DNA of 64,000 nucleotides from assembly GCA_013289585.1 (NCBI GenBank), contig JABCZR010000016.1, positions 1 to 64,000 on the forward strand. The letters are read 5' to 3'. Below, piece by piece: positions 1 through 64,000 of this stretch. The first letter of the stretch is position 1. Every line of letters starts with the position of its first letter. The DNA comes from Acidobacteriota bacterium (GTDB lineage: Bacteria > Acidobacteriota > Terriglobia > Acidiferrales > UBA7541). A program made the position numbers and the translations under genes. The notes beneath the pieces were generated by a model that saw only the letters and a list, made by a program, of their open reading frames with translations, made no database searches and was not told the DNA's origin.

Positions 1-123
1 GATAACGTGAGCTGCGAAGTGACGCTGATCACGCCGGTGGCTTTGGAGAAGGGCTTGCGCTTCGCGATTCGCGAAGGCGGCCACACGGTGGGTGCGGGAG
101 CAGTAACGGAAATCATCGAGTAG
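1..123 (+). CDS. tuf: Elongation factor Tu, C-terminal fragment (cut by window edge)
   Basis: Only the last 40 codons are inside the window, in frame from base 1 to the TAG at 121-123. The readable residues end in the near-invariant EF-Tu C-terminus ([14 protein letters not shown] then VTEIIE), which is domain 3 of the GTPase that delivers aminoacyl-tRNA to the ribosome. It lies 49 bp upstream of rpmG, the usual tuf-rpmG-tRNA-Trp-secE-nusG order. The identification is firm. The start and GTPase domain lie outside the window. Confidence 0.97.
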
Positions 124-172
124 GTTTTCTCCGTCGCAACGCGGCGGACGCAGCAAGAAAAGGGATTCGGCT

Positions 173-322
173 ATGCGCGAGATCATTACGTTGCAATGCG
201 GGGATTGCAAAAACCGCAACTACACAACGACGAAGAACAAAAAGAAGCACACTGAGCGGATGGAAACGAAGAAGTTCTGCAACACGTGCCGGAAGCAAAC
301 GGCGCACAAGGAAGTGAAGTAA
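173..322 (+). CDS. rpmG: 50S ribosomal protein L33
   Basis: A 49-residue basic protein beginning MREIITLQCGDCKNRNY. It carries four cysteines as two CxxC pairs (C9/C12 and C36/C39), so this is the zinc-ribbon form of L33 rather than the cysteine-free form some bacteria induce under zinc limitation. L33 sits on the large subunit near the E site. The ATG at 173 gives the usual family length. The gene lies between tuf and tRNA-Trp, its normal place. No zinc-independent paralogue is seen in this window. Confidence 0.96.
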   Translation: MREIITLQCGDCKNRNYTTTKNKKKHTERMETKKFCNTCRKQTAHKEVK

Positions 323-366
323 CGCTTCCTGTTCGCCGGGGTGGGGGACAGACCGGTTTTGAATTT

Positions 367-441
367 AGGGGAGTCGTCCAACGGCTAGGACTCCGGTCTC
401 CAAAACCGGGTATGGGGGTTCGAATCCCTCCTCCCCTGCCA
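367..441 (+). tRNA. tRNA-Trp (anticodon CCA)
   Basis: A full cloverleaf can be drawn by hand. The acceptor AGGGGAG (367-373) pairs with CTCCCCT (431-437). A 4-bp D stem is at 376-379/388-391. The anticodon stem CCGGT/ACCGG (393-397/405-409) encloses the loop CTCCAAA with anticodon CCA at 400-402. The T stem is 414-418/426-430 with loop TTCGAAT. The 3' CCA (439-441) is encoded in the DNA. CCA reads UGG, so it carries tryptophan. Its position between rpmG and secE is conserved in many bacteria. Confidence 0.97.
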
Positions 442-518
442 GAGTTGTGGCGTTCGAACGGCGGACGCAAGCAGAAAGAGGACAGACAGGAATGTTTGTC
501 CTACGGGACTGAGGATTC

Positions 519-809
519 ATGGCGACGCAGGCGGTCAAAGTGAAGAACGAAGAATCGCAGGGCAACGCCATCACCGGGGCAGCAGCCGGGGTGGGCGAAA
601 AAGTCAGCGGCACGATCGCAGATACGCGCGAATTCCTACACGACGTTCGCGTGGAGATGAAGCAGGTGACGTGGCCCAGCCGCGAGGATGTGATCTCGAC
701 GACCTGGGTGGTCATTGCGACGGTGGCATTTTTTGGAGTGTATCTAGAAATCGTCGACAAGCTCGTGCAGCTCGGTGTGGCGTACGTTCTGAAGAAGTTC
801 GGCGTCTGA
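519..809 (+). CDS. secE: Protein translocase subunit SecE
   Basis: A 96-residue protein of the SecYEG translocon. The N-terminal ~40 residues are hydrophilic. The family core follows: an amphipathic helix ending in the motif VEMKQVTWPSREDV (about residues 45-58), then one transmembrane helix (about 62-82). This is the single-helix SecE common outside enterobacteria, which have three helices. The start ATG is preceded by a TGAGG-type ribosome site. nusG follows after 16 bp, so the two are almost certainly co-transcribed. Confidence 0.96.
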   Translation: MATQAVKVKNEESQGNAITGAAAGVGEKVSGTIADTREFLHDVRVEMKQVTWPSREDVISTTWVVIATVAFFGVYLEIVDKLVQLGVAYVLKKFGV

Positions 810-825
810 AGGGGACCAGAGATCG

Positions 826-1359
826 ATGGGAATGCAGTGGTACATCATCCATACCTACTCGGGCTTTGAAAAGAAAGTTAAAGAAAGTCTCGAGAGCCGC
901 GTGGAAGCGTTCACGCTCCAGGACAAGATCGGCCGCGTGCTGATCCCCATGGAGGAAGTGGTGGAAGTGCGCGGCGGCAAGAAAGTGGTTTCGAATCGCA
1001 TGTCCTATCCCGGCTACGTGCTGGTGGAGATGGACCTCGATGAAAACACCTGGCACATCGTGCGGTCGACACCACGCGTAACCGGATTTGTGGGATCGGC
1101 TACGTCGCCGTCTCCGCTGACGGAAGCGGAAGTGGATGGGATCATCAATCGGGTGCATACGCCGCAGGACCGCCCGAAGCCGAAAGTGGTCTTCGAGCGC
1201 AACGAGCAGGTGCGCATCGTGGACGGGCCGTTTGCGAATTTCAACGGGAACGTGGAAGAGATCGACAACGATCACAGCCGATTGAAAGTTTCGGTGACGA
1301 TTTTTGGACGGTCAACTCCGGTGGAGTTGGACTTCGCGAGCGTCGAGAAGTTGGGATAA
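826..1359 (+). CDS. nusG: Transcription elongation/termination factor NusG
   Basis: A 177-residue protein with an N-terminal NGN domain (from QWYIIHTYSGFEKKV, about residues 4-115) and a C-terminal KOW domain (about 125-177, core GPFANFNGNVEEID). NusG binds the clamp of RNA polymerase, suppresses pausing, and through the KOW domain contacts Rho or ribosomal protein S10. The annotated ATG has a good upstream GGGGA site; a second ATG two codons later is possible. It lies directly upstream of the rplKAJL-rpoBC block, as in most bacteria. Confidence 0.97.
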   Translation: MGMQWYIIHTYSGFEKKVKESLESRVEAFTLQDKIGRVLIPMEEVVEVRGGKKVVSNRMSYPGYVLVEMDLDENTWHIVRSTPRVTGFVGSATSPSPLTEAEVDGIINRVHTPQDRPKPKVVFERNEQVRIVDGPFANFNGNVEEIDNDHSRLKVSVTIFGRSTPVELDFASVEKLG

Positions 1360-1401
1360 GCCGCGCAGCGCGCGAGAACGAAAAGGGATTGAGGCAGGAA
1401 C

Positions 1402-1833
1402 ATGGCAAAGAAGATTCAAACGACGATCAAGCTGCAATTGCCCGCGGGCAAGGCTACTCCGGCGCCACCGGTCGGTACCGCTCTCGGCCCGCACGGGCTG
1501 AACATCATGGATTTTTGCAAGCAGTTCAACGCCAAGACCGCGAAGGAAGCGGACGGGATGATTTTCCCGGTGCTGGTGACGGTTTACACCGACCGCACGT
1601 TCACGTTCATCCTGAAGACCCCGCCGGCTTCGGTGCTGTTGAAGCGCGCGGCCAACATCGCCAAGGGTTCCGCCGAGCCGAACCGCAATAAGGTCGGCAA
1701 AGTGACGAAGAAGCAAGTCGAGGAAATCGCGAAGATCAAGCTTGTCGATCTCAACACCACCAATCTGGAGTCCGCGGTGCGCACCGTGATGGGTACGGCG
1801 CGCAACATGGGCCTGGAAGTCGTGGAAGCCTAG
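1402..1833 (+). CDS. rplK: 50S ribosomal protein L11
   Basis: A 143-residue protein of normal L11 length. The N-terminal domain carries the proline-rich motif [20 protein letters not shown] that contacts release and elongation factors. The C-terminal RNA-binding domain (about residues 72-143) contains [18 protein letters not shown]11 forms the base of the GTPase-associated stalk with L10/L12 and binds 23S rRNA at the thiostrepton region. It is 42 bp from nusG and 36 bp from rplA. Confidence 0.97.
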
Positions 1834-1869
1834 AAGCTCAGGTGCTACGGGATCGAAGGGGTAACAGCA

Positions 1870-2580
1870 ATGACCAAGAAGGCCGGGAAGAACGCGGAGA
1901 AAGCGCGCAAGCAGGTGGAAGCGCGCCCGTACAAGCTCGCCGAAGCAGCCGAGCTTCTGAAGAAGACGCATCATACGAAGTTTAACGAGACCGTGGAGCT
2001 GGCGATCAATCTGGGCGTGGACCCGAAGCATTCCGACCAGGTGGTTCGCGGCATGGTGGGATTGCCGAATGGACTTGGAAAATCCGTGCGCGTGCTGGTG
2101 ATTGCGGGCGGCGACAAAGTACGTGAAGCGCAGGAGGCTGGCGCGGATTTCGTCGGCGGCGACGAAATCGTGCAGAAGATCATGGAAGGATGGACGGATT
2201 ACGACGCGGTGATCGCCACGCCGGACATGATGCGCTCCGCCGGCAAGCTGGGCAAAGTGCTTGGACCGCGCGGCCTGATGCCCAATCCGAAAACCGGCAC
2301 GGTGACTTTCGACGTAGCCAAGGCCATCAAGGAAGTGAAAGCCGGAAAAGTGGAATTCCGCGTGGACAAAGCGGGAATCGTGCACTGCGCCATCGGAAAG
2401 ATCCAGTTTGACCCAGCGAAGATCGCGGAAAACGCGCACGCGGTGATTGACGCGGTGGTGAAAGCCAAGCCGGCCGCTGCCAAGGGCAAGTACGTCAAGA
2501 AAATTACCCTGACCTCGACGATGGGACCGGGAATCACGATCGATTTGGCCGAGTCGGAGGCGTTGGCTACCGCCGCGTAA
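1870..2580 (+). CDS. rplA: 50S ribosomal protein L1
   Basis: A 236-residue L1 protein of the mobile L1 stalk at the E site. The signature [18 protein letters not shown] is present at about residues 130-147, followed by the conserved segment that binds 23S rRNA. In well-studied bacteria L1 represses its own rplK-rplA mRNA through a site that mimics its rRNA target. I did not find a convincing L1 target here, so autoregulation is expected from the family rather than seen. The ATG at 1870 gives normal family length. Confidence 0.97.
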
Positions 2581-2610
2581 TTGCGCGAGCGAAACCAACG
2601 GAGCGAATTT

Positions 2611-3189
2611 ATGAAAAAGCGCAGTGAAAAACAACAGGACCTCGACAAGCTGAAAACAGAGCTTGCCAAGGTATCCACCGTCATCCTGACGACGTTTCAG
2701 GGAATAACGGTTGAAAACGACACCAAACTCCGCCGCGCAGTACAGGCCGCGGGCGGCAAGTACCAGGTCGTAAAAAATACGCTTGCGGAGCGCGCCGGAG
2801 CCGGCACGCCCGCGGAGAACGTGCTCAAGAACCTGAGCGGCACGAATTCAATCGCGTACACAGCAACCGATCCCGTGGCGCTGGCTAAAGCTCTTACGAA
2901 GATTGCCAAAGACGTTCCTGCGTTTCAGTTCAAGTCCGGGGTAGTCGAAGGCCGCGTGATTTCCATCGCGGAGATTCAGCAACTGGCGAATCTGCCGTCG
3001 AAGGAAGAGCTCATCAGCAAGATCATGTTCCTGCTGAACGCACCGGCGCAGCGCATCGCGATGGCGCTGAACGGGTTGCCGCGCAACCTGGCGGTGACCG
3101 TCAGCGAAGCTATCAAGGCCAACAAGTTTGGGTCCGGCGGGACCAGTGCAGCACCCACTGCTGAACCGGCTCCCGAAGCGGCCCAGTAA
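2611..3189 (+). CDS. rplJ: 50S ribosomal protein L10
   Basis: A 192-residue protein starting [15 protein letters not shown], the usual L10 N-terminal helix that anchors the stalk base to 23S rRNA. The C-terminal helix that recruits L7/L12 dimers lies near residues 135-165, followed by an alanine/proline-rich tail. The frame stays open back to a TTG at 2581 directly after the rplA stop. The ATG at 2611, with GGAGCG upstream, gives the expected N-terminus. rplL follows after 36 bp. Confidence 0.95.
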
Positions 3190-3225
3190 GTTTAATTTCT
3201 AGATTTGAGAGGAGAAGAAAGAGTC

Positions 3226-3606
<381 letters not shown>

Positions 3607-3893
3607 TTGCCGACTCCGGCGTGGCCGGAGCCGCAAAGCTATTCGCAGTACGGGTTCAGATTGGGCGCGGCTCCTCGGGCGACGAGCTGCGCCAAAGGAA
3701 TTCGCTTACGCAAGCCGAGGCCGGTACTTGTAACAACGTCACGGGTCCAATTTGGACCCCCCGCATCCGTGTGCGCATCGCTCCCGGGCAGGTCGCTTCG
3801 CTACACGGTGTTGTGTCTTTCTCCGTTTTTCCGCCGTTTGCCCGAAAGGGATGTCGGCCGTTTTACGGCCGCCAAGAATAAAGAGGATCACGC
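3607..3893 (+). promoter_or_regulatory. rplL-rpoB intergenic leader with several hairpins
   Basis: A 287-bp gap without a convincing gene separates the ribosomal stalk genes from rpoB. It holds four simple inverted repeats. CTCCGGC/GCCGGAG (3614-3620/3624-3630) has a 3-nt loop. GGGTCC/GGACCC (3743-3748/3754-3759) has a 5-nt loop. CCC-GAAA-GGG (3841-3850) is a GNRA-type tetraloop. CGGCCG/CGGCCG (3855-3860/3866-3871) lies just before the rpoB ribosome site (AGAGGA). None has a T-run, so simple intrinsic termination is not supported. RNase processing or partial attenuation, as known in the equivalent enterobacterial gap, is plausible. Confidence 0.55.
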
Positions 3894-8324
<4,431 letters not shown>

Positions 8325-8336
8325 CCAGCGTTTTCC

Positions 8337-8368
8337 TTGGAGTGGCGCAGCAAGCTGCGCCACTCCAA
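8337..8368. repeat. Perfect 14-bp hairpin between rpoB and rpoC
   Basis: A perfect inverted repeat has arms 8337-8350 (TTGGAGTGGCGCAG) and 8355-8368 with loop CAAG. It begins 13 bp after the rpoB stop and is about 110 bp upstream of the rpoC start. No T-run follows on either strand, so it is not a standard intrinsic terminator. RNA processing, mRNA stabilisation or a mobile intergenic palindrome are possible. The sequence shows only the structure. Confidence 0.8.
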
Positions 8369-8476
8369 AGCAGCAAAATTTGATCTAGAAGTTTTCGGCA
8401 GTTGGGTTCTCAGCCGGTCCGATGCGAAATCATTGGATCGCGGCCCCGGCGAAAGCTGGGGAGGGAGGAAACAACC

Positions 8477-12679
<4,203 letters not shown>

Positions 12680-12722
12680 TTCTTAACCCTACTGCAGGCC
12701 CCAGGCCCGCAGGCAGATCGCC

Positions 12723-12763
12723 AAACGGCGTCCCGGTTACCAACGGGACGCCGTTTTTCTTTC
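12723..12763 (+). terminator. Intrinsic terminator of the rpoBC operon
   Basis: A 13-bp perfect stem (12723-12735 with 12744-12756, core ACGGCGTCCCG) has an 8-nt loop and runs into TTTTT followed by CTTTCTT. It lies 43 bp after the rpoC stop. This is a textbook Rho-independent terminator closing the transcription/translation block. Confidence 0.95.
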
Positions 12764-12898
12764 TTGAACTTAGTACAGGTGTAATTCAGGAACCTCCTGG
12801 CACCGCTTTCATTGCTGAAACACGGCCGGAGTTTCTAGAATGAAGTGGGTCAACTATCAGCGAAAGGCTTCTGATACTCGCGCATCGCGCCCTCTCTT

Positions 12899-15556
12899 AT
12901 GCTTGAAGAAAACCAACGCCGCACGCGCGCCGCAGGCGGCTCATTGCCGGGTGCCGACAGCCGTTCCACTGTCGCTTCCCGTTTTGAGAGGTTTGAAAAG
13001 CGGCAGAACGAGCTTTGGCGGCTCACGTTCTTCATTCTTTTTTGTCTTGCCGTGGCTTATGCCTGGACTTCCAAAGACGCCATTCATTCGTTTGCGCACG
13101 GCCTTGAATCTCTTCCGATCTGGCTGGTCGTCCTGGTGGTGCTATTCGCCGCGTACATGTGGAACAAGACGCGGGAGATCTCCGAGCTGCGCGGACTTTT
13201 GCATGGCCTGGAACAGCGCGATGCTGCGCCGCCAAGCGGAGAACAACTGGATCAGCTCTTCGACATCATCGCCCGTTCGCAGCAGGGCTATCGCGACCTG
13301 ATTGACTCTTTCGACGATGTTCTGCTGGCGCTCACACTGGACGGCCAGATTCGCGCGGTCAATCGGAGCTTTTCTGATCTAGTCAACACACCGTTCCAGC
13401 AAATTATAGGCAAGCAACTGGCCGAGTTCGTACAAGAGGGAACTGGCGATGGACGCGATCTCGTAAAGCGCGTGATGCCGCGGTTCATGGAGAGACGGCA
13501 ATGGGCGGGTGTAGTTGAGGTACGGCTGAAGAATCAATCTTCGGTGATGTACTTCGACTGCGTTGCGCACGCCATGATGCGAGCGGACAAGGTCCACGGC
13601 ATCACCGTGCTGGCACGGGATGTAAGCGCGCTGCACAAAAACGAAGCACGCTTTACCGAACTCTTTGAATCGCTTCAGGAAGGCACTTACATCACGACTC
13701 CGGACGGAGCGATCCTGGACACGAATCCCGCGCTGGTTCGAATGCTGGGCTACGATTCGAAGGAAGACTTGTTGAAACGGCAGGTGGACGAGATTTTCAT
13801 CGACCGCGCGGAAAGAAAAACGCTCAAGCAAGAGGTCGAACACCAGGCCTCACCGCAAGGCCGTGAGATCACCCTGATCCGCAAGGACGGCACTTCGATC
13901 GTTTGCCTGAACACCACCGCTGCCGTGCGCGACAGTAGCGGCGCCGTGGTGCGATATCAGGGTGCGGTCATGGACATTACCGAACGCCGTGAGATGGAAC
14001 GCCGCCTGCACCAGCAACAGGAATTTGCCCGCCGGCTGGTCGACAGTTTCCCCGATCTGATCCTTGTTCTGGACATTGCTGCGCACTATACCTTTGTCAG
14101 CCCGCGTTCGAAAGAAATTCTCGGATTCGAACCGCAGGAAATTGAGGCCTTGGATTTCGGGCATTGCGCGCATCCGGAGGACATGCCATCTGTGCAGTCG
14201 CTCTACGGGGACATTGTGGCGGGCCGCCAGACATTCGCCTCCCTGGAAGTTCGCGTGCGCCACAAGCTGGGAGACTGGCGCAGAATCCGGTTCAACTTCA
14301 GCCCGTTGGGAGACGAAAAGGGCCAGATCGCAGGAGTGGTGCTGTCCGGACGCGATGTTACCGAACTTAAGCGTCTTGAAGAACAGCTCATCCAGGCCGA
14401 AAAACTTGCCGCCATGGGCCAGATGCTCGCCGGGGTCGCTCATGAGCTGAATAATCCACTTACGGCCATCCTCGGTGTGACCGATCTTCTCCGAGAACGG
14501 GAGGGAGCCGACGAACCCACCCGGCGGCAACTCGAGCTCACGCACCGGCAGGCACGGCGCGCCGCGAGGATTGTTCAGAATCTTCTGGAATTCTCTCGAC
14601 CGGCCTCGCCGCAGAAAAAAACGTTGGACGTCAGTGGGCTCATCGAGCGCACGCTGCAGCTGCACGAGCATTCGTTGCGCCGCAACAATATCGAAGTGGA
14701 TTTTCACCCGCAGGCGGGGCTTCCAGGAGTGATTGGCGACGCGAACCAGCTCATCCAGGTTTTTTTGAACCTTGTCACCAACGCGGAACAAGCCATCCGG
14801 GAAGTCCGCGATACGGGACGCATCCAAATCCGTCTTGCGGCCGCTTCCAACCGCATCACCGTTACGGTTCAGGATGATGGCGTCGGCGTCCGCCCGGAAG
14901 CGCTGCCACGTATTTTCGACCCGTTCTACACCACCAAGCGGCCCGGAGGAGGGACCGGCCTCGGACTCAGTATCTGCATGTCTATCATTCGGGAACATGG
15001 CGGGAACATCGAAGCCGAATCGCTTCCGGCAGGCGGTTCTGCCTTCACAGTCTATCTACCCCTCGCGGTTGGGCAGCCTCCAGAGACCCTCTCCGCTCCC
15101 TCGGAAATGCTCGCCTCGTCGGTTGAATGGGTTCGTTCGGCGGCGGCGACGCTCAAGGACCGGACGGTGCTCGTTCTCGACGACGAAGAAAGCATCCGCT
15201 TGCTGATTGAGGAAGGGCTGTCCGCACAAGGCTTGCAAGTGGATTGCGTCGGAACTATCGAGGAAGCGCTCGCAATCCTGAAAAACTCAAGCTATGACGC
15301 GCTACTCTGCGACTTGCATCTCTCTTCAGGAGGATTCGCAGTCGATGGGCGAGAGGCTGCCAGCCGCATCCTTGACGTAGCGGGAGCGCAAAAGCCGGTC
15401 GTGATTTACATGACGGGAGATTTAGTTGAACTCGAGAGCGCCGCCGCCAGACATGGCGTGCGGTTTTGTCTGCAGAAACCCTTCCGCATTTCCGAAGTGC
15501 TTGCGATGCTGCGGGACGCATTCTCGAAAGCTCCAGCGGAATTTCCGCGCCCGTGA
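12899..15556 (+). CDS. Hybrid PAS-domain sensor histidine kinase with C-terminal receiver
   Basis: An 885-residue two-component hybrid. Two transmembrane helices (about residues 40-57 and 70-88) are followed by a short coiled region and three PAS-type sensory domains (about 125-250, 250-370, 375-495). The dimerisation/phosphoacceptor domain has H515 in AHELNNPLTAILG. The ATPase domain shows the N box NLVTNAEQA, the DDGVGV box and GTGLGLS. A C-terminal receiver begins near residue 757, with acidic DDEE, phosphoacceptor D805 and the KPF lysine. It probably autophosphorylates H515 and passes phosphate to D805. No output protein is adjacent, so partners and signal are unknown. The ATG at 12899 is the first plausible start. 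Confidence 0.93.
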   Translation: MLEENQRRTRAAGGSLPGADSRSTVASRFERFEKRQNELWRLTFFILFCLAVAYAWTSKDAIHSFAHGLESLPIWLVVLVVLFAAYMWNKTREISELRGLLHGLEQRDAAPPSGEQLDQLFDIIARSQQGYRDLIDSFDDVLLALTLDGQIRAVNRSFSDLVNTPFQQIIGKQLAEFVQEGTGDGRDLVKRVMPRFMERRQWAGVVEVRLKNQSSVMYFDCVAHAMMRADKVHGITVLARDVSALHKNEARFTELFESLQEGTYITTPDGAILDTNPALVRMLGYDSKEDLLKRQVDEIFIDRAERKTLKQEVEHQASPQGREITLIRKDGTSIVCLNTTAAVRDSSGAVVRYQGAVMDITERREMERRLHQQQEFARRLVDSFPDLILVLDIAAHYTFVSPRSKEILGFEPQEIEALDFGHCAHPEDMPSVQSLYGDIVAGRQTFASLEVRVRHKLGDWRRIRFNFSPLGDEKGQIAGVVLSGRDVTELKRLEEQLIQAEKLAAMGQMLAGVAHELNNPLTAILGVTDLLREREGADEPTRRQLELTHRQARRAARIVQNLLEFSRPASPQKKTLDVSGLIERTLQLHEHSLRRNNIEVDFHPQAGLPGVIGDANQLIQVFLNLVTNAEQAIREVRDTGRIQIRLAAASNRITVTVQDDGVGVRPEALPRIFDPFYTTKRPGGGTGLGLSICMSIIREHGGNIEAESLPAGGSAFTVYLPLAVGQPPETLSAPSEMLASSVEWVRSAAATLKDRTVLVLDDEESIRLLIEEGLSAQGLQVDCVGTIEEALAILKNSSYDALLCDLHLSSGGFAVDGREAASRILDVAGAQKPVVIYMTGDLVELESAAARHGVRFCLQKPFRISEVLAMLRDAFSKAPAEFPRP

Positions 15557-15571
15557 GAGGGTTTCCCCGGC

Positions 15572-16576
15572 TCAATTCTTCGGTTTTGCGGACGCAGGCA
15601 TGGTTGGCGCCGGTTCGTCTACCCCGAAATCCCACACGTAGAGATTCATGCCATCCGGCAGGATTTCCGCCAGCGCATACTCGCCGGGAAGCAGCGGCTC
15701 GCCGAGCGTAAACCGGAACACCGTGGGTGCAACATCCCAACGCTCCATCGAAACCGTTGCGCGTGCTGCTTCTTCCTGCCCGAAGAGGCTCCTGATGGTC
15801 TCCAACTGGCGCTTGTCACCCTTGACCGTCGCGCGCACTAGTTCCACTTCCGGCCCCGATTCGCCTGGCCGGCTACTCCTGATGATCGGCGTGGTGCGAT
15901 CGGGATCCGGAGGCGCCTCCCGCAGGTAAAACTCTGCGCGCCCATTGGTCACGCGAATCTTAGCTCTGGCTCCGGGAAGTTCTACGTTGTGCTTCCCCGG
16001 GATGATCGGAATTGGCGAAAGGACTTGCTTGAGATACTGCTTCTTGTCTGTCTTGACCTGTGACCCGGCTTGCGCGAGGAGCCTGACGGATTTCCCATCG
16101 ACCACGAACATGCCCTCTCCGGAGGGCAGGAAGAGCCCAGGCCCTACCTGGAGGCTTGCGTCCACATCCATAACAGGTTCGAGGTTCTGGGCTTGTTCGC
16201 GCGCCCGAACTTTATTGGCGAGAGCTTCCTCGTTGCTCTTCGCCGCCGCTTCGGCCTTGGCCGTGGCGTCCCAATCGACCATCGCGGCGGGGATCTCCTC
16301 CCATTCTCCGCGCTCCGCGCTGAGGTATCGGACACGGTCTCCGGTCCGCTGATAATCGCGGGTCAGCTGGAAACTGCCATCCTTCAAGATAAGCTTTTTT
16401 CCGCGGGGCAAGACTGGCACGCCCGGCGCGGGATCCTTGCCCTCGTCGTGGGGGGTAGCTGTCGATTGCGTCTGCCGGGGAGAGGGCCCGCTTGGGGACT
16501 GGCCATATCCGGCTGAGCCCATCCAAGCAAGGAGAACAGCCCACGACAAGAAGATCGCGATTCTGGATAAACCCAT
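15572..16576 (-). CDS. Secreted hypothetical protein
   Basis: A 334-residue protein with a clear signal peptide when started at ATG 16576 (MGLSRIAIFLSWAVLLAWMG, then a small-residue cleavage region before Q). The frame is open for another 48 codons upstream, but those residues are not signal-like and are left out. A recognisable stretch at about residues 60-100 (KKLILKDGSFQL, RVRYLSAERGEWEEIP, VDWDAT) recurs, as I recall, in uncharacterised acidobacterial proteins. An alanine/lysine-rich helix follows, then a beta-rich C-terminal half. I do not recognise a function. It is convergent with the hybrid kinase, 15 bp apart. Confidence 0.75.
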   Translation of the reverse strand: MGLSRIAIFLSWAVLLAWMGSAGYGQSPSGPSPRQTQSTATPHDEGKDPAPGVPVLPRGKKLILKDGSFQLTRDYQRTGDRVRYLSAERGEWEEIPAAMVDWDATAKAEAAAKSNEEALANKVRAREQAQNLEPVMDVDASLQVGPGLFLPSGEGMFVVDGKSVRLLAQAGSQVKTDKKQYLKQVLSPIPIIPGKHNVELPGARAKIRVTNGRAEFYLREAPPDPDRTTPIIRSSRPGESGPEVELVRATVKGDKRQLETIRSLFGQEEAARATVSMERWDVAPTVFRFTLGEPLLPGEYALAEILPDGMNLYVWDFGVDEPAPTMPASAKPKN

Positions 16577-16691
16577 GGTCTTTGCCTTAAGAGATGCGAT
16601 GCAATCGAACCAGCCCGGTTGCCTCTCCATTGAGCATACGCCCGGCGCTTGAAAGCCCGCAACCCGGCGTTTGGGCGAACCAGAAACACGA

Positions 16692-16720
16692 ATGGCTCCC
16701 CGGACAAGCCAGGGAGCCAT
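16692..16720 (-). terminator. Possible weak terminator after the small HTH-like gene
   Basis: A perfect 9-bp inverted repeat (ATGGCTCCC at 16692-16700, GGGAGCCAT at 16712-16720) with an 11-nt spacer lies just past the 3' end of the minus-strand gene at 16747-16965. On the minus strand it is followed by a T-rich but interrupted stretch, so termination is plausible but not strong. Confidence 0.45.
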
Positions 16721-16746
16721 AAGAATTCTTTCAGAGTTCTAGGGCG

Positions 16747-16965
16747 TCAGTGCGTGCACTTCGGAAAGAGGGTCACCAGAACCATCAAGTCCGAAAGGGT
16801 GAACAGCCATTGGTCCGCGCTTTTGCCGGCAGCTTCAGCCGCACGCGCAATAAAGCCCAAGTGGCGGCTCTTCGCGAAATTGTGCACGTGCTCGACACAG
16901 ATTCCCGTCAGGCTGGCAATTTCGGAATCGGTGAAGATTTTTTTGCTCGCTTTCACGGTAACCAT
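16747..16965 (-). CDS. Small HTH-like protein
   Basis: A 72-residue protein started at ATG 16965, chosen because AGAGGAG lies at good spacing upstream. The frame is open 20 codons further but without a ribosome site. The segment FTDSEIASLTGICVEHVHNF reads like a MerR/excisionase-type helix-turn-helix, followed by KSRHLGFI and a helical C-terminus. A small DNA-binding role is therefore likely, though the fold is inferred by eye. Upstream, at 17012-17026, an inverted repeat GATGC-TTTTT-GCATC could be its own operator. No neighbour reveals a target. Confidence 0.65.
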   Translation of the reverse strand: MVTVKASKKIFTDSEIASLTGICVEHVHNFAKSRHLGFIARAAEAAGKSADQWLFTLSDLMVLVTLFPKCTH

Positions 16966-17199
16966 GGCCCGGCTCCTCTTACTGTGACCCAACTCGTCCC
17001 ACATTGCGTTTGATGCTTTTTGCATCGTAATAGCTGCATCTTTTACTGAGCAATAGTCGTTCCGTTCCGGTGGAGAAAAACGATCCTCCTAGTACTTTCC
17101 ACCCAAAAGGCCCTAATTTCAGCCTTTTCTTGCGTTTTTCCGCAGTCTTGGCGAATAGTACCGGCTGCTCAGGAGAGAAATCAGAGTGGTAAAATTGTT

Positions 17200-17739
17200 C
17201 TACTTTTGCAAATTTGCTACGACTTTTGGGAGAGCGGCGGCAGTTTCTCGCATCTGCTTCGTGTGCCGTATTTCATGTGAGGCGATCATCTGTAACCATC
17301 CATACATATTCAACACGCCCAGAAATGCGTGCGGCATGGTGTAGGGCCGCAGGTCGCGGCCTCGAGTCTCGTCGATGAACGCCAAAGTTCGCTGGCGAAC
17401 TTCCCGCAATTCCGCAAGCATCGCTTCTTTTTCTCGAACCAATTGGCTGTCCGTCTGAAGCGGGGTTTTCCTCCGAATCAGCCGGAGTTCCACGAGGGCC
17501 ATGGGGAGGTGAACCCGTTTGTAGAAAGGCAGCGCCCTGGGCGGTCTTAGCAGAACTTTATCCAAATTCCTGAGGATGGCCCGCTCGATGGTAATCAAGT
17601 GCCCTACGAGCTGGCCCGCAGACCAGCGCTCCGCGCCGGGAGGAGTTTGCCATTGATCCGCGGGCACAGCATCCGCTGCTCGCAAGAATGATTTCTGCGC
17701 GCGATCCAGATTTTCGACGATGGTTTTAAGCGCGGGCAA
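17200..17739 (-). CDS. DinB/YfiT-like four-helix metalloprotein
   Basis: A 179-residue all-helical protein resembling the DinB superfamily, which folds as a four-helix bundle carrying a divalent metal bound by three histidines. Visible candidates are H47 in GQLVGHLITIE and the pair in ASHEIRHTKQ near residue 155. The first of these, with the WSAGQLVGHL context, is typical of the family. The start is TTG (17737-17739), since no ATG or GTG fits better; the ribosome site is weak. It lies 27 bp downstream of gatA and may be co-transcribed. The substrate is unknown; some relatives are thiol transferases. Confidence 0.8.
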   Translation of the reverse strand: MPALKTIVENLDRAQKSFLRAADAVPADQWQTPPGAERWSAGQLVGHLITIERAILRNLDKVLLRPPRALPFYKRVHLPMALVELRLIRRKTPLQTDSQLVREKEAMLAELREVRQRTLAFIDETRGRDLRPYTMPHAFLGVLNMYGWLQMIASHEIRHTKQMRETAAALPKVVANLQK

Positions 17740-17766
17740 GGTGTCGCTGAAATCGTTCCGGCAATC

Positions 17767-19200
17767 TCATACGGTCGAGCCCCCAGCCTGCTCGAAGGCG
17801 TGTGCCAGTTGCAGGATTCGAGCTTCGCAAAATGCTGGACCAAAGATTTGCAACCCGACGGGAAGCTCGCCGTCAACTTTTCCGCATGGCACGGAAATGC
17901 CGGGAACTCCCGCCAGTGATCCCGTAACTGTATATATATCAGCAAGATACATCTGGAGGGGATCGGCGGTCCGCTCGCCCAGCCTGAATGCGGTGACCGG
18001 TGATGTCGGCGTCAGGATTGCTTCCACCTTATTGAATGCGTCTCGGAAATCTTGCGCAATCAGCGAGCGTACTTTCTGCCCCTTCAGGTAGTAGGCGTCG
18101 TAGTAGCCGGCCGAAAGCACGTATGTGCCAAGCACGATGCGGCGCTTTACTTCCGGGCCAAATCCCGCGCCGCGCGTTTTACGATACATGGCCAGCAGGG
18201 AATCATCTTCGATGCGCAGCCCGTAGCGCACCCCATCATAGCGCGCCAGGTTGGAACTGGCCTCCGCCGTGGCGATGATGTAGTAGGCGGCAATCGCATA
18301 ATCTGTATGAGGCATGCGTATTTCCACTAGTTCGCAACCCAGCCTCTTGTAGATTTCGATGCCCGCCTCGATCTTCTTGCGAACGGCTGCATCCATGCCC
18401 TCGGCGAAATACTCTTTTGGAATGCCCAGCCGGAGTCCCTTCACCGGTTTCACGATTTCAGTCTGGTAATTGGGGACCGGAGCGGTCGTCGAAGTCGAAT
18501 CGTGCGGGTCCCGCCCGGCGATCACCTGCAGGATGGCGGCAACATCCTTAATGTTTGTGGCGAAAGGCCCGATGCGATCGAGAGACGACGCGAAGGCGAT
18601 CAATCCGTATCGCGAAACGCGGCCATAACTCCCCATCATGGCGGGAATTCCGCAGAAGGAGCCCGGCTGCCGAATGGAACCCCCGGTGTCTGTTCCGAGC
18701 GCCGCCACTGCCAGCCCGGCCGCCACTGCAGCCGCAGAACCGCCGCTAGAGCCGCCAGGGACGCGATCCGTCGCGTTGGGATTCTTTACTGGACCGTAGG
18801 CGGAGTTCTCATTCGAACTGCCCATGGCAAACTCGTCGCAGTTGGTCTTGCCGAGGATTACCGCGCCTGCGGCTTCGAGCCGCTCCACTGCCGTCGCATC
18901 GAACGGCGGAATGTAGTTTTCCAAAATCTTCGAGCCGCAAGTTGTCGTCGTGCCGCGCGTGCTGATCACGTCCTTGATGGCTACCGGGACGCCGGCCAGC
19001 GGCGGCAGCGGTCTTCCTTCGGCCACGAGCGCATCGATTCGGTCCGTTTGCCTCCGCGCCCGCTCCGGCGATAATGCAAGGAAAGCGTTCAGCTCTGGAT
19101 TCCGCTCTTCGATGCGCTTATAGAAATCCCCAGCCAGCTCGCGCGCCGAGATCTTCTTCGCCGCCAGCGCTTCTCTCACCCCGCCAATCGTCCAACTCAT
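17767..19200 (-). CDS. gatA: Asp/Glu-tRNA(Asn/Gln) amidotransferase subunit A
   Basis: A 477-residue amidase-signature enzyme. It releases ammonia from glutamine for conversion of Glu-tRNA(Gln) (and often Asp-tRNA(Asn)) by the GatCAB complex. The Ser-cisSer-Lys triad can be placed: K76 in GVPVAIKD, S151 in PGGSSGGS, and S175 in TDTGGSIRQP. The distances match the family. The start ATG 19200 gives MSWTIGGVREAL; a longer open frame upstream is not GatA-like. It follows gatC by 43 bp on the same strand. gatB is not in this window. Confidence 0.96.
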   Translation of the reverse strand: MSWTIGGVREALAAKKISARELAGDFYKRIEERNPELNAFLALSPERARRQTDRIDALVAEGRPLPPLAGVPVAIKDVISTRGTTTTCGSKILENYIPPFDATAVERLEAAGAVILGKTNCDEFAMGSSNENSAYGPVKNPNATDRVPGGSSGGSAAAVAAGLAVAALGTDTGGSIRQPGSFCGIPAMMGSYGRVSRYGLIAFASSLDRIGPFATNIKDVAAILQVIAGRDPHDSTSTTAPVPNYQTEIVKPVKGLRLGIPKEYFAEGMDAAVRKKIEAGIEIYKRLGCELVEIRMPHTDYAIAAYYIIATAEASSNLARYDGVRYGLRIEDDSLLAMYRKTRGAGFGPEVKRRIVLGTYVLSAGYYDAYYLKGQKVRSLIAQDFRDAFNKVEAILTPTSPVTAFRLGERTADPLQMYLADIYTVTGSLAGVPGISVPCGKVDGELPVGLQIFGPAFCEARILQLAHAFEQAGGSTV

Positions 19201-19243
19201 GCGCTTGTTTCCTGATCTCTGATCACTGATCTCTGCTTCCTCA

Positions 19244-19546
19244 CTACCTTTCAATCACCTTGGGCACCCGAAAATATGGCGGCTCCGGGTCCGGTGCATG
19301 CTTCAAGACGTCCTCGGCCACGCCGGACGGCACCACCAGATCTTCGCGCAGCGTCGCGTCTGCCGTCTGGTCGTCGGATAGCACCTGCGCCATGGGCTCG
19401 ACATTGGCGGTCTCAAGTTCATCAAGTTTGCCGATGTATTCGAGGATTTCGTCGATTTGTTTTCGGTAGCTCTCCAGCTCAGCCTCGCTCAGATCGAGAT
19501 AAGCCAGCTCCGCCACCCGCAACACATCTTCCCGGCTGATTTTCAA
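19244..19546 (-). CDS. gatC: Asp/Glu-tRNA(Asn/Gln) amidotransferase subunit C
   Basis: A 100-residue protein started at TTG 19546 with a GAGGA ribosome site 5-6 bp upstream, giving MKISREDVLRVAELAYLDLS, the typical GatC N-terminal helix. The conserved ELETANVEPMAQV and REDLVVPSG segments follow, with the C-terminal FRVPKVIE that threads into the GatA interface. The frame is open far upstream, but that stretch is an antisense reading of the neighbouring protease-like gene. gatC and gatA almost certainly form one transcript. Confidence 0.94.
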   Translation of the reverse strand: MKISREDVLRVAELAYLDLSEAELESYRKQIDEILEYIGKLDELETANVEPMAQVLSDDQTADATLREDLVVPSGVAEDVLKHAPDPEPPYFRVPKVIER

Positions 19547-19617
19547 GGATATCCTCGGCGATTCGCGATGCGCGTTCCAACAAATTCTAGCATAGCAACG
19601 CGGGCGCTCCGCGGCCC

Positions 19618-20481
19618 CTACTTCGCGGCCGGCAAAGGTTCCAATTCCATCACGCTGTGGTGCATGCTCACCATTCGCCAGAACCCTTCTGACCTGCGGC
19701 ACATGGCCATGCCCCGCCCGCGAAGCAATCCGCGCGCAAATTCGATGGTGAACTCGTATTCGTACCACACCGCCTCTCCGATGGGATGGAAGGCGCTTTC
19801 GCGAATCTCCAGCCTTGCGGCCGGCTTCTGGTGAAAGTAGCGGTCGCGGAAGTAGCCGATCACTTGCTCGCGTCCGTAAAGTTCGGTGTCCAGGCTGAAC
19901 AGAACGATCTTCGGGTCCAGGCAATCGCCGAACGACTTCTCGTCGGAATTGTTGAATGCCTCCAGGCAATGATGCATTTCACGGTGCATCTCCGCGGCAA
20001 GCTGTGAAGCCCGCTCGTCGCTCGCCGTTGTTACGTGTACGGTCTGCTTTTTCAAGTCGATGGTGGCGCCCAGCTTCCCGAGCAAATCAACGCCGAGGAT
20101 GCCGTCGATTTTCTTTCCGCAAGCGCTTCCCACTGCCGAAAGGTCCACCGCGGGCAGCTTCAGGCCAACGAATTTGGTGCTGCCGATCTCCACCTCTTCG
20201 AGTGTGACCTCCCGCGCGCTGGTGGCCAGGGTTCCGGACCACGAGGTAACCCGGACGTCGCGCGCCTTCCCTTCGGAGAAAGACTTGAGGTTCAAGAAGG
20301 ATGTCGCCGCGGTGTCCACGAGAAACCGCATCGGCTGGCCGCCAACGATAACTTCCATGACCGGCAGCGAGTCGCAGCGCTCCAGCGGAATCTCCTGGCC
20401 ACGCGCCGGGGAAGAAACCATGCCGGCTGCGGGAAACAGCAGGAAAAGCGCGGCGAAACTGGAACACCAGCGAAGTCCCAT
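19618..20481 (-). CDS. Exported retropepsin-like protein with SnoaL-like C-terminal domain
   Basis: A 287-residue protein with an N-terminal signal peptide (hydrophobic FAALFLLFPAAG). Residues about 40-160 look like one lobe of a retropepsin-type aspartyl protease: a D56-T57-A58 motif inside FLVDTAATSF and the later GILGVDLLGK. The usual motif is D-T/S-G, so the alanine at the third position makes activity uncertain. Residues about 165-287 resemble a SnoaL/NTF2-like domain. The ATG at 20481 has GAGG 5 bp upstream; GTG 20487 is an alternative. It is divergent from the TetR gene across 78 bp containing a palindrome, so TetR control is likely. Confidence 0.75.
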   Translation of the reverse strand: MGLRWCSSFAALFLLFPAAGMVSSPARGQEIPLERCDSLPVMEVIVGGQPMRFLVDTAATSFLNLKSFSEGKARDVRVTSWSGTLATSAREVTLEEVEIGSTKFVGLKLPAVDLSAVGSACGKKIDGILGVDLLGKLGATIDLKKQTVHVTTASDERASQLAAEMHREMHHCLEAFNNSDEKSFGDCLDPKIVLFSLDTELYGREQVIGYFRDRYFHQKPAARLEIRESAFHPIGEAVWYEYEFTIEFARGLLRGRGMAMCRRSEGFWRMVSMHHSVMELEPLPAAK

Positions 20482-20504
20482 GGCCACCTCGATGCTGGCA
20501 AGCC

Positions 20505-20531
20505 TAGCACAAAATACGAACGTTCGTGCTA
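20505..20531. promoter_or_regulatory. Palindromic TetR-type operator in a divergent promoter region
   Basis: The 78-bp gap between the protease-like gene (start 20481, minus) and the TetR gene (start 20560, plus) holds a perfect 12-bp palindrome, ACGAACGTTCGT, at 20516-20527. Outer TAGCAC (20505-20510) and GTGCTA (20526-20531) extend the symmetry loosely. Position and symmetry fit a TetR-family dimer site controlling both genes. This is inferred from context. Confidence 0.7.
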
Positions 20532-20559
20532 TTTATTCTTCCGTGTTAGACTTCCCCTC

Positions 20560-21216
20560 ATGGCCGCCTCCCCTCGCGCTCTCCGCAAGCCTTCTCCTCG
20601 CCCTCAGGCCCGCGGTCTCCGCACCCGCGAAGCCATCCTCCGCCGCGCCGTCAACATTGCCTCTGTCGAAGGACTCGAAGGTCTCACCGTCGGACGCCTT
20701 GCCGAGGAGCTGCGCATGAGCAAGAGCGGCCTCTTCGCCCACTTCGGTTCGAAAGAAGAGCTGCAGTTGGCCACCATCGAAACTGCCCGCCAGATTTTTA
20801 TCAATGAGATCACCTGCCCCGCGCTAGCCGCGCCCAAAGGCTTGCTCCGCCTGTGGAATCTGCTCGACCGCTGGCTCTCGCATGTCGAAAGGGAGCTCTT
20901 TGCTGGAGGGTGTTTTTTTACCGCGGCCTCTTTCGAATTTGACGGCCGCCGCGGGCCCGTGCGCGACCGCATCGCCGCGATCATGCGCGAATGGGTGGCC
21001 GTGCTCGATCGTGCCATTTGGGAAGCGCAGAAAGCCGGGCACATCAACTCGAAAGCCAGCCCGACTTTGCTCGCCCATGAAATTCAATCCATGGCCATCG
21101 GGGCGCACTGGGCCCACCAGCTCCTCGACGACCGCATGGCCTATGCGCGCGCCCGCTCCACCATGCGCGAGCGCCTGCGCAGCGTCGCCACCCCGAAGTC
21201 TCCGCGGCTCCCCTAA
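20560..21216 (+). CDS. TetR/AcrR-family transcriptional regulator
   Basis: A 218-residue repressor. The DNA-binding domain follows an arginine/proline-rich arm: TREAILRRAVNIASVEGLEG, then the helix-turn-helix VGRLAEELRMSKSGLFAHFG (about residues 45-64) and the family continuation SKEELQLATIE. The ligand-binding half is helical with several aromatic residues. The ATG at 20560 gives the normal length; the open frame further upstream runs antisense through the protease-like gene. The palindrome at 20516-20527 is the likely operator. The ligand is unknown. Confidence 0.92.
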   Translation: MAASPRALRKPSPRPQARGLRTREAILRRAVNIASVEGLEGLTVGRLAEELRMSKSGLFAHFGSKEELQLATIETARQIFINEITCPALAAPKGLLRLWNLLDRWLSHVERELFAGGCFFTAASFEFDGRRGPVRDRIAAIMREWVAVLDRAIWEAQKAGHINSKASPTLLAHEIQSMAIGAHWAHQLLDDRMAYARARSTMRERLRSVATPKSPRLP

Positions 21217-21237
21217 GCTGGCTCACTTTGCGCGAAC

Positions 21238-21873
21238 TTATTTGGTTGGTTTGGGTGCAGCCACATTTTGCTCATTTATGAAACGATGTTGCAAATTCTC
21301 ATTTGAAAACACCAATACAAAAACTCTATTGTTGACGCCGGCCCACGCGGCATCCCAATCTCGATCCCATCTGACTCTACGAAACTTCCGAGAGGATTTG
21401 GATTGATGAGATTGCTCCAGAGCCGCGAGCTTTGCATCGGACTCTCCAAGATGAGTTCCACCCACCTCTATGTTGTGAAAGTCACCGAACGACGGGCTGC
21501 TAATGGTAAGCCCATCCGGAGACATGGTGGCTGGGATTTCCTGCCCGAAAGGAACAAAGAATGTTGCGAGTATCGCGCAACGCTCATTTATACAAGCCCA
21601 CCCGAGTCTTGTTGAATTAAAATCGCCGGAGTGTTTCCATCCTGGCTCATGTAGTTTTTGCTCTAAAGTTGCAAAGGTGAGGTTCGAAGGGTTCAGGTCT
21701 TCGTCGCCCAGCGCTAAGAGTGCATTTCTCTGCGCAAGTTCATCCCCCCGACGAGGGCCGAAATCTCTCTGTAATTCAGCCCTCCATTGCTGGTCTCCGA
21801 ACAAGTTGTAGCCGAGATACAGAAGTCCAATTCCTGAGAGGATCGCGCTGAATGCCAGAATTTTCTTCGGCAT
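21238..21873 (-). CDS. Membrane-anchored hypothetical protein
   Basis: A 211-residue protein with one N-terminal transmembrane helix (KKILAFSAILSGIGLLYLGY, about residues 3-22) and a soluble domain with two nearby cysteines in ACINERCAI. I do not recognise it. ATG 21873 is preferred; GTG 21885 is in frame but has its ribosome site too close. It begins 24 bp after the ispG stop, so it may ride on that transcript. The DNA is visibly more A/T-rich than ispG or the TetR gene, which hints at a separate history. Confidence 0.65.
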   Translation of the reverse strand: MPKKILAFSAILSGIGLLYLGYNLFGDQQWRAELQRDFGPRRGDELAQRNALLALGDEDLNPSNLTFATLEQKLHEPGWKHSGDFNSTRLGWACINERCAILATFFVPFGQEIPATMSPDGLTISSPSFGDFHNIEVGGTHLGESDAKLAALEQSHQSKSSRKFRRVRWDRDWDAAWAGVNNRVFVLVFSNENLQHRFINEQNVAAPKPTK

Positions 21874-21897
21874 CAGTTCGCTCACCCTCAGGTGCGC

Positions 21898-23184
<1,287 letters not shown>

Positions 23185-23311
23185 TCCTCTTAATTCTAAC
23201 GTGATTTAGCCCTGCCGCGAAATTGGCTGTGCTCCGGAGTCATGACGCAATTCGAATATACCCCGTTCGTCTCTCGAGCCGGGACTAAGGGATATCTTCA
23301 TAGGCGGAACA

Positions 23312-23347
23312 CGGGGCCAGAGCGGCTTCGCGAACCGCTCCGCCCCG
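23312..23347. repeat. Interrupted hairpin between hydrolase and ispG
   Basis: A two-part inverted repeat: CGGGGC/GCCCCG (23312-23317/23342-23347) outside and GAGCGG/CCGCTC (23320-23325/23335-23340) inside, with loop CTTCGCGAA. It follows the 3' end of the minus-strand hydrolase gene and precedes ispG. It lacks a T-run and could be a weak terminator or an RNA-stability element. Confidence 0.5.
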
Positions 23348-23370
23348 CGAGCATTTCTGGGACTACCCTG

Positions 23371-24210
23371 TTACGCCGACGCCGAAGCTGCACCTTTCAA
23401 GAAGGCCAGTAGGTCAGTGTTGATCTGGTCCGCGTTGGTTGTGGGCATGCCATGCGGAAAGCCCGGGTAGACCTTCAGCGTTGCGTTCTTCAGTAACTTC
23501 GCGGACATCGGACCCGCGGCGGCGATGGGCACAATCTGATCGTCGTCACCGTGCATCACCAGCACAGGGATGTCGATCTTCTTCAGGTCCTCCGTGAAGT
23601 CAGTCTCCGAGAACGCCTTAATGCAGTCGTAATGGGCTTTCATGCCCCCCATCATCCCCTGCAACCACCAATGCTCACGAATGCCCTCCGAAATCTTAGC
23701 TCCCGGTCGGTTGTATCCGTAGAAGGGCAGCGTGATGTCCTTGTAGAACTGCGGCCGGTTGGCCGTGTATGCCGCCCGGAGCCCGTCGAAGACGGAGAGG
23801 GGCTGACCGGTAGGATTCTTTTCCGTTTTCAGCATGAGCGGTGGCACGGCGCTGATGAGCACCGCCTTGGCGACACGCTTGGAACCGTAACGACCGAGAT
23901 AACGGGTGACCTCACCGCCGCCAGTGGAATGCCCAACCATGATGGCGTTTTTGAGATCGAGCGCTTCGAATAGCGCCGCCAGATCGTCCGCATAGGTGTC
24001 CATCTCATTGCCGTTCCACGTTTGCCCGGAGCGACCATGACCTCGCCGGTCATGCGCAATGACGCGATAGCCATGCTGCCCGAAGAACAGCATTTGCCCG
24101 TCCCAGTCGTCCGCGGTCAGCGGCCAACCATGCGAGAAAACGATTGGCTGACCTGTTCCCCAATCCTTGTAATAAATCTGTGTGCCATCTTTCATTGTGA
24201 TCGTGCTCAT
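23371..24210 (-). CDS. Alpha/beta hydrolase, cofactor-free haloperoxidase-like
   Basis: A 279-residue alpha/beta-hydrolase-fold enzyme close to non-heme chloroperoxidases and esterases. The likely triad is S95 in the elbow GHSTGG, D224 in HGDDDQIVP, and H253 in GFPHGMP. The oxyanion segment [12 protein letters not shown] is present, as is [10 protein letters not shown]. There is no signal peptide, so it is cytoplasmic. In this family the peroxidase activity depends on carboxylate esters and the real substrate is usually unknown. The ATG at 24210 follows AGGAGG at good spacing. Confidence 0.92.
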
Positions 24211-24382
24211 CTAAGAACCTCCTCGGTTGCGGTTTCCATTCAGGTTTCCTGTGCGGTTAGATGCGCGGAGTCCGAATTGTACTGCAATCTTGAACAGCTA
24301 TGTACCTCGTTCTTTCTACACCCGGCGAACCATGGGTTTGCTGGAGAAATGCCTTGAGGAAGAACTCGCGCGATAAAGTTGT

Positions 24383-24868
24383 TCAAACGGGATTGATGCG
24401 GAACCGCTTCACCGCGACAATCGTCAGAATGATGAACACCGCCATCACCACGAGCTGTGAAACCAAGAAAGGGGGCTCGGACCCTGTCGGGGCCATTCTT
24501 TTCAGAGCAGGTACCTTCTGGAAAAGCTGCGCGACCAGGACGAAGACATTGAGATACAGCGCGATCATGGCCGTTATCACGTAGGCTTTTCGCCAGGCAC
24601 CAGCCATTTGACGCATGTAGCGCGCGACAATCGCAATCGCCAGCACGATCAGCGATATCGTGCCAACTCCATGGGACGGCAAGAACTTGTGGAAGGGAAA
24701 AAGGAACCCGGTCACGCTTGTCAGCACTGTGGTGAGAAGAAAAAGCGTGGTCCAGCCGCTGAGCCGATCCCCGACAAACAGCCCGTAAGCAACCACGAAT
24801 CCCGAGAAGATCCCGACGAGACTCAGCACCACGTGCACGAAGGTGAATGTGGGCATGCCAAAGATCAT
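24383..24868 (-). CDS. Small multi-pass membrane protein
   Basis: A 161-residue very hydrophobic protein with about five transmembrane helices (roughly residues 9-30, 38-58, 68-85, 94-114, 133-153). A histidine-bearing loop FPFHKFLPSHG lies between helices 2 and 3. I do not recognise a named family; the histidines could bind heme or metal, but that is speculation. The ATG at 24868 fits. It stands alone between the hydrolase and the MarR gene, all on the minus strand, with gaps of about 170 bp on both sides. Confidence 0.75.
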   Translation of the reverse strand: MIFGMPTFTFVHVVLSLVGIFSGFVVAYGLFVGDRLSGWTTLFLLTTVLTSVTGFLFPFHKFLPSHGVGTISLIVLAIAIVARYMRQMAGAWRKAYVITAMIALYLNVFVLVAQLFQKVPALKRMAPTGSEPPFLVSQLVVMAVFIILTIVAVKRFRINPV

Positions 24869-25045
24869 GATGAGTGTCCCTTCAGACCGAGTTTTGAGAC
24901 CGGGTTGCTGCGGCGAAAACTACCATACATGCTCACCAACCGACTAGTCCATCCGAGTTCGGAACTGTTGTCGCGCGAACAGAGTAAGGCGAGGGAAGTA
25001 CGACCTCCGCATCTTTATGGCTGCAGAATTCCGTGCAGCAAATGA

Positions 25046-25558
25046 TTACAGGACAGTTGAATCAAGGGTGGCAGTTGCCACGGGAGGACCATCAGCCTGC
25101 GGTTTTTCGAGATCGACAACGACATTCGCGAGCCGTTCCAGTTCATTCCGCAGGTCGATCCAGTATGCGGATCCTACCGTCGAGACGAAACGAGCGTGAG
25201 CCTCCCGCCACGCGGGCAAGCTGCGCGCCAGAGTCCGTTCGCCCTTGGGAGTAAGAGTCAGGAAACGCTGGCGCATGGTGGAACGGTCAGAGATCGCGAT
25301 GAGCCCCTCTTTTTTCAGGAGGCGCAAACTCCTGGTGAGCGTCGTGCGATCAATTACGAGTATGTCCCCCAGCGTCCCGATGGGAACCCGCTGGTTTTTC
25401 GCGATGCCGACGAGAATGGCGAACTGTGTCGAGCGAATGCCCGATTCCTGCAGAGCCGCGTCGTACATTCGAGTCACCGCACGAGCCGTCCTTCGAAAGT
25501 TAAACGAAGCGCAGTGGCCGGTTCCAGAAAGGTCCAATTTGGAGAGTCCAGATTGCAT
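25046..25558 (-). CDS. MarR-family transcriptional regulator
   Basis: A 170-residue winged-helix repressor. The core is seen in STQFAILVGIAKNQRVPIG, the recognition segment DRTTLTRSLRLLKKEGLI (about residues 81-98), and the wing with DRSTMRQRFLTLTPKG. The ATG at 25558 is chosen. An in-frame TTG at 25591 would place the palindromic operator inside the coding region. Its promoter and a palindrome overlapping the probable transcription start lie just upstream, so autoregulation is likely. The downstream small membrane protein or the hydrolase could be a target; this is not shown. Confidence 0.92.
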   Translation of the reverse strand: MQSGLSKLDLSGTGHCASFNFRRTARAVTRMYDAALQESGIRSTQFAILVGIAKNQRVPIGTLGDILVIDRTTLTRSLRLLKKEGLIAISDRSTMRQRFLTLTPKGERTLARSLPAWREAHARFVSTVGSAYWIDLRNELERLANVVVDLEKPQADGPPVATATLDSTVL

Positions 25559-25573
25559 TTTTGCTGCTCCACG

Positions 25574-25624
25574 CTTGACTTGTATATACAAACCAAGATA
25601 TAACTACTCCCAACGAGTTGTCAA
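25574..25624 (-). promoter_or_regulatory. MarR promoter with overlapping palindromic operator
   Basis: On the minus strand a consensus -35 TTGACA (25624-25619) is followed after 16 nt by TATATC (25602-25597). Directly downstream, around the expected start site, lies a perfect 12-bp palindrome TTGTATATACAA (25580-25591). It is flanked symmetrically by CTTG (25574-25577) and CAAG (25594-25597). An operator on top of a strong promoter next to a MarR gene is a standard autorepression layout. Confidence 0.75.
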
Positions 25625-25717
25625 ATGACGGCAACGATGGCCAGGTCGGCAGCCATTCCGCGAGTGGAATAAGACCAATGTTAAATCGGTCTAATACAGG
25701 GAACAAGGGTGATTTCC

Positions 25718-26314
25718 ATGAACGCGGAACTACCACCGATATACTCGCAGGAATTCGTTAAAGGATCGAACGCCACTCCACTTCCCGCAACGCGCTATAT
25801 CCGTTTCGGGATGTTTCATCTTGACCTGCGCAGAGAAGAACTGCTCAAGAATGGAACTCGCGTCAAGCTCCAGGGTAAAGTCTATCAGGCACTCCTTGCC
25901 CTCATTGAAAAGCCGGGCGAGGTTGTGACCCGCGAAACACTGCGCATGCGCTTATGGCCTGCCAATACCCATGTGAATTACGATGCCAATGTAAATACCA
26001 CGGTCAACAAGCTGCGCCAGGTTCTGGGCGATTCCCCCGAGCAACCCGTTTTCGTGGATACGATTCCGCGCAAAGGCTACAGCTTCGTCGCCGAAATAGA
26101 ATACCTGGATCAACCCGTTGAGCAGCAGTCACCGACGACGCGACAGGAATCGCCTGCGCTGGCTGCTTCCAGGGACGATGAGTCGAAAGTAAGAGGTTTG
26201 TTTTCGCCTGTGGCTCTCTCCTCCAAATGGTTTACGGCCGGGGTGATTTCGCTCGTAGTGGCGGGTATGTTGTTCGGTGCCGCGCTCATGCTGTACGCCT
26301 ATCGCGCAGTCTAG
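25718..26314 (+). CDS. CadC/ToxR-like winged-helix membrane regulator, short form
   Basis: A 198-residue protein. Residues about 25-125 form an OmpR/PhoB-type winged helix, with the N-terminal sheet (IRFGMFHLDLRREELLKNG), the recognition segment NVNTTVNKLRQVLGD and the wing IPRKGYSFVAE. A proline/glutamine-rich linker leads to one transmembrane helix (about 172-194), and the protein stops a few residues later. Larger relatives carry TPR or WD-type sensory domains beyond the helix; this one has none. ATG 25718 is preferred over GTG 25709. The 3' end overlaps the convergent PAP2 gene by 29 bp. Confidence 0.85.
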   Translation: MNAELPPIYSQEFVKGSNATPLPATRYIRFGMFHLDLRREELLKNGTRVKLQGKVYQALLALIEKPGEVVTRETLRMRLWPANTHVNYDANVNTTVNKLRQVLGDSPEQPVFVDTIPRKGYSFVAEIEYLDQPVEQQSPTTRQESPALAASRDDESKVRGLFSPVALSSKWFTAGVISLVVAGMLFGAALMLYAYRAV

Positions 26315-27488
26315 CGGCGCGTTCGAGTTGCCATTCGAATGTGAGCGACATGGCGATAGTTACCACGCAGAGTGTCCAGGGCAGTAGCGCTGAAATCCAG
26401 AAAAAACGCACCGCGTAGCGCAGCGCGAGAAGCCATGTAAGTGTCGCGAACAACCCAAACCCCAATGCCGCCAGGCGCTGCGGCTCTCTCCACGGCGATT
26501 CGAATGAGCACAATGCTTCCATAAACAGCGCAAAAGGAAATGCCACGACCAGATCCACGAAATAATGCTCGCCGGTTCCTACTGTCGCTAGCACAGTAAG
26601 AAATAAAAAAGCAAAAGCAATTGTGCGCTCCCACCAGGAGAGCCCGCGCGAGTACCACCACACCAGCAGCACCCAAGCCATGTGCAGAGAAGGGATCGCG
26701 TTGGGCGCGCCGCTCAGCGCGATAGGTTCTGCCAGGAGACGGGCTGCCTGAGCTGGGGATAGGGGATGCCAGGGGAACGCCCGGCCGAAGACATGCACGG
26801 GGCCGAGAGCCGGCAGCATGTTGTAGAAGAGGATGCCGATGGGGCCGGTAGCAAGGAACGCCACGAAAGACGGAATGGCCTTCTCGCGCATGCGGAGAAC
26901 GCGGCCAGCGTAGATCAGTGCAATAGGGATCGGCAGGCCGATATAGAAAAGGAGCGCGGCGGCGCGCAGGTTCGGCCACAACGAAAAAGCCTGGCCCACG
27001 AGAAATGGAATTTGTACATGTAGACTGGAATCGAAGCTGAAGAGATAGAGGTCATAGACCTTGGGATGAACGGCAGATGTCCATTGGAGGAGATTATCGG
27101 CGAAATATTCCGAGATCACGAAAAGGAGGGAAGGAACGAAAGCGAGGAGGAGCAACTTGTGGTCGGCGTCTTTCGCCCATACTGTGCGCAGACCAAGGAT
27201 AAACAGGCTGCTGAATCCTGCGAACGAGAACCACGCCATGACCGCTTGTTTGAAGTGGAACAGGCGAAAGTCCACACCGGCCAGAAGAAGAGTCCCTGCC
27301 AAAAGCAGAAGAGCGTCCTGCCACGAAGGACGAACGCGAAAGTGAATGATGAGTACGCTGGCGAGAGCAAAACCGAAGAAGGCGGAGACCAGCGCTTCAT
27401 TGTAAAACGGAGCGCTGCAGCCCAGCCAGGCGAAAGCCGCTAAAAGCGGAAGCGTCAAAAGAACTTTCGTGGCGCGGGTGAGAGGCAT
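26286..27488 (-). CDS. PAP2-superfamily membrane phosphatase/phosphotransferase
   Basis: A 400-residue polytopic membrane protein with about ten hydrophobic helices. The catalytic pair of the PAP2 superfamily is visible: AIPSLHMAW (about residues 272-280) and GTGEHYFVDLV (about 316-326), with the two essential histidines and the aspartate. This spacing and the extra helices resemble the Aur1/inositol-phosphotransferase-like PAP2 subgroup rather than simple lipid phosphatases. It probably acts on a lipid phosphate or transfers a lipid head group at the membrane, but the substrate is unknown. Start ATG 27488. Confidence 0.85.
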   Translation of the reverse strand: MPLTRATKVLLTLPLLAAFAWLGCSAPFYNEALVSAFFGFALASVLIIHFRVRPSWQDALLLLAGTLLLAGVDFRLFHFKQAVMAWFSFAGFSSLFILGLRTVWAKDADHKLLLLAFVPSLLFVISEYFADNLLQWTSAVHPKVYDLYLFSFDSSLHVQIPFLVGQAFSLWPNLRAAALLFYIGLPIPIALIYAGRVLRMREKAIPSFVAFLATGPIGILFYNMLPALGPVHVFGRAFPWHPLSPAQAARLLAEPIALSGAPNAIPSLHMAWVLLVWWYSRGLSWWERTIAFAFLFLTVLATVGTGEHYFVDLVVAFPFALFMEALCSFESPWREPQRLAALGFGLFATLTWLLALRYAVRFFWISALLPWTLCVVTIAMSLTFEWQLERAARLRDRRTA

Positions 27489-27726
27489 TTTTTGGATGCG
27501 GCTGTGATCCTTGCGGGAGAATAGCCTCGCCGCTGCGGAGACATGCTCCTCTTTCTATGTCACCACAAATTGGAAGTAGCGACGGCGATCTCCGGCCGTG
27601 ATGTGCCCAATCCGCGAATAAATTGTGTGACGCAGCGCACGCGCCGGCGGGAACTTCGTACGGCAGCACAAGTAGTGGTGGGAAGGGCATCATCGGTCGC
27701 GACACAAAAAAAGGGAAAGCGATTTT

Positions 27727-28308
27727 TCAGAGCGTGCCGCGAAGGCCGAGGGCGTCGGCGTGCTCGCGCAGGGCGCCGATGCAAAACGTGATGTGTTCTT
27801 CAAGGGGAATGCCGAGTTCTTCGGCGCCTTTGCGGACATCCTCGCGAGAGACGCCTTTGGCGAATAGTTTGTCTTTCATGCGGCGCTTCACGGAATCCAC
27901 CTCGAGGTCGAGAATGCTCTTCGACGGCCGGACGTAGGCGCAAGCGGTGAGGAATCCGGCGAGTTCGTCGCATGCAAAAAGCGTATGCTCCAGTGCGGAT
28001 TCGCGCGGCACGCCGCAGTAGTCCGCGTGCGTGATGACGGCGCGGATGATCTCTTCGGAGTAGCCCTGCTCGCGAAGAATTTTTGCGCCTTCCGAGGGAT
28101 GCCCCTGATCGGGCGAGTGCTCGTGATTGGGCCAGCGCTCGTAGTCAAAATCGTGAAGCAGCGCGGCCAGCCCCCAGGTTTCTTCATCCGCACCGGCCTT
28201 GCGCGCATAGGAGCGCACGCATGCTTCAACCGCGAGCATGTGTTTGCGCAGACTCTCGGAAGCGGTGTACTCGCACAGCAGGTTCCAAGCGTCGTCGCGT
28301 GTCGGCAT
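27727..28308 (-). CDS. HD-domain phosphohydrolase
   Basis: A 193-residue protein of the HD superfamily of metal-dependent phosphohydrolases. Metal ligands are readable: H23 in LRKHMLAVE, H53-D54 in ALLHDFDYE, a later histidine in AVITHADYCG, and D114 near ACDELAGF. The form with SESLRKHMLAVEACVRSYAR at the N-terminus matches a widespread uncharacterised group of small bacterial HD proteins. The substrate is unknown. Start ATG 28308. It lies upstream of the PAP2 gene on the same strand, with a 238-bp gap in which I see nothing clear. Confidence 0.85.
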   Translation of the reverse strand: MPTRDDAWNLLCEYTASESLRKHMLAVEACVRSYARKAGADEETWGLAALLHDFDYERWPNHEHSPDQGHPSEGAKILREQGYSEEIIRAVITHADYCGVPRESALEHTLFACDELAGFLTACAYVRPSKSILDLEVDSVKRRMKDKLFAKGVSREDVRKGAEELGIPLEEHITFCIGALREHADALGLRGTL

Positions 28309-28656
28309 GCGGTTTCTCCCAAAACGAAACGGATAGTGTAGCGCAGGAGGAAAAGGCTAGCCAGAAACGGTTCTGAGGCTGCGTTTTGCAATAACTGATC
28401 TACAGACCGGGACTTTCATCCACATTTGCATCGTGCCACGCGCGAACGTTTCTCGATCGCCCTAACGGCACCCTGCAAATCGTCCCGCCGGACTGAGCTC
28501 ATTCCTCGCATTTAGTCCAAGAGACTTCTCACCTTTGAGACTGTCAGAACTTACAGTGTCCGAGAGTGGAGTGAGTGTAGAAGACTGTCGTTGCGATTCA
28601 AATGAGTGACGGGCACGCCTCGGCTCGTGCCCCTCCCCGGCATGGGAGGAACTATC
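28309..28656. other. Intergenic region upstream of the envelope protein
   Basis: A 348-bp gap between divergent genes. The only clear structure is a hairpin GGGCACG/CGTGCCC (28611-28617/28626-28632) about 14 bp before the strong GGGAGGA ribosome site of the next gene. No convincing coding frame or sigma-70 promoter was found by eye. Confidence 0.5.
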
Positions 28657-30315
28657 ATGGCTACCTATTCCCGATACTGCATCGGTTTTGTTTTCGCCCT
28701 TCTGACTGGCGCCATCCTGGCGGATGCACACGTCTGCACGCCAGGAATTTTTTGGCGTGATGTCAACCATTCAGTGAGAATTAGTCAGATTCTGCAGAAA
28801 GAAAAGAACAGCCCAAACGGCACCGATGAGGAAAACATCCTTTCCGATGATCGACCGATATTGGTTACCACGTCGGACGACCCTCCAAAAAACGCAACGG
28901 AACATGACAACGCAGATGCCGAGGGCATTCCGGGAGCTTTGTCGACGCCCGCGATCGTTCCCGTGGCTCTCAAGCCGAAGGAATTAAAGTCGAGAAAAGA
29001 GAGGGGAGGAACGGCAGATTCCGACCGATTCCAGTGGCGGCCTGCGCTGGGAGAATCGATGCTGTATACGGGGATCATGCATGCGTTTCGTTTCACAACA
29101 GAGGCCGGAACTCGGGATGCCCTCAACGGACCGTGGTTCAACAACTGGATATCGTCTGTCTCCGAAATTCGAGGGTGGGATGACCATGATCCTTTCATTA
29201 CCAACGATCTGGCGCATCCCATGGAAGGGGCCATCTTTGGATTCATCCAGCAACAAAACGACCCGAAGTATCGAAACGTCATGTGGGGATCGGGACGTGA
29301 TTACTGGATCAGCCGTTTGCGGGCGCTGTCATTTTCCGCAATCATGAGCACGCAATGGAAGATCGGCCCAGCAAGCGAGGCTTCGATCGGAAATGTGCAA
29401 CTCCACGAACCAGGCGGATTCACCGATTTGGTTATCACCCCGACTGTTGGCATTGTCTGGATGATGGGCGAGGACATTGCGGATCGTTACGTCATTACCG
29501 GGCTGGAAAACCGGACGTCGAATATCCCGATGATTATGCTTGCCAGGTGCTTTGGGAATCCCAGCCGGACCTTCGCCAATCTGATGGCCTTCAAACCGCC
29601 GTGGTATCGCGCAACACGTTTCGGAATCTTTGGAGCCAATCACGAACTCCGCAAGCAACTCTTGAAAGACTACAAGGAGGGGCTCACGGGAAAGATTTTC
29701 GAGTTCGATTCCGCGGGAATTTTGAAAAGCGATTCTAGTCAAAGGAAATATCCGCTCGAGGCGCCCATCGAGCTGATGGCTACGGCACAGTATGAAAGCT
29801 TTCTCGGCGGCGGCAGCTGCATCGGCGGCGGGGGAAGCGGGGCCGCGCGGATCAATCCGAGCTGGCAATTCATTGCCGAGGTCAATGGCTGCATGATCAT
29901 CAACATGCCCAAAGGCGAAAGCGCGGATTCGGAAATGTTCGCCATCGGATTGCGATGGGCGCCCTTGGCATCGCATCGGGTGTCCCCGTACAGCCAGGTT
30001 CTCATCGGCGGTCGAAGAATCACCCACGAAATCGACGACATGCAGAAAAAATGGGAGCTTCTCCATGCATGGAAAGATGGCAGCGGCACGCTCCCACACT
30101 ATCCCACTAGAAGCGATTGGTCTGTCGAGCACATGGCGGATGGATTGGTGATCGAGGCTGGAGGCGGGTTCGATTTCCTGGTGAACCGGGCGCTTGCCTG
30201 GCGCGTCGCGAACCTCGAGTACACGCACACCTGGATTTCTCGCGTGGACCAGATAAACGCCTCTCAAGGCATTAAATTTACTTCAGGGTTGATTTTGCGA
30301 ATCGGGACGTGGTGA
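28657..30315 (+). CDS. Exported envelope protein, DUF3943-like
   Basis: A 552-residue protein started at ATG 28657, chosen for the GGGAGGA ribosome site 7 bp upstream. A signal peptide (MATYSRYCIGFVFALLTGA) precedes a low-complexity linker. Residues about 170-300 (NDLAHPMEGAIFGF, then GPASEASIGN and TDLVITPTVG) resemble DUF3943, an uncharacterised family of probable outer-membrane beta-barrel proteins. The C-terminal half alternates polar and hydrophobic residues as beta strands do. Residues about 388-397 are glycine-rich (GGGSCIGGGG). Function unknown. The 3' gap has no clear terminator. Confidence 0.7.
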   Translation: MATYSRYCIGFVFALLTGAILADAHVCTPGIFWRDVNHSVRISQILQKEKNSPNGTDEENILSDDRPILVTTSDDPPKNATEHDNADAEGIPGALSTPAIVPVALKPKELKSRKERGGTADSDRFQWRPALGESMLYTGIMHAFRFTTEAGTRDALNGPWFNNWISSVSEIRGWDDHDPFITNDLAHPMEGAIFGFIQQQNDPKYRNVMWGSGRDYWISRLRALSFSAIMSTQWKIGPASEASIGNVQLHEPGGFTDLVITPTVGIVWMMGEDIADRYVITGLENRTSNIPMIMLARCFGNPSRTFANLMAFKPPWYRATRFGIFGANHELRKQLLKDYKEGLTGKIFEFDSAGILKSDSSQRKYPLEAPIELMATAQYESFLGGGSCIGGGGSGAARINPSWQFIAEVNGCMIINMPKGESADSEMFAIGLRWAPLASHRVSPYSQVLIGGRRITHEIDDMQKKWELLHAWKDGSGTLPHYPTRSDWSVEHMADGLVIEAGGGFDFLVNRALAWRVANLEYTHTWISRVDQINASQGIKFTSGLILRIGTW

Positions 30316-30634
30316 GAGAGTATTCGAGTCCCAAAACGGGTCCTAACCGAGGCTCACAGCGATGGCGCTCACTGCTTCCAATTGGCAGTAGAAGTGGCCC
30401 CGTGTAAAGCAGGATGCCAGAAAACCAGGTGAGGGGGCGGGCTCAGAACGCGGGCTGTGGAAAATCTGGCAACGCCAGTACACCACAAGCTGTATGGCAT
30501 GCATGAGTGAGAGATACAAGTAGTCGCGGAAAGTACGGCGCTCGGAGACGCGACTGCCCGCAAGGACAGGCGAAAACAGGGCGTAAACATGGAGAAGCGC
30601 GGCTGCAAATCTTAAAAATAGTTCAAAAATACTC
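30316..30634. other. Intergenic region without a supported gene
   Basis: About 320 bp separate the DUF3943-like gene from the promoter of the HTH regulator. Short frames exist on the minus strand but are rich in Arg/Ser/Cys, lack ribosome sites and resemble no protein. Only small imperfect hairpins are visible. Confidence 0.5.
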
Positions 30635-30663
30635 TTGACAGAAAATGGCGTACGCACAATACT
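30635..30663 (+). promoter_or_regulatory. Sigma-70-type promoter of the zinc-ribbon/HTH regulator
   Basis: A consensus -35 TTGACA (30635-30640), a 17-bp spacer and -10 AATACT (30658-30663) lie about 90 bp upstream of the regulator start. The strong -35 and ideal spacing make this one of the clearest promoters in the window. With the downstream terminator it suggests a monocistronic transcript. Confidence 0.75.
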
Positions 30664-30754
30664 CCCGTTGCGCCAGTCACTGCCTTCCCTGAGAACGTTC
30701 CAGCGTCTCTCGCCTATCCGCACGCCGGAAAAAAACCGTCAACAAGGAGTACCG

Positions 30755-31525
30755 GTGTCGGCACAATTAGAAAATGAATCTATGAACTCGCTAGAGTTGG
30801 ATCGGGAAGTCATCCGCTGCAAGACATGTGGACTTGTCCAGTACCGGACGCGCACTGGGAATTGCCGCCGTTGTGTGCGCGCCTTGCCTCAGCGCTTGGA
30901 GTTCCTGATTCCTCCACCGGCACCTCCGGAGGAGGCAGTCGCTGAGCCTGCGTCGGAAAAATTCGTCAACCAGGAGACGGTCGAGAACATCGGCCAGCGT
31001 ATTCGCCAACTGCGCGAATCGCGCGCGATGACCCAGAGCCAGCTGCAATCGCGCTCAAAAGTCTCGCGGTCCTATCTCTCCCGCATCGAAAGCGGCCAGA
31101 TGACGCCGAGCCTCGGCACACTGGAGAAAATTTCCGAGGCACTGAACGTCGGGCTGAACCGCTTCTTCATCCCGGAATCGGATGGCGAAGCGCTACTCGA
31201 GGATCCATTCATCCAGGGGCTACGCCCGTTCCTGCGCCAACTGGATTGGGAGCAATGGCAGTCCATCCTGAAGCGCCTGCAAGCGATCAGCGACCACGTT
31301 CACGCAGCACCAATCACGCTCCGCCCTATCGGTAATCCGGCGCGGCTGCCGCAGCCCGCGTCGGCGAATGGCAACGGCAACGGACACATCGGCGCCGTGC
31401 ATTCGAATGGGCTTGCCCACACGCTCGCCCATGGTCAACCGCAGGGCTACCAGCTGCGGAGACCGGGCGGCTCGTTCGGGGCAACTCAGAGCAAGCCTTC
31501 GTTCCTCCGGCCGGTTGCGCGGTAA
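30755..31525 (+). CDS. Zinc-ribbon plus XRE-type HTH regulator
   Basis: A 256-residue protein started at GTG 30755, with AAGGAG 5 bp upstream; ATG 30781 is an alternative. An N-terminal zinc-ribbon-like knuckle has C22/C25 and C37/C40. It is followed by a Cro/CI-type helix-turn-helix at about residues 80-138 (IGQRIRQLRESRAMTQSQL, then SRSYLSRIESGQMTPSLGTL). The C-terminal third is asparagine/glycine/histidine-rich (ANGNGNGHIG) and probably disordered. Promoter and terminator frame it as a single-gene unit. The signal and targets are unknown; the ribbon could sense metal or redox state, or simply bind nucleic acid. Confidence 0.85.
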   Translation: MSAQLENESMNSLELDREVIRCKTCGLVQYRTRTGNCRRCVRALPQRLEFLIPPPAPPEEAVAEPASEKFVNQETVENIGQRIRQLRESRAMTQSQLQSRSKVSRSYLSRIESGQMTPSLGTLEKISEALNVGLNRFFIPESDGEALLEDPFIQGLRPFLRQLDWEQWQSILKRLQAISDHVHAAPITLRPIGNPARLPQPASANGNGNGHIGAVHSNGLAHTLAHGQPQGYQLRRPGGSFGATQSKPSFLRPVAR

Positions 31526-31555
31526 GCTTTTCTCGAGAGCAGGGCACAAGAAAAC

Positions 31556-31593
31556 GCGGCGTCCCCAAGACGGGGGCGCCGCATTTTTTTTTT
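31556..31593 (+). terminator. Intrinsic terminator after the HTH regulator
   Basis: An 11-bp GC-rich stem (31556-31566 with 31572-31582, one G-T pair) with a 5-nt loop is followed by A and then ten consecutive T (31584-31593). It starts 31 bp after the regulator stop. The convergent minus-strand gene ends at 31707, so the hairpin may also slow transcription from that side. Confidence 0.95.
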
Positions 31594-31706
31594 GCGCGAC
31601 ACTTCTGAGCACAGGTGGCACTAGTCTCATCAAGACTAGAGACATGGCCGTGGCCGCGGGGACGGAAAGCACGGAGGTCAAGAGTGTTGCGCCCTCGTTC
31701 TTTCGA

Positions 31707-32417
31707 CTATTCGCGAACGACGGAAACTTTTGCGGACGGAACTTCGAGCCGCATCAGCCGGTGACTGGCGTCGAGAACCAGGAGGATCTCAATATCGGAA
31801 GTCGTGACCTTGAGGCCTTCGTAGGATTTTCCGTCGACGTTGGCCGCGCCCGTGGCTTCAACGGTGATGGTTCCGGGCGTTAGCTCCTGCGGGATGAGCA
31901 CGGGAAAAGTTTGTGAGCCACGCTTGGACCAGTCATAGACGCGGGCGAGAACGGCATATTGGTGGTACAGATTGTTGTCGAGTACGGCGATGAGGGGAGT
32001 GTTGAAGGCAAGAGTCTGTTCGAATGGGCGCGCGCCCTGCATTTCCAGCGTGATTTTGGCGGTGCCGTTGGCGAAAACAATGTGCGCGCCATTGGTTTTT
32101 TCCGCCTGGGCTGTCCATTCGTAACTGATCGGTGCGCCATCGGGCTGCAGCGTAAGCGTGCCGGAAATTTTGCTTGCGGCGCCTTGGGGCGGCTTGATTT
32201 CCGAAAGGCCTTTGGAGCGCCAGCCGGCACCCGAGGGAGCAATTTCAAACTCTTCGTGACCGACGGTCTGACCGTCGAGATTGATGGTAAATCTGCCCTT
32301 GTCCTGAACAAAGACGGCGGGGCCTGATACGGCGCTTTTTTTCTGCGCCGATAGAGAAAGCGCGGAACAGGCGAGAATTCCGAGAGCGGTGGCAATCGCC
32401 AGTGTTCTGGATTTCAT
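31707..32417 (-). CDS. Secreted hypothetical protein
   Basis: A 236-residue protein started at ATG 32417 (MKSRTLAIATALGILACSAL). The signal peptide ends either at an SAQ-like site or, less likely, at an LAC lipobox. The mature part is beta-rich with no cysteines. Segments such as FTINLDGQTVGHEEFEI and YEGLKVTTSDIEILLVLDASHRLMRL suggest a lipid- or polymer-binding beta sandwich, but I recognise no named family. It is the last gene of the minus-strand run behind aroK (46-bp gap). Confidence 0.7.
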   Translation of the reverse strand: MKSRTLAIATALGILACSALSLSAQKKSAVSGPAVFVQDKGRFTINLDGQTVGHEEFEIAPSGAGWRSKGLSEIKPPQGAASKISGTLTLQPDGAPISYEWTAQAEKTNGAHIVFANGTAKITLEMQGARPFEQTLAFNTPLIAVLDNNLYHQYAVLARVYDWSKRGSQTFPVLIPQELTPGTITVEATGAANVDGKSYEGLKVTTSDIEILLVLDASHRLMRLEVPSAKVSVVRE

Positions 32418-32463
32418 AGTCGTTCTTACCCTGGCGTCCATTCTCTCTCAGGGAAGCGGTTTC

Positions 32464-33045
32464 TCAACGAGGAATTGAGGCTGGATTTCCGCCGGAAGCA
32501 ACAATGCCGCGGCGCAGAATTTCGGCGACGACTTGAGTCGGCTCGGCGGAACTGTCCACGCGCGAGTCGGCGAGTTGATAGGAAGGGAGGCGTTGAGCGT
32601 AAAGCGCGCGGAAGCTGACTTCATCGCGGAAGAGCGGGCGGCCGGTCATGGTCATGCAGCGAGAGAGTAATAGTTCGAGCGGAGAATCCAGCCAGAGAAC
32701 GGGAACGCCGGCAGAGCGGAGAAACTCGGGGCAACCGGGCTGGGCGTAAGTTCCACCGCCGAGTGCGAGAACGGTACTCTCCTTATGTTCGGAGGCGCGG
32801 CCAAGGGCGGCGCGGAGTTGGTCGGCTTCCAGCTTTCGAAAAGCGGGCTCTCCCAGTCGTTCAAAAATCTCGGGAATGGTGAGCCCAGCGGCTTCTTCGA
32901 TGCGGTCATCGAGATCAACAAAACGCCAGGCGAGATGCTGGGCAAGGAGCGTGCCTACAGTGGTCTTGCCGGAACCCATGAATCCGGCGAGGCAGAGGAT
33001 CGGAACACGCGCCAGCGGGACGCGCAAAGGAGGTATGGTCGCCAC
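32464..33045 (-). CDS. aroK: Shikimate kinase
   Basis: A 193-residue P-loop kinase of the shikimate pathway, phosphorylating shikimate at the 3-OH. Seen are the Walker A motif GFMGSGKTT (about residues 21-29), the shikimate-binding aspartate in FVDLDDRIEE, the RKLEADQLR segment, the GGG at ALGGGTY, and the lid/adenine region TGRPLFRD. The start is GTG 33045, the best available, with a modest ribosome site; the first 12 residues may not all be real. It sits 19 bp after the DUF4097 gene, inside a stress-type sigma operon, which is unusual for this housekeeping gene. Confidence 0.9.
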   Translation of the reverse strand: MATIPPLRVPLARVPILCLAGFMGSGKTTVGTLLAQHLAWRFVDLDDRIEEAAGLTIPEIFERLGEPAFRKLEADQLRAALGRASEHKESTVLALGGGTYAQPGCPEFLRSAGVPVLWLDSPLELLLSRCMTMTGRPLFRDEVSFRALYAQRLPSYQLADSRVDSSAEPTQVVAEILRRGIVASGGNPASIPR

Positions 33046-33064
33046 GGGATGGCTGCGCGAGAAA

Positions 33065-33976
33065 CTAATCGCGCTTCAGGATGCGAATTGTACCACTGTA
33101 GGAGGAGAGTTCGACCTTCGCGAGTCCAAGGCCTACGGTGCCGAAGAGCCCCTTGGTAAATTTTGAAGCCATGTGCTTGACGCCGTGCGAATCGGGCTTG
33201 AGATATGCGGCGGCGCGGTTGTCCACAGTGCCCATGGTGGTTTGCGCGTTGAGGTCAAAAGAATCGCTGCCGGAAAAGCGAACCTCGACGAGGCCTTTGC
33301 CGCTCTTCATGGTGTAGAGACCGGTGCGGACGAAATCGCCGTCAAAGAGAATGTTGCCAGTAGTGGTGAGAAGATTGACGTTCGTCAGGCCCGGCTGGAG
33401 GATTTGGGCGCTGCCGCTGATGGAACTGAATTCGAGTTTTCCTGCACATTGCGTGCACACCAAGGAACCGCCGGTGGTCTTGACGATGATATAGCCGGAA
33501 ACTTCCTTGAGGTGAATATCGCCGGAGACACTTTCCAGCTTCATGTCCCCCATGACCTGCTCGACATAGATGAGCCCGGTTTGGGTCTTGAGCTGCAGCT
33601 CGGTCTCTTCCGGAACCGTCAGCTGAAGATTAGTTTCGAGCTCTTGCGGCTGGGCTGAGGAATCGAGAATGCTGGAAGTGACGTCAACGCGATCGCCAGC
33701 CTGTTCGAACTCCACGGTAATTTTATCGGAAGCTCGGGTTCCCGTGACCACTATTTCGGGGTTTTTCCAGGACTTTACTTCAATTCGGCCATTGGCAACG
33801 TTTTGGATCAAGACGACCGGACGGCCCTGCACAGGGAAATGTTTTTCGAGGTGCTGACCGGCTGCGGAAGCGCCGATGGGCCAAAGGAATAGGCAGGCGC
33901 CCAAAGCGGGCACGATATTGCGCGGAAGAAGTGAACTTGACCGGCCTGGGGTCAGCTCCGTGATTCGAATGTCCAT
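33065..33976 (-). CDS. Exported DUF4097-family beta-repeat protein
   Basis: A 303-residue protein with an internal-looking signal segment (VPALGACLFLWPIGASAAGQ, about residues 22-41) and a right-handed beta-solenoid typical of DUF4097. The repeated strands include VESVSGDIHL-like turns such as KLESVSGDIHLKEVSGYI and KLEFSSISGSAQIL. Such proteins are common partners of ECF sigma systems in Acidobacteriota and Bacteroidota, and their function is unknown. One nucleotide separates the anti-sigma stop from this ATG, so translational coupling is likely. Two cysteines (CTQC) may form a disulfide outside the cytoplasm. Confidence 0.85.
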   Translation of the reverse strand: MDIRITELTPGRSSSLLPRNIVPALGACLFLWPIGASAAGQHLEKHFPVQGRPVVLIQNVANGRIEVKSWKNPEIVVTGTRASDKITVEFEQAGDRVDVTSSILDSSAQPQELETNLQLTVPEETELQLKTQTGLIYVEQVMGDMKLESVSGDIHLKEVSGYIIVKTTGGSLVCTQCAGKLEFSSISGSAQILQPGLTNVNLLTTTGNILFDGDFVRTGLYTMKSGKGLVEVRFSGSDSFDLNAQTTMGTVDNRAAAYLKPDSHGVKHMASKFTKGLFGTVGLGLAKVELSSYSGTIRILKRD

Positions 33977-33977
33977 G

Positions 33978-34649
33978 TCAGTGAATGCTCCCTCCGCGAT
34001 CCATCATCGCAGACAATAATTCCGCTTTTTGCTGATAAGCGCCGGACAGGTACTCGCGGGCCAGGTCGTCCTGCGGTTCTTCTTTTACACGGCGCTCGCA
34101 ATCGGCGATAAAGTCGTCAACCTGCTGCAGATTGTCACGGAGCGAGGCATCGACGGGAGCGGTGCTGGCCAAAATCATGCCTCTGGCGACAGGCTCCTGA
34201 TCATCGAGGACAGATCGAGTAGCTGCGAAGGATTCCGAAGCCATCATGGAAGGCTGCATCGAGAGCGGCGCGTTCAGGGCGGCATCATTGTCATTGCGGA
34301 GCTGAAGAACAGCGGCGAAGAGTATGAGCAAGCCGACCGTAGCGGTAGCCATGGCGCGGCTGCGGAAGAGATCGCCGAAGCCCTGCCACCACGAGGCACG
34401 GTCCATGGAAGGCGCGAGAACAGGTTCCTTGATGATTCCTTCGAGCTCAAGCTGGGCACGTAGTGCGGTCCAAACACGATCGGGGGGAGCAATTTCGCGA
34501 GGCATCTTGCGCGCGACGTCAACAATGCTGGTCAAATCCGCAATATAGTTGCGGCACTCGCGGCACTCCGCCAGATGCGAGTTCACGGCCTGCGAAAGCG
34601 GCGCCAGACCTTCCTGCTCGATTACTGTTTCCACGTCCCTACACTGCAT
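33978..34649 (-). CDS. Zinc-finger anti-sigma factor, membrane-anchored
   Basis: A 223-residue protein with an N-terminal anti-sigma zinc domain (C3, H25, C29, C32 in HLAECREC), a linker, one transmembrane helix (about residues 100-117) and a periplasmic helical tail with NLQQVDDFIADCERRVKE. It should bind and hold the ECF sigma factor encoded upstream (129-bp gap) until an envelope signal or redox change releases it. Start ATG 34649. The C-terminal tail may act as the sensor. Confidence 0.88.
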   Translation of the reverse strand: MQCRDVETVIEQEGLAPLSQAVNSHLAECRECRNYIADLTSIVDVARKMPREIAPPDRVWTALRAQLELEGIIKEPVLAPSMDRASWWQGFGDLFRSRAMATATVGLLILFAAVLQLRNDNDAALNAPLSMQPSMMASESFAATRSVLDDQEPVARGMILASTAPVDASLRDNLQQVDDFIADCERRVKEEPQDDLAREYLSGAYQQKAELLSAMMDRGGSIH

Positions 34650-34778
34650 GACCCATCACTCCGAAGAAGACCGGCACTGGACGGCCGTCCTCTCGACTTT
34701 TGCGAATCTATTCACCGCAAACAATTCCTGCTTCGCCGTGAAGCCGTATGCACACCCACCGATTGCGCACATTGTAGC

Positions 34779-35525
34779 TCAATCATTGTGTGCCGTCTGC
34801 GTTTTCGCGGCATGCCGTACCTGCCGCGCTTGTTCACGTACGTCTTCCTGCAGCAGCTGGCGCAGGCGCGTACGCGCTTTGTGCAATTGTGACTTCGAGT
34901 TGCCGACCGAACATCCCATAATGTCCGCGATCTCGTTGTGCTCGTATCCCTGCACGTCGTGGAGCACAAAGACGGTGCGATAGCCGGGCGGCAGTTTCTC
35001 TACGGATCGTTCCAAATTGACCCGGTCCACCGCACCGCTAAGGCGCAAATCAGGTGCTCCGATGTCTTTCCTGGGGCCGCCGGTTTCTTCGTCGGGCTCC
35101 GTCGTTTCTTCCAGAGAGGCCACAGGGAGCGACTTCTTCCGAAGCCGCATAAGCACAACATTGACCGTCATCCGATGCAACCAGGTCGAAAAAGCCGACT
35201 CACCGCGAAAAGTCCCAATCTTGCGGAAGAGCTGCAGAAAGGCTTCCTGCATCAGATCTTCCGCATCGGACGGGTTGTTTACCATCCGCAGGCAGAGAGC
35301 GTAGACGCGGCGGCCATGCAACTGGTACAAGAACTCAAAAGCCGCAGCATCGCCGGCCTGGGCCAAGCGGATGGCATCGGCCTCAGTCAACGGTTTAGCT
35401 GACTGCGGCGAAGCCGGCGCGTTCGGATCGCGTGGTTGATTTCGGGCCAACGGTCCAATAACGGCGCATCCACCTTCTCGGATGCACCGGGTACCCCCTA
35501 GAGTTGTCCTTGCATGAGCCCGCAC
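34779..35525 (-). CDS. ECF-type RNA polymerase sigma factor
   Basis: A protein of up to 248 residues. Region 2 is seen as [20 protein letters not shown] followed by [20 protein letters not shown]. Region 4 is seen as [27 protein letters not shown] with the helix [21 protein letters not shown]. The start is unclear: GTG 35525 opens the frame, but the first ~45 residues are not sigma-like, and TTG 35450 is possible. It heads a minus-strand set with a zinc anti-sigma and a DUF4097 protein, so it probably drives an envelope-stress response. Autoregulation is common in this family, but I found no clear promoter. Confidence 0.9.
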
Positions 35526-35600
35526 TTGCTAAACAAACACCTGTACAGGGCACTTGTTGCATGGCAAACGAAATGCAGCACTGCGGGCAAGCAGGCCAGA

Positions 35601-36323
35601 CTATTGTCCCGCGATTGGGGCCATCCGTCTATGACGGAAGAAGCGGTGGCGGGCTTCGGCTGGTGGAAGCTGGGATTGTTCCAGGATGGTCTGCTGGAAG
35701 AGGGCCAGCTGGTCCGCGGGAAGCACAAGGAGGAAGGATTTCAGCAGGACGATAGCCTCCCGGAGACAGGTATTCAGATCATAATGGTCCGCGTCCACCG
35801 CTTCCCACATTCTTCGGGGATCCGCGGAATTACCTTCGGAAAGCTCGGCCGCGGAAACGCGGTAATCCTTGCCTAAATCCTCGACCATCTCACCCAAAGT
35901 GTTCAGCTTATGGAGAAACTGAAGCCGATGGGAAAGCAGCACGTGGTTGAGCAGGCTGTTGATGCGTGCCGATTTCTGGCTTTTCTGCCCTTGAAAATTG
36001 GCAGGGTTGAGAGGAGCGGCGTTGGGGATGGTGCCGTAATGCTTAGCGTGCTCGTAGAGGGCACGAAGCAAACCACCGAGGAGATCGGTTAGCAGAGGAC
36101 AAAGACTTGCCGAAACCTGGACGGCCTGAAGGGATTTGCCCAGATGTCTTTCCTGGCGCAGTTCGATCGCCTCATTCAGCGAGATGCTCAACATCGCATA
36201 ATTGGATTCGAGTTTCTGGACGTTCTTGCGGAAAACCACAGCCTGATCTTCGGGCAGCCACGCGCGCCAGTCCTGTTCGACAGACAATCCGCGGGCGAGT
36301 GGGGGGCGGATGGAGCCTCTCAA
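35601..36323 (-). CDS. Helical hypothetical protein divergent from lysS
   Basis: A 240-residue, mostly alpha-helical soluble protein with no signal peptide, transmembrane helix or recognised motif. It starts at TTG 36323 with ACGGAGA about 8 bp upstream. The segments FRKNVQKLESNYAMLSISLN and LREAIVLLKSFLLVLPADQL suggest long amphipathic helices. I do not recognise it. It lies between the ECF sigma gene and the divergent lysS. The long uninterrupted frame and plausible ribosome site support it being real. Confidence 0.6.
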   Translation of the reverse strand: MRGSIRPPLARGLSVEQDWRAWLPEDQAVVFRKNVQKLESNYAMLSISLNEAIELRQERHLGKSLQAVQVSASLCPLLTDLLGGLLRALYEHAKHYGTIPNAAPLNPANFQGQKSQKSARINSLLNHVLLSHRLQFLHKLNTLGEMVEDLGKDYRVSAAELSEGNSADPRRMWEAVDADHYDLNTCLREAIVLLKSFLLVLPADQLALFQQTILEQSQLPPAEARHRFFRHRRMAPIAGQ

Positions 36324-36512
36324 AAGTGTTCTCCGTCAGGGACAGGAAACGAAGTATACCAAAAACTTCTCCATGAGACAGTGTTTTTTCAAGTACTTTT
36401 CTGGACCCATTTGGGACTGTTGAACAGCAACGAACCCGTGTGCGAGATTCGAGAGCGGGAGAAGAGTCATTAGATAGCGCTCCACGCGAAGCAGGGGGCA
36501 GCAGCGTGTTCC

Positions 36513-36542
36513 TTGCTCAGCGGACGGGCAGGCCGCTATACT
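36513..36542 (+). promoter_or_regulatory. Probable lysS promoter
   Basis: TTGCTC (36513-36518), an 18-bp spacer and TATACT (36537-36542) end 32 bp before the lysS TTG start. The same TTGCT...TATACT style appears ahead of rimP. The -35 is partial and the -10 is good. Confidence 0.6.
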
Positions 36543-36574
36543 CGCGTGCATTCGAGTTCGAAAGGATTTCCCCG

Positions 36575-38137
36575 TTGCAATTTGAGCCGCGCGACCAGTT
36601 TGAGCAGCGCCAGAAAAAGCTTCAGCAGATCGAAGCCCTGGGACAGGATCCATACCCACGGGAGTTTCGCTGGACGGATACGCCTGCAGCGCTAGTCGAG
36701 CGCTACGGCCAGACTTCAGGACCGGAGCTGGAAGCCGAGAAGCGCGAAATTCGTGTGGCAGGGCGCATTGTCTCGCTCCGACTCATGGGAAAGGCAGGCT
36801 TTGCACATTTGCAAGGCTCGGGCAAGCAGATCCAGATCTATGTAAAGAAAGATGTTGTGGGCGAAAAGGGGTTCGAGCTATTCCACCTGCTGGATTTGGG
36901 CGACTTTATTGGCGTGCGCGGCCATCTGTTTCGAACAAAGACTAATGAGCTCTCCATTTGGGTTGAGGAACTGTTTTTTCTTTCGAAAGCGCTGCTGCCG
37001 TTGCCGGAGAAATGGCATGGTTTGACGGATGTGGAACTCCGCTATCGGCAGAGGTATCTGGACCTGGTGGCAAATGATAAATCGCGCGAGGTGTTCGCGA
37101 CGCGCGCGCGGATCATCCAGGAATTGCGGCGGTTCTTCGACGCGCGCGGCTATATCGAAGTAGAAACGCCGATGATGCACCCAATTGCGGGCGGCGCGGC
37201 GGCGCGGCCTTTCATTACGCATCACAATACGTTGGACGTTGATCTGTATTTGCGCATTGCGCCGGAGCTCTATCTGAAGCGGTTGACGGTCGGCGGGTTC
37301 GACCGGGTCTACGAGATTAACCGGAACTTCCGCAATGAAGGGATTTCCACACAGCACAATCCGGAATTCACAATGCTGGAATTCTATGAGGCGTACAGCA
37401 ACTACCGCGACCTGATGGACATGAATGAGCAACTCTTTGCGATTCTGGCGAAGAACATTACCGGCTCCACGATCGTAAAGTTCGGCGAGATCGAACTGGA
37501 TTTTTCGAAGATGCAAAGGCTCTCCATGCGTGAAGCCATCCAGAGGTATTGGCCTGGGGAAGCAGGCGTGCCTCCTAGCCTCGCCGAGCTGGCTTCTCCT
37601 AGCGGTGCACAGGCCGCAACCAGCCGCTACAACCTTTGGGCGAAGCAGAGCGGATCGCCGTACGCGGCTGCCAAAGGGTCTCTTTCGGACGGCGAATGGA
37701 CCGGGCTTCTGTTCGAAACGATGGCGGAAGACAAATTGATTCAGCCAACCATCCTGTACGATTTTCCGACGGACATTTCACCGCTTTCGAAACAGAAGCC
37801 GGAGGATCCATCGCTGACGGAGCGATTCGAGATTTATGTAGCGGGGATGGAAGTGGCGAATGGTTTTTCCGAGTTGAACGATCCAGCGGAGCAAGAGCGG
37901 CGGTTCCTGGCGCAAATTGCGCAAGGAGGCGAGGAGATGCCGAAGCAGCTCGACGTGGATTATATCCGCGCGCTGTGTCACGGAATGCCGCCCACGGCAG
38001 GCGAAGGGATTGGGATCGACCGGCTTACCATGCTGCTCACAGACTCGCCGTCGATCCGCGACGTTATCCTGTTCCCGTTGCTTCGTCCCGAAGCTGGCGG
38101 GGAATCATCTTCCACTACCGAAGCACACGGCGCGTAA
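36575..38137 (+). CDS. lysS: Lysine--tRNA ligase (class II)
   Basis: A 520-residue class II synthetase started at TTG 36575, with AAAGGA 8 bp upstream. The 45 residues read further upstream do not belong to the family. An OB-fold anticodon domain (about residues 60-165) precedes the catalytic core. Motif 2 is visible as YEINRNFRNEG with HNPEFTMLEFYEAY, and motif 3 as GEGIGIDRLTMLLTDSPSIRDVILFP. The enzyme charges tRNA-Lys. A stretch near residues 325-370 is slightly longer than in E. coli. The lolC/E-type gene follows after 18 bp, a likely operon. Confidence 0.95.
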   Translation: MQFEPRDQFEQRQKKLQQIEALGQDPYPREFRWTDTPAALVERYGQTSGPELEAEKREIRVAGRIVSLRLMGKAGFAHLQGSGKQIQIYVKKDVVGEKGFELFHLLDLGDFIGVRGHLFRTKTNELSIWVEELFFLSKALLPLPEKWHGLTDVELRYRQRYLDLVANDKSREVFATRARIIQELRRFFDARGYIEVETPMMHPIAGGAAARPFITHHNTLDVDLYLRIAPELYLKRLTVGGFDRVYEINRNFRNEGISTQHNPEFTMLEFYEAYSNYRDLMDMNEQLFAILAKNITGSTIVKFGEIELDFSKMQRLSMREAIQRYWPGEAGVPPSLAELASPSGAQAATSRYNLWAKQSGSPYAAAKGSLSDGEWTGLLFETMAEDKLIQPTILYDFPTDISPLSKQKPEDPSLTERFEIYVAGMEVANGFSELNDPAEQERRFLAQIAQGGEEMPKQLDVDYIRALCHGMPPTAGEGIGIDRLTMLLTDSPSIRDVILFPLLRPEAGGESSSTTEAHGA

Positions 38138-38155
38138 CGTATTCTTCCAATCACA

Positions 38156-39382
38156 ATGCGATTTGAATGGTTTGTGGCGAGGCGGTATCTGCGGTCTCCG
38201 TACCGCCCGGCGGTACTGCGGCTGGTGACATTGTTTTCCGTAATCGGCGTGGCGGCGGGTGTGGCGACGCTGGTGATTGCGCTGTCGATGAACACCGGCT
38301 TCCGCGAAACACTGCAAGCGCGGCTCCTCGGAGTGACCGCGCATGTTTCGCTCACGCGGCCCGGTTCCGGCGGGATCAGGAATTACGAGGAACTGGCGAA
38401 GAAACTGTCAACCACGCCCGGTGCGCGCTCGGTGACGCCAGCGGTTTATCAGACGGTGTTGCTCTCGTTTGCCGGACAGGCGCGCGGCGTGGTAACAAAA
38501 GGCATTGATCCGGAACGCGAGCGCAAAAGTGATGAAGCGCTGCAACGTATCGTCTCGGGAAAGCTGGATTTTTCGCCGGATGCTGATGGGATTGAAGCGC
38601 TCGTAGTCGGCAAGCAGCTCGCGGAAGAATGGAAGCTCGCTCCGGGCGACTATGTCACGCTGACGAGTCCTCAGGGGAGATTGACACCGTTCGGACTGAT
38701 GCCACGAACGCGAAGATTCCGGGTCGCGGGCGTATTTGATTCCGGCTTCTATGATTACGATGAGAACTGGTGCTTCATGACGCTGTCCGCCGCGCAGGGA
38801 CTTTCCGGCGCGGGAGATGTGGTCAACGTCCTGGAATTCCGGCTGGATCAGCCGGAACGCGCGGGTGAAATCGCCGAAAAAGTCCGAGAGGTGGCGGGGC
38901 AAGGATATTCGACAGCCACCTGGATGGAAGAAAACCGCGCGTTGTTTCGCGCTCTTCGCCTTGAGAAGCTGGTAACGGCAATCTTCATCGGGCTGATCAC
39001 GTTTGTCGCGGGGCTCAACATTCTGGTGGTGCTCTCGATGACGGTGACGGACAAAGCGCGCGACATTGCCGTGCTGATGTCCATGGGCGCGCGGCGCGAA
39101 CAGATTCGCACGATTTTTTTGTGGCAGGGAGTAACGATTGGAGCGGCGGGCACCCTCGCTGGCTTGGCGATTGGGTACACGTTCTCAATTATCGCAGGCA
39201 GTTATCATCTCATTCCCCTGGATCCGCAAGTGTACGCGGTGCCGTACGTGCCGTTTCATCCGAGCGTGCTGGATGGAGTATGGATTACGATGGTAGCGAT
39301 GGGAATTTCCGTGGTGGCGACGATAATTCCGGCTCGGGCTGCTGCGCGGCTGTTGCCGGTGGAGATTCTGCGCTACGAGTAG
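38156..39382 (+). CDS. Lipoprotein-releasing system permease, LolC/LolE type
   Basis: A 408-residue permease of the Lol/MacB family. The N-terminal helix (about residues 22-46, LVTLFSVIGVAAGVATLVIAL) follows the family start FEWFVARRYLRS. A periplasmic domain covers about 47-270, and three C-terminal helices (about 278, 325, 375) contain the FtsX-like core with DIAVLMSMGARREQIRTIF. It extracts lipoproteins from the inner membrane with LolD. Only one permease gene is present, so a homodimeric (LolF-like) arrangement is likely. lolD lies 342 bp downstream rather than adjacent. Confidence 0.92.
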   Translation: MRFEWFVARRYLRSPYRPAVLRLVTLFSVIGVAAGVATLVIALSMNTGFRETLQARLLGVTAHVSLTRPGSGGIRNYEELAKKLSTTPGARSVTPAVYQTVLLSFAGQARGVVTKGIDPERERKSDEALQRIVSGKLDFSPDADGIEALVVGKQLAEEWKLAPGDYVTLTSPQGRLTPFGLMPRTRRFRVAGVFDSGFYDYDENWCFMTLSAAQGLSGAGDVVNVLEFRLDQPERAGEIAEKVREVAGQGYSTATWMEENRALFRALRLEKLVTAIFIGLITFVAGLNILVVLSMTVTDKARDIAVLMSMGARREQIRTIFLWQGVTIGAAGTLAGLAIGYTFSIIAGSYHLIPLDPQVYAVPYVPFHPSVLDGVWITMVAMGISVVATIIPARAAARLLPVEILRYE

Positions 39383-39724
39383 AGAGCCGGTTTGCGAAGG
39401 AATAACCATTTCCTGGAGAGGATTTGGCGCGTGATTTGCTCCTAGAAGGAGCAGGAAGCAGGCGGGAAGTACTTGAGCGCATCATACTCCTGGAAAGGTC
39501 GTGGGTACCCGCCGTAAGATGTTGAAGGCAAAAAGATTAAAGAAGTTTCGAATTCGGCGAAAAATGCCTTCCTTTTGGCAGCCAGTGCACTGCCAGAAAT
39601 GGGAAACAGTTTGGTCCATTTGGCGTACACGCTAATTCCGGGAAACCGGCACGAAGATTGCAAACTTAGCATCTAACGAAAGGTAAGCGGCGAAGGGATT
39701 GAGAACGCGGGGCCTAGAATAGGA
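39383..39724. other. Intergenic gap between the Lol permease and lolD
   Basis: A 342-bp gap within what is otherwise a tight operon. I see one small hairpin (TGCTCC/GGAGCA, 39437-39442/39448-39453) and an A-rich stretch, but no coding frame with a ribosome site. It may hold a separate promoter for lolD-clpC or be the remnant of a lost gene. Confidence 0.5.
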
Positions 39725-40501
39725 ATGATGCAGGGCACACAAAACGGATACGGCACAGAGGAAGGCGACCACAGTGGTGCGAGCGTGGTGCTGGAAACGC
39801 GCGGACTAAAGAAAGTTTATGGAAAAGGCGAAAAATCGCTAGCGGTTTTGATGGATGCAAACCTGATTTTGCGGCAGGGAGAGATGGTAGCGATCGTCGC
39901 GCCATCGGGAGCGGGGAAGAGCACGCTGTTGCATCTGCTTGCCGCGCTAGACACGCCGACGAGCGGTACAGTATACTTTGCAACGAAAGCCATCGAAACA
40001 AATGATGACGCGGCATTGTCGGAATTCCGAAATCGTGCCGTGGGATTTTTGTGGCAGCGCCACCAGTTGCTGCCGGATTTTACGGCTGCGGAAAACGTAG
40101 CCATGCCGCTGCTGTTGCGCGGCGAGAATTTTGCTTCTGCGCTGGGGATGGCGCGGAAGTGGCTCGCGGAAGTCGGCTTGGAGAATCGGGCCGATCACCG
40201 GGCAGGGGAACTCTCCGGAGGGGAACAGCAGCGTGTCGCGATAGCCCGGGCGCTCGTCACCGGGCCGTCGGTGCTGCTGGCAGACGAGCCCACCGGAGAT
40301 CTAGACGAGCAGAACGCTTGGGCAGTGTTCGAATTGCTGGAACGGCTTCACCGCACGCACAGGTTGACGTCGCTGATCGCGACGCACAATTTGGCGCTCG
40401 CCGCGCGGTGTGACCGGATACTGGGATTGGAACATGGCGTTCTGCAGACTCGCGAGGCGGTTGCCGATGCGAGCAGGGTCCCGGGGGGAGAAGCGAGCTA
40501 A
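39725..40501 (+). CDS. lolD: ABC transporter ATP-binding protein, LolD type
   Basis: A 258-residue ABC ATPase. Walker A is APSGAGKST (about residues 58-66), with the Q-loop region near FLWQRHQLLPD, the signature LSGGEQQR, Walker B VLLADEPTGDLD, and the switch histidine in IATHN. It groups with the LolD/MacB ATPases by sequence style and by proximity to the LolC/E-type permease, so it should power lipoprotein release to the outer membrane. The start is one of two adjacent ATGs (39725 or 39728). Its stop is one nucleotide before the clpC start. Confidence 0.9.
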   Translation: MMQGTQNGYGTEEGDHSGASVVLETRGLKKVYGKGEKSLAVLMDANLILRQGEMVAIVAPSGAGKSTLLHLLAALDTPTSGTVYFATKAIETNDDAALSEFRNRAVGFLWQRHQLLPDFTAAENVAMPLLLRGENFASALGMARKWLAEVGLENRADHRAGELSGGEQQRVAIARALVTGPSVLLADEPTGDLDEQNAWAVFELLERLHRTHRLTSLIATHNLALAARCDRILGLEHGVLQTREAVADASRVPGGEAS

Positions 40502-40502
40502 C

Positions 40503-42929
40503 GTGTTCGAACGTTATACAGAAAAAGCACGACGCGTCATATTTTTTGCAAGATACGAAGCCAGCCAGTATGGCAGCCCGTACATCGAGACGGAGCATTT
40601 GCTGCTCGGCTTGATGCGCGAGGACAAGGCGCTGGCGAACCGGTTCCTGCGGCAGCAGGGATCAATCGAGTCGATTCGAAAAGAGATTGAAGCGCGCATC
40701 ACCATCCGCGAGCGCATCTCCACTTCGGTGGAAGTACCGCTGAGCGCGGAGTGCAAGCGCATCCTGAACATGGCGGCGGAAGAAGCCGAGCGGCTGGGGC
40801 ACAAGCACGTCGGGACGGAACATCTGCTGCTGGGAATACTGCGCGAAGAGAAATGTTTTGGCGCGGAAATCTTGATGGAACGCGGGCTGCGGCTCTCCAC
40901 GCTGCGCGAGGAGCTGGCACGCACGTCCGGCGAAAAAGCGACGGCGGCGCGGCCGAAAGAGACCTCGTTGCTCGCGGAGTTCAGCCGCGACCTGACGCAA
41001 GCGGCGGGCGAAGGATCGCTGGACCCGCTGGTTGGGCGCGAAGGGGAAGTGGAACGCGTCATCCAGATTCTTTGCCGGCGCACAAAGAACAACCCGGTTT
41101 TGATTGGCGAGCCCGGCGTAGGGAAGACCGCGATCGTCGAAGGACTGGCGCAGCGGATCTCCGACGGGGACGTGCCGCCATTTCTAGCGGACAAGCGCAT
41201 TCTTTCGCTGGACCTTTCCTTGATCGTGGCGGGCACCAAATACCGCGGCCAATTCGAAGAGCGGCTCAAGACCATCATGAAAGAATTGATGGAGAGCCAG
41301 AACTCCATCATCTTCATTGATGAGCTGCATACGCTAGTGGGTGCGGGGTCGGCGGAAGGCTCCCTCGACGCGGCCAACATTTTGAAACCGGCGCTTTCGA
41401 GGGGCGAGATTCAGTGTATCGGCGCAACAACACCGGGTGAATATCGTAAATCAGTGGAAAAGGATCGCTCACTGGAGCGGCGCTTCCAGGCGGTAAAGGT
41501 TCCGGCCCCGAACGAAGAAGAGGCCGTGCTGGTGATTCAGGGCGTCCGTGAGCGTTACGAAAAATTTCATGCCGTCAGCTATACGGATGAGGCTTTGCGC
41601 TATTCCGTCTATCTTTCGAATCGCTACATTCCGGACCGTTTTCTTCCGGACAAGGCCATCGATCTGATCGACGAAGCCGGCGCGCGCGTCAAGCTGCGCC
41701 AGGCAACCGTTCCCGAAGAAGTGGGTGAAGTACAAAAGCGCGTGAAATTCATCACGCACCGGATGGAAACGGCGATCGCCAACCATGAATTCGAAAAGGC
41801 GCGGTTCTATTCGGAAGAAGAGCGCAAGGAAAAGGAAAATCTGCGCGGGTTGCGGGAGCGTTACAAGCTGGATGACGCTTCAACGGGTATCGTGACGCGC
41901 GAGGACATCGAAGAAGTGGTCTCGCGCTGGACGGGCGTAGGCGTCACCTCCATTAAAGAGGACGAACAGCAAAAGCTTTTGCGCATCGAGCCGGAATTGC
42001 ATAAACGCGTGATCAGCCAAGATAAGGCAATCACGGCGCTGGCGCGCGCGATTCGGCGGAGCCGCGCGGGACTCAAATCGCCGTTGCGGCCTGTCGGTTG
42101 TTTCTTTTTTCTCGGGCCGACGGGCGTGGGCAAGACGGAAGTCGCGCGCCGATTGGCGGAATTCCTTTTTGGATCGGAGAAGTCGCTGGTGCGTTTCGAC
42201 ATGTCGGAGTTCATGGAGAAGCACTCGGTGTCGAAACTGATTGGCGCGCCTCCGGGGTACGTGGGCTACGAAGAAGGCGGTCAGTTGACGGAACGCGTCC
42301 GCCGGACGCCGTACTCGGTCATCCTGCTGGATGAAATCGAGAAAGCGCATCCGGACGTTTTCAACATTCTATTGCAGGTGTTTGAAGACGGGCAGTTGAC
42401 GGACGGGCTTGGCAATACCGTGGATTTCCGGAACACGATCATCATCATGACGTCCAATCTCGGCGCGCGGCATTTGCAGAAGCGCACCTCGATGGGCTTC
42501 CAGTCCGGCGCTGATGAAGCCGGGCAGAAGAGTATGGAAGATATGGTGATGAACGAAGTAAAGCGGGTGTTCAATCCGGAGTTTCTCAACCGGTTGGACG
42601 AAGTGATTATTTTCAATCCGCTGGGCGATGAAGATTTGCTCCGCATTATCGATTTGCTAGTGGGCCAGCTGAACGACACGCTGATCCACCGGCAGGTGCA
42701 GATCGTGGTATCGCCGGAAGCGCGACAGTGGATCCTCGAGAAAACGTGTGCGGACCGCAATTACGGGGCTCGTCCGCTGCGGCGGGCTTTGCAGAAGTAT
42801 GTGGAAGACCCGCTCTCCGAGGCGCTGATCCAGGGTGGGATTCAAAGGCCGGCGACACTCCAGATTTACGTTGCAGGGGAAGGCCTTTCGTTCCGACCCG
42901 TGGGTGAGGCAACCCCGGTCGTCCACTAA
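40503..42929 (+). CDS. clpC: ATP-dependent Clp protease ATP-binding subunit ClpC
   Basis: An 808-residue AAA+ unfoldase started at GTG 40503, giving [20 protein letters not shown], the ClpC/ClpA N-domain repeats (about residues 1-145). The first AAA module has Walker [13 protein letters not shown]-like middle segment ([19 protein letters not shown]) marks ClpC rather than ClpB. The second AAA module has GPTGVGKT and the EMHS-type [21 protein letters not shown] ClpP-docking loop (a hydrophobic tripeptide) was not placed with confidence. It is translationally coupled to lolD (1-nt gap) and works with ClpP, which is encoded elsewhere. Confidence 0.95.
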
Positions 42930-42953
42930 CGAATCTGACACAAAGTCAAAGGG

Positions 42954-42976
42954 CGACTCCGGCCGGGCCGGAGTCG
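42954..42976. repeat. Perfect 10-bp hairpin after clpC
   Basis: An inverted repeat CGACTCCGGC (42954-42963) and GCCGGAGTCG (42967-42976) with a 3-nt loop, 24 bp after the clpC stop. No T-run follows. The stem core ACTCCGGC/GCCGGAGT closely matches the hairpin after rplL at 3614-3630, which suggests a shared intergenic element. Confidence 0.75.
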
Positions 42977-43103
42977 ACGCACGGCCGGCCCATACCGGGT
43001 CCGGCGGGAGAAGAACAACTTGGGTTTGGGGGGCGCGGCCTTGACGACCTCATCGGCCGCATACAGAAGAGTCTGTTTGCCGTTTGGAGTTTTAGCGGCC
43101 AGC

Positions 43104-46085
43104 GTGACGCGAATGATCGCGGTGGTGTTCCTTTTCGCGATCGCGTTACCTGCTGCGCCGCTAGAAGAACTCCGTGCGAACGAGGCTCCGTCTTCCGGTT
43201 CTCTTCTTTTCTCCGCCTCGATCGACTGGAAAACCGGCAAGGACGTCATAGAGGATCATTCCTCAGCCGCTTCCCCGGAGCAACAGGCCGCCACCACACA
43301 GCAGCAATACATCATCGATCGAATCGAATTCCTAGGGAACCGCCGCGTGCGCACCGACACTCTCAAGGCGCGGATCTTCAGCCGCGAAGGCGACGTATAT
43401 AACGAAGAGACACTGAGACGCGATTTCCAGGCGCTTTGGAACACACAATTTTTCGAAGATGTGAGCTTGAAGGTCGAAGATTCACCCAGCAGACCGAACG
43501 GCAAAATCATCATCTTCGACGTGAAAGAGCGGCCGCAAATCCGCCGCATTCGCTACGACGGCATCCATTCCGTCTCCGAGTCGGACATTCTCGATCGCTT
43601 CAAAGAGCGCAAGGTCGGGCTGACGGTTGAGAGCCAGTTCGATCCCACAAAAATCAAGAAGGCGGAAGTGGTCTTGAAGGAGTTGCTGGCCGAACACGGG
43701 CGGCAGTTCGCGACGGTAACACCCGAGTATGAGCGCATTGCCTCGAGCAACGCCGTCATTCTGGTGTTCAAGATTGAGGAAGGGCCCAAGGTCAAAGTCG
43801 GTCAGATTAAATTCACCGGGAACCACGCATTCAGCGATCGCAAATTGATTCGCGCCATGAAGAACGACCGGCCATATGCGATTCCGCTGTACTTCTGGAA
43901 TATCGCGGTGATGTCCAAAACGTACGACCGCCAAAAATTGAATGAAGATCTGGAAGTTGGTGTTCGCGGCCTCTATCGCGACAACGGATATTTCAAGGTT
44001 TCCGTCGGAGATCCCGTTCTGGAAAACGTGGATACAGAAGGCTTCCGCTGGGGCGTTCCGGTCGTTACCGGCCGGAGCCACGGCAAGGCCGTAAACATCA
44101 CAATCCCCATCGAAGAAGGCGAGCGGTACCGCATGGGGACGCTGAAAATCGTGAGCGCCGATCCGGACAAAGCACTATCACTGAAGGTTGATGCGCTCAA
44201 AGCAGTGTTTCCGCTCAAGCCTGGGGATATTTTCTCCGCGGAAAAAGTGCGCAAGGCCCTGGAGAGCTACGGCAAGATTTACGGTCAATACGGATTTATC
44301 GACTTCACCCCGGAGCCGGACACGGAAATCGACGAAGCGACAAAGACGATCAATATCACGATGCGATTTGACGAACAGAAACAATATTATGTGCGGCGCA
44401 TCGATTTCAGCGGAAACACCACCACTCGCGATAAGGTCATTCGGCGCCAGTTGCTCATTGATGAAGGCCAGCTGTTCAACAAGCACTTGTGGGAACTGAG
44501 CATCTTGCGTCTGAACCAACTGGACTACTTTGACAGAATCGAAGCGGACAAGGCCGCGGAACTCAAGAAAAACACGAAAGACGGCACGGTCGACATCACG
44601 CTCAAACTGAAGGAAAAAGGGAAGCAGTCCATTGGCTTACAGGGTGGCGTGAGCGGGCTGGCCGGCGCTTTCATCGGACTGACTTACCAGACCAATAACT
44701 TTTTGGGTCTTGGCGAAACGCTTACGCTTTCCGCGCAGTTCGGCAATCTGACAAGCAGCGTCATGTTCGGGTTTACAGAGCCGTATCTGTTTGACCGGCC
44801 AATCTCCACGGGATTCACGGTTTTCACCAGCCGATACAAGTTCGACCAAGCTCAACAGGCGGCGCTGTATACCGGGCAGTCCGTCAGCGTAAACCCCGAA
44901 TACATCCAGAACTACACGCAGAACAGCACAGGCTTCACGGTGTACGCGTCCTATCCTCTCCGCAAGCTTTCATTCGCGCGCATTGCCGCCACCTATGGCC
45001 TTACGCGCACGAACATCACGACGTATAACCAGGCCTCCGAGCTATTGTTCACGCAGGTGCAATTCCGCAGCATCGCGGGCCCCAGCGCGCTAAACGGAAT
45101 CATCTCCAGCACGATCACCCCATCGTTCAGTTATAACACGGTCAACAATCCGATGAATCCCACGGGCGGGAAAAGTTTCTCCGACTCCTTTTCCTTCTCC
45201 GGCGGCCCGCTGGGCGGCAACGTCAAGAGCATCAGTAACGTCGTGAATTGGACTTATTATCATCCTGTTAACAAGCGTCGCAACGTCCTCAGCTTCCATG
45301 CGGCAGGGGGCTTCATCACGGGATATGGAGGCGGAGAGCCGCCGCCTTACAGCCGCTTCTATCTGGGCGGAGAGAACGATGTCCGCGGTTATGATGTTCG
45401 CTCCATCACTCCGGTCACATTCATTCCTGTGGCTTCGACGCAGCAGTTCACGTATTTGTGCGGGACCTGTCTCAACAGTTTCGGCCAACCGACGCAGCGA
45501 ACATTCAACGTGCCGGTCCTGGGTTACACCATTTCGTTCCCCGGGGCGGACACGATGGGCTACGGAAATTTCGAATATCGCATCCCTATTGTGGGTCCAG
45601 TGACGATGGCGCTTTTCCTGGATGCCGGCACAGATGGCATTCTCCGGAAAGACTCTTTGCGGCTTGATCAAACGGGGTTCGACAACCTGACGACGCAATT
45701 TCCGAGCGCGCAGCAGAACGTGGGCCTGTCCCAACAGCTGTCTATTGCGCCGGGAACGAATTTCCGCATGCGTTACTCGACGGGCATCGAGTTTGTGGTG
45801 CAGTTGCCGATCATTCAGGCGCCGTTCCGGATCTACTACGCGTACAATCTCAACCGCCTGCACACGCAGATTGTTGCGCCGCCCGATTATTTCAATCCGA
45901 GCGAGGTGTGCGACCAGATCGGGCCAAATTGCCCACACCTGGGGCTGTTGCCCAGCACCTTGCCGCCGGATGTCTGGCTCGATCAGGTCAGACCCACGAT
46001 CCAACAGTTGGTAAACAATCCAGGGCGGCTTAATTATTTTGAACCGCAGCATACGTTCCGATTTACCGTCAGCCGGACCTTTTAG
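43104..46085 (+). CDS. bamA: Outer membrane protein assembly factor BamA
   Basis: A protein of about 993 residues. The start is uncertain: GTG 43104 gives a positively charged signal peptide (MTRMIAVVFLFAIALPAAP), and ATG 43113 is an alternative. Five POTRA-type repeats cover roughly residues 70-510, with recurrent RIEFLGNRRV, QIRRIRYDGIHSVSE, QIKFTGNHAFSDR and RRIDFSGNTTTRDK motifs. A 16-strand barrel follows, with the L6 lid motif VRGYDVR at about 45390-45410 and a C-terminal aromatic strand ending SRTF. It inserts outer-membrane proteins. Two cysteine pairs (codons at 45459/45468 and 45909/45930) in predicted loops are unusual. Confidence 0.95.
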   Translation: MTRMIAVVFLFAIALPAAPLEELRANEAPSSGSLLFSASIDWKTGKDVIEDHSSAASPEQQAATTQQQYIIDRIEFLGNRRVRTDTLKARIFSREGDVYNEETLRRDFQALWNTQFFEDVSLKVEDSPSRPNGKIIIFDVKERPQIRRIRYDGIHSVSESDILDRFKERKVGLTVESQFDPTKIKKAEVVLKELLAEHGRQFATVTPEYERIASSNAVILVFKIEEGPKVKVGQIKFTGNHAFSDRKLIRAMKNDRPYAIPLYFWNIAVMSKTYDRQKLNEDLEVGVRGLYRDNGYFKVSVGDPVLENVDTEGFRWGVPVVTGRSHGKAVNITIPIEEGERYRMGTLKIVSADPDKALSLKVDALKAVFPLKPGDIFSAEKVRKALESYGKIYGQYGFIDFTPEPDTEIDEATKTINITMRFDEQKQYYVRRIDFSGNTTTRDKVIRRQLLIDEGQLFNKHLWELSILRLNQLDYFDRIEADKAAELKKNTKDGTVDITLKLKEKGKQSIGLQGGVSGLAGAFIGLTYQTNNFLGLGETLTLSAQFGNLTSSVMFGFTEPYLFDRPISTGFTVFTSRYKFDQAQQAALYTGQSVSVNPEYIQNYTQNSTGFTVYASYPLRKLSFARIAATYGLTRTNITTYNQASELLFTQVQFRSIAGPSALNGIISSTITPSFSYNTVNNPMNPTGGKSFSDSFSFSGGPLGGNVKSISNVVNWTYYHPVNKRRNVLSFHAAGGFITGYGGGEPPPYSRFYLGGENDVRGYDVRSITPVTFIPVASTQQFTYLCGTCLNSFGQPTQRTFNVPVLGYTISFPGADTMGYGNFEYRIPIVGPVTMALFLDAGTDGILRKDSLRLDQTGFDNLTTQFPSAQQNVGLSQQLSIAPGTNFRMRYSTGIEFVVQLPIIQAPFRIYYAYNLNRLHTQIVAPPDYFNPSEVCDQIGPNCPHLGLLPSTLPPDVWLDQVRPTIQQLVNNPGRLNYFEPQHTFRFTVSRTF

Positions 46086-46186
46086 CGCATGAGGAATACG
46101 GCGGGGTGCGGAAAAAACCAGGAACGCGGCGATACGACGGGCGCAAAGAAATTGCAAGAAACACGAATGTGGGGGAGAGAGTGGGT

Positions 46187-49100
46187 ATGAAGTTGAGAAG
46201 AATTTCGGACAGCATCCTGCTGGCGGCAGCCGTCGCGTGTTTGTGGGTCAACGGATGCAGCAGTTCCACAGCCAATCAGGTGGTGGTCACGGTAACTCCG
46301 GGATCGGGCACGCTGGTGGTAACACAATCAGTCACGTTCACGGCCGTCGTCACCGGTTCGACAAATCTGGCCGCGGATTTCGCTTGCACGTTTACAACGA
46401 CTCCTAATGCAACCACTGCCGTTCCCAGCCCCAAACCTTCCGCGGCCGCTGCATGCACCACCGCGAACGGGGCGGTCGGCGTTCTTTCCAACATCGATAA
46501 CAGCAACACCACGGTAGCCTCCACGGCCACTTTTACCGCACCAACGGTATTTCCGGACGCCACGAAATACCCGAACTTGGTGATCACCATCACTGCGACA
46601 TCGAAGGCCAACGCAAGCAAGACCGGTACGGCAATGATTGCCATCGATTCGGGGATTCGCATTCAGATCGTTCCGGCAACGGCCACGCTGGCGACGGGTG
46701 AAGCCAAGCAGTTCCTCGCCGAAGATTTTAACAATGTTGTCATTCCGAACAGCATGCTGAAGTGGGATGTCACTGCGGATGCCACGGCCACCACCTCCAG
46801 CAAGACCTGCACCCCCACTTGTGGAACGGTTGACGGGACCACCGGAACCTACACGGCGCCGAGCACCGTTCCAACACAAGCGACCGCGAGCCTCTTTGCT
46901 GTCTCCACGGTCGATTCAACTCGCATCGCGCAGTCGAATATCACCATCGTCAAGGGCGGCAACATCGTATTTAGCGGCATTTCGCCATCTGTGGCCCCGC
47001 AAGGCGGTTTGCAGCAGGACATTCTTCTCTCCGCGACGAACGCCACCTCGCAACTCGGCGTGACCCTCAGTGGCCCGAACGGGAACGTAACCCTGGGTCC
47101 ATCGCAAATCAAGGTGGTGTTCAGTGCCGCGGCTACCTCCGCGGCCATTGGCGCGAGCATCCGCTTGAGCGCTGACAATCTGAAGACCCCGGGGCATTAC
47201 ATGGTGGGGGTGAGCAGCAGCAACACGTCCATCACCGTCAGCGGCGGACCGTTTCCATTAGACATCGTCCCGGTGCGGCCTACGATCGTGGGCACTTCTC
47301 CTGACAATTTCCAGGAATCTACTCTCGGGAACACGGGCGGGACACCCTTCGTAATCGATGGCGGTTACTATGGCCCTCCGGATGGTCCAACGGTGACCAC
47401 CAATTTTAATGGCAGTGCGTTGCTGACCAACACCTCCGGGCAATTTACGCCCACCGCGCGGCGCATTGGGGGAAGTCTGCCCCCTCCGAGCGGAGGCGGC
47501 CACGTTGCTGGTTTGTATCCCTTTAGTGTGACGTACAGCACATCGCCTGGCCCATTTCCCGCGCCTACATCCACCACTGCCTACACCAACGTCGCCATCA
47601 TCCCGGATTATGGCGCGACCAATCCACCTACGGATGTAAAGGGGAATGCATTGCCGGCAGGGGTTCCTCCGACGCCGGTAACATTTCCCGCAGCGTCGGC
47701 GCCGAGCGCCATCGCCATTGACTCCGTGCTTGGGTACGCCGTAGTGACGCTAGGCGGCGCGAACACACCGCAGGCCGCGGGCTCAAATGTCAACACAGCG
47801 AACAACGTGCAGATCATCAAGCTCTCGGACTTGGCAGCCGGGACGTCTCCGACGCCGGTGCAGGCTTCTTCGACTGGGCTGGTGGCTACGGGTGTAGCGG
47901 TCGACGAAAGCTTGCACGTTGCGGCAGTGGTGAACTACGGGAGCAGGAGTCTTTCCGTACTTGCTCTGCCTGCAGGCACGCTGTTGGCTACGGTGGATTT
48001 GAGCCAAGTCATCCCACCACCCGTTCCGGCCAGCTCCGCGTTCGTGGAGCCGTTTCCATATTCCGTTGGGATCGATCCCTACGCGCATCGCGCGGTGGTG
48101 GCCTTCGCTTCCACAAACATAGGACTGATCATCAATCTGAATCCGGGAGTAACGCCAGCGTGCATCCTGCCAGCGGCACCGGCGACCCCAAAGTATTGTC
48201 CCGTCGCCTACGTTACGCTGAACACGGGAGCGCACCCGCAAGTTGTTTTTGAACCCAGCGCGCGGCTGGCCTATGTGACGCCCGGCGGGGCCGGAGTCCT
48301 CTCCGCGGTAAACCTGGCCAATCCAACGGGGAGCAGCGCCGCGATCGCCAGCGCCACGCGCGCCTCCAATGTTGTAACCATTACGACGGCTACCCCTCAC
48401 AACCTCAATCCAGCGAACGCGGGAACTGTGCTCATCAGCGGGATGCCGCCAGGCAAGAACAACACGAATTTCAACGGATCATTCGCAGTGGGAGTAGTGC
48501 TGGATGCTAATAATTTTCAATATTCCCAGGCGGCGAATGATGATTCGATTACCACTTGTCCAGCCTCCTGCACGGAGAATTCCGGAGTTCCATACCTGAC
48601 GTATACCATCTCGCCGTCAGACCAGGGCATTGCCGTGAATCCGATAACCGGCCAGTTGATTCTCGCGGATCCAAATGTGACTTCCAGCCAGGTCACCTAC
48701 ATCAATCCGCAAAGCCAGACCGTTCTGTCGACAACGCTTTTCCTCGGCGCAACCGGGCTGGTGACCACCGGCGCTCCCGAACTGGGGGCAACGAACACCG
48801 CCTTCCAGCCATTCACTAACACCGGCCTTTCGTTTAATCCGCAGCTCAATCAAGTTTCGCTGCTGAATCCCACGACTCTGCTGCGCCTGGCGATTGTCCC
48901 AACAGCGCAAACGGGGATTGCCTCAGTTTGTGTATCGAGCTGCACTTCCACCACCCCAACAAATATTTCCATACCGGGAGCCATCAGTGTCGATACCAAC
49001 AATAACCTCGCGCTGGTGGTGAATTCGGGAAGCAACAATATTTCCGTTTTCAGGCTGGGGATCATCAAGCCAGTCCACATCGAGCAGATCTTGACACCCG

Positions 49101-50464
49101 CCATCGATCCCTCGACTTATTCCAACCCCGCGCAACTCTCCTCGGCCGTGAAGATTATTTCCGGAGTGGCGCCGACGCCGGTCGGTCCCGTCAGGATTCT
49201 CGGCGCGGGATTCACGAATGCCTCGCAGGTTCGCCTGGACGGCGTGCCGCTTCCCAGCGGCGTGACCTTTGTGAGCAGTCAGGAGCTCGACGTAATCATT
49301 CCTGTGTCGATCCCGGATCCTGCCGCTCCGGGTGGTACTCTGAACATTCTCACGGGTCCGCGTCATTTTGGACTCGACGTTGTCACTGCTGGTGTGGGCT
49401 CCAATGTCGTGGACTTCACAGTGCTGGAAGAAGTTCCGGTACCGGCATGTTCTAGCGCGACATCGAACACGCCCACTCCGGCCGCACCCGGCGGCGTTGC
49501 CGTTGACAACGTTCACAATCTCGCGCTGGTGACAAACACGGGATGCAACCAGGTTTCGGTCATCAGTTTGAATCCTTCGAGTAATTTCGGGACGATCGTG
49601 AAGGCCATTCCGACCGGCGGAACTCCCGTAGGAGTAGCAGTTATTCCGGGATTGGCCATCACCGGCCAGCCGGCTGGCAGCTCGGGCGTCGCGGTAGTGA
49701 CCAACAGCTCAGCAAATACCGTTTCGATCCTGGATCTTGCGAGTCTATCGCCGGTGACGGGTGTCGCGGACTTGGCGGTTGGGACCTCTCCCAGCGGTGT
49801 GGCCATCGATCAGGAGACAAATCTCGTGGTGATTGCCAACAGTGGGTCCAATACGGTCAGCACAATCGATCTCACGCCTCTGACGGCCAGCCCAATTGGC
49901 ACGCTGGCTCCGTTGACGGTAGCGGTGGATGAAAATCCCATCGCGGTGGCCATTGATCCAGACCGGGGTACTAACGGCCGCGGCCTTGCCGTGGTCACCT
50001 GTTTGCTGCTCAATGGCGCTGCCGCACCTTTCGGGGCGCTCGACGGCGTGGATATCGGAGGTACCACTCCGGTCAAACTGCTTTCGGCATCGATTAGCGG
50101 CGTGCAGGCAACACCAACCGGCATCGTGTTTGATCCAGCCGTGTCGCCAGCGCTCTTTTACGCGGTGTCCACCCAGGGTAATCAAATCACCGCCTATAAC
50201 CCAGACACCAACGGGACCTCGCAAATCAGCGTGGGGATTAACCCGACCTCGGTGGCCTATAACTTCCAGACCAGCACGATTCTAACGGTGAATGCGCTCA
50301 GCAATTCTAGTTCGATTGTGGATTCGCAGACGTTCCAAACCAAGGAGACGCTGGGAATCGGAGGCTCGTCCCAATTCGCTGCTGCAATTCAAACATTTAC
50401 GAATTTGGCGGTCATTGTGGATCAGAAGAACAACCGGGTGCTTTTGTTCCCGCTTCCGAAGTAG
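46187..50464 (+). CDS. Giant Ig-like/beta-propeller lipoprotein
   Basis: A 1,425-residue protein started at ATG 46187, with a lipoprotein signal peptide whose lipobox cysteine is C24 (LWVNGC). Two Ig-like domains (about residues 30-260) and one or two IPT/TIG-like segments (about 262-490) lead to YVTN/NHL-type propeller repeats (about 505-990). A further TIG domain (about 992-1082, PVRILGAGFTNASQVRLDG) and a second propeller block follow. Repeat units read like AVDNVHNLALVTNTGCNQVS and SVDTNNNLALVVNSGSNNIS. It is probably anchored to the outer membrane for binding or adhesion; no catalytic motif was seen. Its place between bamA and skp is notable. Confidence 0.88.
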   Translation: MKLRRISDSILLAAAVACLWVNGCSSSTANQVVVTVTPGSGTLVVTQSVTFTAVVTGSTNLAADFACTFTTTPNATTAVPSPKPSAAAACTTANGAVGVLSNIDNSNTTVASTATFTAPTVFPDATKYPNLVITITATSKANASKTGTAMIAIDSGIRIQIVPATATLATGEAKQFLAEDFNNVVIPNSMLKWDVTADATATTSSKTCTPTCGTVDGTTGTYTAPSTVPTQATASLFAVSTVDSTRIAQSNITIVKGGNIVFSGISPSVAPQGGLQQDILLSATNATSQLGVTLSGPNGNVTLGPSQIKVVFSAAATSAAIGASIRLSADNLKTPGHYMVGVSSSNTSITVSGGPFPLDIVPVRPTIVGTSPDNFQESTLGNTGGTPFVIDGGYYGPPDGPTVTTNFNGSALLTNTSGQFTPTARRIGGSLPPPSGGGHVAGLYPFSVTYSTSPGPFPAPTSTTAYTNVAIIPDYGATNPPTDVKGNALPAGVPPTPVTFPAASAPSAIAIDSVLGYAVVTLGGANTPQAAGSNVNTANNVQIIKLSDLAAGTSPTPVQASSTGLVATGVAVDESLHVAAVVNYGSRSLSVLALPAGTLLATVDLSQVIPPPVPASSAFVEPFPYSVGIDPYAHRAVVAFASTNIGLIINLNPGVTPACILPAAPATPKYCPVAYVTLNTGAHPQVVFEPSARLAYVTPGGAGVLSAVNLANPTGSSAAIASATRASNVVTITTATPHNLNPANAGTVLISGMPPGKNNTNFNGSFAVGVVLDANNFQYSQAANDDSITTCPASCTENSGVPYLTYTISPSDQGIAVNPITGQLILADPNVTSSQVTYINPQSQTVLSTTLFLGATGLVTTGAPELGATNTAFQPFTNTGLSFNPQLNQVSLLNPTTLLRLAIVPTAQTGIASVCVSSCTSTTPTNISIPGAISVDTNNNLALVVNSGSNNISVFRLGIIKPVHIEQILTPAIDPSTYSNPAQLSSAVKIISGVAPTPVGPVRILGAGFTNASQVRLDGVPLPSGVTFVSSQELDVIIPVSIPDPAAPGGTLNILTGPRHFGLDVVTAGVGSNVVDFTVLEEVPVPACSSATSNTPTPAAPGGVAVDNVHNLALVTNTGCNQVSVISLNPSSNFGTIVKAIPTGGTPVGVAVIPGLAITGQPAGSSGVAVVTNSSANTVSILDLASLSPVTGVADLAVGTSPSGVAIDQETNLVVIANSGSNTVSTIDLTPLTASPIGTLAPLTVAVDENPIAVAIDPDRGTNGRGLAVVTCLLLNGAAAPFGALDGVDIGGTTPVKLLSASISGVQATPTGIVFDPAVSPALFYAVSTQGNQITAYNPDTNGTSQISVGINPTSVAYNFQTSTILTVNALSNSSSIVDSQTFQTKETLGIGGSSQFAAAIQTFTNLAVIVDQKNNRVLLFPLPK

Positions 50465-50542
50465 GCTGAGACACGGGGAGTTTTTGCCCCGGAGCCGGAT
50501 GGAGTTGAAGGCCGGGCCGTGGAGAAGAGGCGCTCTTTGCGA

Positions 50543-50572
50543 TTGCGGGAGGCAAAGGGCGTCAGCTATAAT
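50543..50572 (+). promoter_or_regulatory. Probable promoter of skp
   Basis: TTGCGG (50543-50548), an 18-bp spacer and a perfect -10 TATAAT (50567-50572) lie about 120 bp upstream of the skp GTG start. The -10 is ideal and the -35 partial. Confidence 0.6.
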
Positions 50573-50690
50573 TTCAGGTTTGCAACGCGCCCGCGGAACC
50601 CGCTAGGGTAGCGGAAAAATTTGAAGCCAAGCAGGCTTGGCGCAGGTCGGTCCCGGTTTGGCCGGGGCAGACCAATACAAGGAGAAAAAA

Positions 50691-51371
50691 GTGAATTCTA
50701 GAATTACATCGTTTCGAACGGCTGCCTTGGCTTTAGTGTTTGTATTAAGCACAGGAGCCACCTGGGCTCAAGCAACCGCCACGCCAGGGGCGCCGGCTAC
50801 CGGCAAGGTCGGCGTGCTGAACGTGCGTGCGGCCATCCTGGGCACGTCGGAGGGGAAGCTTGCGCAGGCGGAGTTGCAGTCGCAATTCGCACCGCGCCAG
50901 ACAGAACTGGAAAACATGAACAAGCAGATTAATGACATGCGGCAACGTCTTGCCGCGTGCGAAGGGAAGTGCAGCCAGGAAGAGATTGCCCGGCTGACGA
51001 CGCAGGGGCAAAGGCTCGCGCAACAGCTCGAACGCAAGCAAAATGAAATGCAGGAAGATGCCAACGCAGCGCAGGCCGATGTGTTTGACCGCCTCGGGCG
51101 CAAAATGAACGACGTTCTGGACCGCTACGCGCGGGAGAATGGCTACGTCGTCCTTCTGGATTATTCGGCGCAGAACACGCCGATCGTTAATTTCTCCAAC
51201 CAGGCTGACGTCACGCAAGACATCGTCCGGCTGTACGATCAGGCTTACCCGGTCAAGGGCGGCGCAGCGGCGCAATCCAAGCCGGCCGCGACCAAGCCCG
51301 CATCGACGACTCCGCCGCCTGCGACGAAACCCGCGGGGACGCAACCACCTGCAGCGAAGCCCCAGCAGTAA
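50691..51371 (+). CDS. skp: Periplasmic OmpH/Skp-like chaperone
   Basis: A 226-residue protein started at GTG 50691 with AAGGAG 7 bp upstream. The signal peptide (SFRTAALALVFVLSTGATWAQ) is followed by the Skp core: a beta-strand base (KVGVLNVRAAILGTSEGK) and two long helices rich in Q/E/R (about residues 60-135). A base strand (GYVVLLDYSAQNTPIVNF) comes next. The C-terminus is a proline/alanine/lysine tail (repeats of KPA, PPPA). Skp trimers hold unfolded outer-membrane proteins for BamA, which fits the neighbouring bamA. A cysteine pair in the helical arm (CEGKC) is uncommon. Confidence 0.9.
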   Translation: MNSRITSFRTAALALVFVLSTGATWAQATATPGAPATGKVGVLNVRAAILGTSEGKLAQAELQSQFAPRQTELENMNKQINDMRQRLAACEGKCSQEEIARLTTQGQRLAQQLERKQNEMQEDANAAQADVFDRLGRKMNDVLDRYARENGYVVLLDYSAQNTPIVNFSNQADVTQDIVRLYDQAYPVKGGAAAQSKPAATKPASTTPPPATKPAGTQPPAAKPQQ

Positions 51372-51394
51372 GTTTTCTGACGCAGTTTTTTGGG

Positions 51395-51434
51395 AAAGCG
51401 CCTCCGGCAAGGCTGGAGGCGCTTTTCTTTTTTT
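51395..51434 (+). terminator. Intrinsic terminator after skp
   Basis: An 11-bp stem (51395-51405 with 51415-51425, core AGCGCCTCC) and a 9-nt loop run into TTTTCTTTTTTT. It begins 24 bp after the skp stop and separates the envelope genes from the GGDEF gene. Confidence 0.92.
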
Positions 51435-51593
51435 GATCAAGCCATTTCCCCCGGGTAAGTATTTGTATCGCTTGCTTCCTGCTGCTGACCATCCGGTCAG
51501 GTTCCTGGAGCGAACGAGCCTGTACCATTTCTTCGTTGCGCTGTTACATAGTAGCGACCTATTGTGTTTGCGTAGTAGTCCTGCGTACTGACA

Positions 51594-52457
51594 ATGGAAT
51601 CATTAACAGGCCTTCGCGGCAGCAAACCCCGTCCCTCGCCTCTCGAGGGATCCGGGATGTTCCGCGCACAGCTGGCGGAAACCAGCCTGCGGGAGCTGGG
51701 GCGGAGCGAGTGGTGGCTTTGGTTCTCCACGCTTTGTGTGACCACCCTCTCGGCGACGGCCTTTCTGCTAACTTCCATTCCTTCTTTCTTCAAGCACAGC
51801 GAACATTTTTACGAACTACGATCTGACCAGGCGCGTTGGGCAATCCTCTGCCTGCTTCTATTATTTAATGGCTGGCTGCTTTACCGCGAGATGACCATTC
51901 GGCGGCAACGGAGGCATCTCACGGGGCAGAGCGATGACGCAACCGCACAAACCGGGCTGATCTTGGACCCGTCGGGGATCGATCCCGGCACAGGGCTGTA
52001 TACGCGTGGCTTCGTCGAGCAGCAGCTGGGCAGAGAAATAGCCCGAGCGCGGCGGCAAAACAGCATGCTGAGTCTCGCTACGGTTCATATCGAAGAATTT
52101 GCTGAAGTCAGCAAGCGATATGGTGCATCGGCAATGGATCTGGCTTTGAAGGAGCTTGCCCGGCGCTTGAAGCGGGCTTGCCGGGGTTCCGATTTCGCGG
52201 CGCGTCTGGCCAGCGATGATTTCCTGCTGCTGCTTCCGGAATGCGGACTTGGAGAGGTTAAGTTGGTCTTGAACCGGCTTGGTTCGCTGGAAATGAATTG
52301 CGGCGGAAGGAAGATCAATCTGGAATACACCACAGGATGGGTAGACTACCAGGCCGGCGACCTGCCCGCGGACCTGCTGAAGCGCGCGGCACAGATCCTT
52401 CATCTCTACGAGAATGCCGCCAAAGAGAGCGTTTCCGCGACACGCCTGCCCCACTAG
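51594..52457 (+). CDS. Membrane protein with degenerate GGDEF domain
   Basis: A 287-residue protein with two transmembrane helices (about residues 42-62 and 82-98) and a C-terminal GGDEF-type domain (about 125-285, starting DPGTGLYTRGFVEQQLGREI). The active-site signature is replaced by A206-S-D-D-F210, and the upstream metal aspartate by H165, so diguanylate cyclase activity is unlikely. The allosteric I-site RxxD is kept as R197-G-S-D200, exactly five residues before the signature. This fits a cyclic-di-GMP receptor rather than a synthase. Start ATG 51594; ATG 51657 is an alternative. It lies just upstream of the rimP-nusA operon promoter. Confidence 0.85.
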   Translation: MESLTGLRGSKPRPSPLEGSGMFRAQLAETSLRELGRSEWWLWFSTLCVTTLSATAFLLTSIPSFFKHSEHFYELRSDQARWAILCLLLLFNGWLLYREMTIRRQRRHLTGQSDDATAQTGLILDPSGIDPGTGLYTRGFVEQQLGREIARARRQNSMLSLATVHIEEFAEVSKRYGASAMDLALKELARRLKRACRGSDFAARLASDDFLLLLPECGLGEVKLVLNRLGSLEMNCGGRKINLEYTTGWVDYQAGDLPADLLKRAAQILHLYENAAKESVSATRLPH

Positions 52458-52502
52458 GTAATTCTTCCGGCCTTAGGCTGCGGGCCTAAGAGGCCCCGTA
52501 TC

Positions 52503-52531
52503 TTGCTTTTACCGTGCAGCCGGAATATACT
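52503..52531 (+). promoter_or_regulatory. Promoter of the rimP-nusA-infB operon
   Basis: TTGCTT (52503-52508), a 17-bp spacer and TATACT (52526-52531) lie about 107 bp before rimP. The -10 is 5 of 6 to consensus. It sits upstream of the leader terminator described next, so transcripts must pass that terminator to reach rimP. Confidence 0.7.
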
Positions 52532-52564
52532 CTTGTTTCGCTCTGAAGCGGGTCGAACGAATGG

Positions 52565-52586
52565 GTGGGCGCAAGCCCACTTTTTT
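52565..52586 (+). terminator. Leader terminator (attenuator) ahead of rimP-nusA-infB
   Basis: A 6-bp stem GTGGGC/GCCCAC (52565-52570/52575-52580) closed by a GCAA tetraloop is followed directly by six T (52581-52586). It lies about 34 bp after the -10 box and 51 bp before the rimP start, within the transcribed leader. It looks like a compact intrinsic terminator that would attenuate the operon encoding the termination factor NusA. Confidence 0.8.
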
Positions 52587-52637
52587 GTTGGCCGGTTGGA
52601 GTGCACTGCGGACCGGCTAAGGTCGGGGAGTCTCTAC

Positions 52638-53135
52638 GTGGATTTGGCAAAAGTCCGCGACGCTGCCGAACGGGTGGCGCGTTCGGCAGGCCTGGAGATC
52701 GTTGACGTCGAATGGAAAATCGGCAAGCAGCGGTTCTTGCGTGTGTACATCGATAAGCTTCCAGACGGCTCCGATGGGTCCGAGGTGAACGATCCATATC
52801 CAAAGATCAGCCACGCGGATTGCCAGCGAGTCAGCCAGCAGTTGAGCGTGATTCTGGACGTTGAGGATTTGATCCCAGGTCCGGCTTATGTCCTGGAAGT
52901 CAGTTCGCCGGGGATGGACCGGGAGCTGAGGAAACCGGCGGAGTTCGAGCGATTCAAGGGCCGGTTGGCGAAAATCTCCACCACGGAGCCGGTGGGCGAC
53001 GCCAAGTTTTTTGAAGGGCGCCTGGCAGGATTTGCGGATGGGAAAGTCCGCATGGAGTTGAAGGGCAAGGAACCGCGGACGATCGAGCTGCCGCTCGAGA
53101 CAATCCGCAAGGCGAATCTGGTCGTGGAGTTTTAG
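52638..53135 (+). CDS. rimP: Ribosome maturation factor RimP
   Basis: A 165-residue protein that helps assemble the 30S subunit. It starts at GTG 52638 with GGGGAG at good spacing. The N-terminal half has AGLEIVDVEWKIGKQRFLRVYIDK and the conserved ISHADCQRVSQQLSVILDVED (the DxED-type turn). The C-terminal SH3-like half has YVLEVSSPGMDRELRKPAEFERF. Its place at the head of nusA-infB is the usual one. Confidence 0.94.
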   Translation: MDLAKVRDAAERVARSAGLEIVDVEWKIGKQRFLRVYIDKLPDGSDGSEVNDPYPKISHADCQRVSQQLSVILDVEDLIPGPAYVLEVSSPGMDRELRKPAEFERFKGRLAKISTTEPVGDAKFFEGRLAGFADGKVRMELKGKEPRTIELPLETIRKANLVVEF

Positions 53136-53172
53136 CGGCCGGGAGTTCGAGGAAGACATCTAGGAACGCGAT

Positions 53173-54678
53173 ATGGCGAATTTGCTCTACCAACAGATCG
53201 AAATGCTGAGCCGCGAGAAGCACATCGAGCCGGAAGTCGTGGTGTCGGCGATCGAGGACGCCATGGTGGTGGCGGCGCGGAAGTATTACAAGACGGAAGA
53301 GGATTTGCGCGCGAAGTTCAACCAGGAAACCGGCCAGGTGGACGTGTTTTCGGTGCACATGGTCGTTGAGGAAGTGACCGACCCGAAAAAAGAGATCAGC
53401 CTGGCGGATGCCAAGAAAAAGAATCCCGCTGCGGAAGTTGGCTCAGAGATTGTGGCAGCGAAGCCCACGGATGTGCTGGGCCGCATCGCGGCGCAGACGG
53501 CGAAGCAGGTAATCCTGCAAAAAGTACGCGAAGCCGAGCGCGACACGATTTTCAACGAGTATCACACCCGCGTGGGCGAGCTGGTGACGGTAATCGTAAA
53601 ACGCGCCGAAGGGCCGGATCTGATCGTGGACATGGGTCGCACGGAAGCTCGGCTGCCGAAACGCGAACAATCGAAACTAGAAACTTACAACATCGGCGAA
53701 CGCCTGCGCGTGGTCATCAAGATGGTGGATCGCGCGGCGAAGGGGCCGCAAGTGATCGTATCGCGCGCGGATGCCAGCCTGGTGCAGCGCTTGTTCGAGA
53801 TGGAAGTGCCGGAAATTTATGACGGCACGGTGCAGATTCGTTTTGCGGCGCGCGAGGCCGGCGAGCGCACGAAAGTAGCCGTGGCGAGCCGGGACAAGGA
53901 CGTCGATCCTGTTGGTGCGTGCGTGGGCATGAAGGGCATGCGCGTGCAGTCCATCATCCGCGAATTGCGTGGCGAGAAAATCGACATTATCCCCTACAGC
54001 GAAGAGACCGTTGCGTTTGCGCAGAAGGCCCTGAGTCCGGCGAAGGTGACACGGGTACAAATCACCGATCCCGAGAACAAGAAGCTGGAAGTGATCGTGG
54101 AAGACTCACAGCTTTCACTGGCCATTGGCAAGAAAGGGCAAAACGTTCGCCTGGCGAGCAAGCTCATCGGCTGGGACATCGACATCAAGAGCGAAGAAGA
54201 AAAGCGCCAGGAAATCGAAGAACAGATGACCGCGCTGACCGCTCCCGTGACACCGCTCACGTCTCTTGCGGGCGTGGGCGCGAAGACGATTGAGAAAATT
54301 GAAGCGGCGGGCATCAACTCCGTCGAAAAACTCGCGGGAATGACGCCCGAACAGTTGATGGAGATTCCGGGCATCGGCGAAAAGATGGTGGACAAGATCT
54401 ATCAGGCGGTGAACCGCTTCTATGAAGGTGGCACCGAGGCCGCCGCAGCTGCCGAGGCTGCCCCAAGTGCGGAAGTTCCCGCCGAAGAAGGCGAAGCCGC
54501 AACTTCGGAGGCAGCAGAGACCCTCGAGAATTCTGAAGTGGCGGAAGCGAGCGAACCCTCAGAATCGGCGGTAGAAACTCCGGCACCGGAAGAGAACGCG
54601 GCAACGGAACAAAATGCGACAGAGTCCGCACCCGCTGGCAATGATGATGAAGAGAAGGCAGAAGAGGCAAAGTCTTAA
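53173..54678 (+). CDS. nusA: Transcription termination/antitermination protein NusA
   Basis: A 501-residue protein with an N-terminal RNA-polymerase-binding domain (about residues 1-130), S1 domain (about 140-205), KH1 and KH2 (about 215-355, motifs GACVGMKGMRVQSI and LAIGKKGQNVRLAS), and a helix-hairpin-helix region (LAGVGAKTIEKIEAAGI, ...IPGIGEKMVDKI). The last ~85 residues form an acidic, alanine/glutamate-rich tail that replaces the acidic repeats of E. coli. NusA promotes pausing and hairpin folding. The terminator in this operon leader suggests autoregulation. infB follows after 8 bp. Confidence 0.96.
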   Translation: MANLLYQQIEMLSREKHIEPEVVVSAIEDAMVVAARKYYKTEEDLRAKFNQETGQVDVFSVHMVVEEVTDPKKEISLADAKKKNPAAEVGSEIVAAKPTDVLGRIAAQTAKQVILQKVREAERDTIFNEYHTRVGELVTVIVKRAEGPDLIVDMGRTEARLPKREQSKLETYNIGERLRVVIKMVDRAAKGPQVIVSRADASLVQRLFEMEVPEIYDGTVQIRFAAREAGERTKVAVASRDKDVDPVGACVGMKGMRVQSIIRELRGEKIDIIPYSEETVAFAQKALSPAKVTRVQITDPENKKLEVIVEDSQLSLAIGKKGQNVRLASKLIGWDIDIKSEEEKRQEIEEQMTALTAPVTPLTSLAGVGAKTIEKIEAAGINSVEKLAGMTPEQLMEIPGIGEKMVDKIYQAVNRFYEGGTEAAAAAEAAPSAEVPAEEGEAATSEAAETLENSEVAEASEPSESAVETPAPEENAATEQNATESAPAGNDDEEKAEEAKS

Positions 54679-54686
54679 AAGGAAGC

Positions 54687-57560
54687 ATGACAGACGCAAA
54701 CCAAGTCCGAATCAACGAGCTGGCCCGCGAACTCGAGGTCAAGGCCAAAGCGATTATTGACCTTTTGCCGGGGTACGGCGTCACCGAAAAGAAGACGCAT
54801 TCGAGCTCGATTCCCGTAGATGTCGCGGAAAAGGTTCGTAAGAATCTACTGGGCCAAGCGGAGGCCGAAGCCCAAGCGGAAGCGACCGCAAGGGCGGACA
54901 AAGAAGCCAAGGATGCGGCCGCCAAGGCTGCGAGGATGAGGCCTGCCGCGCCGCCTGCTCCAGCGCCGGTTAGCGTCATGCCCGCTGCGGCTAAGCCCGT
55001 TCCACCCCCAGCTCCAGTTGCTAAGCCAGTGGCACCATCAGCGACAATCCCGGTCGCGGCACCCGCCGCGCCTGCGGCAGCACCGGCTCCTGCCGCTGCA
55101 ACACCGGCGGCCGCGTCACCCACGGTAAGACCTGCGGCTCCGGCACCAACAGTCATTCGGCCTTCAGCGGCCGCTGGACAGCCAGTGGCACCCGCGGCGG
55201 CGCGGCCCGCCGCTCCGTCAGCCACTGCGCGGCCTACAGCCCCTCGTCCTGCGGCTGCTTCTCCTGGCGCGGCTCCGGCTCGTCCTGGCGCACGTCCAGC
55301 TACCGCACCCTCGCGATCAATGCCCACAGGCAATCGCGGCCCGCTCCCAACCGGAAATCGTGGACCAGTGCCTGGCACGACGCCAGGTTCGCGCTCGGGC
55401 GGCCCGCGTCCCGGCCAGCCCATGCGCCCGCAACAACCCGGTCAAGGAAGGCCATACACCCCGCGTCCCAGTGGCCCGGGCGGGGCTCCAAGCCGCCCTT
55501 TTGAGCAACGCCGTGGACCCATGCCGACTGGCACCCGTCCCGGACCGCGTGCTCCAGGTCGCCCGGGAATGTTGCCGCCGTTTCCTGAGAAGATGCCTCC
55601 GAAGGCGGAGCCAGGCAAACCGCTTTACACGCGCAAGCCTACTCAGCGGCAACGCCCAGTGGCAGACAAGCGCGAGCAGGAGGGTGAGCGCAAGCTGCAC
55701 CCCACCCGTCAGCGTCCCGGTGCGGGTCGCGGGGTAGCCGCCGTCATCGCGCCCCCGGAACCGCGTGCGCCGCGCGACGTCACCATCACCGAGGGAATTA
55801 CCATTCGCGAGCTGGCGGAAAAACTGGATGTGCGCGCCAAGGAACTCTTGAAGAACTTGCTCGATCGAGGCGTTTTCGCCAGCATCAACCAGGCACTCGA
55901 CGTGCCCACAGCCACGACACTTGCGGAAGCATTTAGCGGCGTTGTCAGCGTGGTCTCCCTCGAAGAGGAGATGGTGCTGGAAGTTGCCAAGGAAGAGACC
56001 AAGGAGAGTTTGAAGCCGCGGCCACCCGTAGTGACTGTTATGGGGCACGTTGACCATGGGAAGACGAGCCTGCTCGACGCTATCCGCGAGGCGGATGTGG
56101 CCGGCGGCGAGGCGGGCGGCATTACGCAGCATATCGGCGCCTACAAAGTTGTGGTGAACGATCGAAGCGTGGTGTTCGTCGATACGCCAGGCCATGAAGC
56201 ATTTACGCGTATGCGTGCCCGTGGGGCCAAAGTCACGGACATCGTTGTTCTCGTAGTAGCGGCTGACGACGGCGTCATGCCACAAACGAAAGAGGCGATC
56301 GACCACGCCAAAGCCGCAAAGGTTCCCATCATCGTGGCGATTAACAAAATCGACAAACCCGAAGCGCAAATCGAGCGCGTCAAGCGCCAGCTTGCCGATG
56401 TCGGACTAATGTCCGCTGATTGGGGTGGCGACACGGAATTCGTCGAGGTATCCGCGAAGCAAAAGAAGGGCATTGATAAGCTGCTCGAAACGATTTTGCT
56501 GGTGGCTGATTTACGCGAGCTGCGAGCCAATCCTGATGCTCCAGCGACTGGAACAGTTCTCGAATCGCGCGTGGACAAGGGTCGCGGCCCGGTGGCCACG
56601 ATCCTGGTGCAAAACGGTACGCTCAACGCCGGCGACTTTTTCATCTGCGGCTCGGTATTCGGCAAAGTTCGCGCGATGTTTGACGATCGTGGCCGGGTCG
56701 TGAAGGATGCGCCCCCGTCCACACCTGTCGAAGTGCTCGGATTGCAGGGAGTGCCCGATGCGGGCGACCTCTTCCAGGTGACTGACGAGGCCAAGGCGCG
56801 GCACATCGTGGAGTACCGCCAGGGCAAGCAACGCGACGCCGCGATGGCGCGCATCAGCGGCTCACGCATCACGCTCGATCAGCTGCACGAGCAACTCAAG
56901 GCCGGCGACGTCAAGGAATTGGGAATCGTGATCAAGGGCGACGTACAAGGCTCTGTCGAAGTGCTCAGCGAGATGCTGCCCAAGCTTTCCACCGACCAGG
57001 TGAAACTGAAAATCATCGGGTCTGGTGTCGGCGCGGTGACGGAAAACGACGTACTGCTCGCCTCCGCATCCGGCGCGATTGTGATCGCGTTTGGCGTCCG
57101 GCCGGACCGTAAGGCCCTGGACCTGGCGCAGCAGGAGCATGTAGACATCCGCACGCACACGATTATCTACGAAGTCTCCGACGAGTTGAAAAAAGCCATG
57201 GAAGGCTTACTGGAACCTGTTGTCACGGAGACGTATCTGGGCCGCGCGGAAGTGCGCAACACGTTCCGCGTCAAGGGCGCTGGCACGATTGCGGGCTGCT
57301 ACGTGGTCGATGGCATCCTGAAACGCGACGCGCAAGTCCGCGTGCTCCGCGAGGGTGCTGTGATTTACACGTCCAAACTTAGCTCGCTGAAGCGCTTCAA
57401 GGATGATGCCAGCGAGGTACGTACCGGATTCGAATGTGGCGCCGGCGTGGCCAATTTCAATGACATCAAAGTCGGCGACATTCTCGAATGCTTCAGCGTC
57501 ACGAAGATCAGTGCCGCCGAAGCTGCCGGTCAGGGCGGCGGGTCCTCCGGCAAGAAATAG
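54687..57560 (+). CDS. infB: Translation initiation factor IF-2
   Basis: A 957-residue IF-2. A short N-terminal helix domain (about residues 5-50) is followed by a very long alanine/proline- then glycine/arginine/proline-rich linker (about 60-350). The conserved part starts near residue 365 ([18 protein letters not shown]) and includes the G1 [13 protein letters not shown]3 DTPGHEAF and G4 NKIDK motifs. Domains II to IV, which bind fMet-tRNA, follow. It is co-transcribed with nusA (8-bp gap; AGGAAG before ATG 54687). No ylxR- or L7Ae-type gene lies between them, unlike in Firmicutes. Confidence 0.96.
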
Positions 57561-57586
57561 GCGCCTGGCTGTTCCCCGGAGTCCAC

Positions 57587-57868
57587 ATGCCGGTCGGTCT
57601 GCTCACCCTTGAACTGCACATCCCGGACGCGCAATCGCTGAAGGACAAGCGGCAAGTTTTGCGCAGCTTGAAGGACAAGCTGCGGCGCGATTTCAATGTT
57701 GCGGTGGCGGAGCTGGAGCATCAGGATACCTGGCAACGGTCGGTGGTCGGCGTGGTGACGATTTCGAACGAAGAGAAACACGTCAATGAAGTGCTGCAGA
57801 AAGTTTTGGACGAAGCCGATGGCATCCTCGGATCGTTTTTGATCAACCAGGCAGTGGAGATAATTTAG
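57587..57868 (+). CDS. DUF503 (YlxP-like) protein
   Basis: A 93-residue protein beginning MPVGLLTLELHIPDAQSLKD, the hallmark of the DUF503/YlxP family, with the KDKRQVLRSLKDKLRRDFNVAVAE helix-strand segment. The family is a small ferredoxin-like fold found next to infB and rbfA in many bacteria. Its role is not settled, but a link to ribosome assembly or RNA binding is suspected from this context. It begins 26 bp after infB and ends 21 bp before rbfA. Confidence 0.92.
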   Translation: MPVGLLTLELHIPDAQSLKDKRQVLRSLKDKLRRDFNVAVAELEHQDTWQRSVVGVVTISNEEKHVNEVLQKVLDEADGILGSFLINQAVEII

Positions 57869-57889
57869 GAACGTTTTGCAGGAATCCCG

Positions 57890-58264
57890 ATGAGTCCAGC
57901 CAATCACCGTCATGAACGCGTGGGTGAGGAGATTGCCCACGAAATCAACGCCATGCTGGCCGGTGAACTCAAAGACCCGCGGCTTGAGGGCAGCGTGGTT
58001 GCCAGCGAAGTCCGCGTACAAGCGGACATGAAGCACGCCCGCGTTTTTGTCAGCGTTCATGGTACCAACAAGGAGCAATCCGACGCGATCAAAGCCCTCG
58101 AGCACGCTTCCGGCTACATCCGGCGCGAACTCGTCGAACGGTTACAGCTGCGGCGAGTTCCGGAGTTGCACTTTGCGCTGGATCTTTCGCAGGCTCACGT
58201 CGAGCGGATCGAACAGCTTCTGAAGGACATGAAGAAGGAAAAACCGTCCGCGCCCCAGGAGTAA
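57890..58264 (+). CDS. rbfA: Ribosome-binding factor A
   Basis: A 124-residue KH-type protein that binds the 30S subunit near helix 1 of 16S rRNA during late maturation and cold adaptation. Family segments are seen: RHERVGEEIAHEINAML, the LEGSVVASEVRVQADMKHARVFV strand pair and RRELVERLQLRRVPELHFALD. Start ATG 57890. A 185-bp gap separates it from truB; an nrnA-like phosphoesterase gene often found there in other bacteria is absent. Confidence 0.95.
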   Translation: MSPANHRHERVGEEIAHEINAMLAGELKDPRLEGSVVASEVRVQADMKHARVFVSVHGTNKEQSDAIKALEHASGYIRRELVERLQLRRVPELHFALDLSQAHVERIEQLLKDMKKEKPSAPQE

Positions 58265-58449
58265 AGGTTCTCAGTTTTCGGCGATCAGTAGAAACCTGCG
58301 CGAGCGGGTTGCCTCTGGCTGGTGCTTCGCGATTTGTGGCCCGACCGCAAGTTTCAGCGGTTCAATCGCGCGTGCGATCTGGAGTTGATAGCAATCTTTT
58401 CGAGAATTTTGCGCTGTGAACTGACGATTGAGGGCTTCTCACTCTTAAA

Positions 58450-59424
58450 ATGCCACGCGGACCACAACCGGCCTTGTACGACGGTGCGCTCGTCATCAAC
58501 AAGCCCAAAGGGAAAACGTCGCACGACGTTGTGGATGCGGTGCGCCACCTCGCGGGCTTTCGCCAGATCGGTCATTTGGGGACCCTGGACCCACTGGCAA
58601 CAGGGGTCCTCGTTCTGTTGCTTGGGCGAGCCACACGGCTCGTGCAGTTCTACGTGGGGCGGCGCAAACGGTACACGGCGGGCTTTCGCCTCGGCTTCGC
58701 GACAGACACCTATGATTCCGATGGCGAAACTCAGGGGCCGGACGCAACGCCGCTGTTGGATGCAACAGTTCTCGAAAAACTTGCGGCGGAACGGATTGGG
58801 CGATTCGAACAGACGCCGCCGTCATTTTCCGCAAAAAAAGTCCACGGCCGTCCCGCCTATGAACTGGCCCGCAAGAAGCAAGCGGTGGAGCTCAAGGCCG
58901 TGGAAGTGGAACTCTTCGAATTCAGGCTGACGGAAATTGCCGGGAGCATCGCTCGGTTCGTCATCGAGTGCTCGTCCGGAACGTATATCCGTTCGCTCGC
59001 GCATGAAATGGGACAGAAGCTTGGGTGCGGCGCGCATCTTGCGGAGATCGAGCGCACTGCTGTCGGAGAATTCTCTCTGGAGCAGGCCATCCTTCTTGAG
59101 GAACTTGCGGAAGCCAAGCAGGCCGGAAAATTCGCGGACTGCCTGATCCAGCTGGAAAACCTGCTGCCTAATTTTCCCCGGGTGAATGTTCTTCCCGTCA
59201 TTGAGAAGCGCGTGAGGCACGGTTCGAAATTCAACATTTCGGTCGCACATCTTCGGCCGGGACGTGTTGAATTCCCTCCCGGTGCGACCACCGAGCTCGA
59301 CGGTGGTGAGCCAAAGGCTCCGCGGCTTCGCGTCTTCAACCAGCAGGAGAAGTTGATTGCCATCGCCGAGGCCGTTGTGCCGCGAACTTATCAGCCCATC
59401 GTGGTATTCGAACCACTCCCGTAA
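58450..59424 (+). CDS. truB: tRNA pseudouridine-55 synthase
   Basis: A 324-residue TruB making pseudouridine 55 in the T loop of tRNAs. The catalytic aspartate lies in the family motif GHLGTLDPLATGVL at about residue 43. The KRYTAGFRLGFATDTYDSDG motif follows, as do the PSFSAKKVHGRPAYELAR segment and a C-terminal PUA-like tail (about 240-320). Start ATG 58450, near family length. It ends the ribosome/translation cluster and faces the convergent secretin-like gene 81 bp away, without a clear terminator between them. Confidence 0.95.
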   Translation: MPRGPQPALYDGALVINKPKGKTSHDVVDAVRHLAGFRQIGHLGTLDPLATGVLVLLLGRATRLVQFYVGRRKRYTAGFRLGFATDTYDSDGETQGPDATPLLDATVLEKLAAERIGRFEQTPPSFSAKKVHGRPAYELARKKQAVELKAVEVELFEFRLTEIAGSIARFVIECSSGTYIRSLAHEMGQKLGCGAHLAEIERTAVGEFSLEQAILLEELAEAKQAGKFADCLIQLENLLPNFPRVNVLPVIEKRVRHGSKFNISVAHLRPGRVEFPPGATTELDGGEPKAPRLRVFNQQEKLIAIAEAVVPRTYQPIVVFEPLP

Positions 59425-59505
59425 GTCTTTCATGCGGTGACGTGAACTTGCAGCTGGTATGGATTTCCCTTCGCTAACAGCCGTCAAAACCTGGCTGGAA
59501 TGGCC

Positions 59506-62500
59506 TCAAGACGGAGGCTGGCCGCCGGGGGCCGGTGGAGGTTGTCCTCCGGGAGCTGGGGGAGGCTGTCCACCGGGTGCGGGCGGAGGCGGTGCGGTGG
59601 GTGTTGGCTGAGCTCCAGGGCCAATGCTTCCGCGGCCACCGGGGTCGCCATGGCCGGCGAAAATCGTCCTGGTGAGATGATCCGGGATCCGCACCTTTCG
59701 CGGCGTGACCATGATCAGCAGCTCGGTGTCCTGCAACGAATTGCTTTTCGTCCCGAAGGCGTAACCAATCCCTGGGATCTCCGCAAATCCCGGCAATCCG
59801 GCAATCGATCGGGTTTCTTCCACATCCGTGATTCCGCCGATTAGCGTCGGTTCGTCTTCTTTTACGCGCACCGTTTGCGTCAGGGTGCGGTTGGAAATAA
59901 TGGGGATCCCATTCACGTTACTCCCTGAGAGGGCGCGGATTTCAAATTCGAGTTGCAGCGTTACTTCATTGTTGGGATGCAAGGCCGGCGTAGCTTTTAT
60001 TTTTACCCCCAGGTCCACGTATTCCGAACCTGGATAGGGCTGTTGGGCCAGCCCCGAAGTCGAAAAGAGATTCGCCGGACTCAGGACCACGGTGACGTCT
60101 CCTGCGGCGCCGGGCACATTGTTGGTCATAACTACATCCGGAAATTCGCCACTGACCAGCGATGGCGCTATGATCGCGGTGGGAAAGGATCCGGCAGGCC
60201 CAGCAGGTGGCTCGAATGCCACGGTGAAGAAGCCGGCAGTGATGCCGACAAAGACTCGAAATGTGTTTGACCCTGCACAAGTGACGGCGATACCCGCTGT
60301 GCCGTTCTGCGTGAAGTCCGCGAGAGCAATTCCTGTGGGATTCGGCGAAGTGGCGAGAGGCGAATTCGGGCCAGCAACAAAAGTACCATCCCCTTGATTC
60401 AACAGAACAGTGACCGAATTATCCGTATTGTTCACGATCGCGAGGTCCGGGCTGGCGTTGCCATCCAAGTCTGCCGAGGCGACCGCGACGGGATTCTGCC
60501 CCAGCGTGATCGGCGAGCCAGTGAATTGCGTGAAAGTTCCATCTCCGTTGCCCTGAAGTACCACCACGTTGCCTTGCGGGATGGATGGATTAGCAAGCGT
60601 GGTCTGATTAACGATCGCGAGATCGGGTTTGCCATCAAGATTGAAATCGGCGACCGTCATGGCCACTGGTCCGCTGACATTTGTGGGCAGGTGAAAAGGC
60701 GAGCCCGTTGCTGGAGTGAAGGTCGGATTCCCGCTATTGTCCACACCCCCGAGGAAAACGGAGAAAGTGCTGTCCTTGAAATTGGCGACGGCAAAATCCT
60801 GGTGTCCGTCGCCGTTAAAATCCGCGGTGACAATGGCACTTGGCTGATTGCCGACCGGGATAGTTGTCGCGGGGGTCTTAAAGGTCCCGTCCCCATTGCC
60901 AAAAAATATGTTCACGAGGTTTTTTGTGGAATCCGTGACGAGCAGGTCGGGAAAGCCGCTGGAAGTGAAAACCGCTGAAGCGATTGCGGGTGGACTGGGT
61001 GGGGCTGCGGTCAGTTTTGGCCCCAGCGAGATCGGCGAGTTCGTGGCATCCGTAAAAAATCCCGGGTTGCCGTTCTCATTCAGGAGGATGGTCACTGTGT
61101 TATCCAGCTGGTTCACCACTGCCAGATCAATCAAACCATTATTCTGAAAGTCAGCCGCGGCGAGGGATACCGGGTCGACACCCACGGGGAAAGTATTGCT
61201 CGGGAAAGGATTGCCGGAACCCGCCGGATTCGGAGTGAAAGGGGAGCTGCCAAGGCTGCTCGAGAGTAACGAGAGAGTAATCGGGTAACGATCGCCCACA
61301 AAAAAAGTAGCGGGTTTGCCGTCTTGCGCACGCAACAGGACCTGACGGCCGCTGTGCACCAGTGAAAGTGCCGTGGAAAAATCCACCGCCGCGCTGGGCA
61401 GCGTCAGAAGAAATGTCGATTTGCCCCCGCCCACCGCGATAATCTGTGGAATCAGCGAGGCCACCGTTGTTGCGCCCCCTGTTGCGACTCCTCCAAAGAT
61501 CCCCGCGAGCAGCGTTTGAAGCGCCGAAAGATTCTGCGCTTGATTCAACTGGCTGATCAGATTTGGCGGGATGGTGTACAGGTGCACGCTGGTAGGTGGC
61601 TCGATGCCGATTTTGCGTGCAGTGTTGCGGTCGACCTCGAGCAGTTCAATCTCCAGCATGACTTCGCCGCGCGCTTTTTCCGTTTGCCGGATGAGTTCTT
61701 CGGCGACTGCCAGCTTTTCTGGCGAGTCCCGCATGGTAATGGTCCGGCTGCGGCTATCAAGGCTGATGTGGGTTGCGCCGGTGATCTCTCGAAGGATGCG
61801 CAACATCTCGGTTACATCCTCGGGGCTTACCGCGGCAGAGAGAGAAAAAGTCTGCTCAGCTTCCAGACCGTACTGCTTGCGTTTTTCCTGCGTGTCTGCT
61901 GCAACGAACATCAGCGTCGAATTCAGGGGGCGCCAGAATGTGCCAGTTTGCGTGCCCAGGACCGCGGCCGCGGTGTTAAAGTCCACCTGGTCGAGGCGCA
62001 GCCGTACATTTCGCGATGTCAGGTCTGGATCGAAAGCTGCCTTGACGCCGTACAGCGTTGCCAATTGCTCGTAAGCTGATTTCGTATCGCCCCGCAGGTT
62101 GAGATCGTACGTTCCACTTTTCGGCTGAAGCTTTGGCAAGCCGACGATCTCCGTTGCCGCCGTTTTTGTGGGTGGTTCATCCTCCATCGTCTTCATTTGC
62201 CCGAGCCGCTCCATGACGATGGCGTTTCCTGGATCTATTCTCAGCGCCGCAGCCAATGCTTCCGTGGCCTGGTCCAGATGGCCCGCCAAAGCGCTACGTT
62301 CAGCAGCCTCTGTGTACATCCGCACTAGTTTGGAGCGAAGCGCCGCCGCGTGGCCGACGATGCCTGCGTCTTGCGGCGCGTACAGGGCAGCTTCCTGGTA
62401 CGCAGCCAGAGCTTCCTCCCATTGCCCGGCTGCTTCAGCCTTGGCGCCGCGTTCCGCAGCCTTCTGTGAGCGCTTAGCGTCTGGCTTCGTATCTGGGCGC

Positions 62501-62607
62501 GGTGTGGCTGATTGCGGCTGTGAGGTCGGAGGCGCCTGTGCTGGAAGCTGCGCGCAGATCAGCAGTACGGACAAGAGCAGGGAAGCGGATTGGCGGAACT
62601 CGCGCAT
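59506..62607 (-). CDS. Secretin-like outer-membrane protein with inserted seven-repeat FG-GAP/VCBS propeller
   Basis: A 1,033-residue exported protein. A signal peptide (about residues 1-24) leads to a TPR-like helical part (about 46-140), an STN/N0-like domain (about 165-245) and a secretin N1-type domain (about 250-312). The secretin core starts at about 313 (GEVMLEIELLEVDRNTARKIG) and runs to GKPATFFVGDRYPI at 430-443. It resumes at SEYVDLGVKIKATP (861-874) and continues with RTLTQTVRVKEDEPTLIGGI to TELLIMVTPRKVRI. Between them, residues about 445-855 hold seven FG-GAP/VCBS units. Three have full DxNxDGxxD-style calcium loops (near 596, 654, 713). The C-terminus is a PPPAPGGQ repeat tail. 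It may form a channel; its partners are not here. Confidence 0.88.
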   Translation of the reverse strand: MREFRQSASLLLSVLLICAQLPAQAPPTSQPQSATPRPDTKPDAKRSQKAAERGAKAEAAGQWEEALAAYQEAALYAPQDAGIVGHAAALRSKLVRMYTEAAERSALAGHLDQATEALAAALRIDPGNAIVMERLGQMKTMEDEPPTKTAATEIVGLPKLQPKSGTYDLNLRGDTKSAYEQLATLYGVKAAFDPDLTSRNVRLRLDQVDFNTAAAVLGTQTGTFWRPLNSTLMFVAADTQEKRKQYGLEAEQTFSLSAAVSPEDVTEMLRILREITGATHISLDSRSRTITMRDSPEKLAVAEELIRQTEKARGEVMLEIELLEVDRNTARKIGIEPPTSVHLYTIPPNLISQLNQAQNLSALQTLLAGIFGGVATGGATTVASLIPQIIAVGGGKSTFLLTLPSAAVDFSTALSLVHSGRQVLLRAQDGKPATFFVGDRYPITLSLLSSSLGSSPFTPNPAGSGNPFPSNTFPVGVDPVSLAAADFQNNGLIDLAVVNQLDNTVTILLNENGNPGFFTDATNSPISLGPKLTAAPPSPPAIASAVFTSSGFPDLLVTDSTKNLVNIFFGNGDGTFKTPATTIPVGNQPSAIVTADFNGDGHQDFAVANFKDSTFSVFLGGVDNSGNPTFTPATGSPFHLPTNVSGPVAMTVADFNLDGKPDLAIVNQTTLANPSIPQGNVVVLQGNGDGTFTQFTGSPITLGQNPVAVASADLDGNASPDLAIVNNTDNSVTVLLNQGDGTFVAGPNSPLATSPNPTGIALADFTQNGTAGIAVTCAGSNTFRVFVGITAGFFTVAFEPPAGPAGSFPTAIIAPSLVSGEFPDVVMTNNVPGAAGDVTVVLSPANLFSTSGLAQQPYPGSEYVDLGVKIKATPALHPNNEVTLQLEFEIRALSGSNVNGIPIISNRTLTQTVRVKEDEPTLIGGITDVEETRSIAGLPGFAEIPGIGYAFGTKSNSLQDTELLIMVTPRKVRIPDHLTRTIFAGHGDPGGRGSIGPGAQPTPTAPPPPAPGGQPPPAPGGQPPPAPGGQPPS

Positions 62608-62665
62608 AAGCAGGGAACAGGATAACCTATTGGCGGCCGAGGTAAGTCGGACTTAATTGGTCCGG

Positions 62666-62712
62666 TTGACGCAAGTCCATTGCTGCGGTACACTTGAATC
62701 GTAGTTGCAACT
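62666..62712 (+). promoter_or_regulatory. Promoter and palindrome ahead of the iron permease gene
   Basis: TTGACG (62666-62671), a 17-bp spacer and TACACT (62689-62694) form a good sigma-70 promoter. Just downstream, over the expected start site, lies a perfect 10-bp palindrome AGTTGCAACT (62703-62712), followed by a second CAACT copy at 62719-62723. The layout suggests repression by a metal-responsive or other regulator; it does not read as a standard Fur box. Confidence 0.65.
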
Positions 62713-62732
62713 CAATTACAACTGGAGTTTCC

Positions 62733-63995
62733 GTGCTTTCGGCAATCCTTTTGGCACTGAGGGAAGGCGTTGAAGCCTCTCTCGTCGTCGGCATCATCCT
62801 GGTCTACCTTTCCCGCACTGGCCGCGGCCACCTGGCGCGTTTCGCCTGGTACGGCGCGGCAGCGGCTGCGGCGCTCAGCCTGGGCGTGGCGGTGGCCTTG
62901 GAGCGATTCCGCATCAGCGAGGACGGCTTTGAGGGCCTGATGCTCCTGGTCGCTTCGGTGTTCGTCATTACGATGATCGTATGGATGAACCGAGTTGCGC
63001 GCCACCTGAAAAAAGAGATCGAGGCCAAGGTTGAGGCCTACGCGGAGCGGGCAGGCAAGGCCGCGGGCTGGGGGATTTTCCTGTTTGTTTTCCTGATGGT
63101 GCTGCGCGAGGGCGCGGAGCTGGCGCTGATTTTGCGCGCCGTGGAACTGTCTAGCGAAGGATTGCAGACCTGGATCGGGACCATCGTCGGGATTGGCGCC
63201 GCCGTGGCCGTGGGCTTGTTTTTCTTCAAAGGGACTCTGCGCGTTCCGCTGCACCGCTTTTTTGCGGTGACCAGCGCCATCTTGATGCTCGTGGCGTTTC
63301 AGCTTGCGCTCACGGGTTTGCACGAGCTGAGCGAGGCGCGCTGGCTTCCGTCGAGCAAGACAGAGATGGCGTTGATTGGCCCCATCGTGAGGAATGAGCT
63401 GTTTTTCTTTGTCTTTATTTTCGGAGCGGCGGCGCTGCTGGTGCTGCGCGAATGGCAATCGGCGTCGCACGCCAAGGCCGCGCAAGACGCCGCCGGTGAA
63501 GCGGAGAAAAGATTGCTCGAATCGCAGAATCGCCGCCAGCGCCGCTGGATGATCGCCGCAGCAGGCGGATGCCTGGTGGTGATCCTGGTGCTGACCGCTG
63601 ATTTTATTTATGCGCGCGCGAACTCCGCGCCGCCCTCGGCGCGAACCGTTACCGCCGTGGGCAACGAGGTGCGCATCCCATTGAGTGAAGTGCAGGATGG
63701 AAGCCTGCATCTCTACAACATCACGGCCGGCCACCAGTCGCTGCGCTTCCTGATCATCAAAAAGCCGAATGGATATGGCACCGCCTTGGACGCTTGCCGG
63801 ATTTGTGGCGCCGAAGGGTATCGCCAGGACGGCCAGAACGTCATCTGCCGGCACTGCGGCTCAGCGATCTATGTGCCGTCGGTAGGCGATCAGGGCGGCT
63901 GCAATCCCATCGGCGTTCCGTCGCACACCGATGGCGGCGACCTTGTTCTGGATGTTTCCGCGCTCGTCGCAGCCACCAAGGAGATTCCCCAGTAG
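62733..63995 (+). CDS. FTR1-family iron permease fused to a DUF2318-like cysteine domain
   Basis: A 420-residue membrane protein started at GTG 62733, with GGAG 5 bp upstream. The FTR1 part (about residues 1-260) has seven hydrophobic helices and two REGxE iron motifs (LREGVEASL near residue 10 and LREGAELAL near 130). After another helix (about 285-305), the C-terminal ~115 residues carry C-R-I-C and C-R-H-C pairs and a later GGCNPIGVPS. This resembles DUF2318, a putative iron-sulfur or iron-binding domain seen fused to such permeases. It probably imports ferrous or ferric iron, with the tail handling the metal or electrons. The TTG at 62694 is rejected. Confidence 0.9.
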   Translation: MLSAILLALREGVEASLVVGIILVYLSRTGRGHLARFAWYGAAAAAALSLGVAVALERFRISEDGFEGLMLLVASVFVITMIVWMNRVARHLKKEIEAKVEAYAERAGKAAGWGIFLFVFLMVLREGAELALILRAVELSSEGLQTWIGTIVGIGAAVAVGLFFFKGTLRVPLHRFFAVTSAILMLVAFQLALTGLHELSEARWLPSSKTEMALIGPIVRNELFFFVFIFGAAALLVLREWQSASHAKAAQDAAGEAEKRLLESQNRRQRRWMIAAAGGCLVVILVLTADFIYARANSAPPSARTVTAVGNEVRIPLSEVQDGSLHLYNITAGHQSLRFLIIKKPNGYGTALDACRICGAEGYRQDGQNVICRHCGSAIYVPSVGDQGGCNPIGVPSHTDGGDLVLDVSALVAATKEIPQ

Positions 63996-64000
63996 GGGCC

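Follow-up and report, generated by a model that had tools for sequence, protein, structure and literature searches.

The stretch of DNA analysed here (hereafter, the window) comprises 64,000 nucleotides of an Acidobacteriota genome; among named relatives, 'gp2' Acidobacteria and Acidoferrales MAGs stand nearest to it. It carries the rimP, nusA and infB genes in a row on the plus strand, followed on the same strand by genes for DUF503, RbfA and TruB proteins (Pfam). The features in front of and within this operon are:

52503-52508, + strand: promoter-like -35 box TTGCTT, matching TTGACA at 3/6 positions
52526-52531, + strand: promoter-like -10 box TATACT, matching TATAAT at 5/6 positions, with a 17-bp spacer to TTGCTT
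52539-52555, + strand: leader segment CGCTCTGAAGCGGGTCG, conserved in the genus and overlapping the G[GT]CG[ACG]A-like element of other relatives
52565-52580, + strand: terminator stem-loop, composed of GTGGGC (52565-52570), GCAA (52571-52574) and GCCCAC (52575-52580)
52581-52586, + strand: T-run TTTTTT, directly 3' of the terminator stem
52625-52630 and 52638-52640, + strand: SD-like GGGGAG and the rimP start codon GTG, read from the sequence
52638-53135, + strand: rimP (Pfam RimP_N 9.8e-18, DUF150_C 5e-16)
53173-54678, + strand: nusA, the presumed feedback regulator (Pfam NusA_N 2.9e-35, KH_5, S1)
54687-57560, + strand: infB (Pfam IF-2 4.7e-38 and others)

The promoter has the letters and spacing given in the initial annotation, and the GCAA-capped GC stem with six T, which had been placed within about 35 bp of it, was confirmed, with a gap of 33 nt between TATACT and the hairpin. 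The last T of the run lies 51 nt from the rimP GTG, and the SD and start codon are like those of the window in most relatives of the genus, as judged by eye. Conservation of the segment CGCTCTGAAGCGGGTCG was established by alignment by eye and by an alignment of six sequences, and its single exact copy in the genome is the one at rimP.

Taken alone, the window provides evidence for a leader attenuator that is modestly above chance. A consensus scan of positions 51500-54500 returned five terminator-like sites, against 3.1 +/- 1.7 in shuffled sequences, and the rimP-leader hairpin has the most stem pairs among the five; the same scan made no call at the TTGCTT/TATACT promoter, because its -35 box is weak. 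For the 53-nt leader the folding energy is -23.7 kcal/mol (z -3.4), a value reached by 1 of 200 shuffles. The hairpin itself, at -11.0 kcal/mol, is weaker than the three strongest plus-strand terminators of the window (-21.8 to -24.6 kcal/mol), and the stems of the other terminators in the window are unrelated to GTGGGC/GCCCAC. For the pattern GTGGGCN{3,6}GCCCACTTTT chance predicts about 0.014 copies in a genome of this size with the base composition of the window, and one was found, at rimP.

Conservation in relatives places the predicted hairpin far beyond chance. Within the class, 111 loci with a NusA hit, including the copy of the window, were collected, of which 107 were retained after dropping those with too little upstream sequence (L027, L067, L078 and L081). 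A GGGC-loop-GCCC hairpin precedes rimP in 104 of these 107 nusA-anchored loci, so that conservation in relatives, proposed in the initial annotation as a check, is borne out. By this rule the hairpin is missing from L057, L080 and L096; the last lies at a contig end, and the other two have variant stem-loops with T-runs when inspected by eye. Merging near-identical leaders reduced the 104 to 92. As the anchor rule required GGGC and GCCC, the free evidence in these leaders consists only of the outer two pairs, the loop and the tail. The 5' arm reads GTGGGC in all 92, and the 3' arm reads GCCCAC in 88, GCCCGC in three and GCCCTC in one; the loops, 4 or 5 nt long, comprise 18 different sequences and are of GNRA type in 79 of the 92 leaders. 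A TTG, two bases past the first five tail bases, is present in 81 of the 92. One member of the locus set, L065, is doubtful, with the tail CATTTTCT and a position 1 kb before nusA. Among the nearest 61 genomes, from which G029 and G042 were left out, the hairpin with a T-run was found in 56 of the 59 stretches examined; two of the misses are at contig ends (L096 and L173) and one is real (L174).

Regarding the rest of the phylum, we examined 60 stretches upstream of nusA, taken from one or two members of each of 51 other families. A RimP ORF was recognised by rule in 48 of them and in none of the remaining 12. A motif-blind hairpin finder called a terminator in 39 of the 48 RimP-ORF stretches and none in nine; among the 39 called terminators, 28 have GGGC/GCCC and 36 have TGGG in the 5' arm. 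The loops from GGGC to GCCC span 3 to 8 nt across these families, and in family f15 both members looked at have a CGGCC/GGCCG stem instead. The pattern given above, in which the T-run is a requirement, was also searched in 396 genomes of the phylum and matched in 117 and not in 279; the genomes missed by this search were only partly checked for variant stems. In the class of the window, represented by 47 genomes mostly of one family (f11), 39 have exactly one match, none has two, and eight were missed. Of 30 pattern loci returned, including that of the window, 28 are immediately upstream of rimP and share its strand, the exceptions being L119 and L122. A set of 29 further loci, at least 16 of them from the same class, has the motif in 26 and lacks it in L184, L191 and L201.

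Two observations on this search may be recorded. The match in L119, near position 1500, is not at rimP: this GTGGGC-loop-GCCCAC hairpin, accompanied by A and T runs, stands, by eye, a short distance after a tRNA-like gene; two other members of its family (f31) carry a GTGGGT variant at rimP. In genomes G128, G143, G149, G171, G180, G189, G238 and G307 the two strands match the pattern at one and the same site (AAAAGTGGGC-loop-GCCCACTTTT), where the hairpin could therefore act as a bidirectional terminator.

The promoter is conserved together with the hairpin. In 72 of the 92 class leaders the sequence upstream of the hairpin contains a -35/-10 pair with a score of 8/12 or more, versus 6.5% of letter shuffles; where the -10 box has at least five matches, 17-50 nt separate its end from the hairpin. 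In the other families a -10 box of at least 5/6 was found in 19 of the 39 stretches versus 13% of shuffles. The proposal of an attenuator before rimP-nusA-infB is thus well supported by the conservation of both promoter and terminator in front of rimP.

Other parts of the leader were searched for additional elements and for a switch structure. The element G[GT]CG[ACG]A, a motif defined post hoc after looking at the leaders, occurs 5-22 nt before the hairpin in 65 of the 92 leaders (mean 4.4 and maximum 11 in 200 shuffles). Copies similar to CGCTCTGAAGCGGGTCG elsewhere in the genome, with up to three mismatches, numbered 13 and 8 versus 23 and 20 for the reversed control. A search of the assembly for a 16S gene, meant for comparison with the ribosomal boxA, gave none. 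We rejected a small 5' hairpin (CGCT-CTGA-AGCG, near 52539-52550): by eye its pairing is lost in several relatives while most of its letters are kept, and it was therefore treated as a sequence element. An extended pairing of the segment before the hairpin with the sequence after the T-run, suggested by inspection of the leader fold, was likewise rejected, as own partners paired no better than swapped ones (mean z -0.17, s.e. 0.12); the comparison with shuffled letters gave a slight excess (mean z -0.28, s.e. 0.12). A translational switch around the SD, suggested by eye in the genus from GCCGG, ACCGGC and GGTCGGGG, has no folding support. Between the T-run and the start codon, 30 segments compared with letter shuffles gave z values on either side of zero (-1.4 to +1.3), and their predicted structures vary from one relative to another; the letters of 52587-52637 (among them those three motifs) are conserved in the genus, yet they fold at shuffle level. 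In these two tests, pairing across the T-run and downstream folding versus shuffles, there was no sign of an antiterminator.

Attenuators at this position have been described in other bacteria. In the survey of Naville and Gautheret (2010, PMC2965389), the rimP-leader is presented as the most ubiquitous attenuator of their list, and is described there as a terminator with a GGGc...gCCC stem and a T stretch, located 4-130 nt ahead of the gene start and lacking an antiterminator. The account given for this element names NusA as the best candidate regulator, also considers feedback by RimP, and argues that a protein reads the stem directly. As in that description, the terminator of the window lies in the 5' region of rimP-nusA-infB (by gene order and Pfam), its hairpin is followed by a T stretch, the GGGc/gCCC stem is present in both the window and its relatives, the distance of 51 nt to the start falls within the published range, and the leader has no visible antiterminator. 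The acidobacterial fixed stem differs from the general description of PMC2965389 in being longer (GTGGGC/GCCCAC). Among the open-access papers listed for this topic, as judged by title and abstract opening, we found none on this element in Acidobacteriota.

Closer comparison is possible with three systems. In E. coli, where one locus was compared, the second rimP leader terminator likewise has the form GGGC-loop-GCCC, with T after it, immediately ahead of rimP. Cold-shock antitermination is a feature of this E. coli operon. The gammaproteobacterial Rfam family RF01770 is a 102-position element with two tandem terminators, unlike the single hairpin of the window, and its covariance model gave no match up to E 10 in 52300-52800 (the E. 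coli control scored 102 bits, with a gathering threshold of 47). As reported in PMC6511841, transcripts of the E. coli operon rise in mutants with reduced NusA termination, and the cold induction of the operon is attributed there to promoter activity. In B. subtilis, NusA is autoregulated through NusA-stimulated termination in its leader, according to the review PMC12288461 (citing Mondal et al. 2016), and the window resembles this case, as it is described, in that the 5' leader of the nusA operon contains an intrinsic terminator. For the gbs0413-gbs0418 operon of S. agalactiae, PMC4448216 reports termination mapped by RNA-seq 31 nt after the start in the rimP leader, with a leader RNA that shares its start site with the rimP-nusA operon mRNA, and proposes NusA feedback; here the likeness is in the compact, terminated layout. 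NusA dependence was shown in B. subtilis (PMC12288461) and the S. agalactiae leader was seen by RNA-seq (PMC4448216), whereas the window leader is known, and its NusA dependence predicted, from sequence alone. The second E. coli terminator, the ubiquity reported in 2010 (PMC2965389) and the 31-nt leader of S. agalactiae (PMC4448216) argue against the independence from E. coli that the initial annotation ascribed to the compact layout, and this part of it is not supported. The predicted attenuator is instead a strongly conserved case of an already described kind.

The best explanation is probably that of an acidobacterial rimP-leader attenuator, in which NusA-dependent termination feeds back on its own operon. 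As judged from the -10 box, transcription would start near 52538. Within about 30 nt of the start, RNA polymerase would begin to transcribe the weak 6-bp hairpin GUGGGC/GCCCAC, followed by six U, and some of the complexes may terminate near 52586, with the release of a leader RNA some 49 nt long. Readthrough would allow transcription of rimP-nusA-infB and probably of the following genes as well. Intrinsic termination can be NusA-independent; in the present leader it probably depends on NusA, because the hairpin is short. By precedent, high NusA would be expected to increase termination and lower the expression of its own operon, and low NusA to allow readthrough. A weak terminator about 50 nt from the predicted start, before the gene of a termination factor, fits this scheme, and on this analysis NusA feedback at the window leader is likely.

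The same hairpin could be read in other ways. It might terminate transcripts of the GGDEF gene upstream (51594-52457) at their 3' end and take no part in the control of rimP; it does lie 107 nt beyond the stop codon of this gene on the same strand. Against this, only four of the 107 loci yielded a homologue of the GGDEF protein, a count limited by the 1.5 kb flanks of L084-L113: two are copies of the window, one (L005) is about 1.9 kb further upstream, and one (L065) is a weak match on the other strand, so that among the loci with a homologue it adjoins rimP in none other than that of the window. By a crude ORF call, 40 of 70 loci have their upstream neighbour on the opposite strand, or 26 once 14 unreliable ORFs, reaching within 2 nt of the cut edge, are set aside. 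The conserved promoter also sits between the upstream gene and the hairpin. Since the neighbour varies while the hairpin stays, the hairpin appears to go with rimP, and we judge the terminator of an upstream gene to be very unlikely, within the limit set by those 1.5 kb flanks. A nearly invariant palindrome near a start site could also be a DNA operator, an inverted repeat bound by a dimeric repressor without any RNA hairpin. A rigid dimer site, however, would not accommodate a half-site spacing that ranges, from one family to another, between 3 and 8 nt, and the repeat is followed on the rimP side by a T-run, itself a requirement in the pattern search; an operator is scarcely credible.

More weight belongs to two explanations that keep the terminator and remove NusA from its control. 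A partial terminator of fixed efficiency would hold the operon at constant low expression with no NusA feedback, as would fit the lack of an antiterminator, and sequence alone is silent on regulation. The near-invariance of the stem letters nevertheless exceeds the need of basal termination, given the unrelated stems of the other terminators in the window, and there are precedents for feedback in other bacteria (as described in PMC12288461 and PMC6511841); we consider a fixed terminator unlikely. Alternatively, the attenuator may be under the control of a different factor or condition, such as RimP, NusG or hairpin-melting cold-shock proteins. Feedback by RimP is considered in PMC2965389, and the E. 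coli operon is cold-induced, though through promoter activity according to PMC6511841. No element specific to RimP, NusG or cold-shock proteins was found, and of the candidates that the literature cited here names, NusA is the simplest, which makes control by another factor rather improbable.

Apart from the near-fixed letters of its stem, the NusA-dependent attenuator proposed for this leader is an ordinary finding. Those letters are more nearly fixed than intrinsic termination should need, which suggests that the stem may be recognised directly; NusA on the paused polymerase would be the simplest reader. A tentative extension, to which we give somewhat less than even credence, is that the stem is a sequence-coded signal read by NusA or another factor, forming a one-per-genome channel for the level of NusA that is distinct from ordinary NusA-stimulated termination. 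Its basis is a stem kept near letter for letter in the class and widespread in Acidobacteriota, with the GGGC/GCCC core also present in E. coli. A near-invariant stem set against changing loops makes it possible to test whether NusA recognises a particular terminator stem.

Elsewhere in the window, the minus strand at 59506-62607 encodes a secretin-type protein with Secretin_N at residues 261-313 and Secretin at 856-970; FG-GAP repeats (best stretch 549-607) sit between both secretin parts.
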